From positions 62,001 to 126,000 of the forward strand of contig JACPPC010000006.1 in assembly GCA_016191225.1 (NCBI GenBank): a DNA stretch of 64,000 bases, written 5' to 3'. The translations under genes and the position numbers were made by a program. Under the pieces are notes generated by a model that saw nothing but the letters and a program-made list of their open reading frames with translations, did no database searches and was not told the origin of the DNA. This DNA comes from Gemmatimonadota bacterium. Lineage in GTDB: Bacteria; Gemmatimonadota; Gemmatimonadetes; Gemmatimonadales; Gemmatimonadaceae. This document shows, in pieces, positions 1-64,000 of this stretch. The first letter of the stretch is position 1. Each line of letters starts with the position of its first letter.

Positions 1-1362
1 CACCGCCGCACGGAGCTCGCGCTCCCCGTCGGCCAGCGCTCCCCGCTCCATGAACCACGCCCCGAGGTTGTAGCGCGCACGGTACGACTGCGGCGCGTCG
101 GCGACGGTCTGCCGGAACAGCGTCTCGTTGTCGCGCCACACCGGCCCTCGCTCCGCGCTGCGCCATGTCCCGAGCGCCACCAGGGCCATGACCGTCGCCG
201 CTCCCGCGCCGCGCAACACGGCCGCGCGCGGCGCCTCCCACTCGAGCGCAACCTGGGCCAGCCAGGCCACCGCCAGCATCGCCGCCACGCTCGGCAGGAG
301 CAGCGTGCGCTCGGCAAGGATCAGCCCGGCCACCACGAACGTGTTGCTGACCGGAAATAGCGTGACCACGATCCACGCGCTTGCGAAGGCCACCAGCGGC
401 GCCCGGCGAAAGGCAACCACCATGAACGACTTCACGCCATAGACGAGGATCGCCGCCGGCAGCAGGGCCCACGACCAGTGGTCGATCAGCCGGATGTGCG
501 GCGGCGTGTACTCGGCCGAGAGCCGCGCCGGCCAGAACAGCAGCCGCAACCATTCCATCGCCACGCCGAGCATTGTCAGCTCGCGGGTCAGCGTCGGCAC
601 CACCGCCCACACCACGTGCGGGTACTCCCCCTTCACCGCGTGCAGCGCGTGCGCCCGCAGCACCAGGTAGCCCGCGGCGACCGCCATCAGGCCAGCCATC
701 AGCGGCAGGCTGCGACGCGCCCGCTCGCGCCACGGCCCCGTGCCGCGCATCAGCACCACTTCCGCCGCCACGAGCAGCAGCGGCAGCATCGTGCCGTTCT
801 CCTTGCTCAGGCTGGCCGCGGCATAGCAGCCGCACAGCACCACCACGTCGCGGCCGCCCAGCGCGCCGGCGCGCCGGCGCTCCACGAACCAGGCCACCGC
901 GAACACCATCGGCACGGCGGCCATCAGTTCGGTGAGGGCGACCACGTTCGCCACCGCCTCCACGTGCACCGGGTGCGCCGCGAACAACGCCGCCCCCACC
1001 AGCGCCGCCCGCTCGTCCGCCACCAGGGCGCGCATCAGCCGCAGCACCACCGCGGCGAGCACCGCGTACAGCACCACGTTCACCGCGTGGAACGGCCACG
1101 GGCTGCCGCCGCCGAGCGTCCACTGAGCCGCCCACACGAGCATCGGCAGCGGCCGGTACAGCCCGCCCCCCCGCTCCGGGGGCCAGTACGGGCTCCCGAA
1201 GATCTCCCACCAGCGCGACAGCGAATGCACGACCTCGTGGCGCTGCACGATCGGCACGTCGTCCAGCGCGAACCCGTTGCCGAGCCCGGATGCCGACGCC
1301 GCGAGCGCCACCGCCACCACGAGCGCCACCCCCCACCACCGCCGGCCGTCAGCGCGAGTCAC
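1..1362 (-). CDS. TMTC-like membrane glycosyltransferase with TPR start (C-terminus cut by window edge)
   Basis: This gene is missing from the ORF track because it runs off the left edge without a stop. The minus strand is open from a GTG at 1362 to base 1 (454 codons). The product is a multi-pass membrane protein of the TMTC/DUF1736 type (GT-C-like protein O-mannosyltransferases). Visible marks are an early acidic pair (FALDDVPIV), the motif HPVHVEAVANVVALTE, SKENG and AERTLLLPS. The last part, DNETLFRQTVADAPQSYRARYN, looks like the first TPR, so the missing C-terminus is expected to be a TPR array. GTG is chosen because the next in-frame ATG lies inside conserved sequence. Bacterial members are poorly characterised, so the substrate is unknown. 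Confidence 0.82.
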   Translation of the reverse strand, partial: MTRADGRRWWGVALVVAVALAASASGLGNGFALDDVPIVQRHEVVHSLSRWWEIFGSPYWPPERGGGLYRPLPMLVWAAQWTLGGGSPWPFHAVNVVLYAVLAAVVLRLMRALVADERAALVGAALFAAHPVHVEAVANVVALTELMAAVPMVFAVAWFVERRRAGALGGRDVVVLCGCYAAASLSKENGTMLPLLLVAAEVVLMRGTGPWRERARRSLPLMAGLMAVAAGYLVLRAHALHAVKGEYPHVVWAVVPTLTRELTMLGVAMEWLRLLFWPARLSAEYTPPHIRLIDHWSWALLPAAILVYGVKSFMVVAFRRAPLVAFASAWIVVTLFPVSNTFVVAGLILAERTLLLPSVAAMLAVAWLAQVALEWEAPRAAVLRGAGAATVMALVALGTWRSAERGPVWRDNETLFRQTVADAPQSYRARYNLGAWFMERGALADGERELRAAV

Positions 1363-1435
1363 GCGCGCAAGATACCGCCCGGCACGGCCCGCCCGTAGCT
1401 TTCCGCCTTCCCCTGTCCCCCCGCATCGTCACCGC

Positions 1436-2878
1436 ATGCCCAGCGCCGCCACTCCCCGCACCATCACCCTCCTCCCCGGCGACGGCATCGGCCCGGAAGT
1501 CACCGGCGCCGCCCGACGGATCGTCGACGCCTCGGGGGCGCGCGTGCGCTGGGAGCCGTGCGTGGCCGGCGGCGAGGCGTTCGCCCGGGGGATCGCCTCC
1601 GGCGTGCCACAGGAGACGATCGACTCGATCAGCCGAACCCGCGTCGTCCTCAAGGGGCCCCTCGCCACGCCCCTCGGCAAGGGCGAGCGCAGCGCCAACG
1701 TCACCCTGCGCGGGCTCTTCGAGACCTTCGCCAACACGCGCCCCGTGCGCGAGCTCCCCGGCGTCCGCACCCCGTACGCCGGACGCGGCGTGGACCTCGT
1801 GGTGGTGCGCGAGAACGTCGAGGACCTCTACGCCGGCATCGAGCACATGCAGACGCCGGGCGTCGCGCAGGGCCTCAAGCTCATCTCGCGCAAGGGCTGC
1901 GAGAAGATCGTCCGCTTCGCCTTCGAGTTCGCCCGGTCCGAGGGCCGCTCCAAGGTGAGCTGCGCGACCAAGTCGAACATCATGAAGCTCACCGAGGGCA
2001 TGCTCCAGCACGTCTTCGAGGAGGTCGCGCCCGAGTACCCCGACATCGCCGCCGAGCACCTTCTCGTCGACAACTGCGCCCACCAGCTCGTCATGGCCCC
2101 CGAGCAGTTCTCGGTGATCGTGATGACGAACATGAACGGCGACATCCTCTCCGACCTCGCCTCGGGGCTCGGCGGCGGCCTCGGCTTCGCCCCATCCGCC
2201 AACATCGGCTCCGGCGTCGCCATCTTCGAGGCCGTGCACGGCACCGCCCCGTCCATCGCCGGCAAGGACGTCGCCAACCCCACTGCCCTCGTTCTCTCGG
2301 CCGTCATGATGCTGCGCTTCATCGGTGCCTTTGCCGAGGCCGACGCCGTCGAGAACGCCGTGCTCGTCACCCTCGAGTCGCATGTGCACACCTCCGACAT
2401 CGCCCGCGTCGGCACCGCCGTCGGCACCACGGCCTTCGCCGATGCGGTGATCGCCAACCTCGGGCGGCACTCGCGCACCTTCGTGCCCCGCGCCCACAAG
2501 CCGATCCGGGTTCCCGCCGTCCCGGCGACCGGCCCCCGGCCGGGGCACCGCGCCGTCGTCGGCGCCGATGTCTTTGTCGAGAGCACCGCCGGCGTCGACA
2601 CCATCGGCACCGCCCTCCAGCAGGCGGTCGCCGGCAGCGCCGTTTCGCTGCAGATGATCGCCAACCGCGGCACCCAGCTCTGGCCCAGCCGCGCCGGGGA
2701 GACCGACGTCGTGGACTCGTGGCGCTGCCGCTTCGTCCCCGTCGCCGGCGAGCTCTCCGACGCGCAGCTCCTCGACCTCCTCCAGCGCATCGGCACCGCC
2801 TGCCCCTGGACCCACGTCGAGAAGCTCAACCAGTTCGACGGCGTGAATGGATTCAGCAAGACCCAGGAGGGCCGGTGA
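1436..2878 (+). CDS. icd: isocitrate dehydrogenase, long C-terminally extended form
   Basis: Oxidative decarboxylation of isocitrate to 2-oxoglutarate in the TCA cycle. The 480-residue protein starts at the ATG before [20 protein letters not shown]; the 53 upstream codons of the open frame are not conserved in type. Family marks are [21 protein letters not shown] (substrate serine loop), [32 protein letters not shown] and [17 protein letters not shown]. It is about 60 residues longer than the E. coli enzyme because of a C-terminal domain ending in [15 protein letters not shown], as in Thermus/Rickettsia-type enzymes. The cofactor-loop residues (S, I, then A) differ from the K/Y/V of E. coli NADP enzymes, so NAD use is possible. 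The stop overlaps the purE start (GTGA). Confidence 0.93.
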
Positions 2879-3366
2879 CCACTCCTGCCCCCCTCGTCGG
2901 CGTGATCATGGGAAGCACCTCCGACCATGAGGTGCTCGCCGCCGCCTGCGAGATCCTCGACGAGCTCGGCATCCCCTACGAGAAGCAGGTCGTCTCCGCC
3001 CACCGCACGCCGGACTTCATGTTCGAGTACGCCTCCACCGCCGAGGCCCGCGGCCTCGAGGTCGTCATCGCCGGCGCCGGCGGCGCCGCCCACCTCCCCG
3101 GCATGGTCGCCGCCAAGACCCTCGTTCCCGTCCTCGGCGTCCCGGTGCCCGCCACCGCCCTCAACGGCATCGACGCCCTGCTCTCGATCGCACAGATGCC
3201 CGCCGGTGTCCCCGTGGGCACCCTCGCCGTGGGTCGCCCGGGCGCCGCCAATGCCGCCCTCCTCGCCGCCGAGATCCTCGCCAACACCCGCCCCGCCCTG
3301 CGCGAGAAGCTCCGCGCCCGCCGCGCCGCCCGCGCCGCCGACGCGCGCAACAGCGTCCTCCCCTGA
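2875..3366 (+). CDS. purE: N5-carboxyaminoimidazole ribonucleotide mutase
   Basis: PurE converts N5-CAIR to CAIR in purine biosynthesis. The GTG start overlaps the icd stop (GTGA), giving 163 residues, the usual length of class I PurE. Motifs seen are [14 protein letters not shown] near the N-terminus, the [12 protein letters not shown] active-site loop and [11 protein letters not shown]. An in-frame ATG lies ten codons in (MGSTSDHE) but would delete the first beta strand. purK follows after 42 bases, so the two enzymes that make and rearrange N5-CAIR are made together. Confidence 0.95.
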
Positions 3367-3408
3367 GCCCGCACGCCGGCATGGGCGCCCCCGCGTGAGC
3401 GGCGTCCC

Positions 3409-4560
3409 GTGACCCGCCCCATCCTCCCCGGCGCCACCATCGGCATCGTCGGCGGCGGCCAGCTCGGCCGCATGACCGGCATGGCCGCGCGGGCGATGGG
3501 CTACGACGTCCACATCCTCGACCCCGACCCGCGCTGCTGCGCGCGGGCGATCGCCAGCCGCACGGTCACCGCGCCCTACGACGACGAGCGTGCCCTCGTC
3601 GACTTCGCCGAGCAGGTGCACGTGATCACGATCGAGATCGAGCAGGTGTCCACGGCGGCCCTCGCCGCGGCGGCGCGCGTCGCCCCCGTGCATCCGCGGC
3701 CCGAGGCCATCCACACGGTGCAGGACCGCGCCCGGCAGAAGACCTGGCTCGCCGCCAACGGCTTCCCGGTCGGCGACTTCCGCGTCGTGGCCAGCGAGCC
3801 CGAGTGCGCCGACGCCGTCGCCGCCCTCGCCCCGTGCATCGTCAAGAGCAGCATGGGCGGCTACGACGGCCGCGGCCAGCGCCGGGTCAGCGACCGCCTC
3901 GGCGGCGCGGAGGCCTGGCGCGCCATCGGCGCCCCCATGTGCGTGGTCGAGCGCTGGGTGCACGTCGAGGCCGAGCTCTCCGTCCTCGCCGTGCGCAGCA
4001 CCACCGGTGAGGCGCGCGTCCTCCCGCCGTCGCTCAATCACCACGACCACGGGATCCTCACCTGGTCCGTCTCCCCCGCGCCCGTGGACGACCGGCGCGC
4101 CCGGGACGCCCAGGCCCTCGGCGCGGCGATCGCGAAGGCGCTGGGCGTGGTCGGGCTCCTCGCCGTCGAGCTCTTCGTCACCACCGACGGGCGCCTCCTC
4201 GTCAACGAGACCGCGCCCCGCCCGCACAACACCTTTCACCAGACCGAGCGGGGCAGCGAGACCAGCCAGTTCGAGCAGCTCGTTCGCGCCATCTGCGGCC
4301 TGCCGCTGGGCGGCACCGGCGCCGTCACGCCGACGGCGATCCACAACCTGCTCGGCGACTGCTGGCGGGACGGCGGCGCCCCCGACTTCGCGGCGGCCTG
4401 GGCCATGCCCGGCGTGCGCGTGCACCTCTACGGCAAGGGCGACGCCCGCCCCGGACGCAAGATGGGCCACCTCTCCGCGGTGGCCCATTCGAGCGAGGCG
4501 GCGCGCGACCTCGTGCGCGCCGCCTACGCCGCCGCCGTGACCCGCCGCCACGCGCCGTAG
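3409..4560 (+). CDS. purK: N5-carboxyaminoimidazole ribonucleotide synthase
   Basis: ATP-dependent carboxylation of AIR to N5-CAIR, the step before PurE. The protein has 383 residues from a GTG start. It begins with the pre-ATP-grasp fold (GATIGIVGGGQLGRM), continues with the ATP-grasp loop KSSMGGYDGRGQ, and carries the diagnostic PurK segment NETAPRPHNTFHQTERG followed by SETSQFEQ. Length and order are typical. It ends 10 bases before the convergent uppS gene, leaving almost no room for a separate terminator. Confidence 0.95.
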   Translation: MTRPILPGATIGIVGGGQLGRMTGMAARAMGYDVHILDPDPRCCARAIASRTVTAPYDDERALVDFAEQVHVITIEIEQVSTAALAAAARVAPVHPRPEAIHTVQDRARQKTWLAANGFPVGDFRVVASEPECADAVAALAPCIVKSSMGGYDGRGQRRVSDRLGGAEAWRAIGAPMCVVERWVHVEAELSVLAVRSTTGEARVLPPSLNHHDHGILTWSVSPAPVDDRRARDAQALGAAIAKALGVVGLLAVELFVTTDGRLLVNETAPRPHNTFHQTERGSETSQFEQLVRAICGLPLGGTGAVTPTAIHNLLGDCWRDGGAPDFAAAWAMPGVRVHLYGKGDARPGRKMGHLSAVAHSSEAARDLVRAAYAAAVTRRHAP

Positions 4561-4570
4561 CGCGCAGCCC

Positions 4571-5323
4571 CTACGCCGAGCGGATCTTCCGCGCCTCGCC
4601 GTCGTCGTCCACCGCACCGAACCGCCGCTGGCGCGCGCGGAACTCCTCCATCGCGGCGGCGAGGTCCTCCTCGCCGAAGTCGGGCCACATGCGCCGCGTG
4701 AAGTACAGCTCGGCGTAGGCGCACTCCCACAGCAGGAAGTCCGACAGCCGCTGCTCGCCGCCGGTGCGGATCAGCAGGTCCACATCCGGCACCGTGCTCC
4801 CCGAGTGGTCGGCGGCGCCCATCAGCGCGGTGAACCGCTCGCGGGTCAGCGGCCCGCCCTCCGCCGCCGCCCGCTCCGCCGCGCGAACGATCGTGTCGCG
4901 CGAGGCGTAGTCGAGCGCCACCCGCAAGTGCATCGTCGCGCAGTGCGCCGTCGCCGCCTCCACCGACTCGATCGTGAGCAGCAACTCGCGCGGCAGGCGG
5001 TCGCGGCGGCCGATGAAGCTCAGCCGCAGGCCGCGCTGGATGCAGCGCTCCTGCTCGGCCAGGATCGTGCGCCGGAACAGCCGCATCAGGCCGCTCACCT
5101 CGCGCCGCGGGCGCTGCCAGTTGTCGCCGCTGAACGCGTACAGGGTCAGCGTGCCCACTCCCTGCCGCTGCGCCACCTCGACGATGTCGCGCGCCGTCCG
5201 CGCGCCGACCACGTGCCCCGCGGTCCGCGGCCGGCCACGCGCGGTCGCCCAGCGGCCGTTGCCGTCCATGATGATCGCCACGTGCACGCCAGCGGGACGC
5301 GAGGAGATGGAAGTGTTCGGCAT
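4571..5323 (-). CDS. uppS: isoprenyl transferase (undecaprenyl diphosphate synthase)
   Basis: A cis-prenyltransferase that extends farnesyl diphosphate with isopentenyl diphosphate to make the C55 carrier lipid for wall and polysaccharide synthesis. The 250-residue protein has the catalytic-aspartate motif IIMDGNGRWA, the substrate-loop segment AFSGDNWQRP and the C-terminal signature DLLIRTGGEQRLSDFLLWE with YFTRRMWPDF. The start ATG gives a 16-residue lead-in (PNTSISSRPAGVHV), which is normal. It lies downstream of the regulator at 5350 with 26 bases between them. Confidence 0.95.
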   Translation of the reverse strand: MPNTSISSRPAGVHVAIIMDGNGRWATARGRPRTAGHVVGARTARDIVEVAQRQGVGTLTLYAFSGDNWQRPRREVSGLMRLFRRTILAEQERCIQRGLRLSFIGRRDRLPRELLLTIESVEAATAHCATMHLRVALDYASRDTIVRAAERAAAEGGPLTRERFTALMGAADHSGSTVPDVDLLIRTGGEQRLSDFLLWECAYAELYFTRRMWPDFGEEDLAAAMEEFRARQRRFGAVDDDGEARKIRSA

Positions 5324-5349
5324 GAGGGGAGGGAGAGTCCGGCGCGCGC

Positions 5350-5769
5350 TCAGCGCGCGCGCGTGGCCTCGATGAGGGATTCCATGTGGTGCAGGTAGCG
5401 CTCGAGCGCCTTCCGGCCGGCGCCCGTGAGGCGGAACTCCGTCTTGGGCACCCGCCCCTCGAACCGCTTGCTGCAGGTCAGGTAGCCGGCTTCCTCGAGC
5501 TTGCGCGCGTGCACGCTCAGGTTGCCGTCGGTCGTCTGCATCAGCTGCTTGAGGTCGTTGAACGTGAGGGCATGGTTCACCGCCAGCGCGCTCACGATCC
5601 CGAGCCGGATCCTCTCGTGGATCAGGCGGTCGAGCGCCATCGCGCCAGCCTCGGCGCGCGCCCCCTTCACCGGCGCCAGCGCGGCGCCCGGCGGCGAGCC
5701 CGACGCCGCGCCGGCGCCACCGCCGCGCTTGGACCGCGGATGCGACACCGCGCCGCCCGCCCTAGCCAC
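5350..5769 (-). CDS. winged-helix transcriptional regulator
   Basis: The conserved part begins MALDRLIHERIRLGIVSALAVN and continues DLKQLMQTTDGNLSVHARKLEEAGYL, then KTEFRLTGAGRKALERYL. This is a compact winged-helix DNA-binding fold of the HTH_34/MarR-like kind (about 96 residues). The long GTG start (5769) overlaps the stop of the membrane-protein gene by 8 bases, which favours coupled translation, but it adds 43 Gly/Ala-rich residues. The ATG at 5640 would start right at the domain and is the alternative. Regulators of this kind are often encoded beside the membrane protein they control; that is inference here. Confidence 0.8.
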   Translation of the reverse strand: MARAGGAVSHPRSKRGGGAGAASGSPPGAALAPVKGARAEAGAMALDRLIHERIRLGIVSALAVNHALTFNDLKQLMQTTDGNLSVHARKLEEAGYLTCSKRFEGRVPKTEFRLTGAGRKALERYLHHMESLIEATRAR

Positions 5770-6376
5770 CGTGCCGCCGCGCGATCGCGTAGCCGAAGCC
5801 CATGTGCAGCCCGCCGAAGCCGAGGGCCATGAACCAGTTTCCCCAGACCGGCGCGAGCAGCGCGCCCGCGCCGAGCATCATGAAGCACGCCCCCATCGCC
5901 GGCACCAGCCGCACCGAGAAGGCGCCCCCGGCCATCACCGCGGCGCCGTACACCAGCAGCCACAACCCCGCGACGTGGGTGAGTTCACCGGCGTTCACGC
6001 GGCTCAGCGTGAGCAGCGCGCCGGCAAGCATCGTCGGCGCGAACGAGACGAGGAACTTGCGCCCGGCGCCCGTGATCAGCGACAGCTGGAGCCGCCGGGC
6101 CTTCTGCGCCGACATGAACACGGAGATCCCGAGGCAGGCCACGGCCGTCGCCAGCCAGGTGGTGACGAACGCCTGCGGCGTCGCGCGCCAGCGCGCCACG
6201 ACTGCGGCGACCACGGCCACGCCGCCCACTACCACCAGCCCCCACCCCGACACGGCGGTGAACGACGCCGCGCTCTCCATCGTCTCGCGGATGAAGCGCA
6301 AGTTGTCCATCGCCCGGGCGTGGAGGGCCGGCGGTTCGTCGCGGTGGGCGGCGCGCTTGTGCAGGGTGGGGCGCAT
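5762..6376 (-). CDS. hypothetical four-to-six-TM inner-membrane protein
   Basis: The protein (204 residues from ATG 6376) has a soluble N-terminal segment MDNLRFIRETMESAASFTAV followed by several hydrophobic stretches (for example GLVVVGGVAVVAAVVA, LWLLVYGAAVMAGGAFSV and ACFMMLGAGALLAPVWG) and ends IARRHGG. The FIRETME-x-FTAV opening followed by membrane helices recurs in uncharacterised proteins next to HTH_34 regulators in this kind of genome, by my recollection. The ORF could start further upstream (6460), but the segment before MRPTLHKR does not look conserved. Function unknown; it probably works with the winged-helix regulator it overlaps. Confidence 0.72.
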   Translation of the reverse strand: MRPTLHKRAAHRDEPPALHARAMDNLRFIRETMESAASFTAVSGWGLVVVGGVAVVAAVVARWRATPQAFVTTWLATAVACLGISVFMSAQKARRLQLSLITGAGRKFLVSFAPTMLAGALLTLSRVNAGELTHVAGLWLLVYGAAVMAGGAFSVRLVPAMGACFMMLGAGALLAPVWGNWFMALGFGGLHMGFGYAIARRHGG

Positions 6377-6505
6377 GACGGGGTGAAGTCTCTTAGGGTC
6401 GGCGTCCCGGGTCAAGTACTTTACCGCGCAAAGTTCGACCTGTTCCGTGACCCGGCGCACACCCCGCCCCGGCGGGTTTCCCCGACACCGGCCACCTCGC
6501 CGCGG

Positions 6506-7264
6506 TCACGTCCCCCCGTACCACTCGTAGCCCCTGTCGGTCCAGTAGCCCCCGTTCCGATCGGCCATGAACATCACCGACGTCAGGTACTTCGTGTTCT
6601 TGTACCCCAGCCTCGTGGGCGAGTGCACCCGCGCCGGCGCCCCGTACTTCGGCGAGAGCGGCTGCCCGTCCTTGGCGTACACCACGAGCGTCTGGTCGTG
6701 CTCGGCGCTCTCGCGGTCCCAGCTTTCGTGGTACCCCTCGTCGAACGAGGTGAAGTCCACGTACCCCGCCTGGGGATGTGCTCCCGCCAGCGTCGCCAGT
6801 TCGCGCACCCGCACACCGGTGACTTCCGCCACGGCGGTCCATCCCTCCACGCAGTAGTGCGGCACCCGCTGCGTCACCCGCGGCATCGCCATCAGCGCCT
6901 CGAGCGTGATCCGCAGCGGCGTGCGCACGAGCCCGCCCACGGCCAGGGCCCACGTGCCGTTGGTCGCCACATCCCACTCCGGCTCCTCGTCGGCGATGTG
7001 GTAGCTCGGGAATGCGTCCCCCGCCGCCCGCGCGCCGCCCGGCACCCGCGCCATCGACGTGTGCCGGAACAGCCCGCGCTCCAGGCGCTCGTTCTGCCGC
7101 TCCGCGAAGTCGAGCAGGGGCTGCGCCGACCGCGGCCCCTCGCTGTCGCACGCCGCCAGCAGGCCACCCGACACCAGCAGTCCGCTCGCCGTCCTCAGGA
7201 AGCCCCGCCGGCCCATCGGACGCCCGTCCCCACACGCCGCGCCACGCCCGCCACGGTCACTCAT
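6506..7264 (-). CDS. Tat-exported molybdopterin-dependent oxidoreductase (sulfite-oxidase/MsrP-like fold)
   Basis: The 252-residue protein starts with a twin-arginine signal (GRRGFLRTASGLLVSGGLL) ending in a lipobox-like LAAC, so it should be exported folded and possibly lipid-anchored. The mature part has the Moco-ligand cysteine in PHYCVEGWTAVAEVTG and the family tail FDEGYHESWDRESA and RLGYKNTKYLTSV. This is the oxidoreductase molybdopterin-binding domain (PF00174) of the YedY/MsrP group. Its ATG lies inside the end of the cytochrome b gene (8-base overlap), so the two form an electron-transfer pair. Substrate unknown; sulfoxides are a guess from the family. Confidence 0.88.
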   Translation of the reverse strand: MSDRGGRGAACGDGRPMGRRGFLRTASGLLVSGGLLAACDSEGPRSAQPLLDFAERQNERLERGLFRHTSMARVPGGARAAGDAFPSYHIADEEPEWDVATNGTWALAVGGLVRTPLRITLEALMAMPRVTQRVPHYCVEGWTAVAEVTGVRVRELATLAGAHPQAGYVDFTSFDEGYHESWDRESAEHDQTLVVYAKDGQPLSPKYGAPARVHSPTRLGYKNTKYLTSVMFMADRNGGYWTDRGYEWYGGT

Positions 7265-8000
7265 CGGGAGCCTCCGCCTTGGCCGCGCGCCGCGGCAACA
7301 GGTTCACCAGCGGCCGCGCGTTGCGCGCCTCGGGCGACAGCGACGCGTTGTAGCGCCCGGTGAGCATCGCCCGGAGGGAGTAGGGATCCACGGCCAGCAC
7401 CATGATCACATGCCCCACGCTCAGCACGATCAGCGCCGCCATCGCCAGGAAGTGCCAGTACCGGGCCCAGGCGTAGCCGCCCATCAGCGCGCCGAGCCAG
7501 CCCAGCTGCACGGGCTTCCAGATGGCGATGCCGGTGACCACGCTCACCGCCGCCACGTACGGCATCACGAAGTACGCCCCCCGTTGCAGCGCGTTGTGCT
7601 TGCCCTGCCTCGGGTGCTCGCCCGCGATCCACAGGTAGAACTTCGCCATCGCCAGCGCGTCGCGCACGAAGCCGCGCCGTGGCACGAGGTCGCGCCATTC
7701 CCCGTGCAGCCAGATGAACCCCAGGTACACGAGGCCGTTCATCACCAGCGGCCACATCGCCGCGAAGTGCCAGTGCCGTGCCCCGCCCAGCCAGCCGCCA
7801 AAGGTGAGGTTGTCGGCAATCATGCTCCCCTCCCACGGCCAGCAGCAGAACGACTCCCCGCGAGGCGCGAACCCCGGGAACGCGTTGTAGATCCGCAGCC
7901 CCGACCCGATCATGAGCACGAGCGCGATCGCGTTCGCCCAGTGCGTGACGCGCACGATCCAGTGATGGCGATGGACGACCTGCGGCTGGGACTCGGTCAT
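7257..8000 (-). CDS. membrane cytochrome b (thiosulfate reductase/Ni-hydrogenase b-type)
   Basis: The 247-residue protein starts at ATG 8000 (MTESQPQVVHRHHWIVRVTHW); the longer ORF start adds a non-conserved arginine-rich stretch. It has about four membrane helices and histidines placed for two hemes: VTHWANAIALVLM, ARHWHFAAMW, RYWHFLAMA and SVGHVIMVL. This is the cytochrome b561/b6 domain used as membrane anchor for periplasmic molybdoenzymes. Overlap with the molybdopterin protein supports a quinol-to-Moco electron path similar to MsrPQ, though this subunit is not MsrQ-like in sequence. Confidence 0.88.
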   Translation of the reverse strand: MTESQPQVVHRHHWIVRVTHWANAIALVLMIGSGLRIYNAFPGFAPRGESFCCWPWEGSMIADNLTFGGWLGGARHWHFAAMWPLVMNGLVYLGFIWLHGEWRDLVPRRGFVRDALAMAKFYLWIAGEHPRQGKHNALQRGAYFVMPYVAAVSVVTGIAIWKPVQLGWLGALMGGYAWARYWHFLAMAALIVLSVGHVIMVLAVDPYSLRAMLTGRYNASLSPEARNARPLVNLLPRRAAKAEAPDE

Positions 8001-8076
8001 GCGCGGCTCGGCTCGGGCGACGCCGGCAGTTCTACGGCTGGATCGGCGACGCGGCCACGCGTCGCCGAAACGGCAA

Positions 8077-8108
8077 CGCGGGGCCTGTCCCGTGGGACCG
8101 GCCCCGCG
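8077..8108 (-). terminator. stem-loop terminator after the PEP-CTERM gene
   Basis: The arms CGCGGGGCC and GGCCCCGCG are perfect 9-bp complements. Inside them is a second pair, GTCCC and GGGAC, with a 2-base loop. It starts 18 bases past the stop of the minus-strand PEP-CTERM gene. The flanking T-run is weak, which is common at this GC content. Confidence 0.6.
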
Positions 8109-8126
8109 TGCCATGAGGTGACGGAA

Positions 8127-8750
8127 CTACGCGGCGACCTTGCGGCGGCGCGCCACCACCAGCAGCCCGGCCAGCCCGGTGCCCAGCAGCGCGATTGACG
8201 CCGGCTCCGGGACCGCGCTGGCGTCCACGCCCACCAGAATGTCGTCGAGCAGCACGTTCGACTCGTACGGCAGCGTCGAGTCCCAGCGCACCAGGTCCAC
8301 GCCGGTGAAGTTGAACACGTACTTGGTCATGGCCTCCGTCAGCGTCACCGTCGACGAGTAGATCTCCGTGCCAAGCTTGAAACCGCGCACCCTCTGCATG
8401 GCCGGCTCGCCGCAGGCTCCGATGGCACAGGCCATGTACACGCTGCCGAAGTCGAAGTCCGTCGCCCGCGACATGGTCAGGTACGTCCCGCCGTTGCTCC
8501 ACGCGTTGTCGATCCCCGACACCGGCTGCAGGAGCGGCGACCCGAACGACGAGCCGAGCACCCAGCTGCCGTCGGCCGATCCACCCAGCCAGTCGAAGCC
8601 GGCATATCCGCCGGTCACGAACACCGAGCCGCCCATCCCCTCGAAGTCGAGCACCTGGGCCGAAGCGGGGCTCGCGGCGGCCGCGGCGAAGCCGGCGGCG
8701 AGCATCGCGGCGCGCATGGCGCGCGACAGGGCGGTCAGACGTGCGATCAT
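8127..8750 (-). CDS. PEP-CTERM sorting domain protein
   Basis: An exported protein of 207 residues. It has a signal peptide (AAMLAAGFAAAAASPASAQ), a mature beta-rich region beginning VLDFEGMGGSVFV, and the C-terminal sorting tripartite VPEPASIALLGTGLAGLLVV plus ARRRK. In this family an exosortase recognises the PEP motif and anchors or releases the protein at the surface, usually together with an exopolysaccharide. No exosortase gene is in the window, so it must be encoded elsewhere. Two cysteines (AIGACG area) are present; no enzyme motif is visible. Confidence 0.88.
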   Translation of the reverse strand: MIARLTALSRAMRAAMLAAGFAAAAASPASAQVLDFEGMGGSVFVTGGYAGFDWLGGSADGSWVLGSSFGSPLLQPVSGIDNAWSNGGTYLTMSRATDFDFGSVYMACAIGACGEPAMQRVRGFKLGTEIYSSTVTLTEAMTKYVFNFTGVDLVRWDSTLPYESNVLLDDILVGVDASAVPEPASIALLGTGLAGLLVVARRRKVAA

Positions 8751-9119
8751 CGCGAGGAATCCTGGCTGGAGGAGGCGTAGTCGCTAAGTACCCGCGACAT
8801 GGCCCTGCAGAGCAAGGCGCGTGCCCAGTCGACCCAGCCGGTAACGCCAAGCGCCGCAACGATATGTAGCCGAACCGCCGAGCTGGAGCGTTGCGTCGGG
8901 GCAACGGTGGAGCGCCGCACCCCGCCGCCCCGCCTCGAAGGTCGAGGATCGCCGCTCAAGCTGGCAGGAGACTCGTTGACTTCCTGTTTGCGCAATATTC
9001 AGCAAAAGTATTGCAGCAAAACAACTTGCTGCGTTATCCACAGACTACGTCATTTTGGCGCATTCACGTTCGGCCAGTTTTCCACTTCCCCAACCAACGA
9101 GGAGGCCTACTTTTCGGTC
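8751..9119. other. intergenic region with AT-rich patch and a perfect DnaA box
   Basis: This 369-base gap separates the divergent PEP-CTERM gene and holB. The right half (about 8980-9100) is much richer in A/T than its surroundings, with an inverted pair GCAATA/TATTGC around 8995-9015 and one exact DnaA box TTATCCACA at 9034-9042. It presumably contains the promoters of both genes. The ORF track extends the holB frame through it, but the translation has no DNA polymerase similarity. Confidence 0.5.
9034..9042 (+). promoter_or_regulatory. exact DnaA-box match TTATCCACA
   Basis: The nine bases match the consensus DnaA box. It sits 78 bases upstream of the holB start in an AT-rich patch. Only this one exact copy was noticed, so a role in transcription of the replication gene holB is more plausible than an origin. 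Chance occurrence cannot be excluded. Confidence 0.35.
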
Positions 9120-10187
9120 GTGCCCATCGTCCCTCTGGCCGGTCACACCGTCCTTCGCCGGCGTTTCGAGGAGAGCCTCCACCGGGGCTCCCTTCCCGCC
9201 AGTCTCCTGGTCCACGGACCCCGTGGAGTGGGGAAGCAGCGGCTCGCCCTCTGGCTGGGCCAGCTGCTCCTCTGTGGGACCCCAGAGGCGCCCTGCGGCG
9301 AGTGCAGCAACTGCAGGCACGCCATGGACTTGACCCATCCTGACCTGGTCTGGGTCTTTCCACGGCCTCGCAAGGACGATCAGGCCGACGCAGCGCCCGA
9401 CGAGGTGGCCGCGAATCTCGCCGAGGCCGTCTCCGAGCGGCGCGAAGCGCTCGGGTTGTACGCCGCCCCGCCAGGAACCGACGGCATCTTCGTCTCCGGC
9501 GTCCGGTCGCTGGTGCGCGAGGCGATCAAGCCTCCGTCCGTGGCCCGCCGGCGGGTGGTCGTGGTGGGGGATGCCGAGCAGATGGCGCGCACCGAGGACG
9601 CAGCCGAGGCCGCCAACGCCTTCCTCAAGCTGCTGGAGGAGCCCCCAGCACACCTCACGATCATCCTCACGTCGAGCGAGCCCGGCGCCCTCCTGCCGAC
9701 TATCCGCTCCCGCGTCGTGTCCATCCGGGCTGGCCGCCTCAGCGACGCCGAGGTCCGGGCGCTGCTCTCGCGCCCGGAGGTGTCGGCCTTCCTCGACCGG
9801 GTAGACAAGGACTCGCTCGACCTGCGCGTCGGCCGCGCCGGTGGCGCTCCGGGCTCGCTGCTCAGCGCCACCAGTCTTGCCGCCGCCCGCGAGAATGCAC
9901 AGCGGATCCTGGCCGCGGCGAGCGGCTCGCGGGGCGCGCAACTGCGGGTCTCGCTGGCCCAGGGGGCGAGCGGGGCGCGGGGCTCCTACAGCGACACGCT
10001 CGATGAGCTCACCCGCCTGCTGCGCGATCGCGTCGCGACCTCCCTCGACGCCGGCGACGGCGCCGCGGCCCGGCGCATGGCCCGTGGCATCCCGGCCGTG
10101 GAGCGCGCCAAGGTGCGTGCCGCCGGCAACACCCATCCGGGGCTCCTCACCGCGCAGCTCGTGCGCGAGCTGGCGGGGATGAGCTGA
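9120..10187 (+). CDS. holB: DNA polymerase III clamp-loader delta-prime subunit
   Basis: Clamp-loader subunit of the replicative polymerase. From GTG 9120 ([20 protein letters not shown]) the protein has 355 residues. It shows a Walker A-like loop [14 protein letters not shown], a four-cysteine zinc module [14 protein letters not shown] followed by HPDLVWV, and the downstream segment [18 protein letters not shown] with SRVVSIRAG typical of delta-prime/DnaX relatives. A GGAGG lies 14 bases before the GTG. The track start at 8799 would add 107 residues with no family similarity. Its TGA overlaps the moaC ATG. Confidence 0.9.
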
Positions 10188-10666
10188 TGGCCGGCGGGTT
10201 CACGCACCTCAACGCGCAGGGCGAGGCGCACATGGTGGACGTCTCGGCCAAGCCCGAGAGCGCCCGCTGGGCCACCGCCGAGGGCGTCATCGCCATGGGC
10301 GACGATGCCCGGCGGGCCGTGCGCGAGCAGTCGATCGCCAAGGGCGACGTGCTCGCCGTGGCGCGCGTGGCGGGCATCATGGCGGCCAAGCGGACGGCGG
10401 AACTCGTTCCGCTCTGCCACACGCTCGCGCTGCACCAGGTTGAACTGACGCTGGTGGACGACGCGTCCGCCGGCGGCATCCGGGCAACGGCCACCGCCCG
10501 CACGACCGGCAGGACCGGCGTGGAACTGGAGGCCCTCACCGCCGTGTCGGTGGCACTGCTCACCGTGTACGACATGGTGAAGTCCGTGGACCGCGGCATG
10601 ACCATTGGCGGCGTGCGCCTGCTCGAGAAAGGCGGCGGGCGCTCGGGAACCTGGCGGGCACCGTAG
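10187..10666 (+). CDS. moaC: cyclic pyranopterin monophosphate synthase
   Basis: MoaC acts after the radical-SAM step (MoaA) in molybdenum cofactor synthesis. The 159-residue protein matches full length: [19 protein letters not shown], then [20 protein letters not shown] and the C-terminal active-site loop [13 protein letters not shown]. The start is fixed by the ATGA overlap with holB. Moco is needed for the oxidoreductase at 6506 in the same window, although the two are not in one operon. No other moa gene is here. Confidence 0.96.
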
Positions 10667-10779
10667 CCGGGACCGGCACTGGGATCGACGAAGGGTTCCG
10701 CGGCACGACCGGCGTGCGCGCGCCGTCCCGCCACTGGGGCGTGCGCGAGCGGCCGGCTCCCGATCGACGGAGGATTCGC

Positions 10780-11478
10780 ATGTTGCGTGCAGGCATGAGG
10801 GTGTCGGACTACGTGCGGCGCGGTGACCGCGAGCGCCGCCGCGCGCGGTGGCGCTACATCGCGCTCTCGGCGGGATTCCTGGCCGCCGTGGCGCTGCTCG
10901 TCACCGCTCGCGAGGCGCCGGAGGCCGAGGCGCGGCCCAGCGGCTTCTCGCTCGGCGGATGGAGCGAGGCGCGCCGCCTCGGCAACGAACTCGAGAACGC
11001 CCGGGGCGAGCTGGCGATCGCCGGTGTGCAGCTGGCCCGGTACGAGCAGATGTTCCGGCTCGCCGCGCGCTACGAGGTCCCGGCGCGTCTCGCCGAGAAG
11101 ATCCACGACGCGGCCGTGCGCGAGCGCATCGAGCCCGAGCTCGCCTTCCGCGTGGTGAAGATCGAGAGCGACTTCAAGGAGAACGCGGTCAGCCCCGTGG
11201 GCGCCATCGGGCTCACCCAGCTGATGCTCAACACGGCGCGCGACTACGAGCGGAACGTGACGCGGGAGCAGTTGTTCGAGCCGGAGCGCAACCTGCGCAT
11301 CGGCTTTCGCTATCTGCGCGGGCTGGTGGAGGAGTACAAGGACGTCCGGATAGCGCTGCTCGTCTACAACCGTGGGCCGGCGGCCGTGCAGAATGCGCGC
11401 GCGGCGGGCCTCGACCCGAGCAACGGCTACGAGCACGTGGTGATGCGTGGCTATCGCGGGCGTGGCGTGATCGACTAG
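10780..11478 (+). CDS. membrane-anchored lytic transglycosylase (SLT domain)
   Basis: Peptidoglycan-cleaving enzyme of 232 residues. The ATG at 10780 has a clean GGAGG seven bases upstream; the longer track start lacks one. A single N-terminal membrane helix ([18 protein letters not shown]) follows a short basic segment. The C-terminal half is the SLT domain with the catalytic glutamate in [20 protein letters not shown], then [14 protein letters not shown] and [11 protein letters not shown]. It therefore faces the periplasm. The neighbouring minus-strand gene is a second lytic transglycosylase, arranged convergently. Confidence 0.88.
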
Positions 11479-11496
11479 CCACCCGCGGCGGGAGGA

Positions 11497-13197
11497 CTAT
11501 CGGCGGGTGCCCCTCGAGGTGCCCGCCGCCCGCTGTTTCGCCGCAGTCGCACGCCGCGCCGCCGAAGGCCCGCTCGCGGGAGGTTTCGCCGCCGCCCTGG
11601 GCGCCGCGGCAGCCGTGCCACCTCGAATCGCCAGCACCTGGCCTGGGGCGATCATCGTGCCGCGCAGCCGGTTGCGGGCCATCAATGCCCTGACGGTCAT
11701 GCCGAAGCGCCTCGCGATCGCGTCGAGCGTCTCCCCCTCCCTCACCACGTGCGTCACGGCCCTCGACCGGCCGCGGGCCGCCCGCGGGTAGCGCTCGATC
11801 GCGGGGTCGGGGACGTCGCGCGCCGCGGCCAGGACCGGAAGCCCCGGCACGAGCAGCTGCTGCCCGGCCACCAGGGTGCCGTCCCTGCGGCGCTGCGGCT
11901 TGCGATTGTACCAGCCGAGTTGCTTCGCCGTGATGCCATGCGCCGCGGCCAGGCGCGACATCGTCTGCCCCTTTCGCGTCGTCACGCGCGTCACGGCGCG
12001 GCGTTCCGAGTCGGGGAGGGTCGCGAGCCGGTCGAGGATCCCCGCGCCGCGTCCCGGCGGGAGGCGCACGGCGTATCCCTCGTCGGGGGGCGTCATGCCG
12101 CGCAGGAGGTGCGGGTTCAGCTCGCGCACCTCGTCGAGCGTGACGCGGGCGGCCGTCGCGATGGCCGCCAGCGACGTGGCCGCGCTGATCGTCACCGTGT
12201 CGTAGGCGAGCGGCGGCTGGGTGTCGATCGCCAGCCCGTATCGCGCCGGGTCCTTGGCGATCAGCGCCGCGGCGACGATCTGCGGCACGTAGTTGCGGGT
12301 TTCGCTGCGCAGCGCCCCCGTCTCGGCGAGGGCGAAGAACATCGAGTCGCCGCTCATCTCCTCGAATCCGCTGGCATAGCGCGACAGGCCGCGCGCCACC
12401 CGCCCGGGGCCGCCGTTGTAGGCCGCCGCGGCGAGGTACAGCGACCCGAACTGCTTGCGCAGGAAGTTGAGGAAGCGCACCGCGGCCTCGGTGCTGCGCA
12501 CGGGGTCGCGCCGCTCGTCGACCCACCAGTCCACGCGCAGCCGCAACCCCCGCGCGGTGCTCGACATGAACTGCCACATGCCGACCGCCGCCGCCTTCGA
12601 GTAGGCATCGGGGTCGTAGCCGCTCTCGACCATCGCGAGGTACGTCATGTCCTCGGGCAGCCCGCCGGCACGCAGCCTGGCGCGGATCATCGCGTCGTAG
12701 CGCGTGCCGCGCGAGAGGCGTCGCGTCACCCGCTCCTTCGCGTCGCCGCTGAAGAGCTGCACGAAGTGCATCACCCGCTCGTTGGTCGCGAACGAGCGCA
12801 CGTCGATGTCCCAGCTCGGCTCCGCGCCCCCGGGACCGGCGGGCGCGTCGACCAGTGGCGTCGGCGCACTGTCGCCGAACACCAGCGCCGCCTCCCGCGC
12901 GATGTCGTCGCCGGTGGGCGGCGCCGGGCGCACCGATGGGCGGCCGATCCCCGCGCGCGGGCGCAGGCTGTCGGCAGGCGCGAGGGCGGCCGCGTCGGCA
13001 ACGCCGGATTCCGCGGTCGCCGGGTTCGCGCGCGCCGGGGTGGCGCCGGCGGGCGTCGGGGCCGGTGGGGCGGCGTCAGGGCCGGCCGCCGACGATCTCC
13101 CGCGTCCCTCGCCTCCCGGCGCCTGACGGAGCGGAGCGCACGCCTCCCCCGCGCCCACGGCCAGGAGCGCGACGAGCACCATCATGCGGCTCGTCAT
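11497..13197 (-). CDS. LysM-containing lytic transglycosylase (MltD-like)
   Basis: A 566-residue lipoprotein-type murein hydrolase. The start ATG 13197 overlaps the previous stop (ATGA); the signal MVLVALLAVGAGEACAP ends in a lipobox-like GEAC. A Pro/Ala-rich linker (about residues 20-110) precedes the SLT domain with catalytic Glu in YLAMVESGYDPDAYS and WQFMSSTARGLRL, AAYNGGPGRV. Two LysM modules follow: TTRKGQTMSRLAAAHGITAK and VVREGETLDAIARRFGMTVR, and a third degenerate one may lie just before them (SLAAIATAARVTLDEVRELN). The tail is basic and Ala-rich. The LysM repeats hold the enzyme to peptidoglycan. Confidence 0.9.
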   Translation of the reverse strand: MTSRMMVLVALLAVGAGEACAPLRQAPGGEGRGRSSAAGPDAAPPAPTPAGATPARANPATAESGVADAAALAPADSLRPRAGIGRPSVRPAPPTGDDIAREAALVFGDSAPTPLVDAPAGPGGAEPSWDIDVRSFATNERVMHFVQLFSGDAKERVTRRLSRGTRYDAMIRARLRAGGLPEDMTYLAMVESGYDPDAYSKAAAVGMWQFMSSTARGLRLRVDWWVDERRDPVRSTEAAVRFLNFLRKQFGSLYLAAAAYNGGPGRVARGLSRYASGFEEMSGDSMFFALAETGALRSETRNYVPQIVAAALIAKDPARYGLAIDTQPPLAYDTVTISAATSLAAIATAARVTLDEVRELNPHLLRGMTPPDEGYAVRLPPGRGAGILDRLATLPDSERRAVTRVTTRKGQTMSRLAAAHGITAKQLGWYNRKPQRRRDGTLVAGQQLLVPGLPVLAAARDVPDPAIERYPRAARGRSRAVTHVVREGETLDAIARRFGMTVRALMARNRLRGTMIAPGQVLAIRGGTAAAAPRAAAKPPASGPSAARRATAAKQRAAGTSRGTRR

Positions 13198-13643
13198 CGG
13201 GTCGCGACGGTGTTTCCGATCAGTCGGTTGGTCGCGTTCAGGACGCTCAACGCCGCCCCCTTGATCGGGTCCGGCTCCGCCAGTACACATCCCAGCAATT
13301 TGGCGACGCCGTCGCTGCGGTGGGCGAGGATCGACACCACGACCAGGTTCGCGTCGAACGCCTTGATCGCCTTCACCCCGATCAGGTCGAAGCGGATCGC
13401 GCCAGCGGTGAAGCCGCCGATGGCGTTCAGCGCCGCTTCGGCGGCGATGCGGTAGTCGCCGAGCGGGCTCGACTGGCCCCCCGCGCGGCCGGTCACGGTG
13501 CGGCCGTCGGTCCAGGTGAGTTGCACCTCGGCGCTGCACTGCCCGGCCTGCGACCGCTGGAAGCGGAAGCCGGTGAAGCGCAGGCGCCCGCGATCGGGGG
13601 CCGGCGAGTCGTCGAGGTCGATGGTGCGGGGCGGGAGGGTCAC
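13194..13643 (-). CDS. hypothetical protein, 149 aa
   Basis: I do not recognise the family. From GTG 13643 (TLPPRTIDLDDSPAPDRGR) the protein alternates beta-rich and helical segments: AEVQLTWTDGRTVTGRAGG, DYRIAAEAALNAIGGFT, FDLIGVKAIKAFDANLVVVSI and ALSVLNATNRLIGN. No signal peptide or membrane helix is visible, so it should be cytoplasmic. A possible GTG 24 codons further upstream would place a strong hairpin inside the gene, so the shorter start is preferred. It overlaps the lytic transglycosylase start by 4 bases, so the two are translated together. Confidence 0.7.
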   Translation of the reverse strand: MTLPPRTIDLDDSPAPDRGRLRFTGFRFQRSQAGQCSAEVQLTWTDGRTVTGRAGGQSSPLGDYRIAAEAALNAIGGFTAGAIRFDLIGVKAIKAFDANLVVVSILAHRSDGVAKLLGCVLAEPDPIKGAALSVLNATNRLIGNTVATR

Positions 13644-13680
13644 GCGTTCCGCGGCTCCGGGCGGCAGGGGAGGTGCAAAC

Positions 13681-13710
13681 GGGGCCCGGCCACCACGGTG
13701 ACCCGGCCCC
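13681..13710 (-). terminator. hairpin between PAP2 gene and unknown gene
   Basis: The sequence folds into arms GGGGCCCGGCCACC and GGTGACCCGGCCCC with two mismatches and a two-base loop. It lies 68 bases past the end of the minus-strand PAP2 gene. On that strand it is followed by GTTTGCACC, a weak T-run. It probably separates transcription of PAP2 from the downstream pair. Confidence 0.5.
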
Positions 13711-13777
13711 TGCACTACGATTGACCACGCGCTTCGCAACGCTCGTGCGGTGCGCCACGCGCGCCGTGTGCGCCGCC

Positions 13778-14302
13778 CTACCAGAGCGAGATGACGACGA
13801 TCCCGCTCAGCAGCGCGATCGCCTGCCCGGCGATGACGTCGCCGGGATAGTGCACCCCGAGGCGTATGCGGGACAGGCCGACGGCGGACGAGAGGCAGAG
13901 GAGGGGCAGGGCCAGCGCCGGGAAGTTGACGGCATAGCTGAAGGCCACGCTCATCACCGCGGTGGCGTGTCCGCTCGGGAACGAGAAACGGTCGGGCACC
14001 ACGACCAGCGCATCCTGGTGCGTCTCGGTGGGGCGGGTGCGGAGAATGTTGCGCTTCATGACCTGCACCATCAGCGTGCTGAGGCCGAGCGCGATCCCGG
14101 CCTGCCAGCCGACGGGGGCGAGCACGGAGCTGCTGAAGACGATCGGGAGGAGCCCGGCCACGATGGTGGGGGTGGCCCCGCCGAGGTGGGTCAGGAGGAC
14201 CCAGATGCGGCGGTCGGGGCTGGCGTCGTCGCCGTCGAGGCGCCAGCGCCGGTAGAGGGCGGTGTCGCGCGCGTGCAGGCGGTCGAGGAGCGAGGGCAGC
14301 AT
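13778..14302 (-). CDS. PAP2 superfamily membrane phosphatase
   Basis: A 174-residue integral membrane phosphatase, possibly acting on undecaprenyl pyrophosphate or phosphatidic acid. All three PAP2 signature blocks are present: KRNILRTRP, the PSGH block FPSGHATAVMSVAF, and SRIRLGVHYPGDVIAG. Five or six hydrophobic segments surround them. The ATG at 14302 (MLPSLLDRLHARD) is chosen over the track start because the extra 31 residues are arginine/proline-rich and outside the family. It is divergent from metX. Confidence 0.9.
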   Translation of the reverse strand: MLPSLLDRLHARDTALYRRWRLDGDDASPDRRIWVLLTHLGGATPTIVAGLLPIVFSSSVLAPVGWQAGIALGLSTLMVQVMKRNILRTRPTETHQDALVVVPDRFSFPSGHATAVMSVAFSYAVNFPALALPLLCLSSAVGLSRIRLGVHYPGDVIAGQAIALLSGIVVISLW

Positions 14303-14398
14303 CGCCCGTAAAGTACGGCCTTCGGCGCCCGCGGGATTCCCGTGACGGGGCTGGTACGGAATTCGCGCCCGGCGGGGCGGGGCGCATCCTCGCAAATC

Positions 14399-14426
14399 GG
14401 CGAACGACCGTTCGTTTTCGTTCGCC
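14399..14426. promoter_or_regulatory. perfect 9-bp inverted repeat, operator candidate
   Basis: GGCGAACGA and TCGTTCGCC are exact complements with a 10-base spacer. The site ends 14 bases before the -35 box of the metX promoter. Because it sits between two divergent genes, a terminator is unlikely and a protein-binding operator is more plausible. Confidence 0.4.
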
Positions 14427-14440
14427 GCGAGGGGGTTCGC

Positions 14441-14469
14441 TTGACATCGCCGGTTCCGGCCGATACGCT
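14441..14469 (+). promoter_or_regulatory. sigma70-type promoter of metX-hom
   Basis: A perfect -35 box TTGACA (14441-14446) is separated by exactly 17 bases from the -10 box TACGCT (14464-14469). Transcription should begin near 14476, just before the riboswitch. This is the clearest promoter seen in the window. Confidence 0.72.
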
Positions 14470-14489
14470 CATCTCACAGTTGAAGGTCC

Positions 14490-14546
14490 GCTCCACGTGG
14501 TCATTTGCCGCCTATTGCCGCCACGATAAACAAGGTGCTAAAACGC
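14490..14546 (+). ncRNA. SAM-II-type riboswitch (metX leader)
   Basis: The leader contains the conserved SAM-II blocks TGGTCATTTGCC, then CCACGATAAACAAG and GTGCTAAAA in the expected order and spacing. CGTGG (14496-14500) can pair with CCACG (14521-14525) as the P1 stem, and the 3-prime CAAG/GCTAAA segment is the known pseudoknot and S-adenosylmethionine-binding part. It lies between a good promoter and a terminator, directly upstream of metX. Binding of SAM would turn off homoserine acylation. Family known mainly from Alphaproteobacteria. Confidence 0.75.
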
Positions 14547-14551
14547 GATCT

Positions 14552-14584
14552 GCCCCGGCGGCCTCACCGTCCGGGGCTTTGTGT
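14552..14584 (+). terminator. riboswitch-linked intrinsic terminator
   Basis: GCCCCGG (14552-14558) pairs with CCGGGGC (14571-14577) around a 12-base loop and is followed by TTTGTGT. It begins a few bases after the riboswitch, so premature termination is the probable readout. An antiterminator pairing is not obvious by eye. Confidence 0.6.
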
Positions 14585-14679
14585 CCTCGGGATCCTGCCC
14601 CGATCGCGTTCGTTCGCGCCCTCCGGCGCGAGCGTGGCGGCCGGGGCATTTCTCGTTTCCCCAGGGAGGAGCACGAACG

Positions 14680-15843
14680 ATGTCCACCTCGACCACCGCC
14701 GGGAACTCGCCCGGCACCGTCACGCGAGTGGCGCACGCGGGGCTCGGGGCCCCGGCCAGTGCCCCCGCCACGCGCCCCCTCCACAGCTTGCACCTGCCGC
14801 GGCTGGCCCTCGAATGCGGCCAGGTGCTGCGCGATGTCCGGCAGGCGTATCACCTCGACGGCGTGCGCGACGCGGCCGGCACCAACGCCGTCATCGTGCT
14901 GCACCCCCTCACCGGCACCGCCGATGCCGCCGGTGACTGGTGGAGCGAAGTCATCGGTCCCGGGCGTGCGATCGACACGAGGCGCTACGCCGTGATCGCG
15001 CCGAACCTGCTCGGCTCCTGCCACGGCACCTGCGCCGGGGACGACCGCGCCGAGTTGCCGCCGGTCACCACGCGCGACCAGGCCCGGCTCGTGGTCGAGC
15101 TCGTGCGTGCCCTCGGCTTTCGCGGCATCGCCCTCGTGACCGGCGGCTCGCTGGGCGGGATGGTGGCGCTCGAGGTCGCCGCGTCCTTTCCACGGCTCGC
15201 GCACCGCACGGTGGCCTTTGCCGCGCCCGCCGCGCACACGGCGTGGGCGATCGGCTGGAATCACGTGCAGCGGCGCGCCCTTGCCACCGGAGGCGACGCG
15301 GGACTCGCCCTCGCCCGCGAAATCGCGATGCTCAGCTACCGCTCGGAGCGCGAGTTCGGCGCCCGCTTCGGTCGCCTGCGCGAGGAGGATGGCCGGTTCG
15401 CGGTGCAGTCGTACCTGCGTCACCACGGCGACAAGCTGGAGCGGCGCTTTACGGCGGCCGCCTACCGCGCCCTCACCGGCGCGATGGATGCGCACGACGT
15501 GGGGCGCGCCCGCGAGGGCGTCACGGCCGCCCTTCGCCGCGTGCGCGGCCTCCTCGTGGGCGTGGGCGTGACCGGCGATGCGCTCTACAGCGAGCGCGAA
15601 GTGCAGGCCTGGACGCGCGCCGCCGACGCCGAGTACCGCTGCATCAGCTCGGTGCATGGGCACGACGCCTTCCTCGTCGAGCAGGCGCAGGTGGCGGCGA
15701 TCGTCTCCGAGGCGCTGGCCACGCCGGTGCCGGGCGCCGGCGAGGCGGGACCGGCCGGCGGCGGCTACGCGGTGGCGGGGCTGGTGCCGGCATCATCGGC
15801 ACCGGGCGGCCAGCGGTCGTGCCAGGCGCAGGTGGTCGCGTGA
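14680..15843 (+). CDS. metX: homoserine O-acyltransferase (MetX family)
   Basis: Activates homoserine by acylation, the first committed step to methionine. The 387-residue alpha/beta-hydrolase starts at ATG 14680 behind AGGGAGG. It shows the MetX pattern: AVIVLHPLTGTADAAGDWW, IGPGRAIDTRRYAVIAPNLLG, the nucleophile elbow TGGSLGGMVALE, and a C-terminal catalytic His in SSVHGHDAFLVE. The elbow has GSLGG where most members read GSMGG. Acyl donor (acetyl- or succinyl-CoA) cannot be told. The last 40 residues are a loose Gly/Pro/Ala tail. Controlled by the SAM-II leader; its TGA overlaps the hom GTG. Confidence 0.9.
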   Translation: MSTSTTAGNSPGTVTRVAHAGLGAPASAPATRPLHSLHLPRLALECGQVLRDVRQAYHLDGVRDAAGTNAVIVLHPLTGTADAAGDWWSEVIGPGRAIDTRRYAVIAPNLLGSCHGTCAGDDRAELPPVTTRDQARLVVELVRALGFRGIALVTGGSLGGMVALEVAASFPRLAHRTVAFAAPAAHTAWAIGWNHVQRRALATGGDAGLALAREIAMLSYRSEREFGARFGRLREEDGRFAVQSYLRHHGDKLERRFTAAAYRALTGAMDAHDVGRAREGVTAALRRVRGLLVGVGVTGDALYSEREVQAWTRAADAEYRCISSVHGHDAFLVEQAQVAAIVSEALATPVPGAGEAGPAGGGYAVAGLVPASSAPGGQRSCQAQVVA

Positions 15844-17132
15844 GCGCCCCGGCCGGCGCCCTCGCGCCCGGTTGTCTCTTCACGGCCGGCGAGGACCGCG
15901 CCAACGCGCTCGCGTCGCACTTCGGCGTCGACCTCGCCCGGGCGCCGATCACGCCGCTGCGCGTCGCCCTCGCCGGCTGCGGCACGGTGGGGAGCGCCCT
16001 CGCCCGGCAGCTGATGGCCCACGGCGCTCCCGGCGGCCGCGCCGTGCGGATCGTGAGCGTTCTCGTGCGGGATCCCGGGCGGCCGCGGTCGTGCGCCATC
16101 CCCGCCGGCACGTTCACGGCAAGCCTCGACACCTTCCTCGCGACGCCAGCCGATGTCGTCGTCGAGGCGATCGGGGGCACGGGCGTGGCCCACGCGATCG
16201 TGCGGGCCTCGCTCGCCGCGGGGAGGCGGGTCGTCACCGCCAACAAGGCGCTCATCGCCGCGCAGGGGGCATCGCTGGCGGCGCTCGCGGTGCAATCGCG
16301 CACGGCGCTCGACTTCGAGGGCGCGGTGGGCGGGAGCATCCCGATCGTCCGCGCCCTGCGATCGGGCGCGGCCGGAGTGCAGGTGCGGGCGATTCGCGGC
16401 GTGCTCAACGGCACGAGCAATTTCGTGCTCGGGCGTACGCTGGCCGGGGCCACGCTCGGCGATGCCCTGCACGAAGCGCGGACTCGTGGCTTCGCCGAGG
16501 CCATGCCCGACCGCGACCTCGACGGGCGCGACGCCGCCGAGAAGGTCGCAATCCTCGCCTGGCTCGCCTTCGGCGTCGCCCCGCACATGCTGCAGGTGCA
16601 CCGGCGCCCCCTCGTCGACGCGATCACCCTCACGCCGGCGGTGGCCGCCCTCGGCTGCGCCACGCGCCAGCTCGCTGAGGTCGAGGTGACGCCGACCGGG
16701 CTGGTGGCGAGCGTCGAGCCGGCCGTCGTGCCACGGTCGCACCCGCTGGGCCGTGTCGACGACGAGTGGAACGCCGTCACCGTGGAGAGTGCGAGCGCGG
16801 GGACGATCGTGCTGTCGGGTCCCGGCGCCGGCGGCGATGCGACCGCGGGAGCGCTTTACGCCGACATCGGCGCCGGTGGCCCGCCCCTGCCGTTGCCCTC
16901 GGTGGCCCGCGTCGCCGCGCGCGACGAGCGGCGGTGCGCCTGGCTCGTGCGGAGTCGCTCCCCGGATGCAGTGGTGGCCTGCGCCAGCAACGGCGCCTCG
17001 CGCCCGGTGCGCGGTGCGGGTGGTGACGGGGCGCTGCATGCCGTGACCATGACGCGCGACGAGGTCGTGACCTTCTGCGACCAGTTGCGCACTTCGGGCG
17101 ACCCGCCGGCTTTTGCGCGGGACCTGAGATGA
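15840..17132 (+). CDS. hom: homoserine dehydrogenase
   Basis: Reduces aspartate semialdehyde to homoserine, the substrate of MetX. The 430-residue protein has a 37-residue lead-in, then the Rossmann motif RVALAGCGTVGSALARQL, the segment RRVVTANKALIAAQG, and the catalytic-domain signature GVLNGTSNFVLGRTL with RDLDGRDAAEKVAILAW. The last 100 residues after SGPGAGGDATAGALYADI are in the place of an ACT domain but look divergent. The GTG start overlaps the metX stop (GTGA), so both respond to the riboswitch. Confidence 0.93.
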   Translation: MSAPAGALAPGCLFTAGEDRANALASHFGVDLARAPITPLRVALAGCGTVGSALARQLMAHGAPGGRAVRIVSVLVRDPGRPRSCAIPAGTFTASLDTFLATPADVVVEAIGGTGVAHAIVRASLAAGRRVVTANKALIAAQGASLAALAVQSRTALDFEGAVGGSIPIVRALRSGAAGVQVRAIRGVLNGTSNFVLGRTLAGATLGDALHEARTRGFAEAMPDRDLDGRDAAEKVAILAWLAFGVAPHMLQVHRRPLVDAITLTPAVAALGCATRQLAEVEVTPTGLVASVEPAVVPRSHPLGRVDDEWNAVTVESASAGTIVLSGPGAGGDATAGALYADIGAGGPPLPLPSVARVAARDERRCAWLVRSRSPDAVVACASNGASRPVRGAGGDGALHAVTMTRDEVVTFCDQLRTSGDPPAFARDLR

Positions 17133-17190
17133 GGGCCTTCGCAGCCGCGGCCACGCCTTGGGTCCGCCAGCGCTCGAGCAGTCCCGGCCG

Positions 17191-17262
17191 CGGTGGCGTG
17201 CGCGGTGGCGTGCGCGGTGGCGTGCGCGGTGGCGTGCGCGGTGGCGTGCGCGCTGGCGTGCG
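17191..17262. repeat. six tandem copies of a 12-bp unit
   Basis: The unit CGGTGGCGTGCG is repeated six times head to tail without gaps; the last copy has one change (G to T, CGCTGG). It fills the gap between the convergent hom and histidine-kinase stops. No coding sequence spans it. The 12-base period is a multiple of three, so slippage here would not disturb a reading frame. Confidence 0.9.
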
Positions 17263-17272
17263 CCTCACCGCG

Positions 17273-18628
17273 CTACGGGAGCCGGTCGAGCGGGAGGACG
17301 ATGCGTGCGACGTGCGCGCCGGGCTCGCGCACCGACTCGAGGCGGCCGCCGTGTCCCCGCGCAATCCAGCCGACGATCGGCAGGCCGAGGCCGTCGCGCG
17401 CCTGGGCCTCGGCCCCCTCCTGGGCGAGGGCATTGCGCACCCTGACCGTCACCTCGCCGTCGCTCGCGGCGACCTCCGTCGTGACAGGCGCGCCATCGCC
17501 ACCATGCCGGCACCCGTTCTCGAGCAGTTCGAGCAACGCCTCGCGCAGCAGCGCCTCGTTCCCGCGCACGGCCACCGGCTCGATGGTGCCGAGTGCGAGC
17601 GTCCGGCCGAGCGCCATGGCGCGGGCGCGCATCAGCTCGGTGCACTCCAGCGCGAGGCCGTCGAGCTCGACGTCGTCGCCCAGCTCGATGTGCGCCCCTG
17701 CCTCGGCCTCGGCGAGCAGGAACAGCTCGTCCACGCGGCGGCGCATCTGCTCGGCGGCGGTACCGATGCGCTGCAGCGTGGCCCGCATGCGCTGGGTGGA
17801 GCTCTCGCGCGCGGCGAGTTCGTGGGCGGCCTCGCCGAGCACGAGGGTGAGCGGGGTGCGGATCTGGTGTGCGGCGTCGCGCACGAAGCCGCGGTTGCGG
17901 CGCTGCGCCGCATCGAGCCGCTCCAGCAAGCGATTGAACTCGAGGGCGAGGACGGCCAGCTCGTCGCGTCCGGCAGGCGCCGGGAGGCGGTGCGACAGGT
18001 CATCGGCCCCGACCGCCGCCATCGCCGCGCCGAGCTCGCCGACGGGGCGCAGCACGCCCCCCGCGAGCACGTATCCCGCGACCAGGCTGGCGATGATGAT
18101 CAGTGGCGACGCGAGTGCGAGCGCCGTGGCCAGCAGCTCCGTGTCGCCCTCGATTCCTTCGGTCGATCCCCACGCCAGCACGCGGAAGGGCTCGTCGGGG
18201 CCGCCACGGCGCGGCAGCAAGCCATCCGCCGGCACCACGCGCAAGTCGGGACCGCCGCCGGTCACGTCGAAGTGCCCGTCGACGCCGACGGACCGGCCGG
18301 CGAGCACGCGCCGCTTGTCGTCGCCCGTGTCCGTCGTCGCCCGGCGCGTCCCCCGCGCGTCGACGATGACCCAGGCGTCGCTCGTGCGCGGCCATTCCTT
18401 GGCGACTTCCGCCCCCACGTACGCGAGCGACGAGTCGGGAGTCTCGCGCAGTTCGCGCGCCACCGCCCGCAGCACGCCGCGCGCCACGCCGTCGAGGCGG
18501 GCGTCGAGCCGACGGTGGCTCTCGCGCCACAGGTAGCCCAACGCCAGCGCGGCAAGGAGCGCGAGGCCCGCGCCAAACGCCAGCGCAAAACCCGCCGCGA
18601 GGCGCAGTCGGAGCGGACTAAGGGGCAT
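17273..18628 (-). CDS. sensor histidine kinase
   Basis: A membrane sensor kinase of 451 residues from ATG 18628 (PLSPLRLRLAAGFALAF). Two membrane helices (about residues 10-30 and 170-195) flank a periplasmic domain of about 140 residues. A HAMP-like region follows (LRPVGELGAAMAAVGADD), then the HisKA phospho-acceptor in RDAAHQIRTPLTLV, an N-box LLENGCRHG and a G-box GLGLPIVGWIARGHGGRL. The H-box reads HQIRTPL, as in TctE/QseC-type kinases. The start overlaps the response-regulator end by 11 bases, so they are a cognate pair. Confidence 0.92.
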   Translation of the reverse strand: MPLSPLRLRLAAGFALAFGAGLALLAALALGYLWRESHRRLDARLDGVARGVLRAVARELRETPDSSLAYVGAEVAKEWPRTSDAWVIVDARGTRRATTDTGDDKRRVLAGRSVGVDGHFDVTGGGPDLRVVPADGLLPRRGGPDEPFRVLAWGSTEGIEGDTELLATALALASPLIIIASLVAGYVLAGGVLRPVGELGAAMAAVGADDLSHRLPAPAGRDELAVLALEFNRLLERLDAAQRRNRGFVRDAAHQIRTPLTLVLGEAAHELAARESSTQRMRATLQRIGTAAEQMRRRVDELFLLAEAEAGAHIELGDDVELDGLALECTELMRARAMALGRTLALGTIEPVAVRGNEALLREALLELLENGCRHGGDGAPVTTEVAASDGEVTVRVRNALAQEGAEAQARDGLGLPIVGWIARGHGGRLESVREPGAHVARIVLPLDRLP

Positions 18629-19313
18629 CGGGTCCCTGGTGGCGGTCCGCGAGCACGTAGCCCGCACCGCGCACGGCGTGCAGGAGGGCCGGGAGTCCCT
18701 CGGCGTCGATCTTGCGGCGCACCCGCCCCACCAGCACGTCCACCGCGTTGGCCACCGGCTCGAAGTCGTCGTTCCAGACGTGAGCGAGGATCTGGGCGCG
18801 GCTCAGCACCCGTCGGCGGTTGCGCATCAGGTACTCGAGCAGCGCGAACTCGCGCGCCGTGAGGCGAATCTCGCGCCCGCCCCGGGTCACGCGCCGGGTG
18901 CCCGGGTCGAGCGAGAGGTCGGCGAGCACCAGCTGCGGATCGAGCGTCGCGGGCGGGCGCCGCGCCAGGGCCCGCAAGCGGGCGAGCAGCTCGGATACGG
19001 CGAACGGCTTGGCGAGGTAGTCGTCGGCGCCGGCATCGAGGCCGCGCACCCGGTCGTTGACGGCGTTGCGCGCCGTCAGCACCAGCACCGGCGTGCGGTC
19101 GCCGCGCACGCGCAGGCGGTGGCAGAGCTCGAACCCGTCAACGCCGGGCAGCCCGACATCGACGACCGCCAGGTCGTACGGGGCGGCGGTGCCAAGCAAG
19201 CCAAGGGCGCGCTCACCGTCGGGTGCCGTGTCGGCGGCCCATCCCGCCTCGCGGATCACTCGCGCCAGGAAGTCGCGGACCTCCGGATCGTCCTCCACGA
19301 CGAGCACGCGCAT
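18618..19313 (-). CDS. OmpR/PhoB-type response regulator
   Basis: A 231-residue regulator. The receiver domain shows the acidic pair in VLVVEDDPEV, the phosphorylatable Asp in LAVVDVGLPGVDG and the Lys in DDYLAKPF. The winged helix follows from about residue 128 (RGGREIRLTAREFALLEYLM to VRGAGYVL). It is partner to the overlapping kinase. Upstream lie PepSY and RND efflux genes on the same strand, which suggests control of metal or toxic-compound efflux. Confidence 0.94.
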   Translation of the reverse strand: MRVLVVEDDPEVRDFLARVIREAGWAADTAPDGERALGLLGTAAPYDLAVVDVGLPGVDGFELCHRLRVRGDRTPVLVLTARNAVNDRVRGLDAGADDYLAKPFAVSELLARLRALARRPPATLDPQLVLADLSLDPGTRRVTRGGREIRLTAREFALLEYLMRNRRRVLSRAQILAHVWNDDFEPVANAVDVLVGRVRRKIDAEGLPALLHAVRGAGYVLADRHQGPDAP

Positions 19314-19334
19314 CGCTGCACCGAAGGATAGCGA

Positions 19335-19724
19335 CTACGGCCTGCGGGTGGCGGGCGCGGCCGCGGGCGTGCCCCTGGCCTTGGCCGCGTCGGCGGCCTT
19401 CTCCTTTGCCTCGTCCGCTGGCGTCTCGTGTGCCACCGACAGCACCTTTCCCGTCACCGCGTCCACGGCGACCTCCTCGACGCCGGGCCGGCCGGCGACC
19501 TTGATGTCGAACGAGTAGATGATCCGTCCCTTGTCTTCCTCGAGATCGGCGGACTGGACCGTGCCGCCGGGAACGCGCGCGAGGGCGGTGGCTGTCGCCG
19601 CCTCGGCGGAGACCCTGGCCCGCTTCATGAGCCCCGGCCGGGCTTCCTTCACCACGACGCCCTGGGCGCGGAGCGGAACGGCGGCGAACAGCGAGAGTGC
19701 GATGGCGAGGCGGATCGAGCGCAT
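19335..19724 (-). CDS. periplasmic PepSY domain protein
   Basis: An exported protein of 129 residues starting at ATG 19724 behind AAAGGAG. The signal peptide is RSIRLAIALSLFAAVPLRAQ. The mature part is one PepSY domain: SAEAATATALARVPGGTVQS, then YSFDIKVAGRPGVEEVAVDAVTGKVL. The tail is Lys/Ala/Pro-rich. Single PepSY proteins are frequent next to two-component systems and metal efflux genes, where they may sense or buffer signals. It sits between the RND pump and the response regulator with only short gaps. Confidence 0.86.
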   Translation of the reverse strand: MRSIRLAIALSLFAAVPLRAQGVVVKEARPGLMKRARVSAEAATATALARVPGGTVQSADLEEDKGRIIYSFDIKVAGRPGVEEVAVDAVTGKVLSVAHETPADEAKEKAADAAKARGTPAAAPATRRP

Positions 19725-19785
19725 GCGATGCTCCTTTCGGGGGTGGGAGGGGGCGGCGACGGCGCCGGTGGACACCGGCACGGCG

Positions 19786-22700
19786 TCAACGCCCGGGGAG
19801 CCGGTACGCACGGCCGCGGAGTGCGACGAGCAGCACCGGGACGACGAACAACGTGACCGGCGTCGACAGGGCAAGGCCGCCGATCACCGCGAGGGCGAGC
19901 GGCTTCTGCAGCTCGCTCCCGGCGCCGACACCGAGGGCGAGGGGGAGCAGGCCGAACAGGGTGCAGAGCGTGGTCATCAGGATTGGCCGCAGGCGCACCC
20001 GCGCCGCCTCGCGAATGCCGGTCTCGAGGTCCACACCGTCCTGCAGCATTCGGTGCCGCGTGAAGTCGAGCAGGATGATCCCGTTCTTGACGATCAGCCC
20101 CACGAGGAGGATCAGTCCCATGAAGCTCGACACATTGAGGGCCGTGCTGGTGACGAGGAGGAGCGCCAGCGCTCCCACGAACGACACGGGGGCGGCGAGC
20201 AGGACCACCAGCGGCTCGGCGAAGGAGCGGAACTGCACCACCATTACCGCCATCACGCTCACCGCCGCGAGTGCCAGCACGAGGAGCAGGGCGCGGAACG
20301 CCGCCTGCTGGCCGGCGTAGCGGCCGCCGAGTTCCACGCGGATTCCCTCGGGGGCCGGTGTCGCGTCGAGGATCGCCTTCACATCCGCGATCACGTCGCC
20401 CAAGGGCCGCCCCTCGACCCCGGCCGTGAGGGCGAGCATCTGCTGCTGATTCTCGCGCAGGTGCTGGCTGCGCACCTCCGCCGGCGTGAAGTCGGCCAGC
20501 GCGGCGAGCGGCGTTGCCTGACGCGTGAGCGGCGAGTACACCGGCAGCGACCCGAGGCGCTGCGCGTCGAGGCGGATCGCGTCGGGGGCGCGCACCCGGA
20601 TGCCGATCGAGCGGTCGTCGAGGCGCACCTCGCCCGCGCGCACCCCCAGCAGCGCGCCCGCCACCGCCGCGCTCACCTGCCGCGCCGTGAGCCCCAGCCG
20701 GGCCGCTTCCCTCCCCCGCACACGCATCCCCAGTTCGGCACTCGGCTCCGCCACGCCGGCGAAGAAGTCGGTCAGCCCTGTGACCTTGCTCACCCTTGGC
20801 GCGAGGACGCCCGCGTACTGCTCCAGCCGGACGAGGTCGGCACCGAACAGCTTGAGTTCCATCGGCCGCGCCGCGCCCGACAGGTCGTCGAGCACGTCGG
20901 AGAGGATCTGGACGAACTCGACACGAACCCGCGGCAGGGCCGCCTGCACCTTGCCGCGCACCTCGGCCATGACCTCGAAGCTCGACCGGCGGCGGCGCGA
21001 CGGCGGCAGCAGGCGCACGGAGATATCGCCGCGATTCTGCGCGGTCGCGAACATGCCGAGCTCGGCGCCCGTGCGCCGCGATGTCCCCCGGACCTCCGGC
21101 GTCGCGGCGAGGATGCGCTCGATGACGTGGATCTGGCGATCGGTCTCGGCGAGCGCCGTGCCCCCCGGCGTCCAGTAGTCGAGAATGAACGAACCCTCGT
21201 CCATCTCGGGAAGGAACCCCGTTCCGACGAGCGCGTAGGCGCCGCCGCCGGCCACCGCCAGCGCCAGCGCGGTCGCCGCGACCCACCCCGTCCGGTGGAG
21301 CATCGCCTCGAGGGCGCGCACATACCGCGCCGCGAGCGCATCGAGCGCGGCCGACAGCCGCGCCAGCAGGCGCGGCCCCGCCGTGCGCGCGTTGCCGGCG
21401 GGTACCGTGAGGAACTGGTCGGCCATCAGCGGGATGATCGTGAGCGCGAGCGCCAGCGACACCAGCACGCTCACCGTCAGCGTCAGGGAGAGCGCGGCGA
21501 AGAACTGCCCCGACACCCCCTCGAGCAGGCCGAGCGGCAGGAACACCACCACCGTCGTCAGCGTGCTCGAGGTGACGGGCCAGAGCAGTTCCTGCAGCGC
21601 CTCGCGGATCGCCGCCGTGCGGTCGGCGGCGAGCGCGAGGTGCCGCACGATGTTCTCGGTGATCACCACCGCGTCGTCGATCACGAGGCCGGTCGCGATC
21701 GCCATCGCCCCGAGGGTCATCAGGTTGAACGTCTGCCCGAGGATGCGCATCAGGAACACGGTGACCGCGAGCGTGAGCGGAATCGCCGCCGCGCTGATGG
21801 CGGTGATCCGCAGGTGCCGCAGGAAGAGCAGCAGCACGAGCACGGCCAGCGCCGCGCCGACCAGCATCGCGTCCCGCACCGACGACACCGCGTCGCGCAC
21901 GAGCGCGGCCTGGTCGTACACCGGGGTGAGGCGGACCCCCGGCGGAAGCGCCGCTGCCAGCGACCTGGCCGCCTGCGCGACGCTGTCGCTGACCGCGACC
22001 GTGTTGCCGCCTACCTGCCGGGTGACGTTGATGAGCGCCGCGGGCCGGCCGTCGCCCGCCACGATCCGCACATGGTCCTCGGTGCCCGGCGTCACGGTCG
22101 CCAGGTCGCGCACTCGCAGCCCACCCCGCACCACGACGTCGGCCACGTCGGCCGCAGTGCGCGCCTCCTGTGCGGAGACGACCAGGTACTGCCGGTAGTC
22201 GCGCGAGACCCGGCCCACCGCGTCGACGGCAATTCCCTCGCGGATCGCGGAGGCGAGGGCGTCGTAGGTCAGCCCGGCCGCGGCCAGCCGCGAGGGGTCG
22301 GCCACGACCTCGATCTCGCGCACGTCCGTTCCCTGCACTCCCACGCGCCCCACGCCGGGAATGCGCGACAGCACGGGCTTGATCCGGTAGCGCGCGATGT
22401 CGTACAGGGTCGCCGCGTCGCCTCCCTCGAGGTTGTACGACAGGATCGGGAAGAGGCTCGGCGTCAGCCGCTCGATCTCGATGTCGAGGCCGGGCGGGAG
22501 GTCGCCGCGAATCTGCTCCACGCGCGTGCGGACCAGCTGCAGCGCGTAGTTCATCTCCGTCTGCTCGGCGAAGGAGATGTTCACCTCGCTTGCGCCGCGG
22601 ATCGAGCGGCTTCGAACCCGCACCACGCCGGGCACGATGCTCACCGCCTCCTCGATCGGCCGGGCAATCGCGAACACCACCTGCCGCGCCGCAAGGCTCG

Positions 22701-22884
22701 ACCCCTGCGCCACGATCGTGATCCGCGGAAAGGTCAGCTCGGGGTAGATCGCGCTGGGGAGCCGGAGCGCCGACCAGGCGCCGGCAATGCTCAGGAGCGC
22801 GACCGCGAGGTAGATGAACCGCCGCTGCGAGGCGAGGGCGTCGAACAGCGCCCATCCGCGGCGCACGGACGGGCCCCCCGTCAC
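19786..22884 (-). CDS. RND efflux transporter, inner-membrane permease
   Basis: A 1032-residue AcrB/CusA/Mdt-type pump subunit. It has the two-fold RND repeat: first helix RRFIYLAVALLSIAGAW, a periplasmic domain beginning LRLPSAIYPELTFPRI, the helix-4 acidic pair in GLVIDDAVVITENIV, and the second-half helices such as FMGLILLVGLIVKNGIILLDF. Length is as expected for the family. The GTG start overlaps the adaptor stop (GTGA). Substrate cannot be assigned; neighbours (PepSY, TCS) would fit metal or organic toxicant export. Confidence 0.94.
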   Translation of the reverse strand: MTGGPSVRRGWALFDALASQRRFIYLAVALLSIAGAWSALRLPSAIYPELTFPRITIVAQGSSLAARQVVFAIARPIEEAVSIVPGVVRVRSRSIRGASEVNISFAEQTEMNYALQLVRTRVEQIRGDLPPGLDIEIERLTPSLFPILSYNLEGGDAATLYDIARYRIKPVLSRIPGVGRVGVQGTDVREIEVVADPSRLAAAGLTYDALASAIREGIAVDAVGRVSRDYRQYLVVSAQEARTAADVADVVVRGGLRVRDLATVTPGTEDHVRIVAGDGRPAALINVTRQVGGNTVAVSDSVAQAARSLAAALPPGVRLTPVYDQAALVRDAVSSVRDAMLVGAALAVLVLLLFLRHLRITAISAAAIPLTLAVTVFLMRILGQTFNLMTLGAMAIATGLVIDDAVVITENIVRHLALAADRTAAIREALQELLWPVTSSTLTTVVVFLPLGLLEGVSGQFFAALSLTLTVSVLVSLALALTIIPLMADQFLTVPAGNARTAGPRLLARLSAALDALAARYVRALEAMLHRTGWVAATALALAVAGGGAYALVGTGFLPEMDEGSFILDYWTPGGTALAETDRQIHVIERILAATPEVRGTSRRTGAELGMFATAQNRGDISVRLLPPSRRRRSSFEVMAEVRGKVQAALPRVRVEFVQILSDVLDDLSGAARPMELKLFGADLVRLEQYAGVLAPRVSKVTGLTDFFAGVAEPSAELGMRVRGREAARLGLTARQVSAAVAGALLGVRAGEVRLDDRSIGIRVRAPDAIRLDAQRLGSLPVYSPLTRQATPLAALADFTPAEVRSQHLRENQQQMLALTAGVEGRPLGDVIADVKAILDATPAPEGIRVELGGRYAGQQAAFRALLLVLALAAVSVMAVMVVQFRSFAEPLVVLLAAPVSFVGALALLLVTSTALNVSSFMGLILLVGLIVKNGIILLDFTRHRMLQDGVDLETGIREAARVRLRPILMTTLCTLFGLLPLALGVGAGSELQKPLALAVIGGLALSTPVTLFVVPVLLVALRGRAYRLPGR

Positions 22885-23915
22885 GGCTTCCCCGACACGA
22901 CCCTGGTGCTGTCGTCCATGCCGTACGCACCCTTGGTGACCACGCGGTCTCCCGCCTTCACCCCCTCCGTGACCCAGGCGCCGCCGGCCGAGCGGCCGCC
23001 GATCTTTACCGCGGCGCCGTGCGCGACGCCGGCGGCGTCGACGACGAACACCTTGAACCCCTCCCCTGCGGGGACGAGCGCGTCGAGCGGCACCATCACC
23101 GCGCGGGAATGCATCGCGACCGCGATCCGCCCCGACAGCGCCTCGGCGATGCGCAGCGGCCGTATGGTCGAAACCACCGCCACGCGGACCGCCACCCCGC
23201 CGCTGGCGCTGTCCACCATTGACGCCACGCCGGCCACCTCGCCAAGGGCAACCGGCGCTGCGGCCTCGCCCGACCCAGGATAGAGCTGCACCAATTGTCC
23301 CACCTGTACGCGCGCCGCGTCGGTCGGTGACGTCGTCAGCACCACGTCGAGCGCGCGAAGGTCGGCAACCTCGACCAGCGGCTGGGCCGGGTCGGCACTC
23401 GCCCCAAGCACCGCGTTCATGCGCGTCACGGTCCCCGCGATTGGCGCCCGCAGCGTCGAGAGTTCGCGCGCCCGCCGAGCGTTGACGGCGTTCACGCGCG
23501 CCACCGCGAGCTCGGTGGCGGCCGCGTCGGCGTCCTTGCGCGGCAGCACCCCGGCCTCGGCCAGGCGTATCGCCCGCGCCGCCGCCCGTTCGGCGGCCGC
23601 CAGCGCGGCGTTGGCGCTCGCCGCCGCCGCCTCGAATGGCGCCTGCTCGAACTCCACCAGGGCGTCGCCGACGGCCACGGCCGCCCCCGCCACCACGAAC
23701 ACGCGCGACACCCGCGTCGGCGCCGGCGCCGCCAGCACCGCCACGTGCCCGGCACGGGGCGCGACGGTGCCCAGCGCGTCGACCAGTTCGTGAAAGACCT
23801 CGAGTCGAGCCTGCTCGACCGTGGCCGTCACCTCGGCGGCGGGCGAAGCCGGCTCGTCCGCGTGCCGGGAACAGGCGGCCGCGAACAGGAGGAGGAGGAG
23901 GGTGGCGCGGGTCAT
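22881..23915 (-). CDS. RND efflux periplasmic adaptor (membrane fusion protein), lipoprotein
   Basis: Links the RND pump to the TolC channel. The 344-residue protein has a lipoprotein signal (RATLLLLLFAAACS). The lipoyl/barrel-sandwich half-motifs (VLAAPAPTRVSRVFVVAGAAV and LSTLRAPIAGTVTRMNAVLGA) surround a coiled-coil hairpin very rich in Ala (ANAALAAAERAAARAIRLAE). A beta-barrel and membrane-proximal domain follow. It overlaps both neighbours by four bases, so pump, adaptor and channel are translationally coupled. Confidence 0.93.
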   Translation of the reverse strand: MTRATLLLLLFAAACSRHADEPASPAAEVTATVEQARLEVFHELVDALGTVAPRAGHVAVLAAPAPTRVSRVFVVAGAAVAVGDALVEFEQAPFEAAAASANAALAAAERAAARAIRLAEAGVLPRKDADAAATELAVARVNAVNARRARELSTLRAPIAGTVTRMNAVLGASADPAQPLVEVADLRALDVVLTTSPTDAARVQVGQLVQLYPGSGEAAAPVALGEVAGVASMVDSASGGVAVRVAVVSTIRPLRIAEALSGRIAVAMHSRAVMVPLDALVPAGEGFKVFVVDAAGVAHGAAVKIGGRSAGGAWVTEGVKAGDRVVTKGAYGMDDSTRVVSGKP

Positions 23916-25126
23916 GGCTCGGTCGGGTTCGCGGTGAGCGAGAGCAGCTTCACGAGGCCGGCCGCGTTGCGCGCCGCCGCCAGGTCGTCCAGATGCTGGG
24001 CCAGCGACCCGCGGGCGGTACGCTGCGCCTCGAGCACCGCCGGCAAGGCCGCCGCCCCCTCCTGATACGCGAGCAATGACAGCACGGCGACGCGATCCGC
24101 CGCCGCCACCAGTTGGCCGCTCCTCGCGGCCCGCACCCGCGCCACGACGAGCGCGCGCTGCGCCCGGGCCAGCGCCTGCGCCTGCTCGACGCGGGCCAGC
24201 GCGAGCGCGGCGGCCGACCGGTCGCGCTGCGCCGACGCCGCCGCGATCGCTCCCCGGTTCTGGTTGAGCAGCGGCAGGGGTAGGGCGAGCCCGATCGAGG
24301 GAAGCGTCCGGTTGCCCGTGCCGCCGGGATCGCGCGTCTCGTAGCCGATCGTGACTGACGGAGCCGGGAACAGGCGGCGCCGCTCCAGGGTGAGCGCGAG
24401 TTCGGCAGCGCGCGCGTTGGCGTCGGCGGCGGCCACCAGCAGCGGCGTCCCCGCCGCCGGCGGTCCGGGCGAGGGGGCCGCCTCGAGCGAGTCGGCCAAG
24501 GTAATCGTGGCCTCCGCCGACGTCCGGCCCATGATCGCCTGGAGGTTGAGCAGCGCGGTCGTCGCCTCGAGCGAGTCCGCCGCCGCCGAGTTCGCGACCT
24601 GGCCCGCACTCACGCCGGCGAGCTGCAGGTCGAGCTCGCTGGCATCGCCGGCCTCGCGCCGCACTCGGGCAAGGGCGAGCAGGCTGTCGGCGTCGCGCGC
24701 CGAGCGTGCCGAGTGGCGCGAACGCGCCGCGGCGACCAGCGCGCGGGTGTACGCCGTGTCCGCGTCATAGGCGACCGCCTCGCGCTCGAACGCATACCGG
24801 TGGCTGGCGGCGCGCAGCGCGGCATCCGCCGCCCCCACCCGCACGCTGCGCAGCCACGGCACGTTGAGCGGCACGTCGAGCGTGTAGTGCTCCCGCGGCA
24901 CGCTTTCGGTGCGCAGCAGGCCCAGCACGGGATTCTCGAACTGTCGCGCTACGCGCGCCAGCGCTAGGGCGGCGCCCGAGTCCGCGCGGGCGATCGCCAG
25001 GCGCGGCCCGCGCGCCAGCGCCGCCGCGACGGCGTCGGCGCGCGTCACGGCGGACACCTGCGCCCGCAGGCCCCGGGCCGCCGTCAGGGCGAACAGCCCG
25101 AGGGCGGCCAGCATCGCGGCGTGCAT
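23912..25126 (-). CDS. TolC-family outer-membrane efflux protein
   Basis: The outer-membrane channel of the efflux system, 404 residues. After a signal peptide (AAMLAALGLFALTAARGLRAQ) the protein has two long Ala/Arg-rich helical hairpins, each with the outer-membrane efflux protein pattern (RADAVAAALARGPRLAIARAD and the second-half RRLFPAPSVTIGYETRD, then GLALPLPLLNQNRGAIAAA). The NQNRG motif is typical of the family. The ATG start is 14 bases downstream of the YncE-like gene stop. Confidence 0.9.
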   Translation of the reverse strand: MHAAMLAALGLFALTAARGLRAQVSAVTRADAVAAALARGPRLAIARADSGAALALARVARQFENPVLGLLRTESVPREHYTLDVPLNVPWLRSVRVGAADAALRAASHRYAFEREAVAYDADTAYTRALVAAARSRHSARSARDADSLLALARVRREAGDASELDLQLAGVSAGQVANSAAADSLEATTALLNLQAIMGRTSAEATITLADSLEAAPSPGPPAAGTPLLVAAADANARAAELALTLERRRLFPAPSVTIGYETRDPGGTGNRTLPSIGLALPLPLLNQNRGAIAAASAQRDRSAAALALARVEQAQALARAQRALVVARVRAARSGQLVAAADRVAVLSLLAYQEGAAALPAVLEAQRTARGSLAQHLDDLAAARNAAGLVKLLSLTANPTEP

Positions 25127-25140
25127 CGAGCGCGGTGCGA

Positions 25141-26181
25141 CTACTTCTTCTCGAGCACGAGGATCGCGAACGACCCCGGCACCATTGGTGCCCGCGCCGG
25201 ACGGCCGTCGGCACCGGGAGGTGGCGGCGGGCCGAACTCGGCGCCGGCGAGGAAGATCCGGTGTGTCCTCGGGTCGAGCGCCATCGTGCGCGAGCCGCGC
25301 TGCGTCACCACGTTGCCCAGCACCGTGTACCTGTCCGCGGCGTCCTGCCGCACGACCGTCAGCGTGCCGTCGCCGCCGTTCGACGCGAACACGAGGCGCG
25401 CCTCGGCGTCATAGGCCGCCGCGTCGACCCCCGGGCCGATCGGCACCAGCGCCACGACCCGCCCGGTTGACGGGTCCGAGACCGCCATCACCTTGTTGCC
25501 GCAGACCGAGAACAACCGGTTGTTGCGGCGGTCGTACGCGAGGCCGGAGGGTCCCTCGCATCCCGCGAGCCAGTAGCGCTTCGTTTCCCTGAGCGTGCGT
25601 GTGTCGATCACCACGATCTGGCCGGTGTCGGTCTCCAGGTTCACGAACAGCTGCCCCTTGCCGTCGGACTGCGCGAACTCGGGCTTGGCGCCGAGCGGAA
25701 TCGTGCCGGCAACGGCGCCCGTCGCCGCATCGATCGCCGTCGCGTTCAGTCCGCGTCCGTTGAAGGTGAACACCCGCTTGCTCGCCGCGTCGTAGTGGAT
25801 CGCGTCGGGATTCGCCCCCGTCGCCTTCACCGAGCCGACCTTCTCCAGCGTCCTGAGGTCGAAGATCGTGATCGTGGTGTCGCGACCGTTGCTCGTGAAG
25901 CCGCGGCCGAGGTCCGTGGCGATCGCAGCGCCATGGATCCCGGGGGTGTTCGGCACTTCGCCCACCACGGTGTCGCGCGCAAGGTCGATCACGACCAGCT
26001 TGTTGGCGTGCGAGACGTAGAGCCGGTTGCCCTCCACGTTCGCGTAGTCCCAGCCTCCATCGCCTCCCACCGGGATCTTCTTGACGAGGCGGTAGCCGGC
26101 CGCGTCCTGCGCCGCTGCGAGGGTGGTGGAAAGGGCGAGCGCGACGACGGCACAGGCTGCACGCTTGAACGGGCGCACCAT
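25141..26181 (-). CDS. secreted YncE-like beta-propeller protein
   Basis: A 346-residue periplasmic protein with signal peptide AACAVVALALSTTLAAAQ. The mature part is a run of about seven beta-propeller blades with YVTN/YncE-like repeats, for example NRLYVSHANKLVVIDLAR, GRGFTSNGRDTTITIFDLR and RLVFASNGGDGTLTVV. It ends with a Pro-rich loop and FAILVLEKK. The ligand is unknown; in this family DNA, metals and quinoprotein-like roles have been suggested. It is the first gene of the efflux block. Confidence 0.87.
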   Translation of the reverse strand: MVRPFKRAACAVVALALSTTLAAAQDAAGYRLVKKIPVGGDGGWDYANVEGNRLYVSHANKLVVIDLARDTVVGEVPNTPGIHGAAIATDLGRGFTSNGRDTTITIFDLRTLEKVGSVKATGANPDAIHYDAASKRVFTFNGRGLNATAIDAATGAVAGTIPLGAKPEFAQSDGKGQLFVNLETDTGQIVVIDTRTLRETKRYWLAGCEGPSGLAYDRRNNRLFSVCGNKVMAVSDPSTGRVVALVPIGPGVDAAAYDAEARLVFASNGGDGTLTVVRQDAADRYTVLGNVVTQRGSRTMALDPRTHRIFLAGAEFGPPPPPGADGRPARAPMVPGSFAILVLEKK

Positions 26182-26330
26182 GGGGAGACTCGGCGAAAGG
26201 ATGTGGGCAGACGCGGAACCGGACCGACCAAAGCCTATCGGCGGCGGATGTCAGGACGATGACACTGATGGCCGGCTCGGGACGGCGCCTGGCGCCTTGT
26301 GCTGGCCGGCGCCGCGCGGGCGGCCGACAA

Positions 26331-26403
26331 TGACCCGGGAGGGGATCGAACCCTCGACCTACGGATTAAAAGTCCGCTGCTCTACCAACTGAGCTACCGG
26401 GTC
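26331..26403 (-). tRNA. tRNA-Lys (anticodon UUU)
   Basis: The minus strand reads GACCCGGTAGCTCAGTTGG..., with anticodon loop CTTTTAA (anticodon TTT), T-arm GAGGGTTCGATCCCCTC and acceptor end CCGGGTC plus discriminator A. The acceptor stem pairs over all seven bases. The CCA end is not encoded. It is an isolated single tRNA between the efflux block and the peptide locus. Confidence 0.97.
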
Positions 26404-26411
26404 GTGTGGAA

Positions 26412-26436
26412 CGCCGCCGGGCACGCTCCGGCGGCG
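26412..26436. repeat. perfect 9-bp hairpin just upstream of tRNA-Lys
   Basis: CGCCGCCGG and CCGGCGGCG flank a 7-base loop, starting 9 bases upstream of the mature tRNA 5-prime end. A -10-like TATATT lies just above it on the minus strand. It is probably part of the tRNA precursor leader; another role is possible. Confidence 0.4.
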
Positions 26437-26655
26437 AATATAACGATGGGCGCCGGCGCCTCGTCCGGCACCGGCGCGTTGACCCGATGTGTAGTATCCC
26501 CCAGGGCGCACTGTGGCGGGGCCGCAACAAGCGAGGCGCGAACGCTCCCTTTACGCTCGAAGAATCAACGACTTAGCTCCGGCATACGCTGGCCCGTGCC
26601 TTGCGGTACAAGGCCGCGGCGGAGCGTCCGCCGGGACCCAACTCAGGAGAGCCCG

Positions 26656-26748
26656 ATGAACACGACCAAGAAGCCCTTCGTCGCCCCGACGCTGAAGTCC
26701 GAAGCGTCGCTGACGGAGATCACGCTGTCCGCGGGCATACCTGGCTAA
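26656..26748 (+). CDS. RiPP precursor peptide, lasso-type leader, 30 aa
   Basis: This short gene is only visible inside a longer track ORF. The ATG has AGGAGA six bases upstream. The peptide contains the recognition motif FVAPTL (F-x-x-P-x-L, equivalent to Y-x-x-P-x-L bound by PqqD-like proteins in lasso clusters) and then SLTEITLSAGIPG. In lasso leaders the Thr just before the core is invariant; if that is T23, only about six residues (SAGIPG) remain, with no Asp or Glu to form a ring. It precedes a kinase, a PqqD protein and a B2 peptidase, which fixes its identity as substrate of that machinery. Confidence 0.78.
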   Translation: MNTTKKPFVAPTLKSEASLTEITLSAGIPG

Positions 26749-26790
26749 GGGCGGCGGATTGCGGCGCCAACGCGCCGCTTCATCGTGATG

Positions 26791-26824
26791 CGCGAACGCC
26801 AGCCCCTTCGGGCTGGCGTTCGTG
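26791..26824 (+). terminator. strong hairpin between precursor and biosynthetic genes
   Basis: CGAACGCCAGCCC and GGGCTGGCGTTCG form a perfect 13-bp stem with a 4-base loop, followed by TGCTTTCC. It lies 43 bases after the precursor stop and 26 bases before the kinase start. A partial terminator here would yield much precursor mRNA and little enzyme mRNA, as is common in peptide clusters. Confidence 0.75.
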
Positions 26825-26849
26825 CTTTCCGGCAATCAGTTTGCCCGCC

Positions 26850-27776
26850 ATGCCCCATGAGGTGAGTGTCCGCACCGCGCATGCCGGTCTCGCCTCGCTG
26901 TTGCGGGAGTGGCTCGACGACGCCCGGCTCGCCCTGCCACGGCCCGTCACGCTCGTGGTCGAGGTCGGTCCCCTCCCCCTTTCCCCGTCCGACTCGCGGG
27001 ACGTCTTCCGGCAGGGGAATGTCGCGATCCGCAGCGGCCCCCCCATCCACACCGTGTCGCTGGATTGGGAACCGCGGCTCGGGCGCGCCGTCCTCGCGCC
27101 GCAGTCGACCGCGGCCAACGTGATCATCACCGAGCAGGGCCTCCAGAGGGAGAACGAAATGCTGCGCTCCTTCCTGCTCAACGTCTGCATCCTGCTCGTG
27201 CGCCGCGTCGGCCTGCACCATGTGCACGCCGCGGCGCTCCGGGACCCGCACGGCCGAGGCTGGCTCCTCGCCGGAACGAGCGGGTCCGGCAAGTCCACCA
27301 CCACCGCCCTCTTCGCTCGTCACGGCTGGGGCATCGGCACCGACGACATCGCCTTCCTCGCCGAGGGAGCGGCGCCCCGGGTCACCGATGTCGTCTGCTG
27401 GCGGGAGCGCCTCGCGCTGCACGACGACGCCGTGGTGGCCGTGGGGCCCGACGGTGGAACGCCGCTCACCGCCCGCCGAAAGATGGGCTGGTTCCCGGAG
27501 GAGCTCGGCGCCGAGTGGCTCTCACGTATCACGCCGCAGGTGATCCTCTTCCCCGGTGCCGAGCATGGCGATACGACGTCGCTCACGCCGATCAAGGGCC
27601 GCGAGGCCGTGACGCGGCTGATGCGCTGGAGTCCATGGGTTGCCCTCGAGGCCGACTTCGCCGACGAGCACCTGCAGCGCCTCTCCCAGCTCGCCTCGCA
27701 GGCGCGGGCCTTCGAGGTCACGCTCGGTCGCGACCTGTTCGATTCCCCCGATCGCCTGCTCGAACTCGTGTCATGA
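26850..27776 (+). CDS. HPr-kinase-like peptide kinase (RiPP tailoring)
   Basis: A 308-residue protein with an N-terminal domain of about 110 residues and a C-terminal P-loop domain. The Walker A is LLAGTSGSGKSTTTALF, followed by HGWGIGTDDIAFL and RKMGWFPEELG, the pattern of HprK-related kinases found in lasso-peptide clusters. In the paeninodin system a homologue phosphorylates a serine of the precursor. Here the substrate is presumably the 30-residue peptide, which has serines at 15, 18 and 25. Start ATG 26850 is taken because the frame upstream runs through the precursor and terminator. The TGA overlaps the pqqD ATG. Confidence 0.85.
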   Translation: MPHEVSVRTAHAGLASLLREWLDDARLALPRPVTLVVEVGPLPLSPSDSRDVFRQGNVAIRSGPPIHTVSLDWEPRLGRAVLAPQSTAANVIITEQGLQRENEMLRSFLLNVCILLVRRVGLHHVHAAALRDPHGRGWLLAGTSGSGKSTTTALFARHGWGIGTDDIAFLAEGAAPRVTDVVCWRERLALHDDAVVAVGPDGGTPLTARRKMGWFPEELGAEWLSRITPQVILFPGAEHGDTTSLTPIKGREAVTRLMRWSPWVALEADFADEHLQRLSQLASQARAFEVTLGRDLFDSPDRLLELVS

Positions 27777-28045
27777 CGACCTGGTACTCGCGCCATCCGG
27801 ACCTTCGCCTCACCGCCGTCGACGGCGAGGGAGTCGTGCTGCACCTTGGCTCACGCCGATACTTTTCCGTCAACGAGACGGGGGTGACGATCCTCGAGGC
27901 CCTTGCGTCGCCGCAAACGCTCATCGACCTCACCGCCCGCGTGGCGGCCGAATACGACGTCACCGCCGCGGCCGCCGAGCGGAGCGTACGGGAGTTCCTG
28001 GACCGTTGCGTCGATGCGCACCTCGTCCGGGCGGAGGAACGCTAA
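27773..28045 (+). CDS. PqqD-family RiPP recognition element protein
   Basis: A stand-alone 90-residue PqqD-like protein (lasso B1 equivalent) that holds the leader peptide for the modifying enzymes. It has the three-strand start LTAVDGEGVVLHLGSRRYFSVNETGVTIL followed by helical segments ending EFLDRCVDAHLVRAEER. Length is typical. The start overlaps the kinase stop (ATGA). Its partner motif in the precursor is F-x-x-P-x-L. Confidence 0.9.
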   Translation: MTTWYSRHPDLRLTAVDGEGVVLHLGSRRYFSVNETGVTILEALASPQTLIDLTARVAAEYDVTAAAAERSVREFLDRCVDAHLVRAEER

Positions 28046-28089
28046 TCGCGCGCGCGTCTCGCGACGCGGCGCGGTTCGCCGGGACCCCT

Positions 28090-28545
28090 GTGGGCAGCAG
28101 TGGCGCGGGGGGTGCACGATTGTCGCCGGGATGGAAGGTACGGGCCGTGCTCGGTGCCCTCGTGCTCCCCCCCCTGCTTGGGCTGGTCTCGTTCGCGCGC
28201 ATCGAGCGCGCCATCCTCCTGGCCGCCCGCCTCCGCCCCGCGGCGCCCCTCGATGACGACGTTGCCGCCCGGCTCGTCGACGCCATCCTGCTGCGGCTCC
28301 CCGGGCCATGGGGCTGGACCTGCCTGCGCCGCGCAGCCGTGATCTACTTCCTGCTCCGGAGCGCCCGGCGCGATGCCGAGCTGTGCATCGGTGTGCGGCG
28401 TGCCCACGACGGCTCGCTGCGCGCCCACGCCTGGCTCCTTCGCGACGGCGCCCTGTATCTCGAGCCGGAGCGCTTCCGCGATGGCGCCGCCGGCTTCACG
28501 GTCATCGCGAGGTTCCCCTCCACCACCACGGCCCCCGCCCGCTAG
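28090..28545 (+). CDS. lasso-type B2 leader peptidase (transglutaminase-like)
   Basis: A 151-residue member of the B2 family (PF13471) that cuts the leader from the precursor. It starts with a hydrophobic segment (VRAVLGALVLPPLLGLVSFA), then the catalytic Cys in GPWGWTCLRRAAVIYFLLRS and the His in LRAHAWLLRDG. The start is uncertain: GTG 28090 or TTG 28120, the latter with a GGGGGG run seven bases upstream. A gap of 44 bases separates it from pqqD. Full catalytic residues suggest an active protease. Confidence 0.87.
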   Translation: MGSSGAGGARLSPGWKVRAVLGALVLPPLLGLVSFARIERAILLAARLRPAAPLDDDVAARLVDAILLRLPGPWGWTCLRRAAVIYFLLRSARRDAELCIGVRRAHDGSLRAHAWLLRDGALYLEPERFRDGAAGFTVIARFPSTTTAPAR

Positions 28546-28548
28546 CGC

Positions 28549-29730
28549 ATGGACGCGCTGCTCCACGGCCGGCTGCTCTGCGACACCCTGCGCCTCGGCG
28601 ACCTGGACGACGGCGAGCGCGCGCGCCTCGCGGCCCTCTGGCGGGACGCCGATCAGGGCGCGCTCGTCGCCTTGGCACTGCACGAGGGCGCGGAGCTGTG
28701 GCTGCAGCGGCGGCTCAAGGCCGCCGAGATCGCGCTGGCCGACGATGCCCGGGCCACCCTTGGCGCCGCGGCGACCCGTGTGCGCGCGGGGGTGATGCGG
28801 GCCGACGCCGCACTTGCCCGTGTGGCCGGCATCTTCGCCAGCGCCGGCGTGGAGATGGTGCCGCTCAAGTCGGCGGCGCTGCGCCGCCTCACCGGGCGGC
28901 TGCCGCTGGCGGATGCCCGTGGCGTCTCGGACGTGGACCTGCTCGTACCCGAGCTCGAGGCCGACCGGGCAAGCGTCGTGCTGCGCGGGCACCAGTTCGT
29001 GCCCCTGCAGGCCGAAGAATCGCGGCCGCCGGGCCACCATCACCGGGTTCCGCTCGCCGACGCGTGGGGCGTTGCTGTCGAACTGCACGAGAGCACGCAC
29101 CAGGCCGTGCGGCCGGCCGAGGCATGGCGCCGCGCGACCCATCGACCACAGCTCGCCTGGATCGATGGCCATCAACTGCAGCTCGCCTCCGACACCGAGC
29201 TCCTCTGGCATGCCCTGGTCCATGCCAATCGCGATGCTGGCGAACAGGCCCGCATCGGCCTGCGCCTGCGCTACTGGCTCGACGGCGCCGTGCTCGTGGC
29301 CGGCAGCGTGATCGACTGGTCCCTGATTCGTTCCCGCCTCGACGGCGGCGAGCTCGACTCGCCGGAACTGGCCCGCGCCTGGCTCTGGTGGGCGGCGAGC
29401 CTGGCCGGGCGGTCGCTTGGGTTCTCCGAGATCGGAATGGGCGAACTCGGCGCCCTGGACCTGCCGCGCCTCCTCGCCTGGCGGCTGCACGTCCTCGCCA
29501 GGCACTCCGCCGAGTCCCGCTGGCGCGAGAAGCTGCTCGAGGAGGGGGCGCGCGCCGAAGGCGGCCTGCCCCGTCGCGCCCGGAATCCCGGCGCATCGTT
29601 CGTCGCCGGGGCGCGCAGTGCCGCGGCGGCCCTTGCCGCGCGGGCCGCGCATGCGGCTTGGAAGGCGGGGCTGCGCGGGAGCGACGGCTTCACGCAGGAG
29701 TTCCCCGCCCCCACCACGCCGCCAACATGA
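28549..29730 (+). CDS. nucleotidyltransferase-family protein (NTP_transf_5-like)
   Basis: A 393-residue cytoplasmic protein. The centre has the polymerase-beta-like pattern MVPLKSAALRRLTGRLPLADARGVSDVDLLVP, where the two Asp of SDVDLLV would bind metal, and HALVHANRDAGEQARIGLRLRYW further on. These marks fit the uncharacterised NTP_transf_5 family found beside PqqD and B2 genes in lasso-like clusters. It starts three bases after the B2 stop. It may add a nucleotidyl or phospho-sugar group to the peptide, or act in its maturation; that is inference. Confidence 0.82.
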   Translation: MDALLHGRLLCDTLRLGDLDDGERARLAALWRDADQGALVALALHEGAELWLQRRLKAAEIALADDARATLGAAATRVRAGVMRADAALARVAGIFASAGVEMVPLKSAALRRLTGRLPLADARGVSDVDLLVPELEADRASVVLRGHQFVPLQAEESRPPGHHHRVPLADAWGVAVELHESTHQAVRPAEAWRRATHRPQLAWIDGHQLQLASDTELLWHALVHANRDAGEQARIGLRLRYWLDGAVLVAGSVIDWSLIRSRLDGGELDSPELARAWLWWAASLAGRSLGFSEIGMGELGALDLPRLLAWRLHVLARHSAESRWREKLLEEGARAEGGLPRRARNPGASFVAGARSAAAALAARAAHAAWKAGLRGSDGFTQEFPAPTTPPT

Positions 29731-29735
29731 GGCCG

Positions 29736-29801
29736 CCCGGCCGGCCCCCTGCCTCGCCCGGCCGGCCCCCTGCCTCGCCCGGCCGGCCCCCTGCCTCGCC
29801 C
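29736..29801. repeat. three tandem copies of a 21-bp unit
   Basis: CCCGGCCGGCCCCCTGCCTCG is repeated three times exactly, beginning six bases after the nucleotidyltransferase stop, and a partial fourth follows. It lies in the convergent gap before the VKOR gene. The rest of that gap (to 29893) shows no other feature. Confidence 0.9.
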
Positions 29802-29893
29802 GCCTGCGCCATCGCCTCGCCGTGCCGTGTGCGTTCGAAACGGCGTCGCATGTCGCGGCGACCCTCTGGCCTGGCGGGCGGCCGGGCCGGCGT

Positions 29894-30355
29894 CTAGCTC
29901 GTGGCCGGCGGGGGGGGCGGCGCCGCGGCCAGCCGCGAAACCCGGCGCGCGTCGAGGGTCACGAGCACGGCGAGGATCGTGATCGACACGGCGCTGATCG
30001 CGCACCAGGGGCAGAAGGTCTTGAGCACCACGAACTCGCCGTACTTGAGCCGCAGCGTGAACAGCACCGCCGGCCAGATCATCAGTTGCAGGGCGCGCGT
30101 GGGCCAGGGGGCGTTGGCCAGCGCCTCCCGCGTTCCCGCCAACGACACGAGGAAGACCGCCGCATATCCCACGGTGCCGATCAGCGCCACGTCCACGCCC
30201 AGGAAGTAGCCGTACGAGCTGAACTGCGCGATCTCGCAGCCGTGGTTCGCGCCGCAGGTGAGCGCCCCCATCAGCCCGATCTTCCAGAGGTGCAGGTAGA
30301 GCGCGACCATGCAGTTGACCGCCGCCAGCATGGCCATCGTCATGCGCAGGGTCAC
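29894..30355 (-). CDS. vitamin K epoxide reductase (VKOR) family protein
   Basis: A 153-residue inner-membrane protein that would reoxidise a DsbA-like thiol oxidase using quinone. Four membrane helices are visible. The loop cysteines are in ALTCGANHGCEIAQF and the active-site CXXC is in KTFCPWCAISAVSI. There is no fused thioredoxin domain. The GTG start overlaps the SDR stop (GTGA). The C-terminus is a short Pro/Ala run. No DsbA gene is in the window. Confidence 0.9.
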   Translation of the reverse strand: MTLRMTMAMLAAVNCMVALYLHLWKIGLMGALTCGANHGCEIAQFSSYGYFLGVDVALIGTVGYAAVFLVSLAGTREALANAPWPTRALQLMIWPAVLFTLRLKYGEFVVLKTFCPWCAISAVSITILAVLVTLDARRVSRLAAAPPPPPATS

Positions 30356-31200
30356 GACGTCCCCCAGCCGGCGGACTTGGCGAGCCACTCGCCCCCGTCG
30401 ATCACGAAGATGCCACCGGTGATCCAGTCGCCCGCCGGCGAGGCCAGGAAGGCCACCATGTTCGCGATGTCGCGCGGCGTGCCCATGCGCCCGAGCGGAA
30501 TCGTCCGTCGGGCGTGGGCGTCCAGCTTCTTTTCGGTCTCGGCAAAGACGTCGGCCACGCCGCTGTTGGCCGGCGGCGCGAACGCCTTGCGCACCCCCTC
30601 GGTCGGGATCGGCCCGGGCGCGATCGCGTTCACCAGGATGTTGTGGGGCGCCCACTCCACGGCGAGCGTGCGGGTCAGGGCGTCGATTCCCGCCTTGGCC
30701 GCGGTGGCGTGGGCCATCAGCGGCCAGCCGCGATAATGGAGCGTCATCGACGTGCTGACCACCCGGCCGCCCCCCTGCTCCTTCATCACCGGAAACACCG
30801 CCTGCGTGCAGAAGAAGGTCCCGAACAGGTCGATCTCGAGCACCGACCGCCACGCGTTCGGGCTCATCTCCGCGCTGGGCACGTAGAAGTTGCCCGCGGC
30901 ATTGTTGACCAGCAGGTCGATGCGCCCCTGCTCGGCCTTCACCGTGGCGACCATCGCCCGCACCGCCTCGACGTCGCGCACGTCCACCGGCACCGCGCTG
31001 GCCTTCCAGCCGCGGCGCAGCAGCGACTGCACACTCGGGTCGAGGTGCTCCGGCTTGCGGCTCGCGAGTACCACGTGCGCGCCAAGCTCGGCCAGCAGCT
31101 CGGCGATGCCGAAGCCAATGCCGGTGCCGCCGCCGGTGATGAGGGCGACCTGCCCCTGCAGGAGCCCTGGCCGGAAGACCTGCGTCGGGTCGGTGGTCAT
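30352..31200 (-). CDS. SDR oxidoreductase, 2,4-dienoyl-CoA reductase-like
   Basis: A 282-residue short-chain dehydrogenase. The cofactor motif is VALITGGGTGIGFGIAELL; NNAAGNF follows in the place of NNAG. The catalytic region TLHYRGWPLMAHATAAKAGIDALTRTLAVEW has the Tyr further from the Lys than in classic SDRs, as in peroxisomal/mitochondrial dienoyl-CoA reductases. The C-terminal GGIFVIDGGEW is typical. It would reduce dienoyl-CoA in unsaturated fatty-acid oxidation. It overlaps rnhB (ATGA) and the VKOR gene (GTGA). Confidence 0.87.
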   Translation of the reverse strand: MTTDPTQVFRPGLLQGQVALITGGGTGIGFGIAELLAELGAHVVLASRKPEHLDPSVQSLLRRGWKASAVPVDVRDVEAVRAMVATVKAEQGRIDLLVNNAAGNFYVPSAEMSPNAWRSVLEIDLFGTFFCTQAVFPVMKEQGGGRVVSTSMTLHYRGWPLMAHATAAKAGIDALTRTLAVEWAPHNILVNAIAPGPIPTEGVRKAFAPPANSGVADVFAETEKKLDAHARRTIPLGRMGTPRDIANMVAFLASPAGDWITGGIFVIDGGEWLAKSAGWGTS

Positions 31201-31868
31201 GAGGTCGGGGGTGAGACGATGAGGGGAACGCCGGCGGCGTCGACGCGGGTGGGACGCACTCCGGCAAACGACGCACGATGATGGCGCGTGGACCCGTGTT
31301 CCGCCAATGCCGCGAGGTGCTGCGCCGTGCCGTACCCGGCGTTGTGGTCCCACCCGTACACCGGGTGCCGGCGGGCCAGCGCGTGCATCAGGCGGTCACG
31401 GGTGACCTTGGCCACGATGCTGGCGCAGGCGATCGCGTAGCAGGTGGCGTCCCCCTTCACCACCGCGGTGTGTGACACTCCGAGGGTGGCGAGCGGGGTG
31501 CCGTCGACCAGCACATGGTCGGCCGGCACGCGGAGCCGGGCGAGGGCGCGGCGCATGGCGAGGACCGTGGCGTGGTAGACGTTGTGGCGGTCAACCTCGC
31601 GCGCCGAGGCCGCGCCGAGGGCGAGGGACAGTGCGTGGCCGCGAATGCGAATGGCGAGGCGCTCGCGGGTGGCGGGAGTGAGCCGCTTGGAGTCGTCCAC
31701 CCCGGGAAGCGACCGGGCGCCGGGGGGCATGATCACGGCACAAGCGACGACGGGGCCCGCGAGGGGGCCCCGTCCGACTTCGTCGACACCGGCGATCAGC
31801 AGATGTCCGCGGGAGCGCAGGTCGCGCTCGATGGTGCTCCAACGGTGGACGCACGACGGGCGACCCAC
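31197..31868 (-). CDS. rnhB: ribonuclease HII
   Basis: Removes ribonucleotides from DNA and RNA from hybrids. The 223-residue protein has the active-site segment LLIAGVDEVGRGPLAGPVV, DDSKRLTPATRE, VDGTPL and the ASIVAKVTRDRLM motif, then GWDHNAGYGTAQHL. It reads from GTG 31868, six bases after the rplS stop. A 5-prime ATG is not available nearby. The rplS-rnhB pairing is common in bacteria. Confidence 0.95.
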   Translation of the reverse strand: MGRPSCVHRWSTIERDLRSRGHLLIAGVDEVGRGPLAGPVVACAVIMPPGARSLPGVDDSKRLTPATRERLAIRIRGHALSLALGAASAREVDRHNVYHATVLAMRRALARLRVPADHVLVDGTPLATLGVSHTAVVKGDATCYAIACASIVAKVTRDRLMHALARRHPVYGWDHNAGYGTAQHLAALAEHGSTRHHRASFAGVRPTRVDAAGVPLIVSPPTS

Positions 31869-31874
31869 GCTGCG

Positions 31875-32255
31875 TCAGCCCTGCGTGGTCTCGGTAACCG
31901 GCACCGCGACGCGCACCTTGCGCTCCTTGATGCGCCCCTGCTTCGCGCCGACGGCCTCGCGCAGGTAATACAGCTTGGCGCGGCGCACCCGGCCGCGGCG
32001 GACCACCGCGATCTCGGCGAGCATCGGCGAGTGCACCGGGAAGATGCGCTCGACGCCGACGCCGTTGGAGATCTTGCGCACCGTGAAGGTCTCGCTCACC
32101 CCTGCGCCACGGCGCGCGATGCAGACCCCCTCGAACGCCTGGAGGCGCTCCTTGTCTCCTTCCTTCACGCGCACGTTGACGCGCAGGGTATCGCCGGCGC
32201 GAAAGGGTGGAATGGTGCGAAGCCACTCCTTCTGCGTTTCGATGAACGGATGCAT
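31875..32255 (-). CDS. rplS: 50S ribosomal protein L19
   Basis: L19 sits at the 30S/50S interface. The 126-residue protein has the expected blocks [54 protein letters not shown] and [15 protein letters not shown]. It begins [12 protein letters not shown]. It normally follows trmD; here a secreted protease gene lies between them, so rplS must have its own promoter in the 240-base gap upstream. I see no definite leader structure in that gap. Confidence 0.97.
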
Positions 32256-32495
32256 ATGGTGCTCGGGGCGAGGCCCGGTGGAGAGGTCGATCGAGGTTCG
32301 GACTCAGCCTGTTAACTTATGCAGGCAGCAGCGGTTACGCCAGCCTGCCGTGTCACGCGAAGAACTGGAGGGCCAAGGGCCCGGGCGCACGCGCCGCCGG
32401 CGTAAGCCGTGCACCCAGCACCGGGCGCCGCGTCTCGCCCCTGAATCACAAACCTGACTCCGCCGCATGACGCGCTCGCGTGCGCCCCGCCGCCA

Positions 32496-33662
32496 TCAGT
32501 AACTGGTGAACAGCAGCCGGTTGGGCGAGCTGCGCCCCGCGCCGCCCACCACACCGAGCGTGGCGTTCGCGACCAGCGCGCTGGCCACCGCCGCCGGCGA
32601 CACGCCGGGGTTGGCGGCCCGGTAGAGCGCCGCGACCCCGGCCACATGGGGCGAGGCCATCGAGGTACCGCTGATCGTGTTCGTCGCCGTCGGGGACGTG
32701 TTCCAGGCCGAGGTGACTCCCGACCCCGGGGCGAAGAGGTCCAGGCACGAACCGTAGTTCGAGTACGACGCGCGGGCGTCGCTGCTCGTGGTCGCGCCCA
32801 CGGTGATTGCCGCCGGCGCGCGCGCAGGGCTGTACCGGCAGGCGTCGCGATTGCTGTTTCCGGCGGCGATCGCGTACGTCACGCCCGAGTTGACCGAGTT
32901 GGTCACCGCATTGTCGAGCGCGGTGCTCGCGCCGCCGCCGAGGCTCATGTTGGCGACCGCACCGGCCCCATGGTTCGCGGTGACCCAGTCGACGCCGGCG
33001 ATCACGCCGGAGTTGGTGCCGCTGCCGCTGCAGTTGAGCACGCGCACGGCCTTGAGGGCGACACCCTTCGCCACGCCGTACACGGTCCCTCCCACCGTCC
33101 CCGACACGTGCGTGCCGTGTCCGTTGCAATCGACGCCGTTGCGCCCGTCGCCGACCGCGTCGTACCCGAGCGACGCCCGGCCGCCGAACTCGGCGTGCGT
33201 GAAGAGAATCCCGGTGTCGATGATGTAGACGGTGATGCCGGCCCCGGTGCCCGTGTAACTGTAGGTGGTCGAGAGGGGCAGCGAGCGCTGGTCGATGCGG
33301 TCGATCCCCCAGGTGGCGCCGGCCTCGGTCGTCACGGCCGACATGACCTGGTCGGGCTCGATGTAGTCGACGTCCGGGTTGGCGGCGAGTTGCTCCCTCG
33401 CCGCATCCGAGAGGGTGGCCGCGAAGCCGTTCAGGGCCGCGCCGTACACATGGCGGACCTGCACCCCCGGCATGGGAATGACGCTGCGCATCACCTGGCT
33501 GGAGGGAGGCGCGGACTTCTTGAACACCACGATGTACTGGCCCGGAATCACCTGGGCCGCCATCGGCGTGAGGTCGCTGTCCTCGGTGGCGGCGACCGGA
33601 TTGCGGTCCGAGCAGGCGGCGAGCACGAGCGCGGCCGCGGCGACGACGGGCAGGTGGCGCAT
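32496..33662 (-). CDS. secreted S8 serine protease (subtilase) with I9 propeptide
   Basis: A 388-residue exported lipoprotein-like protease. ATG 33662 has GAGAGAGG just upstream. The signal is RHLPVVAAAALVLAACS. An inhibitor-I9 propeptide follows (YIVVFKKSAPPSSQ to NPDVDYIEPDQ), then the peptidase with the Asp in VYIIDTGILFTHAEF, His in NGHGTHVSGTVGG, oxyanion Asn in AIAAGNSNRDAC and Ser in SGTSMASPHVAGV. This is the proteinase K-like group. It interrupts the trmD-rplS ribosomal operon on the same strand. Confidence 0.93.
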   Translation of the reverse strand: MRHLPVVAAAALVLAACSDRNPVAATEDSDLTPMAAQVIPGQYIVVFKKSAPPSSQVMRSVIPMPGVQVRHVYGAALNGFAATLSDAAREQLAANPDVDYIEPDQVMSAVTTEAGATWGIDRIDQRSLPLSTTYSYTGTGAGITVYIIDTGILFTHAEFGGRASLGYDAVGDGRNGVDCNGHGTHVSGTVGGTVYGVAKGVALKAVRVLNCSGSGTNSGVIAGVDWVTANHGAGAVANMSLGGGASTALDNAVTNSVNSGVTYAIAAGNSNRDACRYSPARAPAAITVGATTSSDARASYSNYGSCLDLFAPGSGVTSAWNTSPTATNTISGTSMASPHVAGVAALYRAANPGVSPAAVASALVANATLGVVGGAGRSSPNRLLFTSY

Positions 33663-33756
33663 GTTCCTCTCTCCCAGTGAGCCGGCGTGAACGTTCCGTC
33701 TGGCGAGGCGACTGCACATTCTGCCACCGAGCCGGCCGGACGGCAATGGCCGCGCG

Positions 33757-34431
33757 TCACCCTCGGCCGTCGCGTGACCGTCGCTGGCTGGTGAGCCGCT
33801 CCCCCTCCGCCTTGCGCCACGCCGCGATCTTCGCGTGGTCCCCCGAGAGCAGCACCTCGGGCACGGCATGGCCGCGATACTCCGCCGGCCGCGTGTAGCT
33901 CGGCGCCGACAGTTGCCGGTCGAAGAAGGAGTCGGTGCGAGCGCTTTCGTGGTCGCTCATCGCGCCCGGGAGGAGGCGCACGACGGCGTCGGTGATTGCC
34001 AGCGCCGCCGGCTCGCCGCCGCTCAGCACGAAGGCGCCCAGCGAGAGTTCCTCGGACGCGAGGTGGTCGGCCACCCGCTGGTCGACATCCTTGTAGTGGC
34101 CACAGAGGAGGGTCAGCTCCGCGCCCTGGCTGAAACGCACGGCGTCGGCGTGGGTGAAGACGCGGCCCCGCGCCGAGAGGAGCACGATCGGCGCCCGCGC
34201 CCCGAGCCCCTCCACCGCCTCGAAGAACGGCTCGGGCTTCATCACCATCCCCGCCCCGCCACCAAAGGGGTAATCGTCGACCTTCTGGTGGCGGTCGTGC
34301 GTGTAGTCGCGCAGCTGCACCACGTTGAAGGCGACGCTTCCCGCCGCCACCGCCTGCGCCGGGATCGAGAGCGACAGCGGGGTGGCGAAGAACTCGGGGA
34401 AGATGGTGACGATGTTCACGACGAGCGTCAC
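33757..34431 (-). CDS. trmD: tRNA (guanine37-N1)-methyltransferase
   Basis: Methylates G37 of tRNAs that read CNN/GNN codons, protecting the frame. The 224-residue SPOUT enzyme begins VNIVTIFPEFF; it shows DYPFGGGAGMVMKPEPFF, the knot region LLSARGRVFTHADAVRFSQG, CGHYKDVDQRV and LSGGEPAALAITDAVVRLLPGA. The GTG start is set by overlap with rimM (GTGA). The C-terminal half ends shortly after AWRKAEGERLT, as usual. Confidence 0.95.
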   Translation of the reverse strand: MTLVVNIVTIFPEFFATPLSLSIPAQAVAAGSVAFNVVQLRDYTHDRHQKVDDYPFGGGAGMVMKPEPFFEAVEGLGARAPIVLLSARGRVFTHADAVRFSQGAELTLLCGHYKDVDQRVADHLASEELSLGAFVLSGGEPAALAITDAVVRLLPGAMSDHESARTDSFFDRQLSAPSYTRPAEYRGHAVPEVLLSGDHAKIAAWRKAEGERLTSQRRSRDGRG

Positions 34432-34976
34432 GCGAAGAGCCCATCCGGTGGACGGAGCGTGACGCGGCGGCCGGCCCGGTCGACGCCAACCACCACCTGC
34501 GCGGCGAACGGCACGAGGACCTCCGCGCCGTTGTGCCGCACGGACAGCAGGATCCCCTGCGGGAGCTCGTACCAGGTGTCGATCACCCCGGCGCTGGAAC
34601 CGTCCTCGAACACGGCCGCCATGCCGGGGAGTTCGTGCAGGAAGACCTCGCCCGCGGCGGGCTGCTCGACCTCGTCCATCGGCACGAGCAGGTAGCGGCC
34701 GCGCCACAACTCGGCGGTGGCGCGATCGCCGATGGCGTCGAACGTCACCAGCAGCCCGCCCTGGTGCTGCCGGGCCCCGGTCACCGCGAGCGGCTGGGGC
34801 CGGCCATCGGCGCCGGGGGCGAGGTCGCCGTGCACGTCACCGGCGAAAACGCGACGGCCGGACGCGAGCAGCACGTCCGGCGCATCGGTGAGCGGTTCCA
34901 CGGCGCACTCGCCGCGGATTCCGTGCGCCTTCCGGATACGCCCGACGATCGCGTACCCGGCCGACGGACTCGTCAT
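34428..34976 (-). CDS. rimM: ribosome maturation factor RimM
   Basis: A 30S assembly factor that binds S19. The 182-residue protein has the N-terminal barrel start YAIVGRIRKAHGIRGECAVEPL and the PRC-barrel segment VFLHELPGMAAVFEDGSSAGVI, then LPQGILLSVRHNGAEVLVPF. Slightly longer than many homologues because of a loop (DVHGDLAPGADGRP). Placed between rpsP and trmD as in most bacteria; overlap with trmD suggests coupling. Confidence 0.94.
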   Translation of the reverse strand: MTSPSAGYAIVGRIRKAHGIRGECAVEPLTDAPDVLLASGRRVFAGDVHGDLAPGADGRPQPLAVTGARQHQGGLLVTFDAIGDRATAELWRGRYLLVPMDEVEQPAAGEVFLHELPGMAAVFEDGSSAGVIDTWYELPQGILLSVRHNGAEVLVPFAAQVVVGVDRAGRRVTLRPPDGLFA

Positions 34977-34988
34977 GCGGGCGCCGCG

Positions 34989-35294
34989 CTACTCCGCGAC
35001 CGGCACGGCGCTGCCGGCGCGCTTGGCACCCGCCTTCGCCTCGTGCCGCGCCTTCATGACGCCAGCCTTCCGGAGCAGCGAGCGGACGGTGTCGCTGGGC
35101 AGGGCGCCGTTGTCGAGCCAGTAGTTGGCGCGGTCGACCTTGAGGTCGACGGCCTTCTCGCCCGTGCGGGGCTGGTACTGCCCGATGACCTCGATGAACC
35201 TGCCGTCGCGCGGGCTGCGCGAGTCGGCGACGACGATGCGGTACATCGGCGCATTCTTGCGGCCGACGCGACGAAGGCGGATCCGTACTGCCAT
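34989..35294 (-). CDS. rpsP: 30S ribosomal protein S16
   Basis: The 101-residue protein starts [20 protein letters not shown] and continues [43 protein letters not shown]. All are S16 family marks. ATG 35294 is taken; the longer track start only adds a non-conserved Arg-rich stretch. It is the first gene of the rpsP-rimM-trmD unit. ffh lies directly upstream on the same strand. Confidence 0.97.
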
Positions 35295-35407
35295 GGTGGT
35301 GCTCCCGATACGGGGTGAAGGTCCTGCGCCGGGCTCCTCGCGATCGCGGCGTTTCCGCGTCGCACCCGGTTCCTGCCGGTGGTGCGGGTCGTGCCGGTGG
35401 AACAAGC

Positions 35408-36736
<1,329 letters not shown>

Positions 36737-36822
36737 AGCCCTGAAACGTAGCTAGATTGCGGTGCGCAAACAAGTTACGCCCCTCACAGGCTTCCTCCGG
36801 AGCTGCCGCCAATTGGACCGAC

Positions 36823-39276
<2,454 letters not shown>

Positions 39277-39295
39277 GGTGCGGCGCCGGCGGGGC

Positions 39296-39508
39296 TCAGC
39301 CGCGCTTGCGAGCCCGCAGCGCCAGGGCGAGCGTCACGGCGCCGAATCCAAGCAGCACGCCGCCCCACACGAGGTTGATCGGCACGCCCGTTGGCGCCGC
39401 CGCCCCCGCCGCCGGTTCGCGCAGCCCCTCGATCAGCAGCAGCCCACCAAGCACGGCGAAGAGCGCCCCCACCGGCCACCGCACGTCGAACGGGACTCCG
39501 TGTGACAT
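39296..39508 (-). CDS. small membrane protein, 70 aa
   Basis: The 70-residue protein has two hydrophobic helices (PVGALFAVLGGLLLIEGL and INLVWGGVLLGFGAVTLALAL) separated by a short Pro/Gly/Ala loop, and a basic end RARKRG. No family is recognised. It starts six bases after the SSS transporter stop, so it is probably co-transcribed and may be an accessory of the transporter. Confidence 0.7.
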   Translation of the reverse strand: MSHGVPFDVRWPVGALFAVLGGLLLIEGLREPAAGAAAPTGVPINLVWGGVLLGFGAVTLALALRARKRG

Positions 39509-39514
39509 GACGCG

Positions 39515-41251
39515 CTACCAGAAGAGGAGGTTGAGCGCGAGCAGGAGCGCCAGCACCACCACGCTCACGGCGACGGGCCGCTCGTGCCAGCGCGCCCCCG
39601 CGTCGGCGGGGTGCGGAGTGAGCCCCCACACGAGCCCGGCGAGCTCGTCCTCGGGGCGCGGCCGGGTCGCGAGGCTCACCACGATCGTCACCACGAGGCA
39701 GGTGGTCCACGCCACGATCGCCGTCCAGAAGGTCTGCGCGAGGTCGCTCGGGTAGGAAATCATGGTGGCCAGGTAGCCGCCCTTCACGCCGGCCACCGCC
39801 CCCGCCGGCAGCGACAGCCCGTGGTGGATCGCCGCCCCGGCCGTCCCGGCGAGCAGCCCGGCGAACGCGCCGTGGCCCGTGGTGCGGCGCCAGAACATGC
39901 CGAGCGCGAAGGTGGCGAACAGCGGCGCGTTCACGAACGCGAACACCAGCTGCAGCACGTCCATGATGTTGTTGAACGCGGCGGCGACGTAGGCCGCCGC
40001 GAGGGAGACCAGGATGCCCAGCACCGTCACCACGCGCGCCACGAGCAGGTAGTGTCGGTCGCCGGCGCCGGGGCGCACGAGCCCCTGGTACAGGTCGTAG
40101 GTGCACACGGCGTTGAACGCCGTCACGTTGCCGGCCATGCCGCTCATGAAGCTCGCCAGCAGCGCCGTGATCCCGAGCCCCAGCATCCCCGACGGGAAGT
40201 ACTTGAGCAGCAGCGACGGCGTGGCGAGGTCGAAGTCGAGCACGGTGCGCCCCAGCGCATCGAGCAGCGGCGCGCCGGCGGCATCGAGCTTGGGGGGAAT
40301 CACCCCCGCGCCCCCGCCGGCGCCGAGCGCCAGCGCGATCATCCCCGGCAGGATCACGAGGAACGGGAAGATCATCTTGGGGAACGCCGCGATCAGCGGC
40401 GTGCGCCGCGCCGCGCGCATCGAGTCCGCCGCCATGGCCCGCTGCACCACGAGGAAGTCGGTGCACCAGTACCCGAACGAGAGCACGAAGCCCAGCCCCG
40501 CCACGAGCCCGAACCACTCGACGCCGATCGGGTTCGCGGCCGCGCTCCCCAGGAGCGCCCAGCTGCGCGTGTAGGCGTCGGGGGCGAAGCCCTGCGCGGC
40601 CGAGACCGTCGCCAACCGCGCCGTGAGCCCGCTCCAGCCGCCGACGTCGCGCAGCCCGAGCCAGGCCAGCGGCGCGAAGCCGAACACGATCAGGAAGAAC
40701 TGCAGCACCTCGTTGTAGATCGCGCTCGTCAGGCCGCCGAGGATCGTGTAGGCGAGCACGATCCCCGCCGCCGCGATCATCGCCACGTCCATGTTCCAGC
40801 CGAGCAGGAGGCTGAACAGCTTTCCCATCGCGTAGAGCGAGATTCCCGACGAGAAGACCGTCATCACGGCAAAGGTCAGCGCATTCACCGTGCGCGTCTT
40901 CTCGTCGAAGCGCATCCGCAGGTACTCGGGAACGCTGCGCGCCCGCGACCCATAATAGAACGGCATCATGAACAGCGCGACGAAGCACATCGCGGGCACC
41001 GCCCCCACCCAGTAGAAGTGGCTGGTGGCGATGCCGTACTTGGCGCCGCTGGCCCCCATCCCGATCACTTCCTGCGCCCCGAGGTTCGCCGACAGGAAGG
41101 CGAGTCCGCTCACCCACGCCGGCATCGAGCGCCCCGACAGGAGGAACTCGTCGCTGCTCGTCATCGAGCGGCGCAGGCGGAGCCCCACGCCGAGCACGAC
41201 GGCGAAGTATGCCGCCATGATCGCCCAGTCGACCAGGTGGAGCGAAGTCAT
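39515..41251 (-). CDS. sodium:solute symporter (SSS family, sugar-type)
   Basis: A secondary transporter of 578 residues with about 13-14 membrane helices. Family marks are FLLSGRSMPAWVSGLAFLSANLGAQE, YGIATSHFYWVG, SVPEYLRMRFDEKTR, YTILGGLTSAIYNEVLQFF and FMSGMAGNVTAFNAVCTYDLYQ. These resemble the SGLT/glucose-galactose branch more than proline or pantothenate permeases. The substrate is inferred only at that level. It forms a unit with the downstream 70-residue protein. Confidence 0.92.
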   Translation of the reverse strand: MTSLHLVDWAIMAAYFAVVLGVGLRLRRSMTSSDEFLLSGRSMPAWVSGLAFLSANLGAQEVIGMGASGAKYGIATSHFYWVGAVPAMCFVALFMMPFYYGSRARSVPEYLRMRFDEKTRTVNALTFAVMTVFSSGISLYAMGKLFSLLLGWNMDVAMIAAAGIVLAYTILGGLTSAIYNEVLQFFLIVFGFAPLAWLGLRDVGGWSGLTARLATVSAAQGFAPDAYTRSWALLGSAAANPIGVEWFGLVAGLGFVLSFGYWCTDFLVVQRAMAADSMRAARRTPLIAAFPKMIFPFLVILPGMIALALGAGGGAGVIPPKLDAAGAPLLDALGRTVLDFDLATPSLLLKYFPSGMLGLGITALLASFMSGMAGNVTAFNAVCTYDLYQGLVRPGAGDRHYLLVARVVTVLGILVSLAAAYVAAAFNNIMDVLQLVFAFVNAPLFATFALGMFWRRTTGHGAFAGLLAGTAGAAIHHGLSLPAGAVAGVKGGYLATMISYPSDLAQTFWTAIVAWTTCLVVTIVVSLATRPRPEDELAGLVWGLTPHPADAGARWHERPVAVSVVVLALLLALNLLFW

Positions 41252-41308
41252 GCGCCGGGAAACGACGCGGGCCGGCGCCCGGGTCCCCTTCCCCGGGGGC
41301 GCCGCGCC

Positions 41309-42580
41309 CTACCGGGGCCGGCTGACCGCCACTCTCGAGGCATCGAGGTCAACTGCGGTCCCCGCCGGCGCGTCGATCCACAGCACGCCGGGAATGCCCT
41401 CCACCGTCACCGGCCGCAGCTGGAGGATCCGCCCACCCTCCTGATACCTCCGCCCGCGATCGCCGAGCTTGCCGTACTCCTTCGGGGAAAATCGCTCGAC
41501 GATCGCCTCGTTGGCGAGGTCGAAGAACTCCCCGGCGTCGACCGCCGAGTCCCAGAGCGTCAGCCAGACGATGGCGTTGCCCTTCGGCGTCTTCACCACC
41601 TGGTAGGCATCGCCGTTCCATCCCATGGCCCCGCGCCCGGCGCTCGCCTGGTCCTTGCCGTACTGGTACAGCCAGAGCCGGGTCTCGAACTCGCCGAGGT
41701 CGTTCTCGTACGTGACGGTGCCCCCGGTTGCCCGCGGCAGCGCGAGCCGCGGCGGCGCCGGGTCGGTGCCGGCGATGAACCTGTTGGGGTGGAGCACCTG
41801 CTCGGTGCTGCGCGGCAGGTCGGACAGGAAGGCGCGCCTCGGGAACCCCTGCTTGAACGCCCGCGCGTACTCGGCGCCGGCGAGGTAGGGAAAGAGCAGC
41901 GTCTCCTGGATCACCATCGGCGCCGCCGCCAGCCGCGGCATCGTGGTCTTGTTGTCGCGGATCTGCTGCCGCACCATGTCCCAGGCGCCCGGCAGCCCCT
42001 CGATCAGGTTGCCCTTGCCCATCAGGAGCGACACCTGCTCGAACGTGGCCTGGCCCTCGATCGCCGCCGCGGCCGCCATGGCCCGGTCGTTCCCCCGGTT
42101 GGCCCGCTGCACCGAGTCGAGGTCCAGGTACTGGTCCTGCAGCGCGTGCACCAGCTCGTGCGTGAGCGTGATCCCGACCGCCTCGGGCGCGACCCCCTCC
42201 ACCACGTACAGCGTGTGCGTCCTCGGGTCGTAGATCCCCGCCACCTGCTCCACGAGCAGGTCGGTGAAGAGCCGCCGCAGGTCGGTCCCCGGCTCGAGGA
42301 AGCCGAGCAGCGTGTAGGCCTGCTGCTTCCCCTCCAGCTCGCTCGACTCGGCGCTCTCGAGGAACGCCGTCGTCAGGAACGCCCGCACCTCCCCCTGCGT
42401 GCGCGTGGCCACCTTGGGCGGCCGCTTGAACGACAGCCCGGTTGCCGCCTCGACCCTGGGAATGAGCTCGGCAACCTTGCGCGCATACTCCCCCTCGCCC
42501 TCGACCCGCCCGCGCTCGCCGCATGCGGTCGCGAACAGGAGAGCCATGGCCAGCGACCGTGACCGCGCGGCGGTGCTCAT
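41309..42580 (-). CDS. lipoprotein-like putative zinc metallopeptidase
   Basis: A 423-residue exported protein. The signal is SRSLAMALLFATACGE, with a lipobox-like cysteine. The central motif is GITLTHELVHALQDQYLDL, an HExxH zinc site; the third ligand could be the Glu in AAIEGQATFEQV. The rest (AYTLLGFLEPGTDLRRLF, GIYDPRTHTLYVVEG) matches uncharacterised metallopeptidase-like proteins. Its ATG overlaps the prepilin-peptidase stop. Substrate unknown. Confidence 0.85.
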   Translation of the reverse strand: MSTAARSRSLAMALLFATACGERGRVEGEGEYARKVAELIPRVEAATGLSFKRPPKVATRTQGEVRAFLTTAFLESAESSELEGKQQAYTLLGFLEPGTDLRRLFTDLLVEQVAGIYDPRTHTLYVVEGVAPEAVGITLTHELVHALQDQYLDLDSVQRANRGNDRAMAAAAAIEGQATFEQVSLLMGKGNLIEGLPGAWDMVRQQIRDNKTTMPRLAAAPMVIQETLLFPYLAGAEYARAFKQGFPRRAFLSDLPRSTEQVLHPNRFIAGTDPAPPRLALPRATGGTVTYENDLGEFETRLWLYQYGKDQASAGRGAMGWNGDAYQVVKTPKGNAIVWLTLWDSAVDAGEFFDLANEAIVERFSPKEYGKLGDRGRRYQEGGRILQLRPVTVEGIPGVLWIDAPAGTAVDLDASRVAVSRPR

Positions 42581-43452
42581 GCGACAAGGAGCCTGAGGTA
42601 CCAGGCCACCAGCACGTCGCCCCAGAGGAGGGTCACGAGCGCCGCCGGTGCCAGGAAGACCCCGAACGGGACGAGCGGCGGTTCGCCCGCCGCAGCCGCG
42701 GGATCGTCGCCGCCCGCGGGTGCGGCACCGGTCGCCGGCGCGCCCGCCACCGCCCGGCGGCGCGCGCGCGCCACCGGCAGCACGATCGCGAGGAAGATCA
42801 CGGCGCCGAGGGTGGCCCCGACGAACACGGTCAGCAGCGAGCGCATCGGGCCCAGCGCCGCACCCGCGAACGCCATCAGCGTCGCGTCGCCGAATCCCAT
42901 CGCCTCCTTCTTGAGCGCGACCTCGCCCAGCCAGCCGGCGATCGTGATCGCGCCGGCGCCCACGCAGGCGCCCACGATCGCGTCGAGCGGGCCGGCGAAC
43001 GGCGACGGCCCGGCCACCACCGCCCCGGCGAACGCCGTCAGCAACACCCATCCGAGGCCGAACACGGTGAAGCCGTCGGGAATCAGGTAGTGCTCGAGGT
43101 CGGTGAGGGCGATTCCAAGCAGGATCGTCCCGAACGCCGCCACACGGATGGCCGTGAACCCCGGCCCGTAGGCGAGCCCGGCGGCGAGCCAGCCAAGGCC
43201 AACCAACAGTTCCACCGCGGGGTATCGAGGGGAGATCGGGAGCCCGCACCCGGCGCAGCGGGCCCGCAGCGCCAGCCAGCTCGCGATCGGGATGTTCTCG
43301 AACCACCGGATGGGGCGGGCGCAGCGCGGGCAGCGTGACCTCGGGCGCACCACCGACTCGCCAGCGGGCCACCGCAGCACGCACACGTTGAGGAACGAGC
43401 CGATGCAGGCACCCAGCAGGAAGACCATCGTCCAGAAGGCGGCCGCGATCAT
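42577..43452 (-). CDS. prepilin peptidase (A24 family, PilD-like)
   Basis: Cleaves and N-methylates type IV prepilins or type II pseudopilins at the inner membrane. The 291-residue protein has the methyltransferase domain with its four-cysteine zinc site (SRCPRCARPIRWFENIP and RARCAGCGLPISP), then the peptidase aspartates in LTDLEHYLIPD and GFGDATLM (family GxGD). A Pro/Ala-rich insertion lies near the C-terminus. No pilin genes are in the window. Overlap (ATGA) with the upstream methyltransferase and with the downstream metallopeptidase. Confidence 0.94.
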   Translation of the reverse strand: MIAAAFWTMVFLLGACIGSFLNVCVLRWPAGESVVRPRSRCPRCARPIRWFENIPIASWLALRARCAGCGLPISPRYPAVELLVGLGWLAAGLAYGPGFTAIRVAAFGTILLGIALTDLEHYLIPDGFTVFGLGWVLLTAFAGAVVAGPSPFAGPLDAIVGACVGAGAITIAGWLGEVALKKEAMGFGDATLMAFAGAALGPMRSLLTVFVGATLGAVIFLAIVLPVARARRRAVAGAPATGAAPAGGDDPAAAAGEPPLVPFGVFLAPAALVTLLWGDVLVAWYLRLLVA

Positions 43453-44210
43453 GGCCGCACCGCCTGCAGGAGGATGCCGGTGGCCACGGCCACGTTGAGC
43501 GATTCGACGCTGTCGGCCAGGGGGATCGCCACCAGCCGCTCGCAGGCCGCGCGCACCGCGGGCGTCAGCCCCGCCCCCTCGTTGCCCATGCACAGCGCGA
43601 GCCGGCGGGGGGGCGCGGCGTCGCGCCCGAACGGCTGTCCCGACCTGTCCGCGCCCCACAGCGACGCCTCGACGCGCCCCGCCCACGCCTGCAGGTCGGC
43701 GAGGGTCGACGCGAAGGCGGGATGCACGAAGTGCGCCCCCATCGCCCCGCGCACCACCTTGGCGTTCCACAGGTCCACCGTCCCCGGCAGCGCAACGGTC
43801 GCGTCGGCCCCGAGGGCCGCGGCGGTGCGGACGATCGTCCCCACGTTGCCGGGATCCTGCACGGCGTCGAGGACGACGACCCGAACGGGGGCCTCCCCCA
43901 CCGGCTCGGGAAAGGCGCGCGCGGGGATCTCGGCGATCGCCAGGACGCCCTGTGGCGACTCGGTCTCCGCGGCGCTGGCAAAGTCGCGCTCGCTCACCTC
44001 CAGCACGTCGAGGCCGCTGGTGGCGAGGCGCGCATGCAGTGCCGCCCCACGCTGGGCCCCGTCGAGCTGGGGCGCCACCAGCACGCCGCGCACGGCGAGG
44101 GGCGACCGCAGCAACTCCTCGACGGCGCGCACGCCCTCGGCCACGAACACGCCGCGTTCCTCGCGCGCGCGCCGGCGGCGCAGGTCCCGGGCTTGGGTCA
44201 GCAATCGCAC
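43449..44210 (-). CDS. TrmH/SpoU-family RNA 2-prime-O-methyltransferase
   Basis: A 253-residue SPOUT methyltransferase. The N-terminal substrate-binding part contains RRARAREERGVFVAEGVRAVEELL. The knot shows VVLDAVQDPGNVGTIVRTAAALGAD, ALCMGNEGAGLTPAVRA and IPLADSVESLNVAVATGILL, the three SpoU motifs. rRNA is the likely target (RlmB/TsnR-like group) but the exact site cannot be told. The start is GTG. It is divergent from the M48 protease gene. Confidence 0.92.
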   Translation of the reverse strand: MRLLTQARDLRRRRAREERGVFVAEGVRAVEELLRSPLAVRGVLVAPQLDGAQRGAALHARLATSGLDVLEVSERDFASAAETESPQGVLAIAEIPARAFPEPVGEAPVRVVVLDAVQDPGNVGTIVRTAAALGADATVALPGTVDLWNAKVVRGAMGAHFVHPAFASTLADLQAWAGRVEASLWGADRSGQPFGRDAAPPRRLALCMGNEGAGLTPAVRAACERLVAIPLADSVESLNVAVATGILLQAVRP

Positions 44211-44279
44211 GCGCGTATTCTACACGCCGGCGCCCGTGATGTCGTCCGCCCGCGCCGGCCTACCCTGAAGGAGTTCCCC

Positions 44280-45098
44280 ATGCGCCGCACCCGCCGCCTC
44301 GCACTCCTCCCCCCTGCCGTGGTGCTGGTCCTCGCCGCCGGCTGCCTGGCCACGCAGCAGCAGGAAGTGCAGATGGGGGCGGGCTACGCCGCCGAGATCA
44401 ACAGCAAGCTGCCGATCGTCCGCGACCCCGAGATCAGCGCCTACGTGAACCGCCTTGGCGACTCGCTGGCGCGGCTGGCCGACTCGCGCGGCCTCGAGTG
44501 GCACTTCTACGTGGTCGACGCCAAGGAGGTGAACGCCTTCGCGGTGCCGGGGGGCTACATCTACGTCAACCGCGGACTGATCGAGCGCTTCACCAAGATG
44601 GACCAGCTGGCGGGCGTGCTGGGGCACGAGATCGGGCACGTCACGCAGCGCCATACGATCAAGCAGCAGCAGAAGGCGACCGGCGCGTCGCTCGGCATCA
44701 CGCTCGGCTGCGTCCTCACCGGCGCCTGCAACAACCCCGCCGTCGGCTCGCTGGTGAACGTGGGGGCCGGCGCGATGATGGCCGGCTTCTCGCGCGACGA
44801 CGAGGCCGAGGCCGACCGCGTCGGGCTCGACTACGTGGTGCGGGCCGGGATCGACCCGCGGGGGATGCCGGAAACCTTCGAGATCCTGATGGCGGAGCGC
44901 AAGGCGAAGCCCGAGGGCGTCGCGTCGTTCTTCCGCACGCACCCGCTCGAGGAGGACCGCATTCGCGAGGCGCGCGCGCTGATCGCCAAGGTCCCCGCCG
45001 ACCGCCTCGTCGGGCTCACGGAGGACTCGCGCGCCTTCCAGCAGTTCAAGGCCCGCGTGAAGGCGTTGCCCCCGTCGCCGGCGTCGCCGTCGCCGTAG
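44280..45098 (+). CDS. M48-family metalloprotease lipoprotein
   Basis: A periplasmic zinc protease of 272 residues. AAGGAG lies six bases before ATG. The signal LLPPAVVLVLAAGCLA has a lipobox (AAGC). The catalytic site is AGVLGHEIGHVTQRHTIKQ, and the third ligand is in FSRDDEAEADRVGLDY. The order matches the BepA/LoiP group, which degrades misassembled outer-membrane proteins. It lacks the TPR half of BepA. thiD follows 13 bases later. Confidence 0.92.
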   Translation: MRRTRRLALLPPAVVLVLAAGCLATQQQEVQMGAGYAAEINSKLPIVRDPEISAYVNRLGDSLARLADSRGLEWHFYVVDAKEVNAFAVPGGYIYVNRGLIERFTKMDQLAGVLGHEIGHVTQRHTIKQQQKATGASLGITLGCVLTGACNNPAVGSLVNVGAGAMMAGFSRDDEAEADRVGLDYVVRAGIDPRGMPETFEILMAERKAKPEGVASFFRTHPLEEDRIREARALIAKVPADRLVGLTEDSRAFQQFKARVKALPPSPASPSP

Positions 45099-45111
45099 CT
45101 GCCGGCTTCGC

Positions 45112-45891
45112 ATGCGCGTCGTCCTCTCCATCGCGGGCTCCGATTCGGGCGGGGGCGCCGGCATCCAGGCCGACCTCAAGGCCTTTCACCGCTTCGGCAC
45201 CTTCGGCACGACGGTGATCACCGCGATCACCGCGCAGAACACGCGGGGGGTCATGGGTTGGCGCGCCGTCGACGCCGCGCTCGTGCGGGCGCAGCTCGAC
45301 GCGGTGGCGGGCGACCTCCGTCCGGCGGCGGTGAAGTCGGGGATGCTGGCCGACGAGGCGGTGGTGCGCGCCGTCGCGGCCGGGCTCCGCGCCCACGCGC
45401 TGGTGCCGTACGTCTGCGACCCGGTGATGGTCGCGACCAGCGGCGACCGGCTGCTCGCCGCCGGGACCGTGGCGGCGATCGTCACGGAGCTTTTTCCCCT
45501 CGCCGCGCTCGTGACCCCCAACCTCGACGAAGCCGAACTGCTGCTCGGCGAGCCGGTGCGCACTCCCGAGGCCATGCGCCTGGCCGCCCGGCGGCTCGTG
45601 CGCGACCTCGGCGCCGGCGCCGCCCTCGTCAAGGGCGGCCACCTCGCCGGCGAGGGTCTCGTGGACGTCTTCTTCGACGGCACGACCGAGGAGTCCTTCG
45701 TCCACGCCCGCATCGCAACCACGAGCACCCACGGCACCGGCTGCACCCTCTCGGCCGCGATCACCGCCCAGCTGGCGCTCGGCTCAACGCTGCGCGACGC
45801 GGTGTCGCAGGCGCTCTCGTGGGTGCGCAAGGCGATCGAGACGGCGCCGGGGCTCGGGAGCGGGAACGGGCCGCTGAACCACTTCGCGTAG
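45112..45891 (+). CDS. thiD: hydroxymethylpyrimidine/phosphomethylpyrimidine kinase
   Basis: Makes HMP-pyrophosphate for thiamine synthesis. The 259-residue ribokinase-fold protein has SIAGSDSGGGAGIQADLKAF at the start, CDPVMVATSGDRLL, PNLDEAELLLGEPV, KGGHLAGEGLVDVFFDG and the anion-hole motif STHGTGCTLSAAITAQLA. Full length. It could also act as a pyridoxal kinase, as some ThiD do. It has no TPP riboswitch upstream (13-base gap). Confidence 0.95.
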   Translation: MRVVLSIAGSDSGGGAGIQADLKAFHRFGTFGTTVITAITAQNTRGVMGWRAVDAALVRAQLDAVAGDLRPAAVKSGMLADEAVVRAVAAGLRAHALVPYVCDPVMVATSGDRLLAAGTVAAIVTELFPLAALVTPNLDEAELLLGEPVRTPEAMRLAARRLVRDLGAGAALVKGGHLAGEGLVDVFFDGTTEESFVHARIATTSTHGTGCTLSAAITAQLALGSTLRDAVSQALSWVRKAIETAPGLGSGNGPLNHFA

Positions 45892-45968
45892 CGAAGGACA
45901 GAAGCGGCGACTTCGACCCACCGCGGACGAGAAGGCTCGGCTCCTCCGCCCCTCGCGAGGCGAGGCGG

Positions 45969-46005
45969 CGCCCGTTCGTCAGGGCGCGCCGGACGAACGC
46001 GGGCG
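45969..46005. terminator. bidirectional terminator between thiD and PNP gene
   Basis: CGCCCGTTCGTC and GACGAACGCGGGCG pair over 12-13 bases with a single bulged C and an 11-base loop. It ends just before the stop of the minus-strand phosphorylase gene and 78 bases after thiD. It can serve both converging genes. Confidence 0.6.
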
Positions 46006-46007
46006 GC

Positions 46008-46829
46008 CTACAGCCCGCCCACGAACCCCGTCACGAGCCGCTCGAATCGTTCCGCCGCCGCCTTGCCCACCGCCACCACGTGCGCGTGGTCGATCGGCTC
46101 CGGCGAAATCCCCGCCGCCTTGTTCGTCACCAGGCTGACTCCCGCCACCCGCATCCCGATCGCCCGCGCCACGATCACCTCGGGCACGGTGCTCATCCCG
46201 ACGGCGTCGGCGCCAAGCGTCTCGAGCATCCGCACCTCGGCCGGCGTCTCGTAGGTCGGGCCGAGGAGTCCGCAGTACACCCCCTCGGCCAGTGGCACCC
46301 GCTCGCGTGCCGCGACGGCGTGCAGCTGCGCCCGCAGCGCCGCGTCGTACGGGGCCGACATGTCCGGAAAGCGCTCGTCGCCCGGCTCGACCGGGCCGGT
46401 GAGTGGGTTGACCCACATCAGGTTGATGTGGTCGGCGATCGTCATCAGGTCGCCCGGCCCGAAGCTCCGCCGGACACCGCCCGCCGCGTTGGAGACGAAA
46501 ATCACCGGCGCGCCCAGCGCGTGCAGCACGCGGGCGGGAAAGGCCGCCAGCGCGGCCGGGTGTCCCTCGTACATGTGAAAGCGACCGGCCAGGCAGGCCA
46601 CGCGGCGCCCGGCGAGCGTCCCCACGACGAGCGTGCCCTCGTGCCCGGCCACCGTCGCACCGGGGAAGCCGGGCACATCGCCGTACGGAATGCGCACGGC
46701 GCCCCCGATCCGCGCCGCCAGCCCGCCGAGCCCGGAACCGAGCACGATCGCGCAGGCCGGCTTCTCGCTGCCGGCGCGCCGCCGGATCGCCTCCGCGCTG
46801 GCGCGGGCGGCCGCGGCGCCCCAGGTCAT
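46008..46829 (-). CDS. purine-nucleoside phosphorylase
   Basis: Phosphorolysis of inosine and guanosine to base and ribose-1-phosphate. The 273-residue protein has IVLGSGLGGLAARIG, the phosphate-site FHMYEGHPAALAAFP, SNAAGGVRRSFGPGDLMTIADHINL, and GMSTVPEVIVARAIGM with VSLVTNKAAG. This is the trimeric PNP type (PunA/DeoD2-like). The start ATG 46829 overlaps the adenosine-deaminase stop (ATGA), so deamination and phosphorolysis of adenosine are coupled. Confidence 0.94.
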   Translation of the reverse strand: MTWGAAAARASAEAIRRRAGSEKPACAIVLGSGLGGLAARIGGAVRIPYGDVPGFPGATVAGHEGTLVVGTLAGRRVACLAGRFHMYEGHPAALAAFPARVLHALGAPVIFVSNAAGGVRRSFGPGDLMTIADHINLMWVNPLTGPVEPGDERFPDMSAPYDAALRAQLHAVAARERVPLAEGVYCGLLGPTYETPAEVRMLETLGADAVGMSTVPEVIVARAIGMRVAGVSLVTNKAAGISPEPIDHAHVVAVGKAAAERFERLVTGFVGGL

Positions 46830-47872
46830 GCGACGAAGGCGCGCAGGGCGTCGATCTCGGGGGTCACTCGGGCCAGCAGCACCTGTCGCTCCGGCCACGG
46901 CAGGAAGGCGCTCCGGAAGCCGTTGAGCGCGACGTCGCAGAGCTCGTCCATGGTGAACGCGAGGTGCGTCGCCGCCGCCGCGTACTCGTCGGTGAGCGTC
47001 ACTCCGCTCATCAGCCGGTTGTCGGTATTGAGGACCACGTTGAGCCCCTCGTCGAAGTAGCGCCGGAACGGGTGCACCTCATACGTCGTCGCCACGCGCG
47101 TCTGGACGTTGCTGGTGAGGCAGATCTCGAGCGCGATCTGGCGGTCGGCCACGTACTCCACCAGGTCCGGATCCTCGGCCAGCCGGGTGGCGTGCCCGAT
47201 CCGGTGCGCACCGCAGCGGTGCACGGCCTCGCGCACCGACTGCGCGCCGTCGCCCTCGCCCGCGTGGCAGGTGCAGGCCATGTCGTGCTCGCGGGCGAGG
47301 AGGAAGGCGCGCTCGTGCGCCGACGCCGGGAACCCCATCTCCCCGCCGGCGAGGTCGAACCCCACCACCCCTCGCCCACGGTACTCGGCGGCCAGCTGCG
47401 CCATGCGGATCGACTCTGCCGGCGCGTTGTTGCGGAGGGCGGTCACGATCGTGCGGGCGACGATCCCGGTCTCGTGCTCGGCGCGCGCGAGTCCGCGCAA
47501 CGGCGCCTCGATCGTCGCGCCGAGGTCGAGGCCGCGGCGCTGGTTGAGCGTGGGGCAGTATCGGATCTCGAGGTATCGCACGCCCTCCGCGGCGGCGTCG
47601 ATCGCCAGTTCGTAGGCGATGCGCTCGAGCGCCGCCTCGGTCTGCATCACCGAGAGGGTGACCTCGAACCGCGCCAGGTATTCCTCGAGGCTGCGGGCGT
47701 CGCGCACCAGCATGTAGTGGCCCAGTTCCTCGGCGGTGGCGCGGGGCATCCGCGCCCCCTCCTCGGCGGCCAGCTCGATCAGCGTCGCCGGGCGCACGGA
47801 GCCGTCGAGATGGCAATGCAGCTCGGCCTTGGGAAGCCGTGCGAGCAGTTCCCGGCTGGGAGGCGCGCTCAT
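46826..47872 (-). CDS. add: adenosine deaminase
   Basis: Converts adenosine to inosine. The 348-residue TIM-barrel enzyme has the metal site PKAELHCHLDGSVRP, the CHAGEGDG loop, RIGHATRLAEDPDL, and NTDNRLMSGVTLTDEY with the second metal Asp. The NTDNRLMSG form fits bacterial adenosine deaminases rather than adenine deaminases. The start ATG 47872 overlaps the small upstream gene (ATGA). Confidence 0.94.
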   Translation of the reverse strand: MSAPPSRELLARLPKAELHCHLDGSVRPATLIELAAEEGARMPRATAEELGHYMLVRDARSLEEYLARFEVTLSVMQTEAALERIAYELAIDAAAEGVRYLEIRYCPTLNQRRGLDLGATIEAPLRGLARAEHETGIVARTIVTALRNNAPAESIRMAQLAAEYRGRGVVGFDLAGGEMGFPASAHERAFLLAREHDMACTCHAGEGDGAQSVREAVHRCGAHRIGHATRLAEDPDLVEYVADRQIALEICLTSNVQTRVATTYEVHPFRRYFDEGLNVVLNTDNRLMSGVTLTDEYAAAATHLAFTMDELCDVALNGFRSAFLPWPERQVLLARVTPEIDALRAFVA

Positions 47873-48126
47873 TCGTCGGCGGCCGCGTCGGTCGCGCCGG
47901 CGCGATTGCGCACGATCCGGTAGATCGCGCCGACGTGCACCGGCCCGTCGGGCGGCGTGGCGATGCCACGACTGTCCACGACGGATCGCTCGCCGGCCGC
48001 CACCTGCGCCGCGACCGCCGCGTCCCAGCCTCGCACGGCGTCGAGGGCCGTCGCGCCGACAGGGACGTCGACCGGCGCCGCATTCACGTACACGCGCACC
48101 TGGCGCGGGGATGTCGGTTCGGACAT
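47869..48126 (-). CDS. small beta-grasp-like protein, 85 aa (function unknown)
   Basis: From ATG 48126 the protein reads MSEPTSPRQVRVYVNAAPVDVPVGATALDAV..., which resembles the first hairpin and helix of ThiS/MoaD ubiquitin-like proteins (VNG-x-x-x-VPxGATxxD). It ends RNRAGATDAAADE, without the Gly-Gly tail needed for sulfur transfer. The middle has AAGERSVVDSRGIATPPDGPVHVGAIYRIV. I cannot assign a function. It is coupled to add by an ATGA overlap. Confidence 0.65.
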   Translation of the reverse strand: MSEPTSPRQVRVYVNAAPVDVPVGATALDAVRGWDAAVAAQVAAGERSVVDSRGIATPPDGPVHVGAIYRIVRNRAGATDAAADE

Positions 48127-48183
48127 CCGGAACAAGGTAGCGCCCCGGCAACGCGGGCGGGAGCGCGCACGGGTCGCAAGTCA

Positions 48184-48221
48184 CGGTCTCGGCACGCCTT
48201 ACGTGGCCCCTTCCGAGACCG
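48184..48221. repeat. perfect 9-bp inverted repeat upstream of udk
   Basis: CGGTCTCGG and CCGAGACCG flank a 20-base loop, in the 195-base divergent gap between the beta-grasp gene and udk. It could be a regulatory hairpin or binding site. No other feature is evident in that gap apart from an AT-rich patch at about 48265-48285 that may hold the udk promoter. Confidence 0.4.
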
Positions 48222-48321
48222 GCACGCGCGCCCCCCGCGCGGCGATACCAAACCGTGACGGCGGCACTCTTCTATTTTCGTTACACAACGGGCATCCTCC
48301 CCCTCGCATGAAGGCCCCCCG

Positions 48322-48963
48322 ATGGAACGCAAGCGACCGCTCCTGATCGGCATCGCCGGTGGCACCGGTTCCGGGAAGTCGACGGTGGCGCGCAACGTCG
48401 CCGCGGCGCTTGGCTCCAACGAGGTGGCCTTCATCGAGATGGACGCGTACTACTGGGACCTCGCCCGCATGCCGCTTGACGAGCGGCACCGGGCGAACTT
48501 CGACCACCCGGCGGCATTCGACCTCGAGCTGCTCGCCCAGCACCTCGAGGCACTCGGCGAGGGACGGACAGTGGAGATGCCGGTCTACGACTTCCGACAG
48601 CACACGCGCGCACCGGAGAGCCGGCGAGTGGCACCCGGCAAGGTCGTGGTCGTGGACGGCATCCTGCTCTTCGCCGAGGAGCGGCTGCGGCGCGTGCTCG
48701 ACGTGAAGGTCTTCGTCGACGCGGACGCCGACATCCGGCTGGCGCGCCGGATCCAGCGCGACGTCGCGGAGCGCGGACGCTCACTCGAGAGCATCCTCGA
48801 CCAGTACCTCACCACCGTGCAGCCCATGCACCTGCAGTTCGTCGAGCCGAGCAAGCGGTACGCCGACATCATCGTCCCGCGGGGCGGGCACAACACGATT
48901 GCGGTGGAGATGATCGTGGCCAAGATCCAGCGCCGGCTCGCCGCCGCCGGGTTCGCGCAATGA
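48322..48963 (+). CDS. udk: uridine kinase
   Basis: Phosphorylates uridine and cytidine for salvage. The 213-residue P-loop kinase has IGIAGGTGSGKSTVARNVAA, MDAYYWDLARMPLDERHRANFDHPAAFD, MPVYDFRQHTR, VVDGILLFAEE and RRIQRDVAERGRS. Length and order are those of bacterial Udk. Its TGA overlaps the ATG of the response regulator, which is an unusual pairing of pyrimidine salvage with the phosphate two-component system. Confidence 0.95.
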   Translation: MERKRPLLIGIAGGTGSGKSTVARNVAAALGSNEVAFIEMDAYYWDLARMPLDERHRANFDHPAAFDLELLAQHLEALGEGRTVEMPVYDFRQHTRAPESRRVAPGKVVVVDGILLFAEERLRRVLDVKVFVDADADIRLARRIQRDVAERGRSLESILDQYLTTVQPMHLQFVEPSKRYADIIVPRGGHNTIAVEMIVAKIQRRLAAAGFAQ

Positions 48964-49670
48964 CCGCCGCCGGCGAGCGGGTCCTCGTGGTCGACGACGA
49001 GGCCGACATCGTCGCGCTCGTTGCCTACCACCTCGCCAAGGCGGGCTACACCGTCTCGACCGCCGCCACGGGCGCCGATGCCCTGGCCCTCGCGCGGCGC
49101 GACCGCCCCGCGCTCGTGGTCCTCGACCTGATGCTCCCCGGCATCTCCGGCTACGAAGTGCTGGAGCAGCTGCGGGCGGACGCGGCCACGCGCGACATCG
49201 CAGTGCTCATGCTCACCGCCCGCCGCGAGGAGGCCGACCGGATCAAGGGCCTCTCGCTGGGCGCCGACGACTACCTCGCCAAGCCCTTCAGCCCGCAGGA
49301 GCTGGTCCTCCGCGTCGGCGCGATCCTCCGCCGCACGGGCGCGGCGTCGGCCGGGGGCGCCACGCTGACCATCGGCCCGGTCGCGATCGACCGGGCAGCG
49401 CATCGCGTGACCGTGGATGGCGTCGAGGTGGAGTTGACTCCCACCGAGTACAAGCTGCTCTCGACCCTCGCCGAGCGCCGCGGCCGGGTGCAGGGGCGCG
49501 CCCACCTGCTCGAGACCGTCTGGGAGGCCGCGCCGGACATCCAGACGCGCACCGTCGACATGCACATCCAGCGCCTGCGCACGAAGCTCGGCGCGGCTGG
49601 TGACCTGATCGAGACCGTGCGCGGCTTCGGCTACCGCCTCCGCGCGCCGGTGCAGTCGCGCACGGCGTAG
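48960..49670 (+). CDS. phoB: PhoB-type response regulator
   Basis: A 236-residue OmpR-family regulator. The receiver domain contains VLVVDDEADIVALVAYHL, phospho-acceptor Asp in LVVLDLMLPGISG and DDYLAKPF. The winged helix reads VELTPTEYKLLSTLAERRGR to IETVRGFGYRLRAP. Sequence and partner kinase (PAS plus HisKA) fit PhoB/PhoP of phosphate regulons, as does the downstream set (PstS, Ppx, Ppk, Pit). The name phoB rests on that context. Confidence 0.88.
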   Translation: MTAAGERVLVVDDEADIVALVAYHLAKAGYTVSTAATGADALALARRDRPALVVLDLMLPGISGYEVLEQLRADAATRDIAVLMLTARREEADRIKGLSLGADDYLAKPFSPQELVLRVGAILRRTGAASAGGATLTIGPVAIDRAAHRVTVDGVEVELTPTEYKLLSTLAERRGRVQGRAHLLETVWEAAPDIQTRTVDMHIQRLRTKLGAAGDLIETVRGFGYRLRAPVQSRTA

Positions 49671-49705
49671 CCGGCGCCACGTCGCGCCGGCGTAGATTTC
49701 CCCGC

Positions 49706-51421
49706 GTGCGGCTCACCACCCGGCTCCTCATCGGCGCCTGCCTCATCATCGGCGGCCTCGCGGCCTTCGTCGCGCTCACGGCGGAGACGCGCATGCGGCG
49801 CATCTTCACCGAGGCGCACGCTGGCCAGCTCGCCCGGTCCGCGCGGCTGGTCGTCGCCCAGTGGCACGCCGGCGCCCGCCCCGCCGAGGTGGCGGCGCCG
49901 GCGGCGATCGCGCTCGGCGCGCACGTGACGCTGCTCGACCGGCGCGGCGTTCGCCTGGCCGACTCCGACGTCCCGCAGGGCGCGCCACTCGACCCGGCAC
50001 CCCTCGCCGACCAGCCCGAAGTGAAGGCCGCCCTCGCGTTCGGCACCGGCGTTGACGAGCGGCGCGACGCCCCGGACGGCGCGCTCCGCCTCTTCGTGGC
50101 CGTCCCGGCGCGCGACGGCGCGGTGCTGGTCGACGTGCCCTTCGCCTCGTTCGCCGCCCCGTTCGACGCGGCCAGCGGCAGCCTGTACGCCGCCGGCGCC
50201 TTCGCGATCGTCCTTGCCCTCGTCGGCGCGTACGGCATGGCACGCGGGATCGCCGGCCCGGTGGAGGGCATGCGCGATGTCGCGCGCGGCCTCGCCGCCG
50301 GCGACCTCACCCGCCGACCGGCGCGCGACGCCCCGGGCGAGCTCGGCGAGCTCGAGGCCGCCCTCCACGGCGTCGCCGAGCAGCTCGGCGCGCGCATCGC
50401 CGCGCTTTCCTCGGAGGATGCCCTGCTCAAGGCCACCCTCGAGTCGCTCAACGAGGGGGTGGTGGCCATCGACGGGAGCCGCCGGGTGATCCGCATCAAC
50501 GAGACCGGCCGCGCGCTGCTCGACGTCGGGCATCCCCTTCCCTTCCCGGCCGACCACCTGCCGCGTGACCGCGTGCTGCGCGAGGCCCTCGAGGCCGCCC
50601 TCAATGGTGTCGCGACCGAGGGAGTCGAGACGGAAATCGCCGGTCGCACGGTCACGCTCACCGCGCTCCCCCGCACCAACGGCGGCGCCGTGATTGCCGT
50701 CTTCGACCTCACCAAGGTGCGCCGCCTCGAGATCGTGCGGCGCGACTTCGTCGCCAACGTCTCGCACGAGCTCAAGACGCCGCTCACGATCATCAGCGGC
50801 TTCGCCGAGACGTTGCTCGATCCCGACGTCGCCGTCGAGCACCGCCGCCAGTTCGCCGAGACGCTGCTCGCGCACGCCCGCCGGATGCAGCGCATCGTGG
50901 ACGACCTGCTCGACCTGTCGCGCATCGAGTCCGGCGGCTGGATTCCGAACCCCGCCTGGGTCGCCCTCGCCTCTGCCGTTCCCGAGGCGACGGCGGCCAG
51001 CGCGGCCGCGGCCGCCCGGCGGGGCGTGGCCTTCGAGGTCGCGCTGGAGCCGGGAGTGGAGCGGGTCTGGGGCGACGCGACGGCCGTGCGGCAGGTGCTC
51101 GGAAACCTTGCCGACAACGCGGTTCGGCACACCACGCACGGCGGGGTCACGGTCTTCACGGAGGAGACGTACGAGGGCACCTGGCTCGGCGTGCGCGACA
51201 CCGGCGTCGGCATTCCCGCCGAGCACCTGCCACGGATCTTCGAGCGATTCTACCGGGTTGACCCCGGGCGCTCGCGCGACGCGGGGGGCACGGGACTGGG
51301 CCTCGCCATCGTGAAGCACCTGGCGGAGGCCCATGGGGGGCGCATCCGCGCCGAGAGCGCCCCGGGCGAGGGGACGACTGTGGCCTGCCTCTTTCCCGGG
51401 CCGCCGGCCGGGGTCCCGTGA
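49706..51421 (+). CDS. phoR: PhoR-type sensor histidine kinase
   Basis: A 571-residue membrane kinase from GTG 49706. Two membrane helices (LIGACLIIGGLAAFVAL and LYAAGAFAIVLALVGAYG) enclose a periplasmic domain of about 140 residues. HAMP (GIAGPVEGMRDVARGLAAGD), a PAS-like segment (LESLNEGVVAIDGSRRVIRIN), HisKA with VANVSHELKTPLTIISG and the ATPase with GDATAVRQVLGNLADNAVRH, GVGIPAEHLPRIFERFYRV, GGTGLGLAIVKHL follow. A sizeable extracytoplasmic sensor makes it differ from E. coli PhoR, which has none. The stop overlaps the first Pho-box-like half-site. Confidence 0.9.
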   Translation: MRLTTRLLIGACLIIGGLAAFVALTAETRMRRIFTEAHAGQLARSARLVVAQWHAGARPAEVAAPAAIALGAHVTLLDRRGVRLADSDVPQGAPLDPAPLADQPEVKAALAFGTGVDERRDAPDGALRLFVAVPARDGAVLVDVPFASFAAPFDAASGSLYAAGAFAIVLALVGAYGMARGIAGPVEGMRDVARGLAAGDLTRRPARDAPGELGELEAALHGVAEQLGARIAALSSEDALLKATLESLNEGVVAIDGSRRVIRINETGRALLDVGHPLPFPADHLPRDRVLREALEAALNGVATEGVETEIAGRTVTLTALPRTNGGAVIAVFDLTKVRRLEIVRRDFVANVSHELKTPLTIISGFAETLLDPDVAVEHRRQFAETLLAHARRMQRIVDDLLDLSRIESGGWIPNPAWVALASAVPEATAASAAAAARRGVAFEVALEPGVERVWGDATAVRQVLGNLADNAVRHTTHGGVTVFTEETYEGTWLGVRDTGVGIPAEHLPRIFERFYRVDPGRSRDAGGTGLGLAIVKHLAEAHGGRIRAESAPGEGTTVACLFPGPPAGVP

Positions 51422-51444
51422 CCTGTTCGTGACACGTCCGTAGG
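51416..51444 (+). promoter_or_regulatory. Pho-box-like direct repeats upstream of the TonB receptor
   Basis: Seven-base units CCGTGAC, TCGTGAC and the weaker CCGTAGG are separated by four bases each (11-bp period). This is the layout of PhoB operators. A possible -10 (CGATAC) lies near 51450. The site starts at the phoR stop and is about 90 bases before the receptor ATG. Confidence 0.6.
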
Positions 51445-51534
51445 GGGGTCGATACCCGATCGAGAAAGATTCCGGGCTGCGGCAGGCACGACCTTCGCCT
51501 GCGGTGACGCCGCTCCCTCCCGGACCCCGACGCC

Positions 51535-54303
51535 ATGTTCCCCGTTCGCCACCGAATCGCCCCTCGTGCCGCCTTCGGCGCCCTGCTGCTCGCCCTCTCC
51601 CTCTCGTCCCGGCTCGCAGCGCAGGACACCCCGACCGGCCGCATCGTCGGCCGGATCGTGGACGCCAAGTCCGGCCAGGGGATCGTCGCGGCCGGCGTGC
51701 AGGTCGTGGGCACGACGATCGGCACCGTCTCGGGCGTGGATGGCCGGTACAGCATCCCGCGCGTCCCGGCGGGAACCCTCACCCTCCAGGTGCGCCGCAT
51801 CGGCTACAGCGCCAAGACGGTCACCGGCCTTTTTCTCGAGGCCGGCGCGGTCTTGCAGCAGGACGTGAGCCTCGGCGCCGCCACGGTGCAGCTCCAGGCA
51901 TCGGTCGTCACCGTCGAGAAGGAGCAGGGCTCGGTCAACTCGGCGCTCGACGCGCAGCGCAACGCCACTCAGATCGTGAACGCCATCACCGCGGAGCAGA
52001 TCTCGCGCAGCCCCGACGGCGACGCGGCCCAGGCGGTGCAGCGGGTGAGCGGCGTGACGGTGCAGGACGGCAAGTACGTGTTCGTGCGCGGCCTCGGCGA
52101 GCGCTACACCACGGCATCGCTCAACGGCGCGCGGATGCCCAGCCCGGAGCCGGAACGCAAGGTGGTGCCGCTCGACCTCCTTCCGAGCGGGCTGTTGCAG
52201 AGCGTCACGACCAGCAAGACCTTCACACCAGACCTGCAGGGCGACTTCAGCGGCGCGCAGGTCGACATCCGGACACGGGAGTTTCCCGCCGCGCGGCAGT
52301 TCTCGTACAGCTCGTCGCTGGGGTTCAACGACGCGGCCTGGGGCCAGCCGGTGCTGCGCGGCCCGCGCACCGGGGGCGAGTACTTCGCCGTGGTGGGGGG
52401 CGCGCGCAACCTGCCGGCGGGACTCGTGAACCCGAACTTCGGCACGATGTCGCAACTGCAGGTGAACCGGATCCTTCAGTCGTACAACAACAACTGGTCG
52501 CCGGCCGCGGCGCGCGGGCTGCCACAGGGCTCGTTCGGCCTCTCGGCGGGAGGGAACGATCCCGTGCTGGGCCAGCGCATCGGGTACGTCGTGTCGGCGC
52601 AGTACAGCGCGGCGCAGGAAGTGCGGCGCGACGAGACGCAGGCCTACGGCACGCTGAACGGCGCCCGGGTCGACCCCCTCTCCTCGTACCGGGGCGAGAC
52701 GGGACGCATCAGCGTCCTCTGGGGCGGGATCGCGAACTTCAGCACCCTGCTCGGCGGCGCCACCCGGCTCTCGCTCAACAACACGCTGTCACGCACCTCC
52801 GACAACGAGGCCCGGCGCGACATCGGCTTCGACGAGAACCTGTCCGACACCCTGCAGCGCACGACCTTGCGCTACGTGGAGCGGGCGATCTGGTCGTCGC
52901 AGCTCGCGGCCGAGCAGCAGCTGGGCCGCCACAAGCTCGACTATTCGCTCACCCTGTCCGGGACGTCGCGCGACGAACCCGACCGGAGCGACATGGCGCA
53001 GATCGTCCGGCGAACGGGCGCGGGGCGGAGCTTCATCCTGCTGGCGTCGGCGCTCGACGGCGCGCGCCGCTCGTTCTTCGCCCTCAACGAGCGCAACTCG
53101 GTGGTGCAGGTGAACGACCAGCTCCAGGTGGGGGAGCCGTCACGGGGCAACAGCCTCAAGTTCGGCGCCTACGCGCGCGCCACCAGCCGGGCCTCCGACG
53201 CGCCCAGCTTCGCGTCGATCGCGACCGGCCTGTCCACCGCGGCGCTCTCGCAGGCGCCGGAGGTGATCTTCTCGCCGGCGTACACCTGCGACGCCTGCGC
53301 GAACTTCGTCCTCCAGCCGATCGGGCAGGCCGGCTCGTACACTGCTTCCGACCAGACCGTCGCCGGGTACGCGATGGCCGACTGGGGATGGACGAGCCGT
53401 GTGCGCGTGATCGTCGGCGCGCGTCTCGAGAACAGCCGGGTCGAGGTGAACACGGTGACGCAATTGGGCACGCGCTACCGCGCCCGGCGCAACGACACCG
53501 ATCTCCTCCCGTCCATCGTCGTCAATGCCCGCCTCTCGGAGTCGCAGGGCGTCCGGTTCGCCGTCTCGCAGACCCTCGCCCGCCCCGAGTACCGGGAGCT
53601 CTCGCCCGCGCAGTTTCGCGACGTGATCGGCGGCGTTTCGGTGACCGGCAACGAGCGCCTCCAGCGCACGCTGATCCAGAACGTCGACCTGCGCTGGGAA
53701 TGGTTCCCCAGCCCGTCCGAGGTGGTGAGCGTTGGCCTGTTCGCCAAGAACTTCGCCAGGCCGATCGAGCGCGTGGAGCAGCCCTCCTCCGGCGGGGCGA
53801 CGGCGCAGTACGCCAACGCCGGCTCGGCGCAGAACATCGGCATCGAGCTCGAGGTGCGGCGGTCGCTCGGCATGTTCGCGCGGGCCCTCGAGGACCTCAC
53901 CGCGTTCAGCAACCTCACCCTGATGACCAGCCGCGTCGACCTCAAGGGCGTCACGAACAATGTCAGCAACCCCAACCGGGCCATGGTCGGCCAGGCGCCG
54001 TACGTGCTGAACGCCGGCCTGACCTACGCCTCGCGCTCCGGGCGGACCAGCGCGACGCTGCTGTACAACGTCGTCGGCAGGCGCATCGTCGCCGCCGGTC
54101 TCCTGCCGATGCCCGACGTGTACGAAATGCCCCGGCAGATCGTCGATGCCTCGCTCCGCATGCCGGTGGCGCGCGGCATCGAGGCGCGATTCGACGCCAA
54201 GAACCTTCTCGACGCCGAGTATCGCGAGCAGCAGGGGGACCTGGCGCGCGTGACCTATCGGTCGGGCCGCGTCTTCGCCTTCGGCCTCAGCTGGCGGCCG
54301 TAG
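51535..54303 (+). CDS. TonB-dependent receptor with carboxypeptidase-regulatory-like N-domain
   Basis: A 922-residue outer-membrane receptor. The signal peptide (AFGALLLALSLSSRLAAQ) is followed by a CarboxypepD_reg-like domain (GRIVGRIVDAKSGQGIVAAG, GTVSGVDGRYSIPRVPAG), a plug (VNAITAEQISRSPDGDAAQ; YVFVRGLGERYTTASLNGAR) and a 22-strand barrel, ending FGLSWRP. The plug type with GLGERY and PSPEPERKVVPLD is found in receptors paired with an adjacent lipoprotein gene. Its place after phoBR and behind Pho-box-like repeats suggests uptake of phosphate or an organophosphate. That ligand is inference. Confidence 0.92.
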   Translation: MFPVRHRIAPRAAFGALLLALSLSSRLAAQDTPTGRIVGRIVDAKSGQGIVAAGVQVVGTTIGTVSGVDGRYSIPRVPAGTLTLQVRRIGYSAKTVTGLFLEAGAVLQQDVSLGAATVQLQASVVTVEKEQGSVNSALDAQRNATQIVNAITAEQISRSPDGDAAQAVQRVSGVTVQDGKYVFVRGLGERYTTASLNGARMPSPEPERKVVPLDLLPSGLLQSVTTSKTFTPDLQGDFSGAQVDIRTREFPAARQFSYSSSLGFNDAAWGQPVLRGPRTGGEYFAVVGGARNLPAGLVNPNFGTMSQLQVNRILQSYNNNWSPAAARGLPQGSFGLSAGGNDPVLGQRIGYVVSAQYSAAQEVRRDETQAYGTLNGARVDPLSSYRGETGRISVLWGGIANFSTLLGGATRLSLNNTLSRTSDNEARRDIGFDENLSDTLQRTTLRYVERAIWSSQLAAEQQLGRHKLDYSLTLSGTSRDEPDRSDMAQIVRRTGAGRSFILLASALDGARRSFFALNERNSVVQVNDQLQVGEPSRGNSLKFGAYARATSRASDAPSFASIATGLSTAALSQAPEVIFSPAYTCDACANFVLQPIGQAGSYTASDQTVAGYAMADWGWTSRVRVIVGARLENSRVEVNTVTQLGTRYRARRNDTDLLPSIVVNARLSESQGVRFAVSQTLARPEYRELSPAQFRDVIGGVSVTGNERLQRTLIQNVDLRWEWFPSPSEVVSVGLFAKNFARPIERVEQPSSGGATAQYANAGSAQNIGIELEVRRSLGMFARALEDLTAFSNLTLMTSRVDLKGVTNNVSNPNRAMVGQAPYVLNAGLTYASRSGRTSATLLYNVVGRRIVAAGLLPMPDVYEMPRQIVDASLRMPVARGIEARFDAKNLLDAEYREQQGDLARVTYRSGRVFAFGLSWRP

Positions 54304-54344
54304 CGCCGGCCCGCGGGCCGGTGGCGGGCGCGTGGCGCCCGGCG

Positions 54345-54373
54345 GCGTGACCGGGCCGTGACCTGTTCGTGAT
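54345..54373 (+). promoter_or_regulatory. Pho-box-like direct repeats upstream of the lipoprotein gene
   Basis: GCGTGAC, CCGTGAC and TCGTGAT are placed every 11 bases with four-base spacers (CGGG, CTGT). Fifteen consecutive bases here (GTGACCTGTTCGTGA) equal the site before the TonB receptor. The lipoprotein ATG is 79 bases downstream. Confidence 0.62.
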
Positions 54374-54451
54374 TCGGCCGGCACAGGCGGCGGCGTTCGT
54401 ACCGTGTCCGCACCGGCAAAATCACATCTTCCAACCGCTTTCCAGGTGACC

Positions 54452-55918
54452 ATGCGCAGCAGCCTGCGTCCGCTTGCCCTCGCCGCGACCACGCTCGTGG
54501 CGGTGGCCTGCTCCGACAGTTCGTCCACCGGCACCGGGCCCGTCGCCACCGGCGCCGCGACGCTCAGCGGCACGATCAACGTCGACCGCACCCTCTCCAA
54601 GGACACCGTCTACACACTGAGCGGGTTCGTGAACGTGGCCAATGGCCGCACACTCACGATCCCTGCCGGCACGCGGCTCGTCGGCGACACGAACGTCGCC
54701 GGCAGCTCCCTCTTCATCCTCCGCGGCGCCCGCATCATTGCCAACGGCACCGCCGCCGCGCCGATCGTCTTCACCTCGGCGCGGAGCCCTGGCAACCGCA
54801 AGCCGGGCGACTGGGGCGGCCTGATTCTCGTCGGCAATGGCCGCAACAATCGCGCCGGTACCGTCGTCATCGAGGGTTCCGACGCGGCCGTCCCCGGAGG
54901 GATCGCCGGCGGGGTCCAGTACAACGGCGGCACCGACGACAACGACAACAGCGGCGTGCTGCGCTACGTGCGCGTCGAGTTCGCCGGCTACGCGGTGGCC
55001 CTTGACCAGGAGCTGAACTCGTTCAGCATGGGCGCCATCGGCCGCGGCACCACCATGGAGTATCTGCAGTCGATGGCCGGCCTCGATGACTCGTTCGAGT
55101 TCTGGGGGGGGGCGGTGAACGCACGCTACCTTGTGTCCTACGAGTCGGGCGACGACCACTTCGACACGTCCGAGGGATACAAGGGCAAGGTGCAGTTCCT
55201 GATCGGCCTGCAGTCCACCCTCCTTCCGCCGCGCGCGGGAACCGGCTCGCTGTCGAGCGACCCGCAGGGCTTCGAGGTCGACGGCTGCAATGGTTCCGGC
55301 TGTACCGCCCCCCCGGGGGGCAACCTCCAGAGCTCGGGCGCGACCGACGGCAACTGGACCATGAACGTCTTCTCGAACTTCACCCTCGTCGGCACCGGGC
55401 CGGGGGTCGTGCCCGCCGGGGGCGGTTACGGCGCCGTACTCCGCCGCGGCACCGGCGGCGTCTACATGAACGGCATCTTCGCCCGCTGGCCGTCGCAGGC
55501 GATCACGATCCGCGACACGACGACCAACAACCGGCTGCTGGTGGACTCGCTGACCCTCTCCAACATCTACTCGATCGAGAACGCCGCCACCTTCGACGCC
55601 GGCAGCGCCACGACCTTCGGTACGGCCGCCACGATCGGGAGCGCGTTCACGATCGCCCCCGGCGGCGTCGCCCTCTCGGGCGGCGTCTTCCAGGCCACCT
55701 TCCCCGCCGCCGGCCAGGTGCCCAGCGTCGCCACCCTGAACTGGCAGCCAATCGCCGGCGCACCGGTCAACACCATCGGCCTCAACACCTTCGCCGGCAA
55801 GCCGAACATCGCCGCCCGTGCCGGGACGTTCATCCAGCCCACGAGCTTCGTTGGCGCCGTCGACCCGGCCGCTCCCACCCGATGGTACGAGGGCTGGACG
55901 GTGTACTACCGCAACTAG
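54452..55918 (+). CDS. outer-membrane-type lipoprotein, beta-helix-like, partner of TonB receptor
   Basis: A 488-residue lipoprotein (signal RPLALAATTLVAVACSDSS). The mature part is Gly/Asn/Thr-rich with rung-like repeats (LTIPAGTRLVGDTNVAGSSLFILRGARIIANGT, GDWGGLILVGNGRNN), suggesting a right-handed beta-helix. Two cysteines occur in VDGCNGSGCTAPPGG. ATG 54452 is chosen because the signal begins there. It is presumably surface-exposed and delivers the ligand to the receptor. Proteins of this type lack assigned function. I saw no phosphatase motif. Confidence 0.8.
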   Translation: MRSSLRPLALAATTLVAVACSDSSSTGTGPVATGAATLSGTINVDRTLSKDTVYTLSGFVNVANGRTLTIPAGTRLVGDTNVAGSSLFILRGARIIANGTAAAPIVFTSARSPGNRKPGDWGGLILVGNGRNNRAGTVVIEGSDAAVPGGIAGGVQYNGGTDDNDNSGVLRYVRVEFAGYAVALDQELNSFSMGAIGRGTTMEYLQSMAGLDDSFEFWGGAVNARYLVSYESGDDHFDTSEGYKGKVQFLIGLQSTLLPPRAGTGSLSSDPQGFEVDGCNGSGCTAPPGGNLQSSGATDGNWTMNVFSNFTLVGTGPGVVPAGGGYGAVLRRGTGGVYMNGIFARWPSQAITIRDTTTNNRLLVDSLTLSNIYSIENAATFDAGSATTFGTAATIGSAFTIAPGGVALSGGVFQATFPAAGQVPSVATLNWQPIAGAPVNTIGLNTFAGKPNIAARAGTFIQPTSFVGAVDPAAPTRWYEGWTVYYRN

Positions 55919-55950
55919 CCCGCCGCCGCCACGATTCCCCACGCTCGGCC

Positions 55951-55984
55951 GGGCGGCCGGTGTTCCCACGAGCGCCGGCCGCCC
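55951..55984 (+). terminator. GC-rich hairpin after the lipoprotein gene
   Basis: GGGCGGCCGG and CCGGCCGCCC form a perfect 10-bp stem with a 14-base loop, 33 bases after the stop. It is followed by GCGTTCC only, so a weak T-run; factor-assisted termination is likely. Confidence 0.5.
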
Positions 55985-56007
55985 GCGCGTTCCTCCCGTC
56001 CCCAGCC

Positions 56008-56661
56008 GTGTCGCGACCCCTGCACCTCCGTCCCCTTCTCGTCGCCGCGCTCCTCGCCGCCGCTTCGACCGCTCCGTCAGCCTGCCGCCGCGACGAGGCC
56101 GACCCGGCGCGCGCCGCCCTCGACGTCGACAGCGTCCGGCGCGTCCTCGCGGCCGCCACGCCCGCGCACGTCGACTCGGTCTTCGCCCCCGACGAGGAGG
56201 TCCGCCGCTTCAAGGCCGCGGTGCGTGATTCCACGGACACGCTCCGCCAAGCCGCGCCCTCGCGCGACGCCCTCGTGCGCGCTCTCGCCACCGCCGTCGC
56301 TCGCAACGATACGGCGAGGCTGCGCGCCCTCGCCATCGACCTCCGCGAGTTCGCCTGGCTCTACTATCCGACAAGCCGCTTTGCACATGACCCCTACTTC
56401 CTGAAGCCCGACGTCCTCTGGCTCCAGCTCACGGCAAACAGCGATCACGACGGCGGCGTCCTGCTGCGCAAGTATGGCGGGCGCCCCATGCGTGTAGCGG
56501 CGGCCACCTGTCCGGGCGCGGCGCGGCGCGAGGGTCGCAACCTGCTCTGGGAGGGCTGCCGGCTCCGGTTGGAGGGGGACAGCGTCCCACGACAGTTCTT
56601 CGGCACGATCCTCGAGCGCGACGGACGGTTCAAGCTGGTCAGCCTCGCCAACAAGCTGTGA
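56008..56661 (+). CDS. hypothetical lipoprotein, 217 aa
   Basis: From GTG 56008 the signal HLRPLLVAALLAAASTAPSAC ends in a cysteine. The rest is helical and charged in the first half (VRRVLAAATPAHVDSVFAPDEEVRRFKAAVRDST) and has a beta-like C-terminal part (GGVLLRKYGGRPMRVAA, RRQ FFGTILERDGRFKLVSL region). Two cysteines in the mature end (AATCPGAARREGRNLLWEGC) may form a disulfide. No family recognised. It lies between the receptor-associated lipoprotein and PstS, so a phosphate-starvation role is possible. Confidence 0.72.
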   Translation: MSRPLHLRPLLVAALLAAASTAPSACRRDEADPARAALDVDSVRRVLAAATPAHVDSVFAPDEEVRRFKAAVRDSTDTLRQAAPSRDALVRALATAVARNDTARLRALAIDLREFAWLYYPTSRFAHDPYFLKPDVLWLQLTANSDHDGGVLLRKYGGRPMRVAAATCPGAARREGRNLLWEGCRLRLEGDSVPRQFFGTILERDGRFKLVSLANKL

Positions 56662-56708
56662 ACCGGCGCGGCCCTCACCGCGGCAGCCGAGTGCGGTATC
56701 TTCCCGCG

Positions 56709-57776
56709 ATGCGACGCCACGGCCCAGGGACGCTCCTGCTCGTCGCCGGCGCGCTGCTCGGCTGCGGCCGCGGCGACAAGGCGCCACCGGCCGGCGGCAG
56801 CCGGGCCATCGACCTCGCCGGGGCGGGGGCCACCTTCCCCTATCCCGTGCTCGCCCGGTGGTTCTCGGAGTACGCCGCCGCCTCGGGCGTTCGCATCAAC
56901 TACCGCAGCGTCGGCAGCGACTCGGGCATCCGCGAGCTGGCCGCCGGAACGGTCGACTTCGCGGCCTCCGAGGCCCCGGCGACCGATGCGGAACTCGCCG
57001 GGCTGGCCGGCGGACCGGTGCTGCAGCTCCCCGTCGTGGCCGGCGCGGTAGCGGTCACGTACAACCTGCCGGAGGTCACCGCGCCGCTGAACCTGACCGG
57101 CGAGGCGCTGGCCGAGATCTTCCTCGGCCGCATCACCCGCTGGAACGACCGGCGTCTGCGGGCACTCAACCCGCTCGCGCCGCTCCCTGCGCAGCCGATC
57201 GGCGTCGTCACCCGCATCGACGGGAGCGGGACGACCTTCGTCGTGTCGCAGTTCCTCGCGGGCCTGAGCCCGCGCTGGGCGGCGGGCCCGGGCGTCGGCA
57301 AGCTGGTCGACTGGCCGGTCGGGAGCGGCGCGCACGGCAACGAGGGCGTCGCGGGGCAGGTCAAGCAGGTGGCGCACACCATCGGCTTCGTGGAACTCGC
57401 GTACGCCCGGCAGAACCGGCTGCCGGTGGCCTCCATCCGGAACCGGCGCCAGACTTTCGTCGCGCCGTCATCGGCCGCGGGGGCCGCGGCCGCCGTCGAG
57501 GTCCTGCACGCAGCGCCGGCGGGCGACGACCTGCGCATCCCGCTGGTGAATGCCGACGGCGAGGGAGTGTACCCCATCTGCTCGTTCACCTGGCTCCTGC
57601 TCTACCGGACACAGGCCGACCCGGCCCGCGGCCGAAAGCTGGCCGCGTTCGTGCGCTGGGCGCTGCGCGACGGTGGGCCGGGGGCGATCGCGCTCGACTA
57701 CGCGCCCCTGCCCGCGCCCCTCGCGCGCCGCGTCGACCGCGCCCTCGACTCGCTGCGGCCCGGCCCCGGCGGCTGA
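56709..57776 (+). CDS. pstS: phosphate ABC transporter substrate-binding lipoprotein
   Basis: High-affinity phosphate-binding protein, 355 residues. ATG 56709 begins the signal RRHGPGTLLLVAGALLGCG (lipobox LLGC). The binding fold has DLAGAGATFPYPVLARWFSEY, INYRSVGSDSGIREL, DFAASEAPATDAEL, and the ligand loop RIDGSGTTFVVSQFL; VEGVYPICSFTWLLLYR-like end (GEGVYPICSFTWLLL) is also typical. The track start overlaps the upstream gene but precedes the signal. pstC, pstA and pstB are not in the window. Confidence 0.92.
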   Translation: MRRHGPGTLLLVAGALLGCGRGDKAPPAGGSRAIDLAGAGATFPYPVLARWFSEYAAASGVRINYRSVGSDSGIRELAAGTVDFAASEAPATDAELAGLAGGPVLQLPVVAGAVAVTYNLPEVTAPLNLTGEALAEIFLGRITRWNDRRLRALNPLAPLPAQPIGVVTRIDGSGTTFVVSQFLAGLSPRWAAGPGVGKLVDWPVGSGAHGNEGVAGQVKQVAHTIGFVELAYARQNRLPVASIRNRRQTFVAPSSAAGAAAAVEVLHAAPAGDDLRIPLVNADGEGVYPICSFTWLLLYRTQADPARGRKLAAFVRWALRDGGPGAIALDYAPLPAPLARRVDRALDSLRPGPGG

Positions 57777-57788
57777 TCGCGGCGGTCT

Positions 57789-57813
57789 ATGGACTGGCGC
57801 ACGGCCAGTCCAT
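57789..57813 (+). terminator. perfect hairpin after pstS
   Basis: ATGGACTGGC and GCCAGTCCAT pair completely around GCACG, 13 bases after the pstS stop, followed by TATCGT. It is the probable end of the pstS transcript; ppx then needs its own promoter or read-through. Confidence 0.6.
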
Positions 57814-57827
57814 TATCGTGCAGCCAG

Positions 57828-59462
57828 ATGGCCACGATCATTCGCGGGTCGCCCGCGGTTGACGCCTCGCCGCGACCGTACAAGGAGGATGTCGAGAAGC
57901 GCATCGCCGCGATCGACATCGGCTCCAACTCGATCCGGCAGATCGTGGCCGACGTGTCGAGCACGGGCAGCATTCGCGTCGTCGATGAAATGAAGGCCGC
58001 CCCGCGCCTCGGCGCGGGCCTCTCCGGGACCGGCAAGCTCGACCCCGCCGCCTGCGTCGCCGCGATCGACGCCGTCACCCGCATGGTGACCCTCGCCCGG
58101 CACCTCGGCGCCAGGCGGATCGAGGCCGTCGCCACCAGCGCCGTGCGCGACGCCGAGAACGGCGCCACCTTCATCGACCAGCTCAAGAAGAGCGCCGGCA
58201 TCCGCGTCAAGCTGCTGCGCGGCGAGGAGGAGGCGCGCCTCTCGTTCGTGAGCGCCGTGGCGCACTTCGACCTTGGCACCGGCCGGGCGGTGGTGATGGA
58301 CATCGGCGGCGGCTCGCTCGAGCTGGCCCTCTCCGCCGACGGCCTCCTCGAGCGGCTCGTGACCCTCCCCTTCGGCACGATCCGGATGAGCGAGAAGTTC
58401 CTGCGCCCCGACGCGACCTTCAAGCGCGTCCGGAAGCTGCGCAAGTTCATGCGCGACGACATCCGGCGGTCCCTCCCTGTGCGCGACTGGCGCGGCGCCC
58501 GGCTGATCGGCTCGGGGGGCACGTTCACGAACCTGGCCGGGATGGTCCTCGCCCGGCAGGGCGTGCAGACCGCCCGCTCCGTGCACGGCACCCGCGTCGC
58601 CCGCGAGGACCTCGAGCACATGCTCGACATCCTCCAGGAGATGTCGGCCGCCGAGCGCGCCGCCGTGCCGGGGCTCAACCCGGCCCGTGCCGACATCATC
58701 GTGGCCGGCCTCTGCGTCGCCGCCGAGGTGATGGCCCGCCTCGAGGCCCGGGCCCTCTTCGCCTCCGGCTACGGCATTCGCGAGGGGCTCCTCCTCGAGA
58801 CGGCCAGGGTCACCCCCGCCGTCACCGACCCCGGCCAGGCCCGCGAGCGGTCGGTGCGCGAGTTCGCCGAGCGCTGCCGCTACGAGGAGCCGCACGCGCG
58901 GCACGTGCAGAAGCTGTCGCTCCAGCTGTTCGACGCGATCGGGGCGCGGCTCGGCTGCGACGCCGCCGACCGCCGCGTGCTCTCCGACGCGGCCTTGCTG
59001 CACGACATCGGCTACCACATCAACTACGACAAGCACCACAAGCACTCGTACCACCTGATCCTGCACGCCGACCTGCTCGGCGTGACCCCCTCGGAACAGG
59101 TGCTGATCGCCAACGTGGCCCGCTACCACCGCGGCTCGCCGCCGAGCAAGAAACACGAGGAGTACGGCTCCCTCGAGGTCAGCCTGCGCAAGCGCATCAA
59201 GCGGCTGTCGGCGATCCTGCGCGTGGCCGACGGCTTCGACCGCGGGCACGTGGGTGGCGTCCGGGAGCTCCGCGTCCGCTGGCTCGAGCGGGCCCTCCGC
59301 ATCACGCCGGTCGCCGCGCCACGCGCCGTGCTTCGGCTCGAGCTCTGGGGGGCGACCCGCAAGAAGGACCTGCTCGCCGACGTCGTGGGCGTCCCCGTGG
59401 AGATCATCGGCCCCGACGGGCGCCCGGTCGAGGTGCGCACCGACGAGGCGGGCGGGGACTAG
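57828..59462 (+). CDS. ppx: Ppx/GppA exopolyphosphatase with HD domain
   Basis: Hydrolyses polyphosphate (or pppGpp). The 544-residue protein starts at ATG 57828. The N-terminal actin-like fold has RIAAIDIGSNSIRQIVADV, ATSAVRDAENG, the phosphate loop VVMDIGGGSLELAL and LIGSGGTFTNLAG. The C-terminal third is an HD domain (ALLHDIGYHINYDKHHKHSYHL, NVARYHRGSPP). The HD motif reads HD as needed for metal binding, so a second activity is possible. It ends six bases from the convergent ppk. Confidence 0.92.
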   Translation: MATIIRGSPAVDASPRPYKEDVEKRIAAIDIGSNSIRQIVADVSSTGSIRVVDEMKAAPRLGAGLSGTGKLDPAACVAAIDAVTRMVTLARHLGARRIEAVATSAVRDAENGATFIDQLKKSAGIRVKLLRGEEEARLSFVSAVAHFDLGTGRAVVMDIGGGSLELALSADGLLERLVTLPFGTIRMSEKFLRPDATFKRVRKLRKFMRDDIRRSLPVRDWRGARLIGSGGTFTNLAGMVLARQGVQTARSVHGTRVAREDLEHMLDILQEMSAAERAAVPGLNPARADIIVAGLCVAAEVMARLEARALFASGYGIREGLLLETARVTPAVTDPGQARERSVREFAERCRYEEPHARHVQKLSLQLFDAIGARLGCDAADRRVLSDAALLHDIGYHINYDKHHKHSYHLILHADLLGVTPSEQVLIANVARYHRGSPPSKKHEEYGSLEVSLRKRIKRLSAILRVADGFDRGHVGGVRELRVRWLERALRITPVAAPRAVLRLELWGATRKKDLLADVVGVPVEIIGPDGRPVEVRTDEAGGD

Positions 59463-59468
59463 CCGGCC

Positions 59469-61646
59469 CTACAGCGGCCGCACCGTCGGCCGCTTCTGCT
59501 GCTTCTTCTTCTTCGGCGGGGCCGGCGCCGGCTGGTCGAGCACCGCCGGCATCGCGCCGCTGGTGCGCGCCATCCCCCAGCTCTCGCGCAGCAGCTGCAG
59601 GTGCGTCCCACGCTCCGGCTCGGCCCCCGGCGTCCGCTGCTGGTAGCTCCCGTCGGCCCGCAGGTCCCACGCCTGCCGGTTGTCGGCCAGGCACACGTCG
59701 AGCACCCGGCGCAGGCGCGGGTGCAGCGCCGCGTCGTCCACCGGCGCCACCACTTCCACCCGCCGGTCGAGGTTGCGCGGCATCCAGTCCGCCGACCCGA
59801 ACCAGTACTCCGGCTGCGCGTCGTTCTGGAAGAACCAGATCCGCGAGTGCTCGAGGAACCGCCCGATCACGCTTACGATCCGGATCCGGTCGCTGGTGCC
59901 GGGAATCCCCGGGCGCAGGCAGCAGATGCCGCGGATGATCAGGTCGATCTCCACCCCCGCGATCGACGCCCGGTACAGCGCGTCGATGATGTCCACGTCC
60001 ACCAGCGCGTTCATCTTGGCGATGATCCGCGACGGAAGTCCCGCCTTCGCGTTCGTCGTCTCCCGCTCGATCATCTCGAGAAACCGGCCCCGCATGTTGG
60101 CCGGCGCCACCAGCAGCTTGCGGTACAGCCGCTGCCGCGAGTATCCCGTGAGCGAGTTGAACAGGTCCGTCAGGTCCGCGCCGAGGCTCGGGCTGCAGCT
60201 GAACAGCCCCACGTCGGTGTAGACGCGCGCCGTCCGCGAGTTGTAGTTCCCCGTGCCGATGTGCACGTAGCGCCGGATCCCGTCGGCCTCCTTGCGCACC
60301 ACCAGCGCCGTCTTGGCGTGCGTCTTGAGCCCCGGCAGGCCGTACGTCACGTGCACGCCGTAGCTCTCCAGCGTCCGCGCCCACGTGATGTTGTTGGCCT
60401 CGTCAAACCGCGCCTGCAGTTCCACCAGCACCGCCACCTGCTTGCCGCGCTGCGCCGCCTCGGTCAGGGCGCGCACCAGCGCCGTCTCGCCGCTCGTCCG
60501 GTACAGCGTCAGCTTGATCGCCAGCACCTGCGGGTCCGTCGCCGCCTCGTCGATGAAGCGCTCCACCGTGCTGCCGAAGCTGTCGAACGGGTGGTGCACC
60601 AGCAGGTCGCGCTCCCGGATCACGTCGAACATCGACTTCGACTCGTCGCGCACCTCCACCGGCGTGACCGGCGTGAACGGCGGGTCGCGCAGCTCCGCGA
60701 TGTCGAGCATCGCGATGGCCATCAGGTCGCCAAGCTCGAGCAGCGAGCCCGACGCATGCACGTCGCGCGGCGAGAGCGGCGCCACCGGGTCGTCCGTCTC
60801 GTGCAGCTCCGTTGCCAGCAGCTCCCGCAGCTCCGGCGGCATTCCGTCCTGCACTTCGAGGCGTACGACCTCGCCGAAGCGCCGCCGGAACACCTGCTCC
60901 TCGATCGTCGACAGCAGGTCCTCGTTCTCCTCGATGCTGCCCAGGTCGAGGTCGCTGTACCGTGTGATCCGGAAGGCGTGCCAGCCGAGGATCTCCATCC
61001 CCGGGAACAGCGAGCCGAGGTTCGCCCCGATCACCTCCTCCAGCGGCACGAACTGGTGCGGCCGGCCGAACGGCACCCATCGCGGCAGGCTCTTCGGCAC
61101 TTTCACCCGCGCGAATTGCTCCACGCCGCGGTCAGGGTCGCGCAGCCGCACCGCCAGCGACAGGGACAGGTTGGAGATGTACGGAAAGGGGTGCCCAGGA
61201 TCGACCGCCATCGGCGTCAGCACCGGAAACACCTGCGCCTCGAAGAACTCGTCCACTGTCTGCCACTCGGCCGGCGACAGCTCGGACATCTTCACCAGCC
61301 GCACCCCCCGCTCCGCCAGCGCCGGGAAGATCAGCTGCTCCAGGCAGTGGCGCTGCATCGCCAGCAGCTCGCCCACCCGCAAGTGGATCCGGTCGAGCAC
61401 TTCCTGCGGGGAGATGCCGTCGGCAGCGGGCGTCAGCACCCCGGCGGCGACCTGGCGGCGAAGCCCCGCCACCCGGACCATGAAGAACTCGTCCAGGTTC
61501 GTGCTGAATATCGACGCGAACTTGAGGCGCTCGAGCAGCGCGTTGCGCTCGTCGGCGGCCTCGTGCAGCACGCGCGCGTTGAACTCGAGCCATGAGAGCT
61601 CTCGGTTCAGGTACAGCGCGGGCGTCGGGTAGCTGTCGGTGGTCAT
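59469..61646 (-). CDS. ppk: polyphosphate kinase 1
   Basis: Makes polyphosphate from ATP. The 725-residue protein has the N-domain (LYLNRELSWLEFNARVLHEA), the head domain (HPFPYISNLSLSLAVRLRD) and two catalytic domains with the phospho-acceptor His in GLKTHAKTALVVRKE and the second His in GRFLEHSRIWFF, plus YVHIGTGNYNSRTARVYTDVGL. The C-terminus ends with a lysine-rich stretch (PPKKKKQQKRPTVRPL). ATG 61646 is used; the track start is TTG. It converges on ppx. Confidence 0.95.
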   Translation of the reverse strand: MTTDSYPTPALYLNRELSWLEFNARVLHEAADERNALLERLKFASIFSTNLDEFFMVRVAGLRRQVAAGVLTPAADGISPQEVLDRIHLRVGELLAMQRHCLEQLIFPALAERGVRLVKMSELSPAEWQTVDEFFEAQVFPVLTPMAVDPGHPFPYISNLSLSLAVRLRDPDRGVEQFARVKVPKSLPRWVPFGRPHQFVPLEEVIGANLGSLFPGMEILGWHAFRITRYSDLDLGSIEENEDLLSTIEEQVFRRRFGEVVRLEVQDGMPPELRELLATELHETDDPVAPLSPRDVHASGSLLELGDLMAIAMLDIAELRDPPFTPVTPVEVRDESKSMFDVIRERDLLVHHPFDSFGSTVERFIDEAATDPQVLAIKLTLYRTSGETALVRALTEAAQRGKQVAVLVELQARFDEANNITWARTLESYGVHVTYGLPGLKTHAKTALVVRKEADGIRRYVHIGTGNYNSRTARVYTDVGLFSCSPSLGADLTDLFNSLTGYSRQRLYRKLLVAPANMRGRFLEMIERETTNAKAGLPSRIIAKMNALVDVDIIDALYRASIAGVEIDLIIRGICCLRPGIPGTSDRIRIVSVIGRFLEHSRIWFFQNDAQPEYWFGSADWMPRNLDRRVEVVAPVDDAALHPRLRRVLDVCLADNRQAWDLRADGSYQQRTPGAEPERGTHLQLLRESWGMARTSGAMPAVLDQPAPAPPKKKKQQKRPTVRPL

Positions 61647-61861
61647 CGGTCCGGGAGACAACGCGACGCCCGGGGCATGGTGAGGCTCGCCGCGGACGTC
61701 GTGAGTGGTGCTGCTCGTAAAGCTTACCCGCCGCGCCAGCGCCAGTCCAGCGAATGAGGGAGACCCGCCACAGGGCCACCCCGACGATCCGGCGCCACAA
61801 CCTCTTGCGTCGTAATGTCTTACGCTTTGGCGTGGCCTGTTGTAACACTACCGCAATCCGG

Positions 61862-63067
61862 CTAGAAGGTCACCAGCCAGTGGACGAACCACGTTGTCTG
61901 GGACGGGGGCTGTGCCGCCGGGAGATAGTTGCTGAAGCTTTGGCTTTGGTAGTCGAGCGTGATCGTATTGTTGCGGTTCGGATCCCAGAACACGCCCGCC
62001 ACCCAGTGCTGCTGGCTCGGGGTGCGCCCGCCCGCCCCGACCGCCCCGGTCCGGGGCACGAACTCGTCATGCCGCACGAGCAGTCCCCACGGCGACTTCC
62101 CGGTCCGGTCGAGCCACTCCGCCGGCCGAACCGACACATACTCCGAGACGACCGTGCCCGCGCTGTCGGCCAGCACCAGCGGGCTGGCCGCCGTGTTCGC
62201 GCCGGCCTCGAAGGTCTCGCGGCGCACCCCGTAGTCGAGCGCCACCGTGAGTCGGCGATCGTGGTTGCCGACGAGGATTCCCCAGCGGTCGTTGCGCAGC
62301 CGATCGGAGACCGGCCCCAGGGTGGCCGGTGCGGCATCGGCCTGGTGGGTGCTCGCGTTCGCGCCGGCCGAAATCCAGGGAGAGATCGTGAGCGTGCTGA
62401 ACAGGTGCTTCCCGCTGGCGAACGGCGTCAGCGACAGGCGCAGCGCGAGATCCTGGAACCGGTTCGTCTCCGCCGACACGAACCCCGACCCGTTGGTGAC
62501 CGTGGCGTACGCCTCGCCGAGCTTGCCCGGCAGCGTCACCAGCAGCGCCGCCCCCAAGTCGGACGACGGAAAGAACCCGTACATCTCGACGTCGGTCGTG
62601 CCGAGTGCGCGGGGCCAGAACGTCTCGTAGTGGTCGATCGCGATGGTGTGCACCATGCCGACGCGCGCCGCGGCGTTGAATCCCGCCAGGCCGCCGATGT
62701 CGTGCAGAAAGTCGAACTGCACGTAGGTGTACTTGAGGCGGATCGTCCATCCCGAGTAGTAGCCCGACACCGGCTGCTGGAAGACGTCGGTCGTCACCCG
62801 CACGCTGGCGTCCTCCCCCGCCGGCATCCGGAAGGTCAGGTACACCCGGTCAAGGTTGAACTGCGACCGCGGCTGCCCGCCGTTCGCGGCCCGGGTCGCC
62901 GAGTCGGTCCGGTACATGTAGTTGCCGAACATCAGCCCCGAGAAGTCGAGCGGGGACGCGGCTGGGCGCGCCACGGAGTCGCGCGCCTGCGCCGGCGACG
63001 CGCCCGGGAGGCCCGCGAGGAGGATGAGCGAGGCCGCGCATCGCGCGGCGTGGCGCCTGGTCGACAT
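61862..63067 (-). CDS. outer-membrane porin-like beta-barrel protein
   Basis: A 401-residue exported protein. The signal CAASLILLAGLPGASPAQA is followed by alternating beta strands (FSGLMFGNYMYRTDS, RSQFNLDRVYLTFRMPAG, IRLKYTYVQFDFLHDIG) and a final strand ending TTWFVHWLVTF with C-terminal Phe, as in outer-membrane barrels. About 16-18 strands may be present. Location next to a PiT gene suggests anion or phosphate passage, comparable to OprO/OprP, but sequence alone does not show this. A 215-base gap to ppk contains nothing I can name. Confidence 0.8.
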   Translation of the reverse strand: MSTRRHAARCAASLILLAGLPGASPAQARDSVARPAASPLDFSGLMFGNYMYRTDSATRAANGGQPRSQFNLDRVYLTFRMPAGEDASVRVTTDVFQQPVSGYYSGWTIRLKYTYVQFDFLHDIGGLAGFNAAARVGMVHTIAIDHYETFWPRALGTTDVEMYGFFPSSDLGAALLVTLPGKLGEAYATVTNGSGFVSAETNRFQDLALRLSLTPFASGKHLFSTLTISPWISAGANASTHQADAAPATLGPVSDRLRNDRWGILVGNHDRRLTVALDYGVRRETFEAGANTAASPLVLADSAGTVVSEYVSVRPAEWLDRTGKSPWGLLVRHDEFVPRTGAVGAGGRTPSQQHWVAGVFWDPNRNNTITLDYQSQSFSNYLPAAQPPSQTTWFVHWLVTF

Positions 63068-63136
63068 GGTGGGGGTGGGCGAGCCGACAATCTACCGGCA
63101 CGCCGCACCGCCCGACGCCCCCCCCCGTCGGGGACC

Positions 63137-64000
63137 CTACAACGGATGGATGGCTTGCAGGATCGTGAGGAAGATCGCCGCCATCACCGCCGTCGCCGGG
63201 ATGGTGAGGATCCATGCCCACACGATCCGGCCCGCCAGGCCCCACCGAACCGCCCGCAGCCGCTGCGTCGCTCCCACGCCGACGATCGAGCCGGTGATCG
63301 TGTGCGTGGTGCTCACCGGGATCCCGAACTGCGACGCGCCCAGAATCACGACCGCCCCTCCCGTCTCGGCGCAGAAGCCGCCCACGGGGCGGAGCTTCGT
63401 GATCCGCGAGCCCATCGTGTTCACGATCCGCCACCCCCCGAACAGGGTCCCGAGCGAGATCGAGGTGTACGCGGCCACCTCGACCCAGAGCGGGATCGTC
63501 CTGGCGTCGGCGTGGTAGAGGAAGTGCTGCCACCCCGTCTCGCCGGCGAATTGCGGCGCCACCGACACCAGCAGCCCCACGATGATTCCCATCGTCTTCT
63601 GCGCGTCGTTGCCGCCGTGCGACAGCGAGAGGAGCGCCGAGCTGATCAGCTGGCCCGGGCGGAACATCCGGTCGACCCGCGCCGGCGACGCCTTCCGGAA
63701 CAGGTTCAGCACCACGAGCATCAGCAGGTAGCCGAACAGCGAGCCAAGGAGCGGGGAGACGGCGATCGCCGACAACGTCTGGGCCCACTTGCTGCCATGC
63801 CCAACCGCCAGCGCGCTCAATCCCGCCTTCGCCATCCCCGCCCCGGCGAGGCCGCCAATCAGGGCGTGCGACGAGCTCGAGGGGATGCCGAACCACCACG
63901 TCACCAGGTTCCAGGTGATCGCCCCCAGCAGCGCCGCGCAGATCACGTTTGGCGTGACGATCGCCGGGTCGATGAAGCCGCTCGCCACCGCCTTGGCGAC
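63137..64000 (-). CDS. pit: PiT-family inorganic phosphate transporter (N-terminus cut by window edge)
   Basis: The gene runs off the right edge; the frame stays open above the track ATG (VAKAVASGFIDPAIV). The visible 287 residues cover the end of the first and the whole second PiT repeat: WWFGIPSSSSHALIGGLAGAG, SLSHGGNDAQKTMGII and FGIPVSTTHTITGSIVGVGA. At least six membrane helices are present. It is a low-affinity, cation-coupled phosphate importer. It lies upstream of the porin on the same strand; the two are separated by 69 bases. The missing first part would hold the GANDxAN-type motif. Confidence 0.92.
   Translation of the reverse strand, partial: VAKAVASGFIDPAIVTPNVICAALLGAITWNLVTWWFGIPSSSSHALIGGLAGAGMAKAGLSALAVGHGSKWAQTLSAIAVSPLLGSLFGYLLMLVVLNLFRKASPARVDRMFRPGQLISSALLSLSHGGNDAQKTMGIIVGLLVSVAPQFAGETGWQHFLYHADARTIPLWVEVAAYTSISLGTLFGGWRIVNTMGSRITKLRPVGGFCAETGGAVVILGASQFGIPVSTTHTITGSIVGVGATQRLRAVRWGLAGRIVWAWILTIPATAVMAAIFLTILQAIHPL

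Follow-up and report, generated by a model that had tools for sequence, protein, structure and literature searches.

A putative linear phosphopeptide RiPP with a very short predicted core, encoded without an adjacent cyclase in Gemmatimonadota

The operon and its precursor gene

The window, the whole stretch of 64,000 nucleotides of Gemmatimonadota DNA that was analysed, carries an operon in which a very short precursor gene is followed by a stem-loop and by the genes for an HprK-like kinase, a PqqD-type RRE (B1), a B2 cysteine protease and a nucleotidyltransferase, in this order. The features are as follows.

26512..26526, plus strand: imperfect palindrome TGTGGC-GGG-GCCGCA at -144, candidate activator site
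26590..26605, plus strand: sigma-54-like promoter TGGCCCG-TGCC-TTGCG at -66, 10/12 consensus matches
26645-26649, plus strand: ribosome-binding site AGGAG, assigned from the sequence
26656 (ATG)-26748 (TAA), plus strand: precursor ORF of 30 residues, MNTTKKPFVAPTLKSEASLTEITLSAGIPG
26656..26727, plus strand: leader MNTTKKPFVAPTLKSEASLTEITL with F-17, P-14, L-12 and T-2, from an alignment of 12 precursors
26728..26748, plus strand: core SAGIPG with the stop codon; phosphorylation is predicted at Ser25 (core position 1)
26790..26825, plus strand: strong stem-loop of 16 bp separating precursor and kinase, perhaps an attenuator or the end of an mRNA
26850..27776, plus strand: HprK-like kinase, from a weak match to HprK-related kinase A, invariant motifs and a structural model
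27773..28045, plus strand: B1, discrete PqqD-type RRE (PF05402, 59 bits)
28090..28545, plus strand: B2, lasso-type cysteine leader peptidase (NF033537, 64 bits, cut-off 33; PF13471, 64 bits), start codon uncertain (GTG 28090 or TTG 28120)
28549..29730, plus strand: nucleotidyltransferase NTP_transf_5 (PF14907, 68 bits)

As the sequence of the kinase gives just sub-threshold HprK-related matches, motifs and a model were used to name it: the residues of the HxH, GKS and DD motifs are invariant in eight genomes, and the model (mean pLDDT 84) matches the fold of PEP carboxykinases, which is shared with HprK. The P-loop region is similar to that of the HPr-rel-A system kinase (TIGR04352), but the score of 34 bits is far under the cut-off of 200 and membership of that system was rejected. 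The best NCBIfam matches of B1 are the lasso PqqD families, under cut-off, and the Cys and His of B2 are conserved in the eight genomes, as are Lys107, Asp128 and Asp130 of the nucleotidyltransferase. The model of the latter (mean pLDDT 89) weakly matches a nucleotidyltransferase-like protein and aminoglycoside and lincosamide nucleotidyltransferases, with no fold match at E<=0.001 and no sequence match in the PDB.

A tRNA-Lys(TTT) gene (26331-26403, minus strand) lies just upstream of the operon, and a near-identical stretch is found upstream in the congener G001 with another gene in between. Further upstream, an RND efflux set of AcrB-type pump, membrane-fusion protein and outer-membrane channel (19786-25126, minus strand) is divergently oriented; no counterpart was seen upstream of the G001 operon, and no tie to the peptide is claimed. 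A dedicated exporter is not found adjacent to the window operon.

The precursor ends in ITL-SAGIPG. Its residues F8, P11, L13 and T23 sit at the offsets -17, -14, -12 and -2 described for lasso leaders (PMC10368454), with T23 lying 15 residues past F8 as does T(-2) past Y(-17), and the predicted core is therefore the hexapeptide SAGIPG. ORF and leader spacing thereby confirm the initial annotation, which had noted that just these residues, none of them Asp or Glu, remain after the leader Thr. Its reading of the two other frames was likewise correct: the -1 frame reads GHTWLRAADCGAN, with Gly1 and Asp9 in lasso spacing, and runs on without a stop into the kinase (ORF 26601-27776); in the +1 frame a TGA stop (26786-26788) comes right ahead of the stem-loop. 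Across the 12 aligned precursors F8, E16, A17, L19 and T23 are invariant and the leader consensus is FVAPxLxEEAxLxxLTL. The leader profile (A2), of whose 12 rows the window ORF is itself one, matches this ORF at E=8e-14 and also recovers clear relatives from further genera.

Conservation, spread and regulation in relatives

In G001 the same place is taken by MQAQTKKPFVAPTLKNEASLTEITLSGNGIQL, which ends in KPFVAPTLKNEASLTEITL followed by SGNGIQL and the stop, and in G412, which belongs to another genus of the window's family, by MTKKPFVEPTLKIEASLTEITLSTII, which ends in EASLTEITL followed by STII and the stop. The precursors of the relatives are thus equally short (26-35 residues) and occupy the same slot in the same operon. 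Of the 22 codons in the leader block shared by window and G001, seven show silent differences and one a residue replacement (pS 0.39, pN 0.04); frame 0 of the precursor is under purifying selection. Because of this excess of silent over replacement change and the matches of the leader profile, the window ORF can be taken not to be a chance ORF. Since the genes downstream of the operon (VKOR, SDR and RNase HII, read from ORFs) are the same in window and G001, the operon was probably inherited in place.

The initial annotation had considered a real short product alongside a truncated gene, a sequencing error and a programmed frameshift, and had looked to conserved short precursors with identical ends for a decision. 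The short form is indeed conserved, but the ends differ between species, as expected of RiPP cores. The orthologous short precursors in the same operon slot argue, on sequence comparison, that the gene of 30 residues encodes a true, conserved precursor whose core has about six residues. That it is instead a lasso precursor cut short by a mutation or an error in sequencing, or the source of a GHTWLRAAD... core by programmed -1 frameshift, is extremely improbable, even if the -1 frame extends uninterrupted into the kinase and coincidentally shows the Gly1/Asp9 spacing. Truncation, sequencing error and frameshift are all rejected, as G001 and G412 share the short form, frame 0 is under purifying selection, and the -1 frame stops in G001 and is less conserved there (identity 14/21 vs 20/21 in frame 0); a local cyclase, moreover, is missing.

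With respect to spread, the close kinase subfamily (kinase profile A1) occurs in 8 genomes in a class sample of 394, and leader profile A2, used instead of a simple motif search that missed precursors, finds precursors in seven of these; in the eighth, G373, the contig starts at the kinase, hence the missing match. In the phylum sample the leader profile finds further precursors in G412 and G418. Weaker ones, ending in LGGSL (G203), QLSGGGGL (G221) and ISGGF (G296), come from a third family. Other families of the order and class hold 1-8 precursors per genome; of the eight in G040, a tandem group of four precedes the kinase and the other four are dispersed across the chromosome, and G216 has three.

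In the set of 24 precursors from 12 genomes used for core statistics, the leader is conserved and the cores are variable, with a length of 4-40 residues (median 9; at most nine residues in 13/24). Asp or Glu is present at core position 7-9 in 7/24, of which four also have a core of at least 15 residues. Within the first six core residues, Ser is found in every one of the 24 precursors, whereas the Ser content of the enzymes would predict 6.0; one in 20,000 letter shuffles matched this count, a figure which is indicative only as paralogues are not independent. The three carrier species in the window's family all have this Ser at core position 1 (SAGIPG, SGNGIQL, STII); elsewhere it is at positions 2-6.

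Several relatives show gene contexts of their own. In G040, orphan short precursors lie directly before genes for secreted-looking amidohydrolases, far from the enzyme operon (L134:6552-8007, L135:5493-7056), and the amidohydrolase next to the L134 precursor was confirmed by PF01979. In G252 a gene for a copper amine oxidase separates the two short precursors from the kinase (L082:6679-8556). The precursor L083:1858-2058 of G170 has a 40-residue core of mostly Gly-His repeats, which suggests that the same enzymes make a metal-binding product there. In G004 (L040:11661-11853, minus strand), tandem 28-residue precursors, MKRTPWITPTLVSKPVSETLFVQDDVLS and one ending in FVQDAEQS, have six-residue cores ending in Ser and adjoin kinase, B1 and an Asn-synthase gene, such that a cyclase-like gene is present. 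In L137, L138 and L139 (G221, G203 and G296), which belong to another family of the class, the kinase and a precursor with a core of 5-8 residues precede a lipoprotein-like gene that matches no Pfam family; next come proteins whose repeats resemble YadA-type heads, and the gene order is shared by all three.

On the regulatory level, the sigma-54-like site is found exactly at -66 also in G001 (12/12) and G412 (9/12) and is thus common to all three operon-carrying species of the window's family; scores of at least 9 are reached at 0.06% of window positions, and RpoN is encoded in the window's genome. No sigma-70 promoter was found. Outside the family, sigma-54 sites are just suggestive in G252 and G192 and were seen nowhere else. 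The palindrome, located about 78 bases further upstream of the sigma-54-like site in window and G001, has a perfect counterpart in the latter (TGTGGC-GGT-GCCACA at -143), and a different palindrome is present in G412 at -100. The stem-loop is found at the same position with a near-identical stem in G001 and G412, in G412 with a compensated pair. A consensus intrinsic terminator was not called after the precursor, as the T tract is weak; the stem is nonetheless conserved and may favour precursor over enzyme transcripts.

The cyclase question and comparison with known systems

In the stretches examined around the window operon and the operons of close relatives no Asn-synthase gene is present, and in the whole assemblies of G216 (93% complete), G252 (93%), G373 (86%) and G418 (80%) no Asn-synthase-family protein was found at E<=1e-20. 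While these assemblies are incomplete, four independent gaps are unlikely. As a positive control, lasso-like clusters of the same family (G034, G014) have Asn-synthase genes adjoining longer precursors, in which core position 9 is Asp.

A lasso or otherwise cyclised peptide could still arise through an Asn-synthase-like cyclase encoded elsewhere, as the window's genome encodes three full Asn-synthase-family proteins, all on other contigs, and the cores of some relatives have Asp or Glu at position 7-9. This is judged very unlikely, as the three proteins exceed the AsnB cut-off and reach 220-238 bits against a lasso-cyclase cut-off of 525, four carriers lack the protein family altogether, and a ring of 7-9 residues is impossible from a six- or four-residue core. 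With cyclase and ring acid both failing, the window peptide is not a lasso peptide, and the lasso framing implied by the initial annotation does not hold.

With the phosphorylated lasso peptides paeninodin, pseudomycoidin and Bsf the system shares kinase, B1, B2 and leader spacing, and with pseudomycoidin and bsf also the nucleotidyltransferase. The leader retains YxxPxL (-17 to -12), with Phe for Tyr, and Thr at -2, such that binding by the RRE is predicted, and B2 is a transglutaminase-like leader peptidase that scores well above its curated cut-off. In contrast to these lasso peptides, there is no cyclase C in the cluster, SAGIPG, SGNGIQL and STII have neither the acidic residue at 7-9 nor a threadable length, being far shorter than lasso cores, and the predicted phospho-Ser is near the N-terminus, as in Bsf, and not at the C-terminus.

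The closest known kind is the Linear Polyphosphorylated Peptides (LPP) of Paenibacillus alginolyticus (lpp; PMC13381572, 2026), a kind which likewise combines a discrete lasso-type RRE, an HprK-like kinase and an NTP transferase without a macrolactam cyclase, has a conserved leader, a variable core and a Ser near the core N-terminus (phosphorylation being predicted for the cores analysed here), and some operons of which, as in some of the carriers here, adjoin polysaccharide genes. The differences are considerable: LPP is from Bacillota, not Gemmatimonadota; it uses a SipW-like (SpI) peptidase, none of which was found among the operon proteins and flanking genes scanned, B2 being in its place; it has an MsbA-like transporter, whereas the window operon has no adjacent one and an MsbA-like ABC exporter follows the B1-B2-N genes in G216 only; its leader motif is YxxPxVLxHQxIxFETxxS as opposed to FVAPTL...EASLTEITL; and its core has about 45 residues, compared to 4-12 in most members here. 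Because SipW-like peptidase, transporter and LPP leader motif are missing from the cluster, it is not filed as LPP, although the working principle is, by analogy, that of LPP. In the open-access papers searched, no description of such a system was found, and judged by its genes it is here called a putative B2-dependent, ultra-short-core linear phosphopeptide RiPP of Gemmatimonadota.

A predicted linear phosphopeptide and its alternatives

By analogy to these systems, the most likely product is a very small linear phosphopeptide and not a defective lasso peptide. In the route considered probable, the discrete RRE B1 would bind the leader, the HprK-like kinase would phosphorylate the conserved core Ser (Ser25), the nucleotidyltransferase would probably add a sugar or nucleotidyl group to that phosphate, and B2 would cut after Leu24 to free a short linear phosphopeptide. 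No macrolactam cyclase would take part, and the missing Asp/Glu is expected for this reason. Kinase, B1, B2 and nucleotidyltransferase are encoded together with conserved catalytic residues in eight genomes, which supports the scheme. The short form, the conserved leader, the operon, the lack of a neighbouring cyclase and the Ser in every core are established by comparison. Phosphorylation, decoration, order of the steps and exact cleavage site are deduced from studied relatives: in Bsf, B1 binds the leader and aids the kinase, which phosphorylates core Ser3 on the precursor (PMC10368454); the N enzyme of pseudomycoidin decorates the phosphate with one or two hexoses (PMC8498205, reviewing Zyubko 2019); and in LPP a cyclase-less cluster yields linear Ser3-phosphorylated peptides (PMC13381572). 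Against the decoration analogy counts that LppN showed no activity in the heterologous LPP host (PMC13381572). The weakest link of the mechanism is the position of the Ser, as each of the kinases studied has a fixed target, Ser3 or the C-terminal Ser, in contrast to position 1 here and 2-6 elsewhere; the positional rule of the kinase must therefore differ from theirs. As a few cores of relatives are long (up to 40 residues), four of them with an acid at the ring position, products may be diverse.

Two other fates of the peptide were weighed. The core might be linked, via phosphate or sugar, to a polysaccharide or protein of the envelope instead of being freed as a diffusible product, since the operons of G040, G170 and G216 adjoin glycosyltransferase, epimerase, UDP-sugar dehydrogenase or Wzt/Wzm-type genes and LPP and paeninodin clusters are often located in capsule loci (PMC13381572); such genes, however, do not flank the operon in window or G001, which makes this fate unlikely. 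Alternatively, the kinase may act at another residue or the peptide be inert, and the precursor would then regulate the RRE-enzyme complex or act as its decoy. The very short, variable cores and the orphan precursors that G040 and G216 encode at a distance from the enzymes would fit, but the residues of B2, nucleotidyltransferase and kinase are intact in all carriers and the Ser is universal within otherwise variable cores, so that this is quite unlikely.

Returning to the linear phosphopeptide, the carriers may, as a tentative generalization put forward with less than even confidence, represent an undescribed RiPP family of Gemmatimonadota in which a lasso-type RRE, a kinase, a nucleotidyltransferase and B2 make linear phosphopeptides of 4-12 residues, with one enzyme set serving several scattered precursors in some genomes and with sigma-54 dependence in the window's family. 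Precursors of 26-35 residues with cores of 4-9 are under the usual limits of gene calling and lasso mining. In a published survey, peptidase and cyclase accompany only about half of the discrete lasso-type RREs (PMC7470986), and some of the remaining ones may be systems like this one. The compact five-gene set makes an HprK-like kinase and a poorly understood nucleotidyltransferase testable on a hexapeptide. Cumulatively, the idea of linear phosphopeptides (2026) would be extended beyond Bacillota and joined to the canonical B2 protease, and such a peptide may have a signalling role or be conjugated to the envelope.
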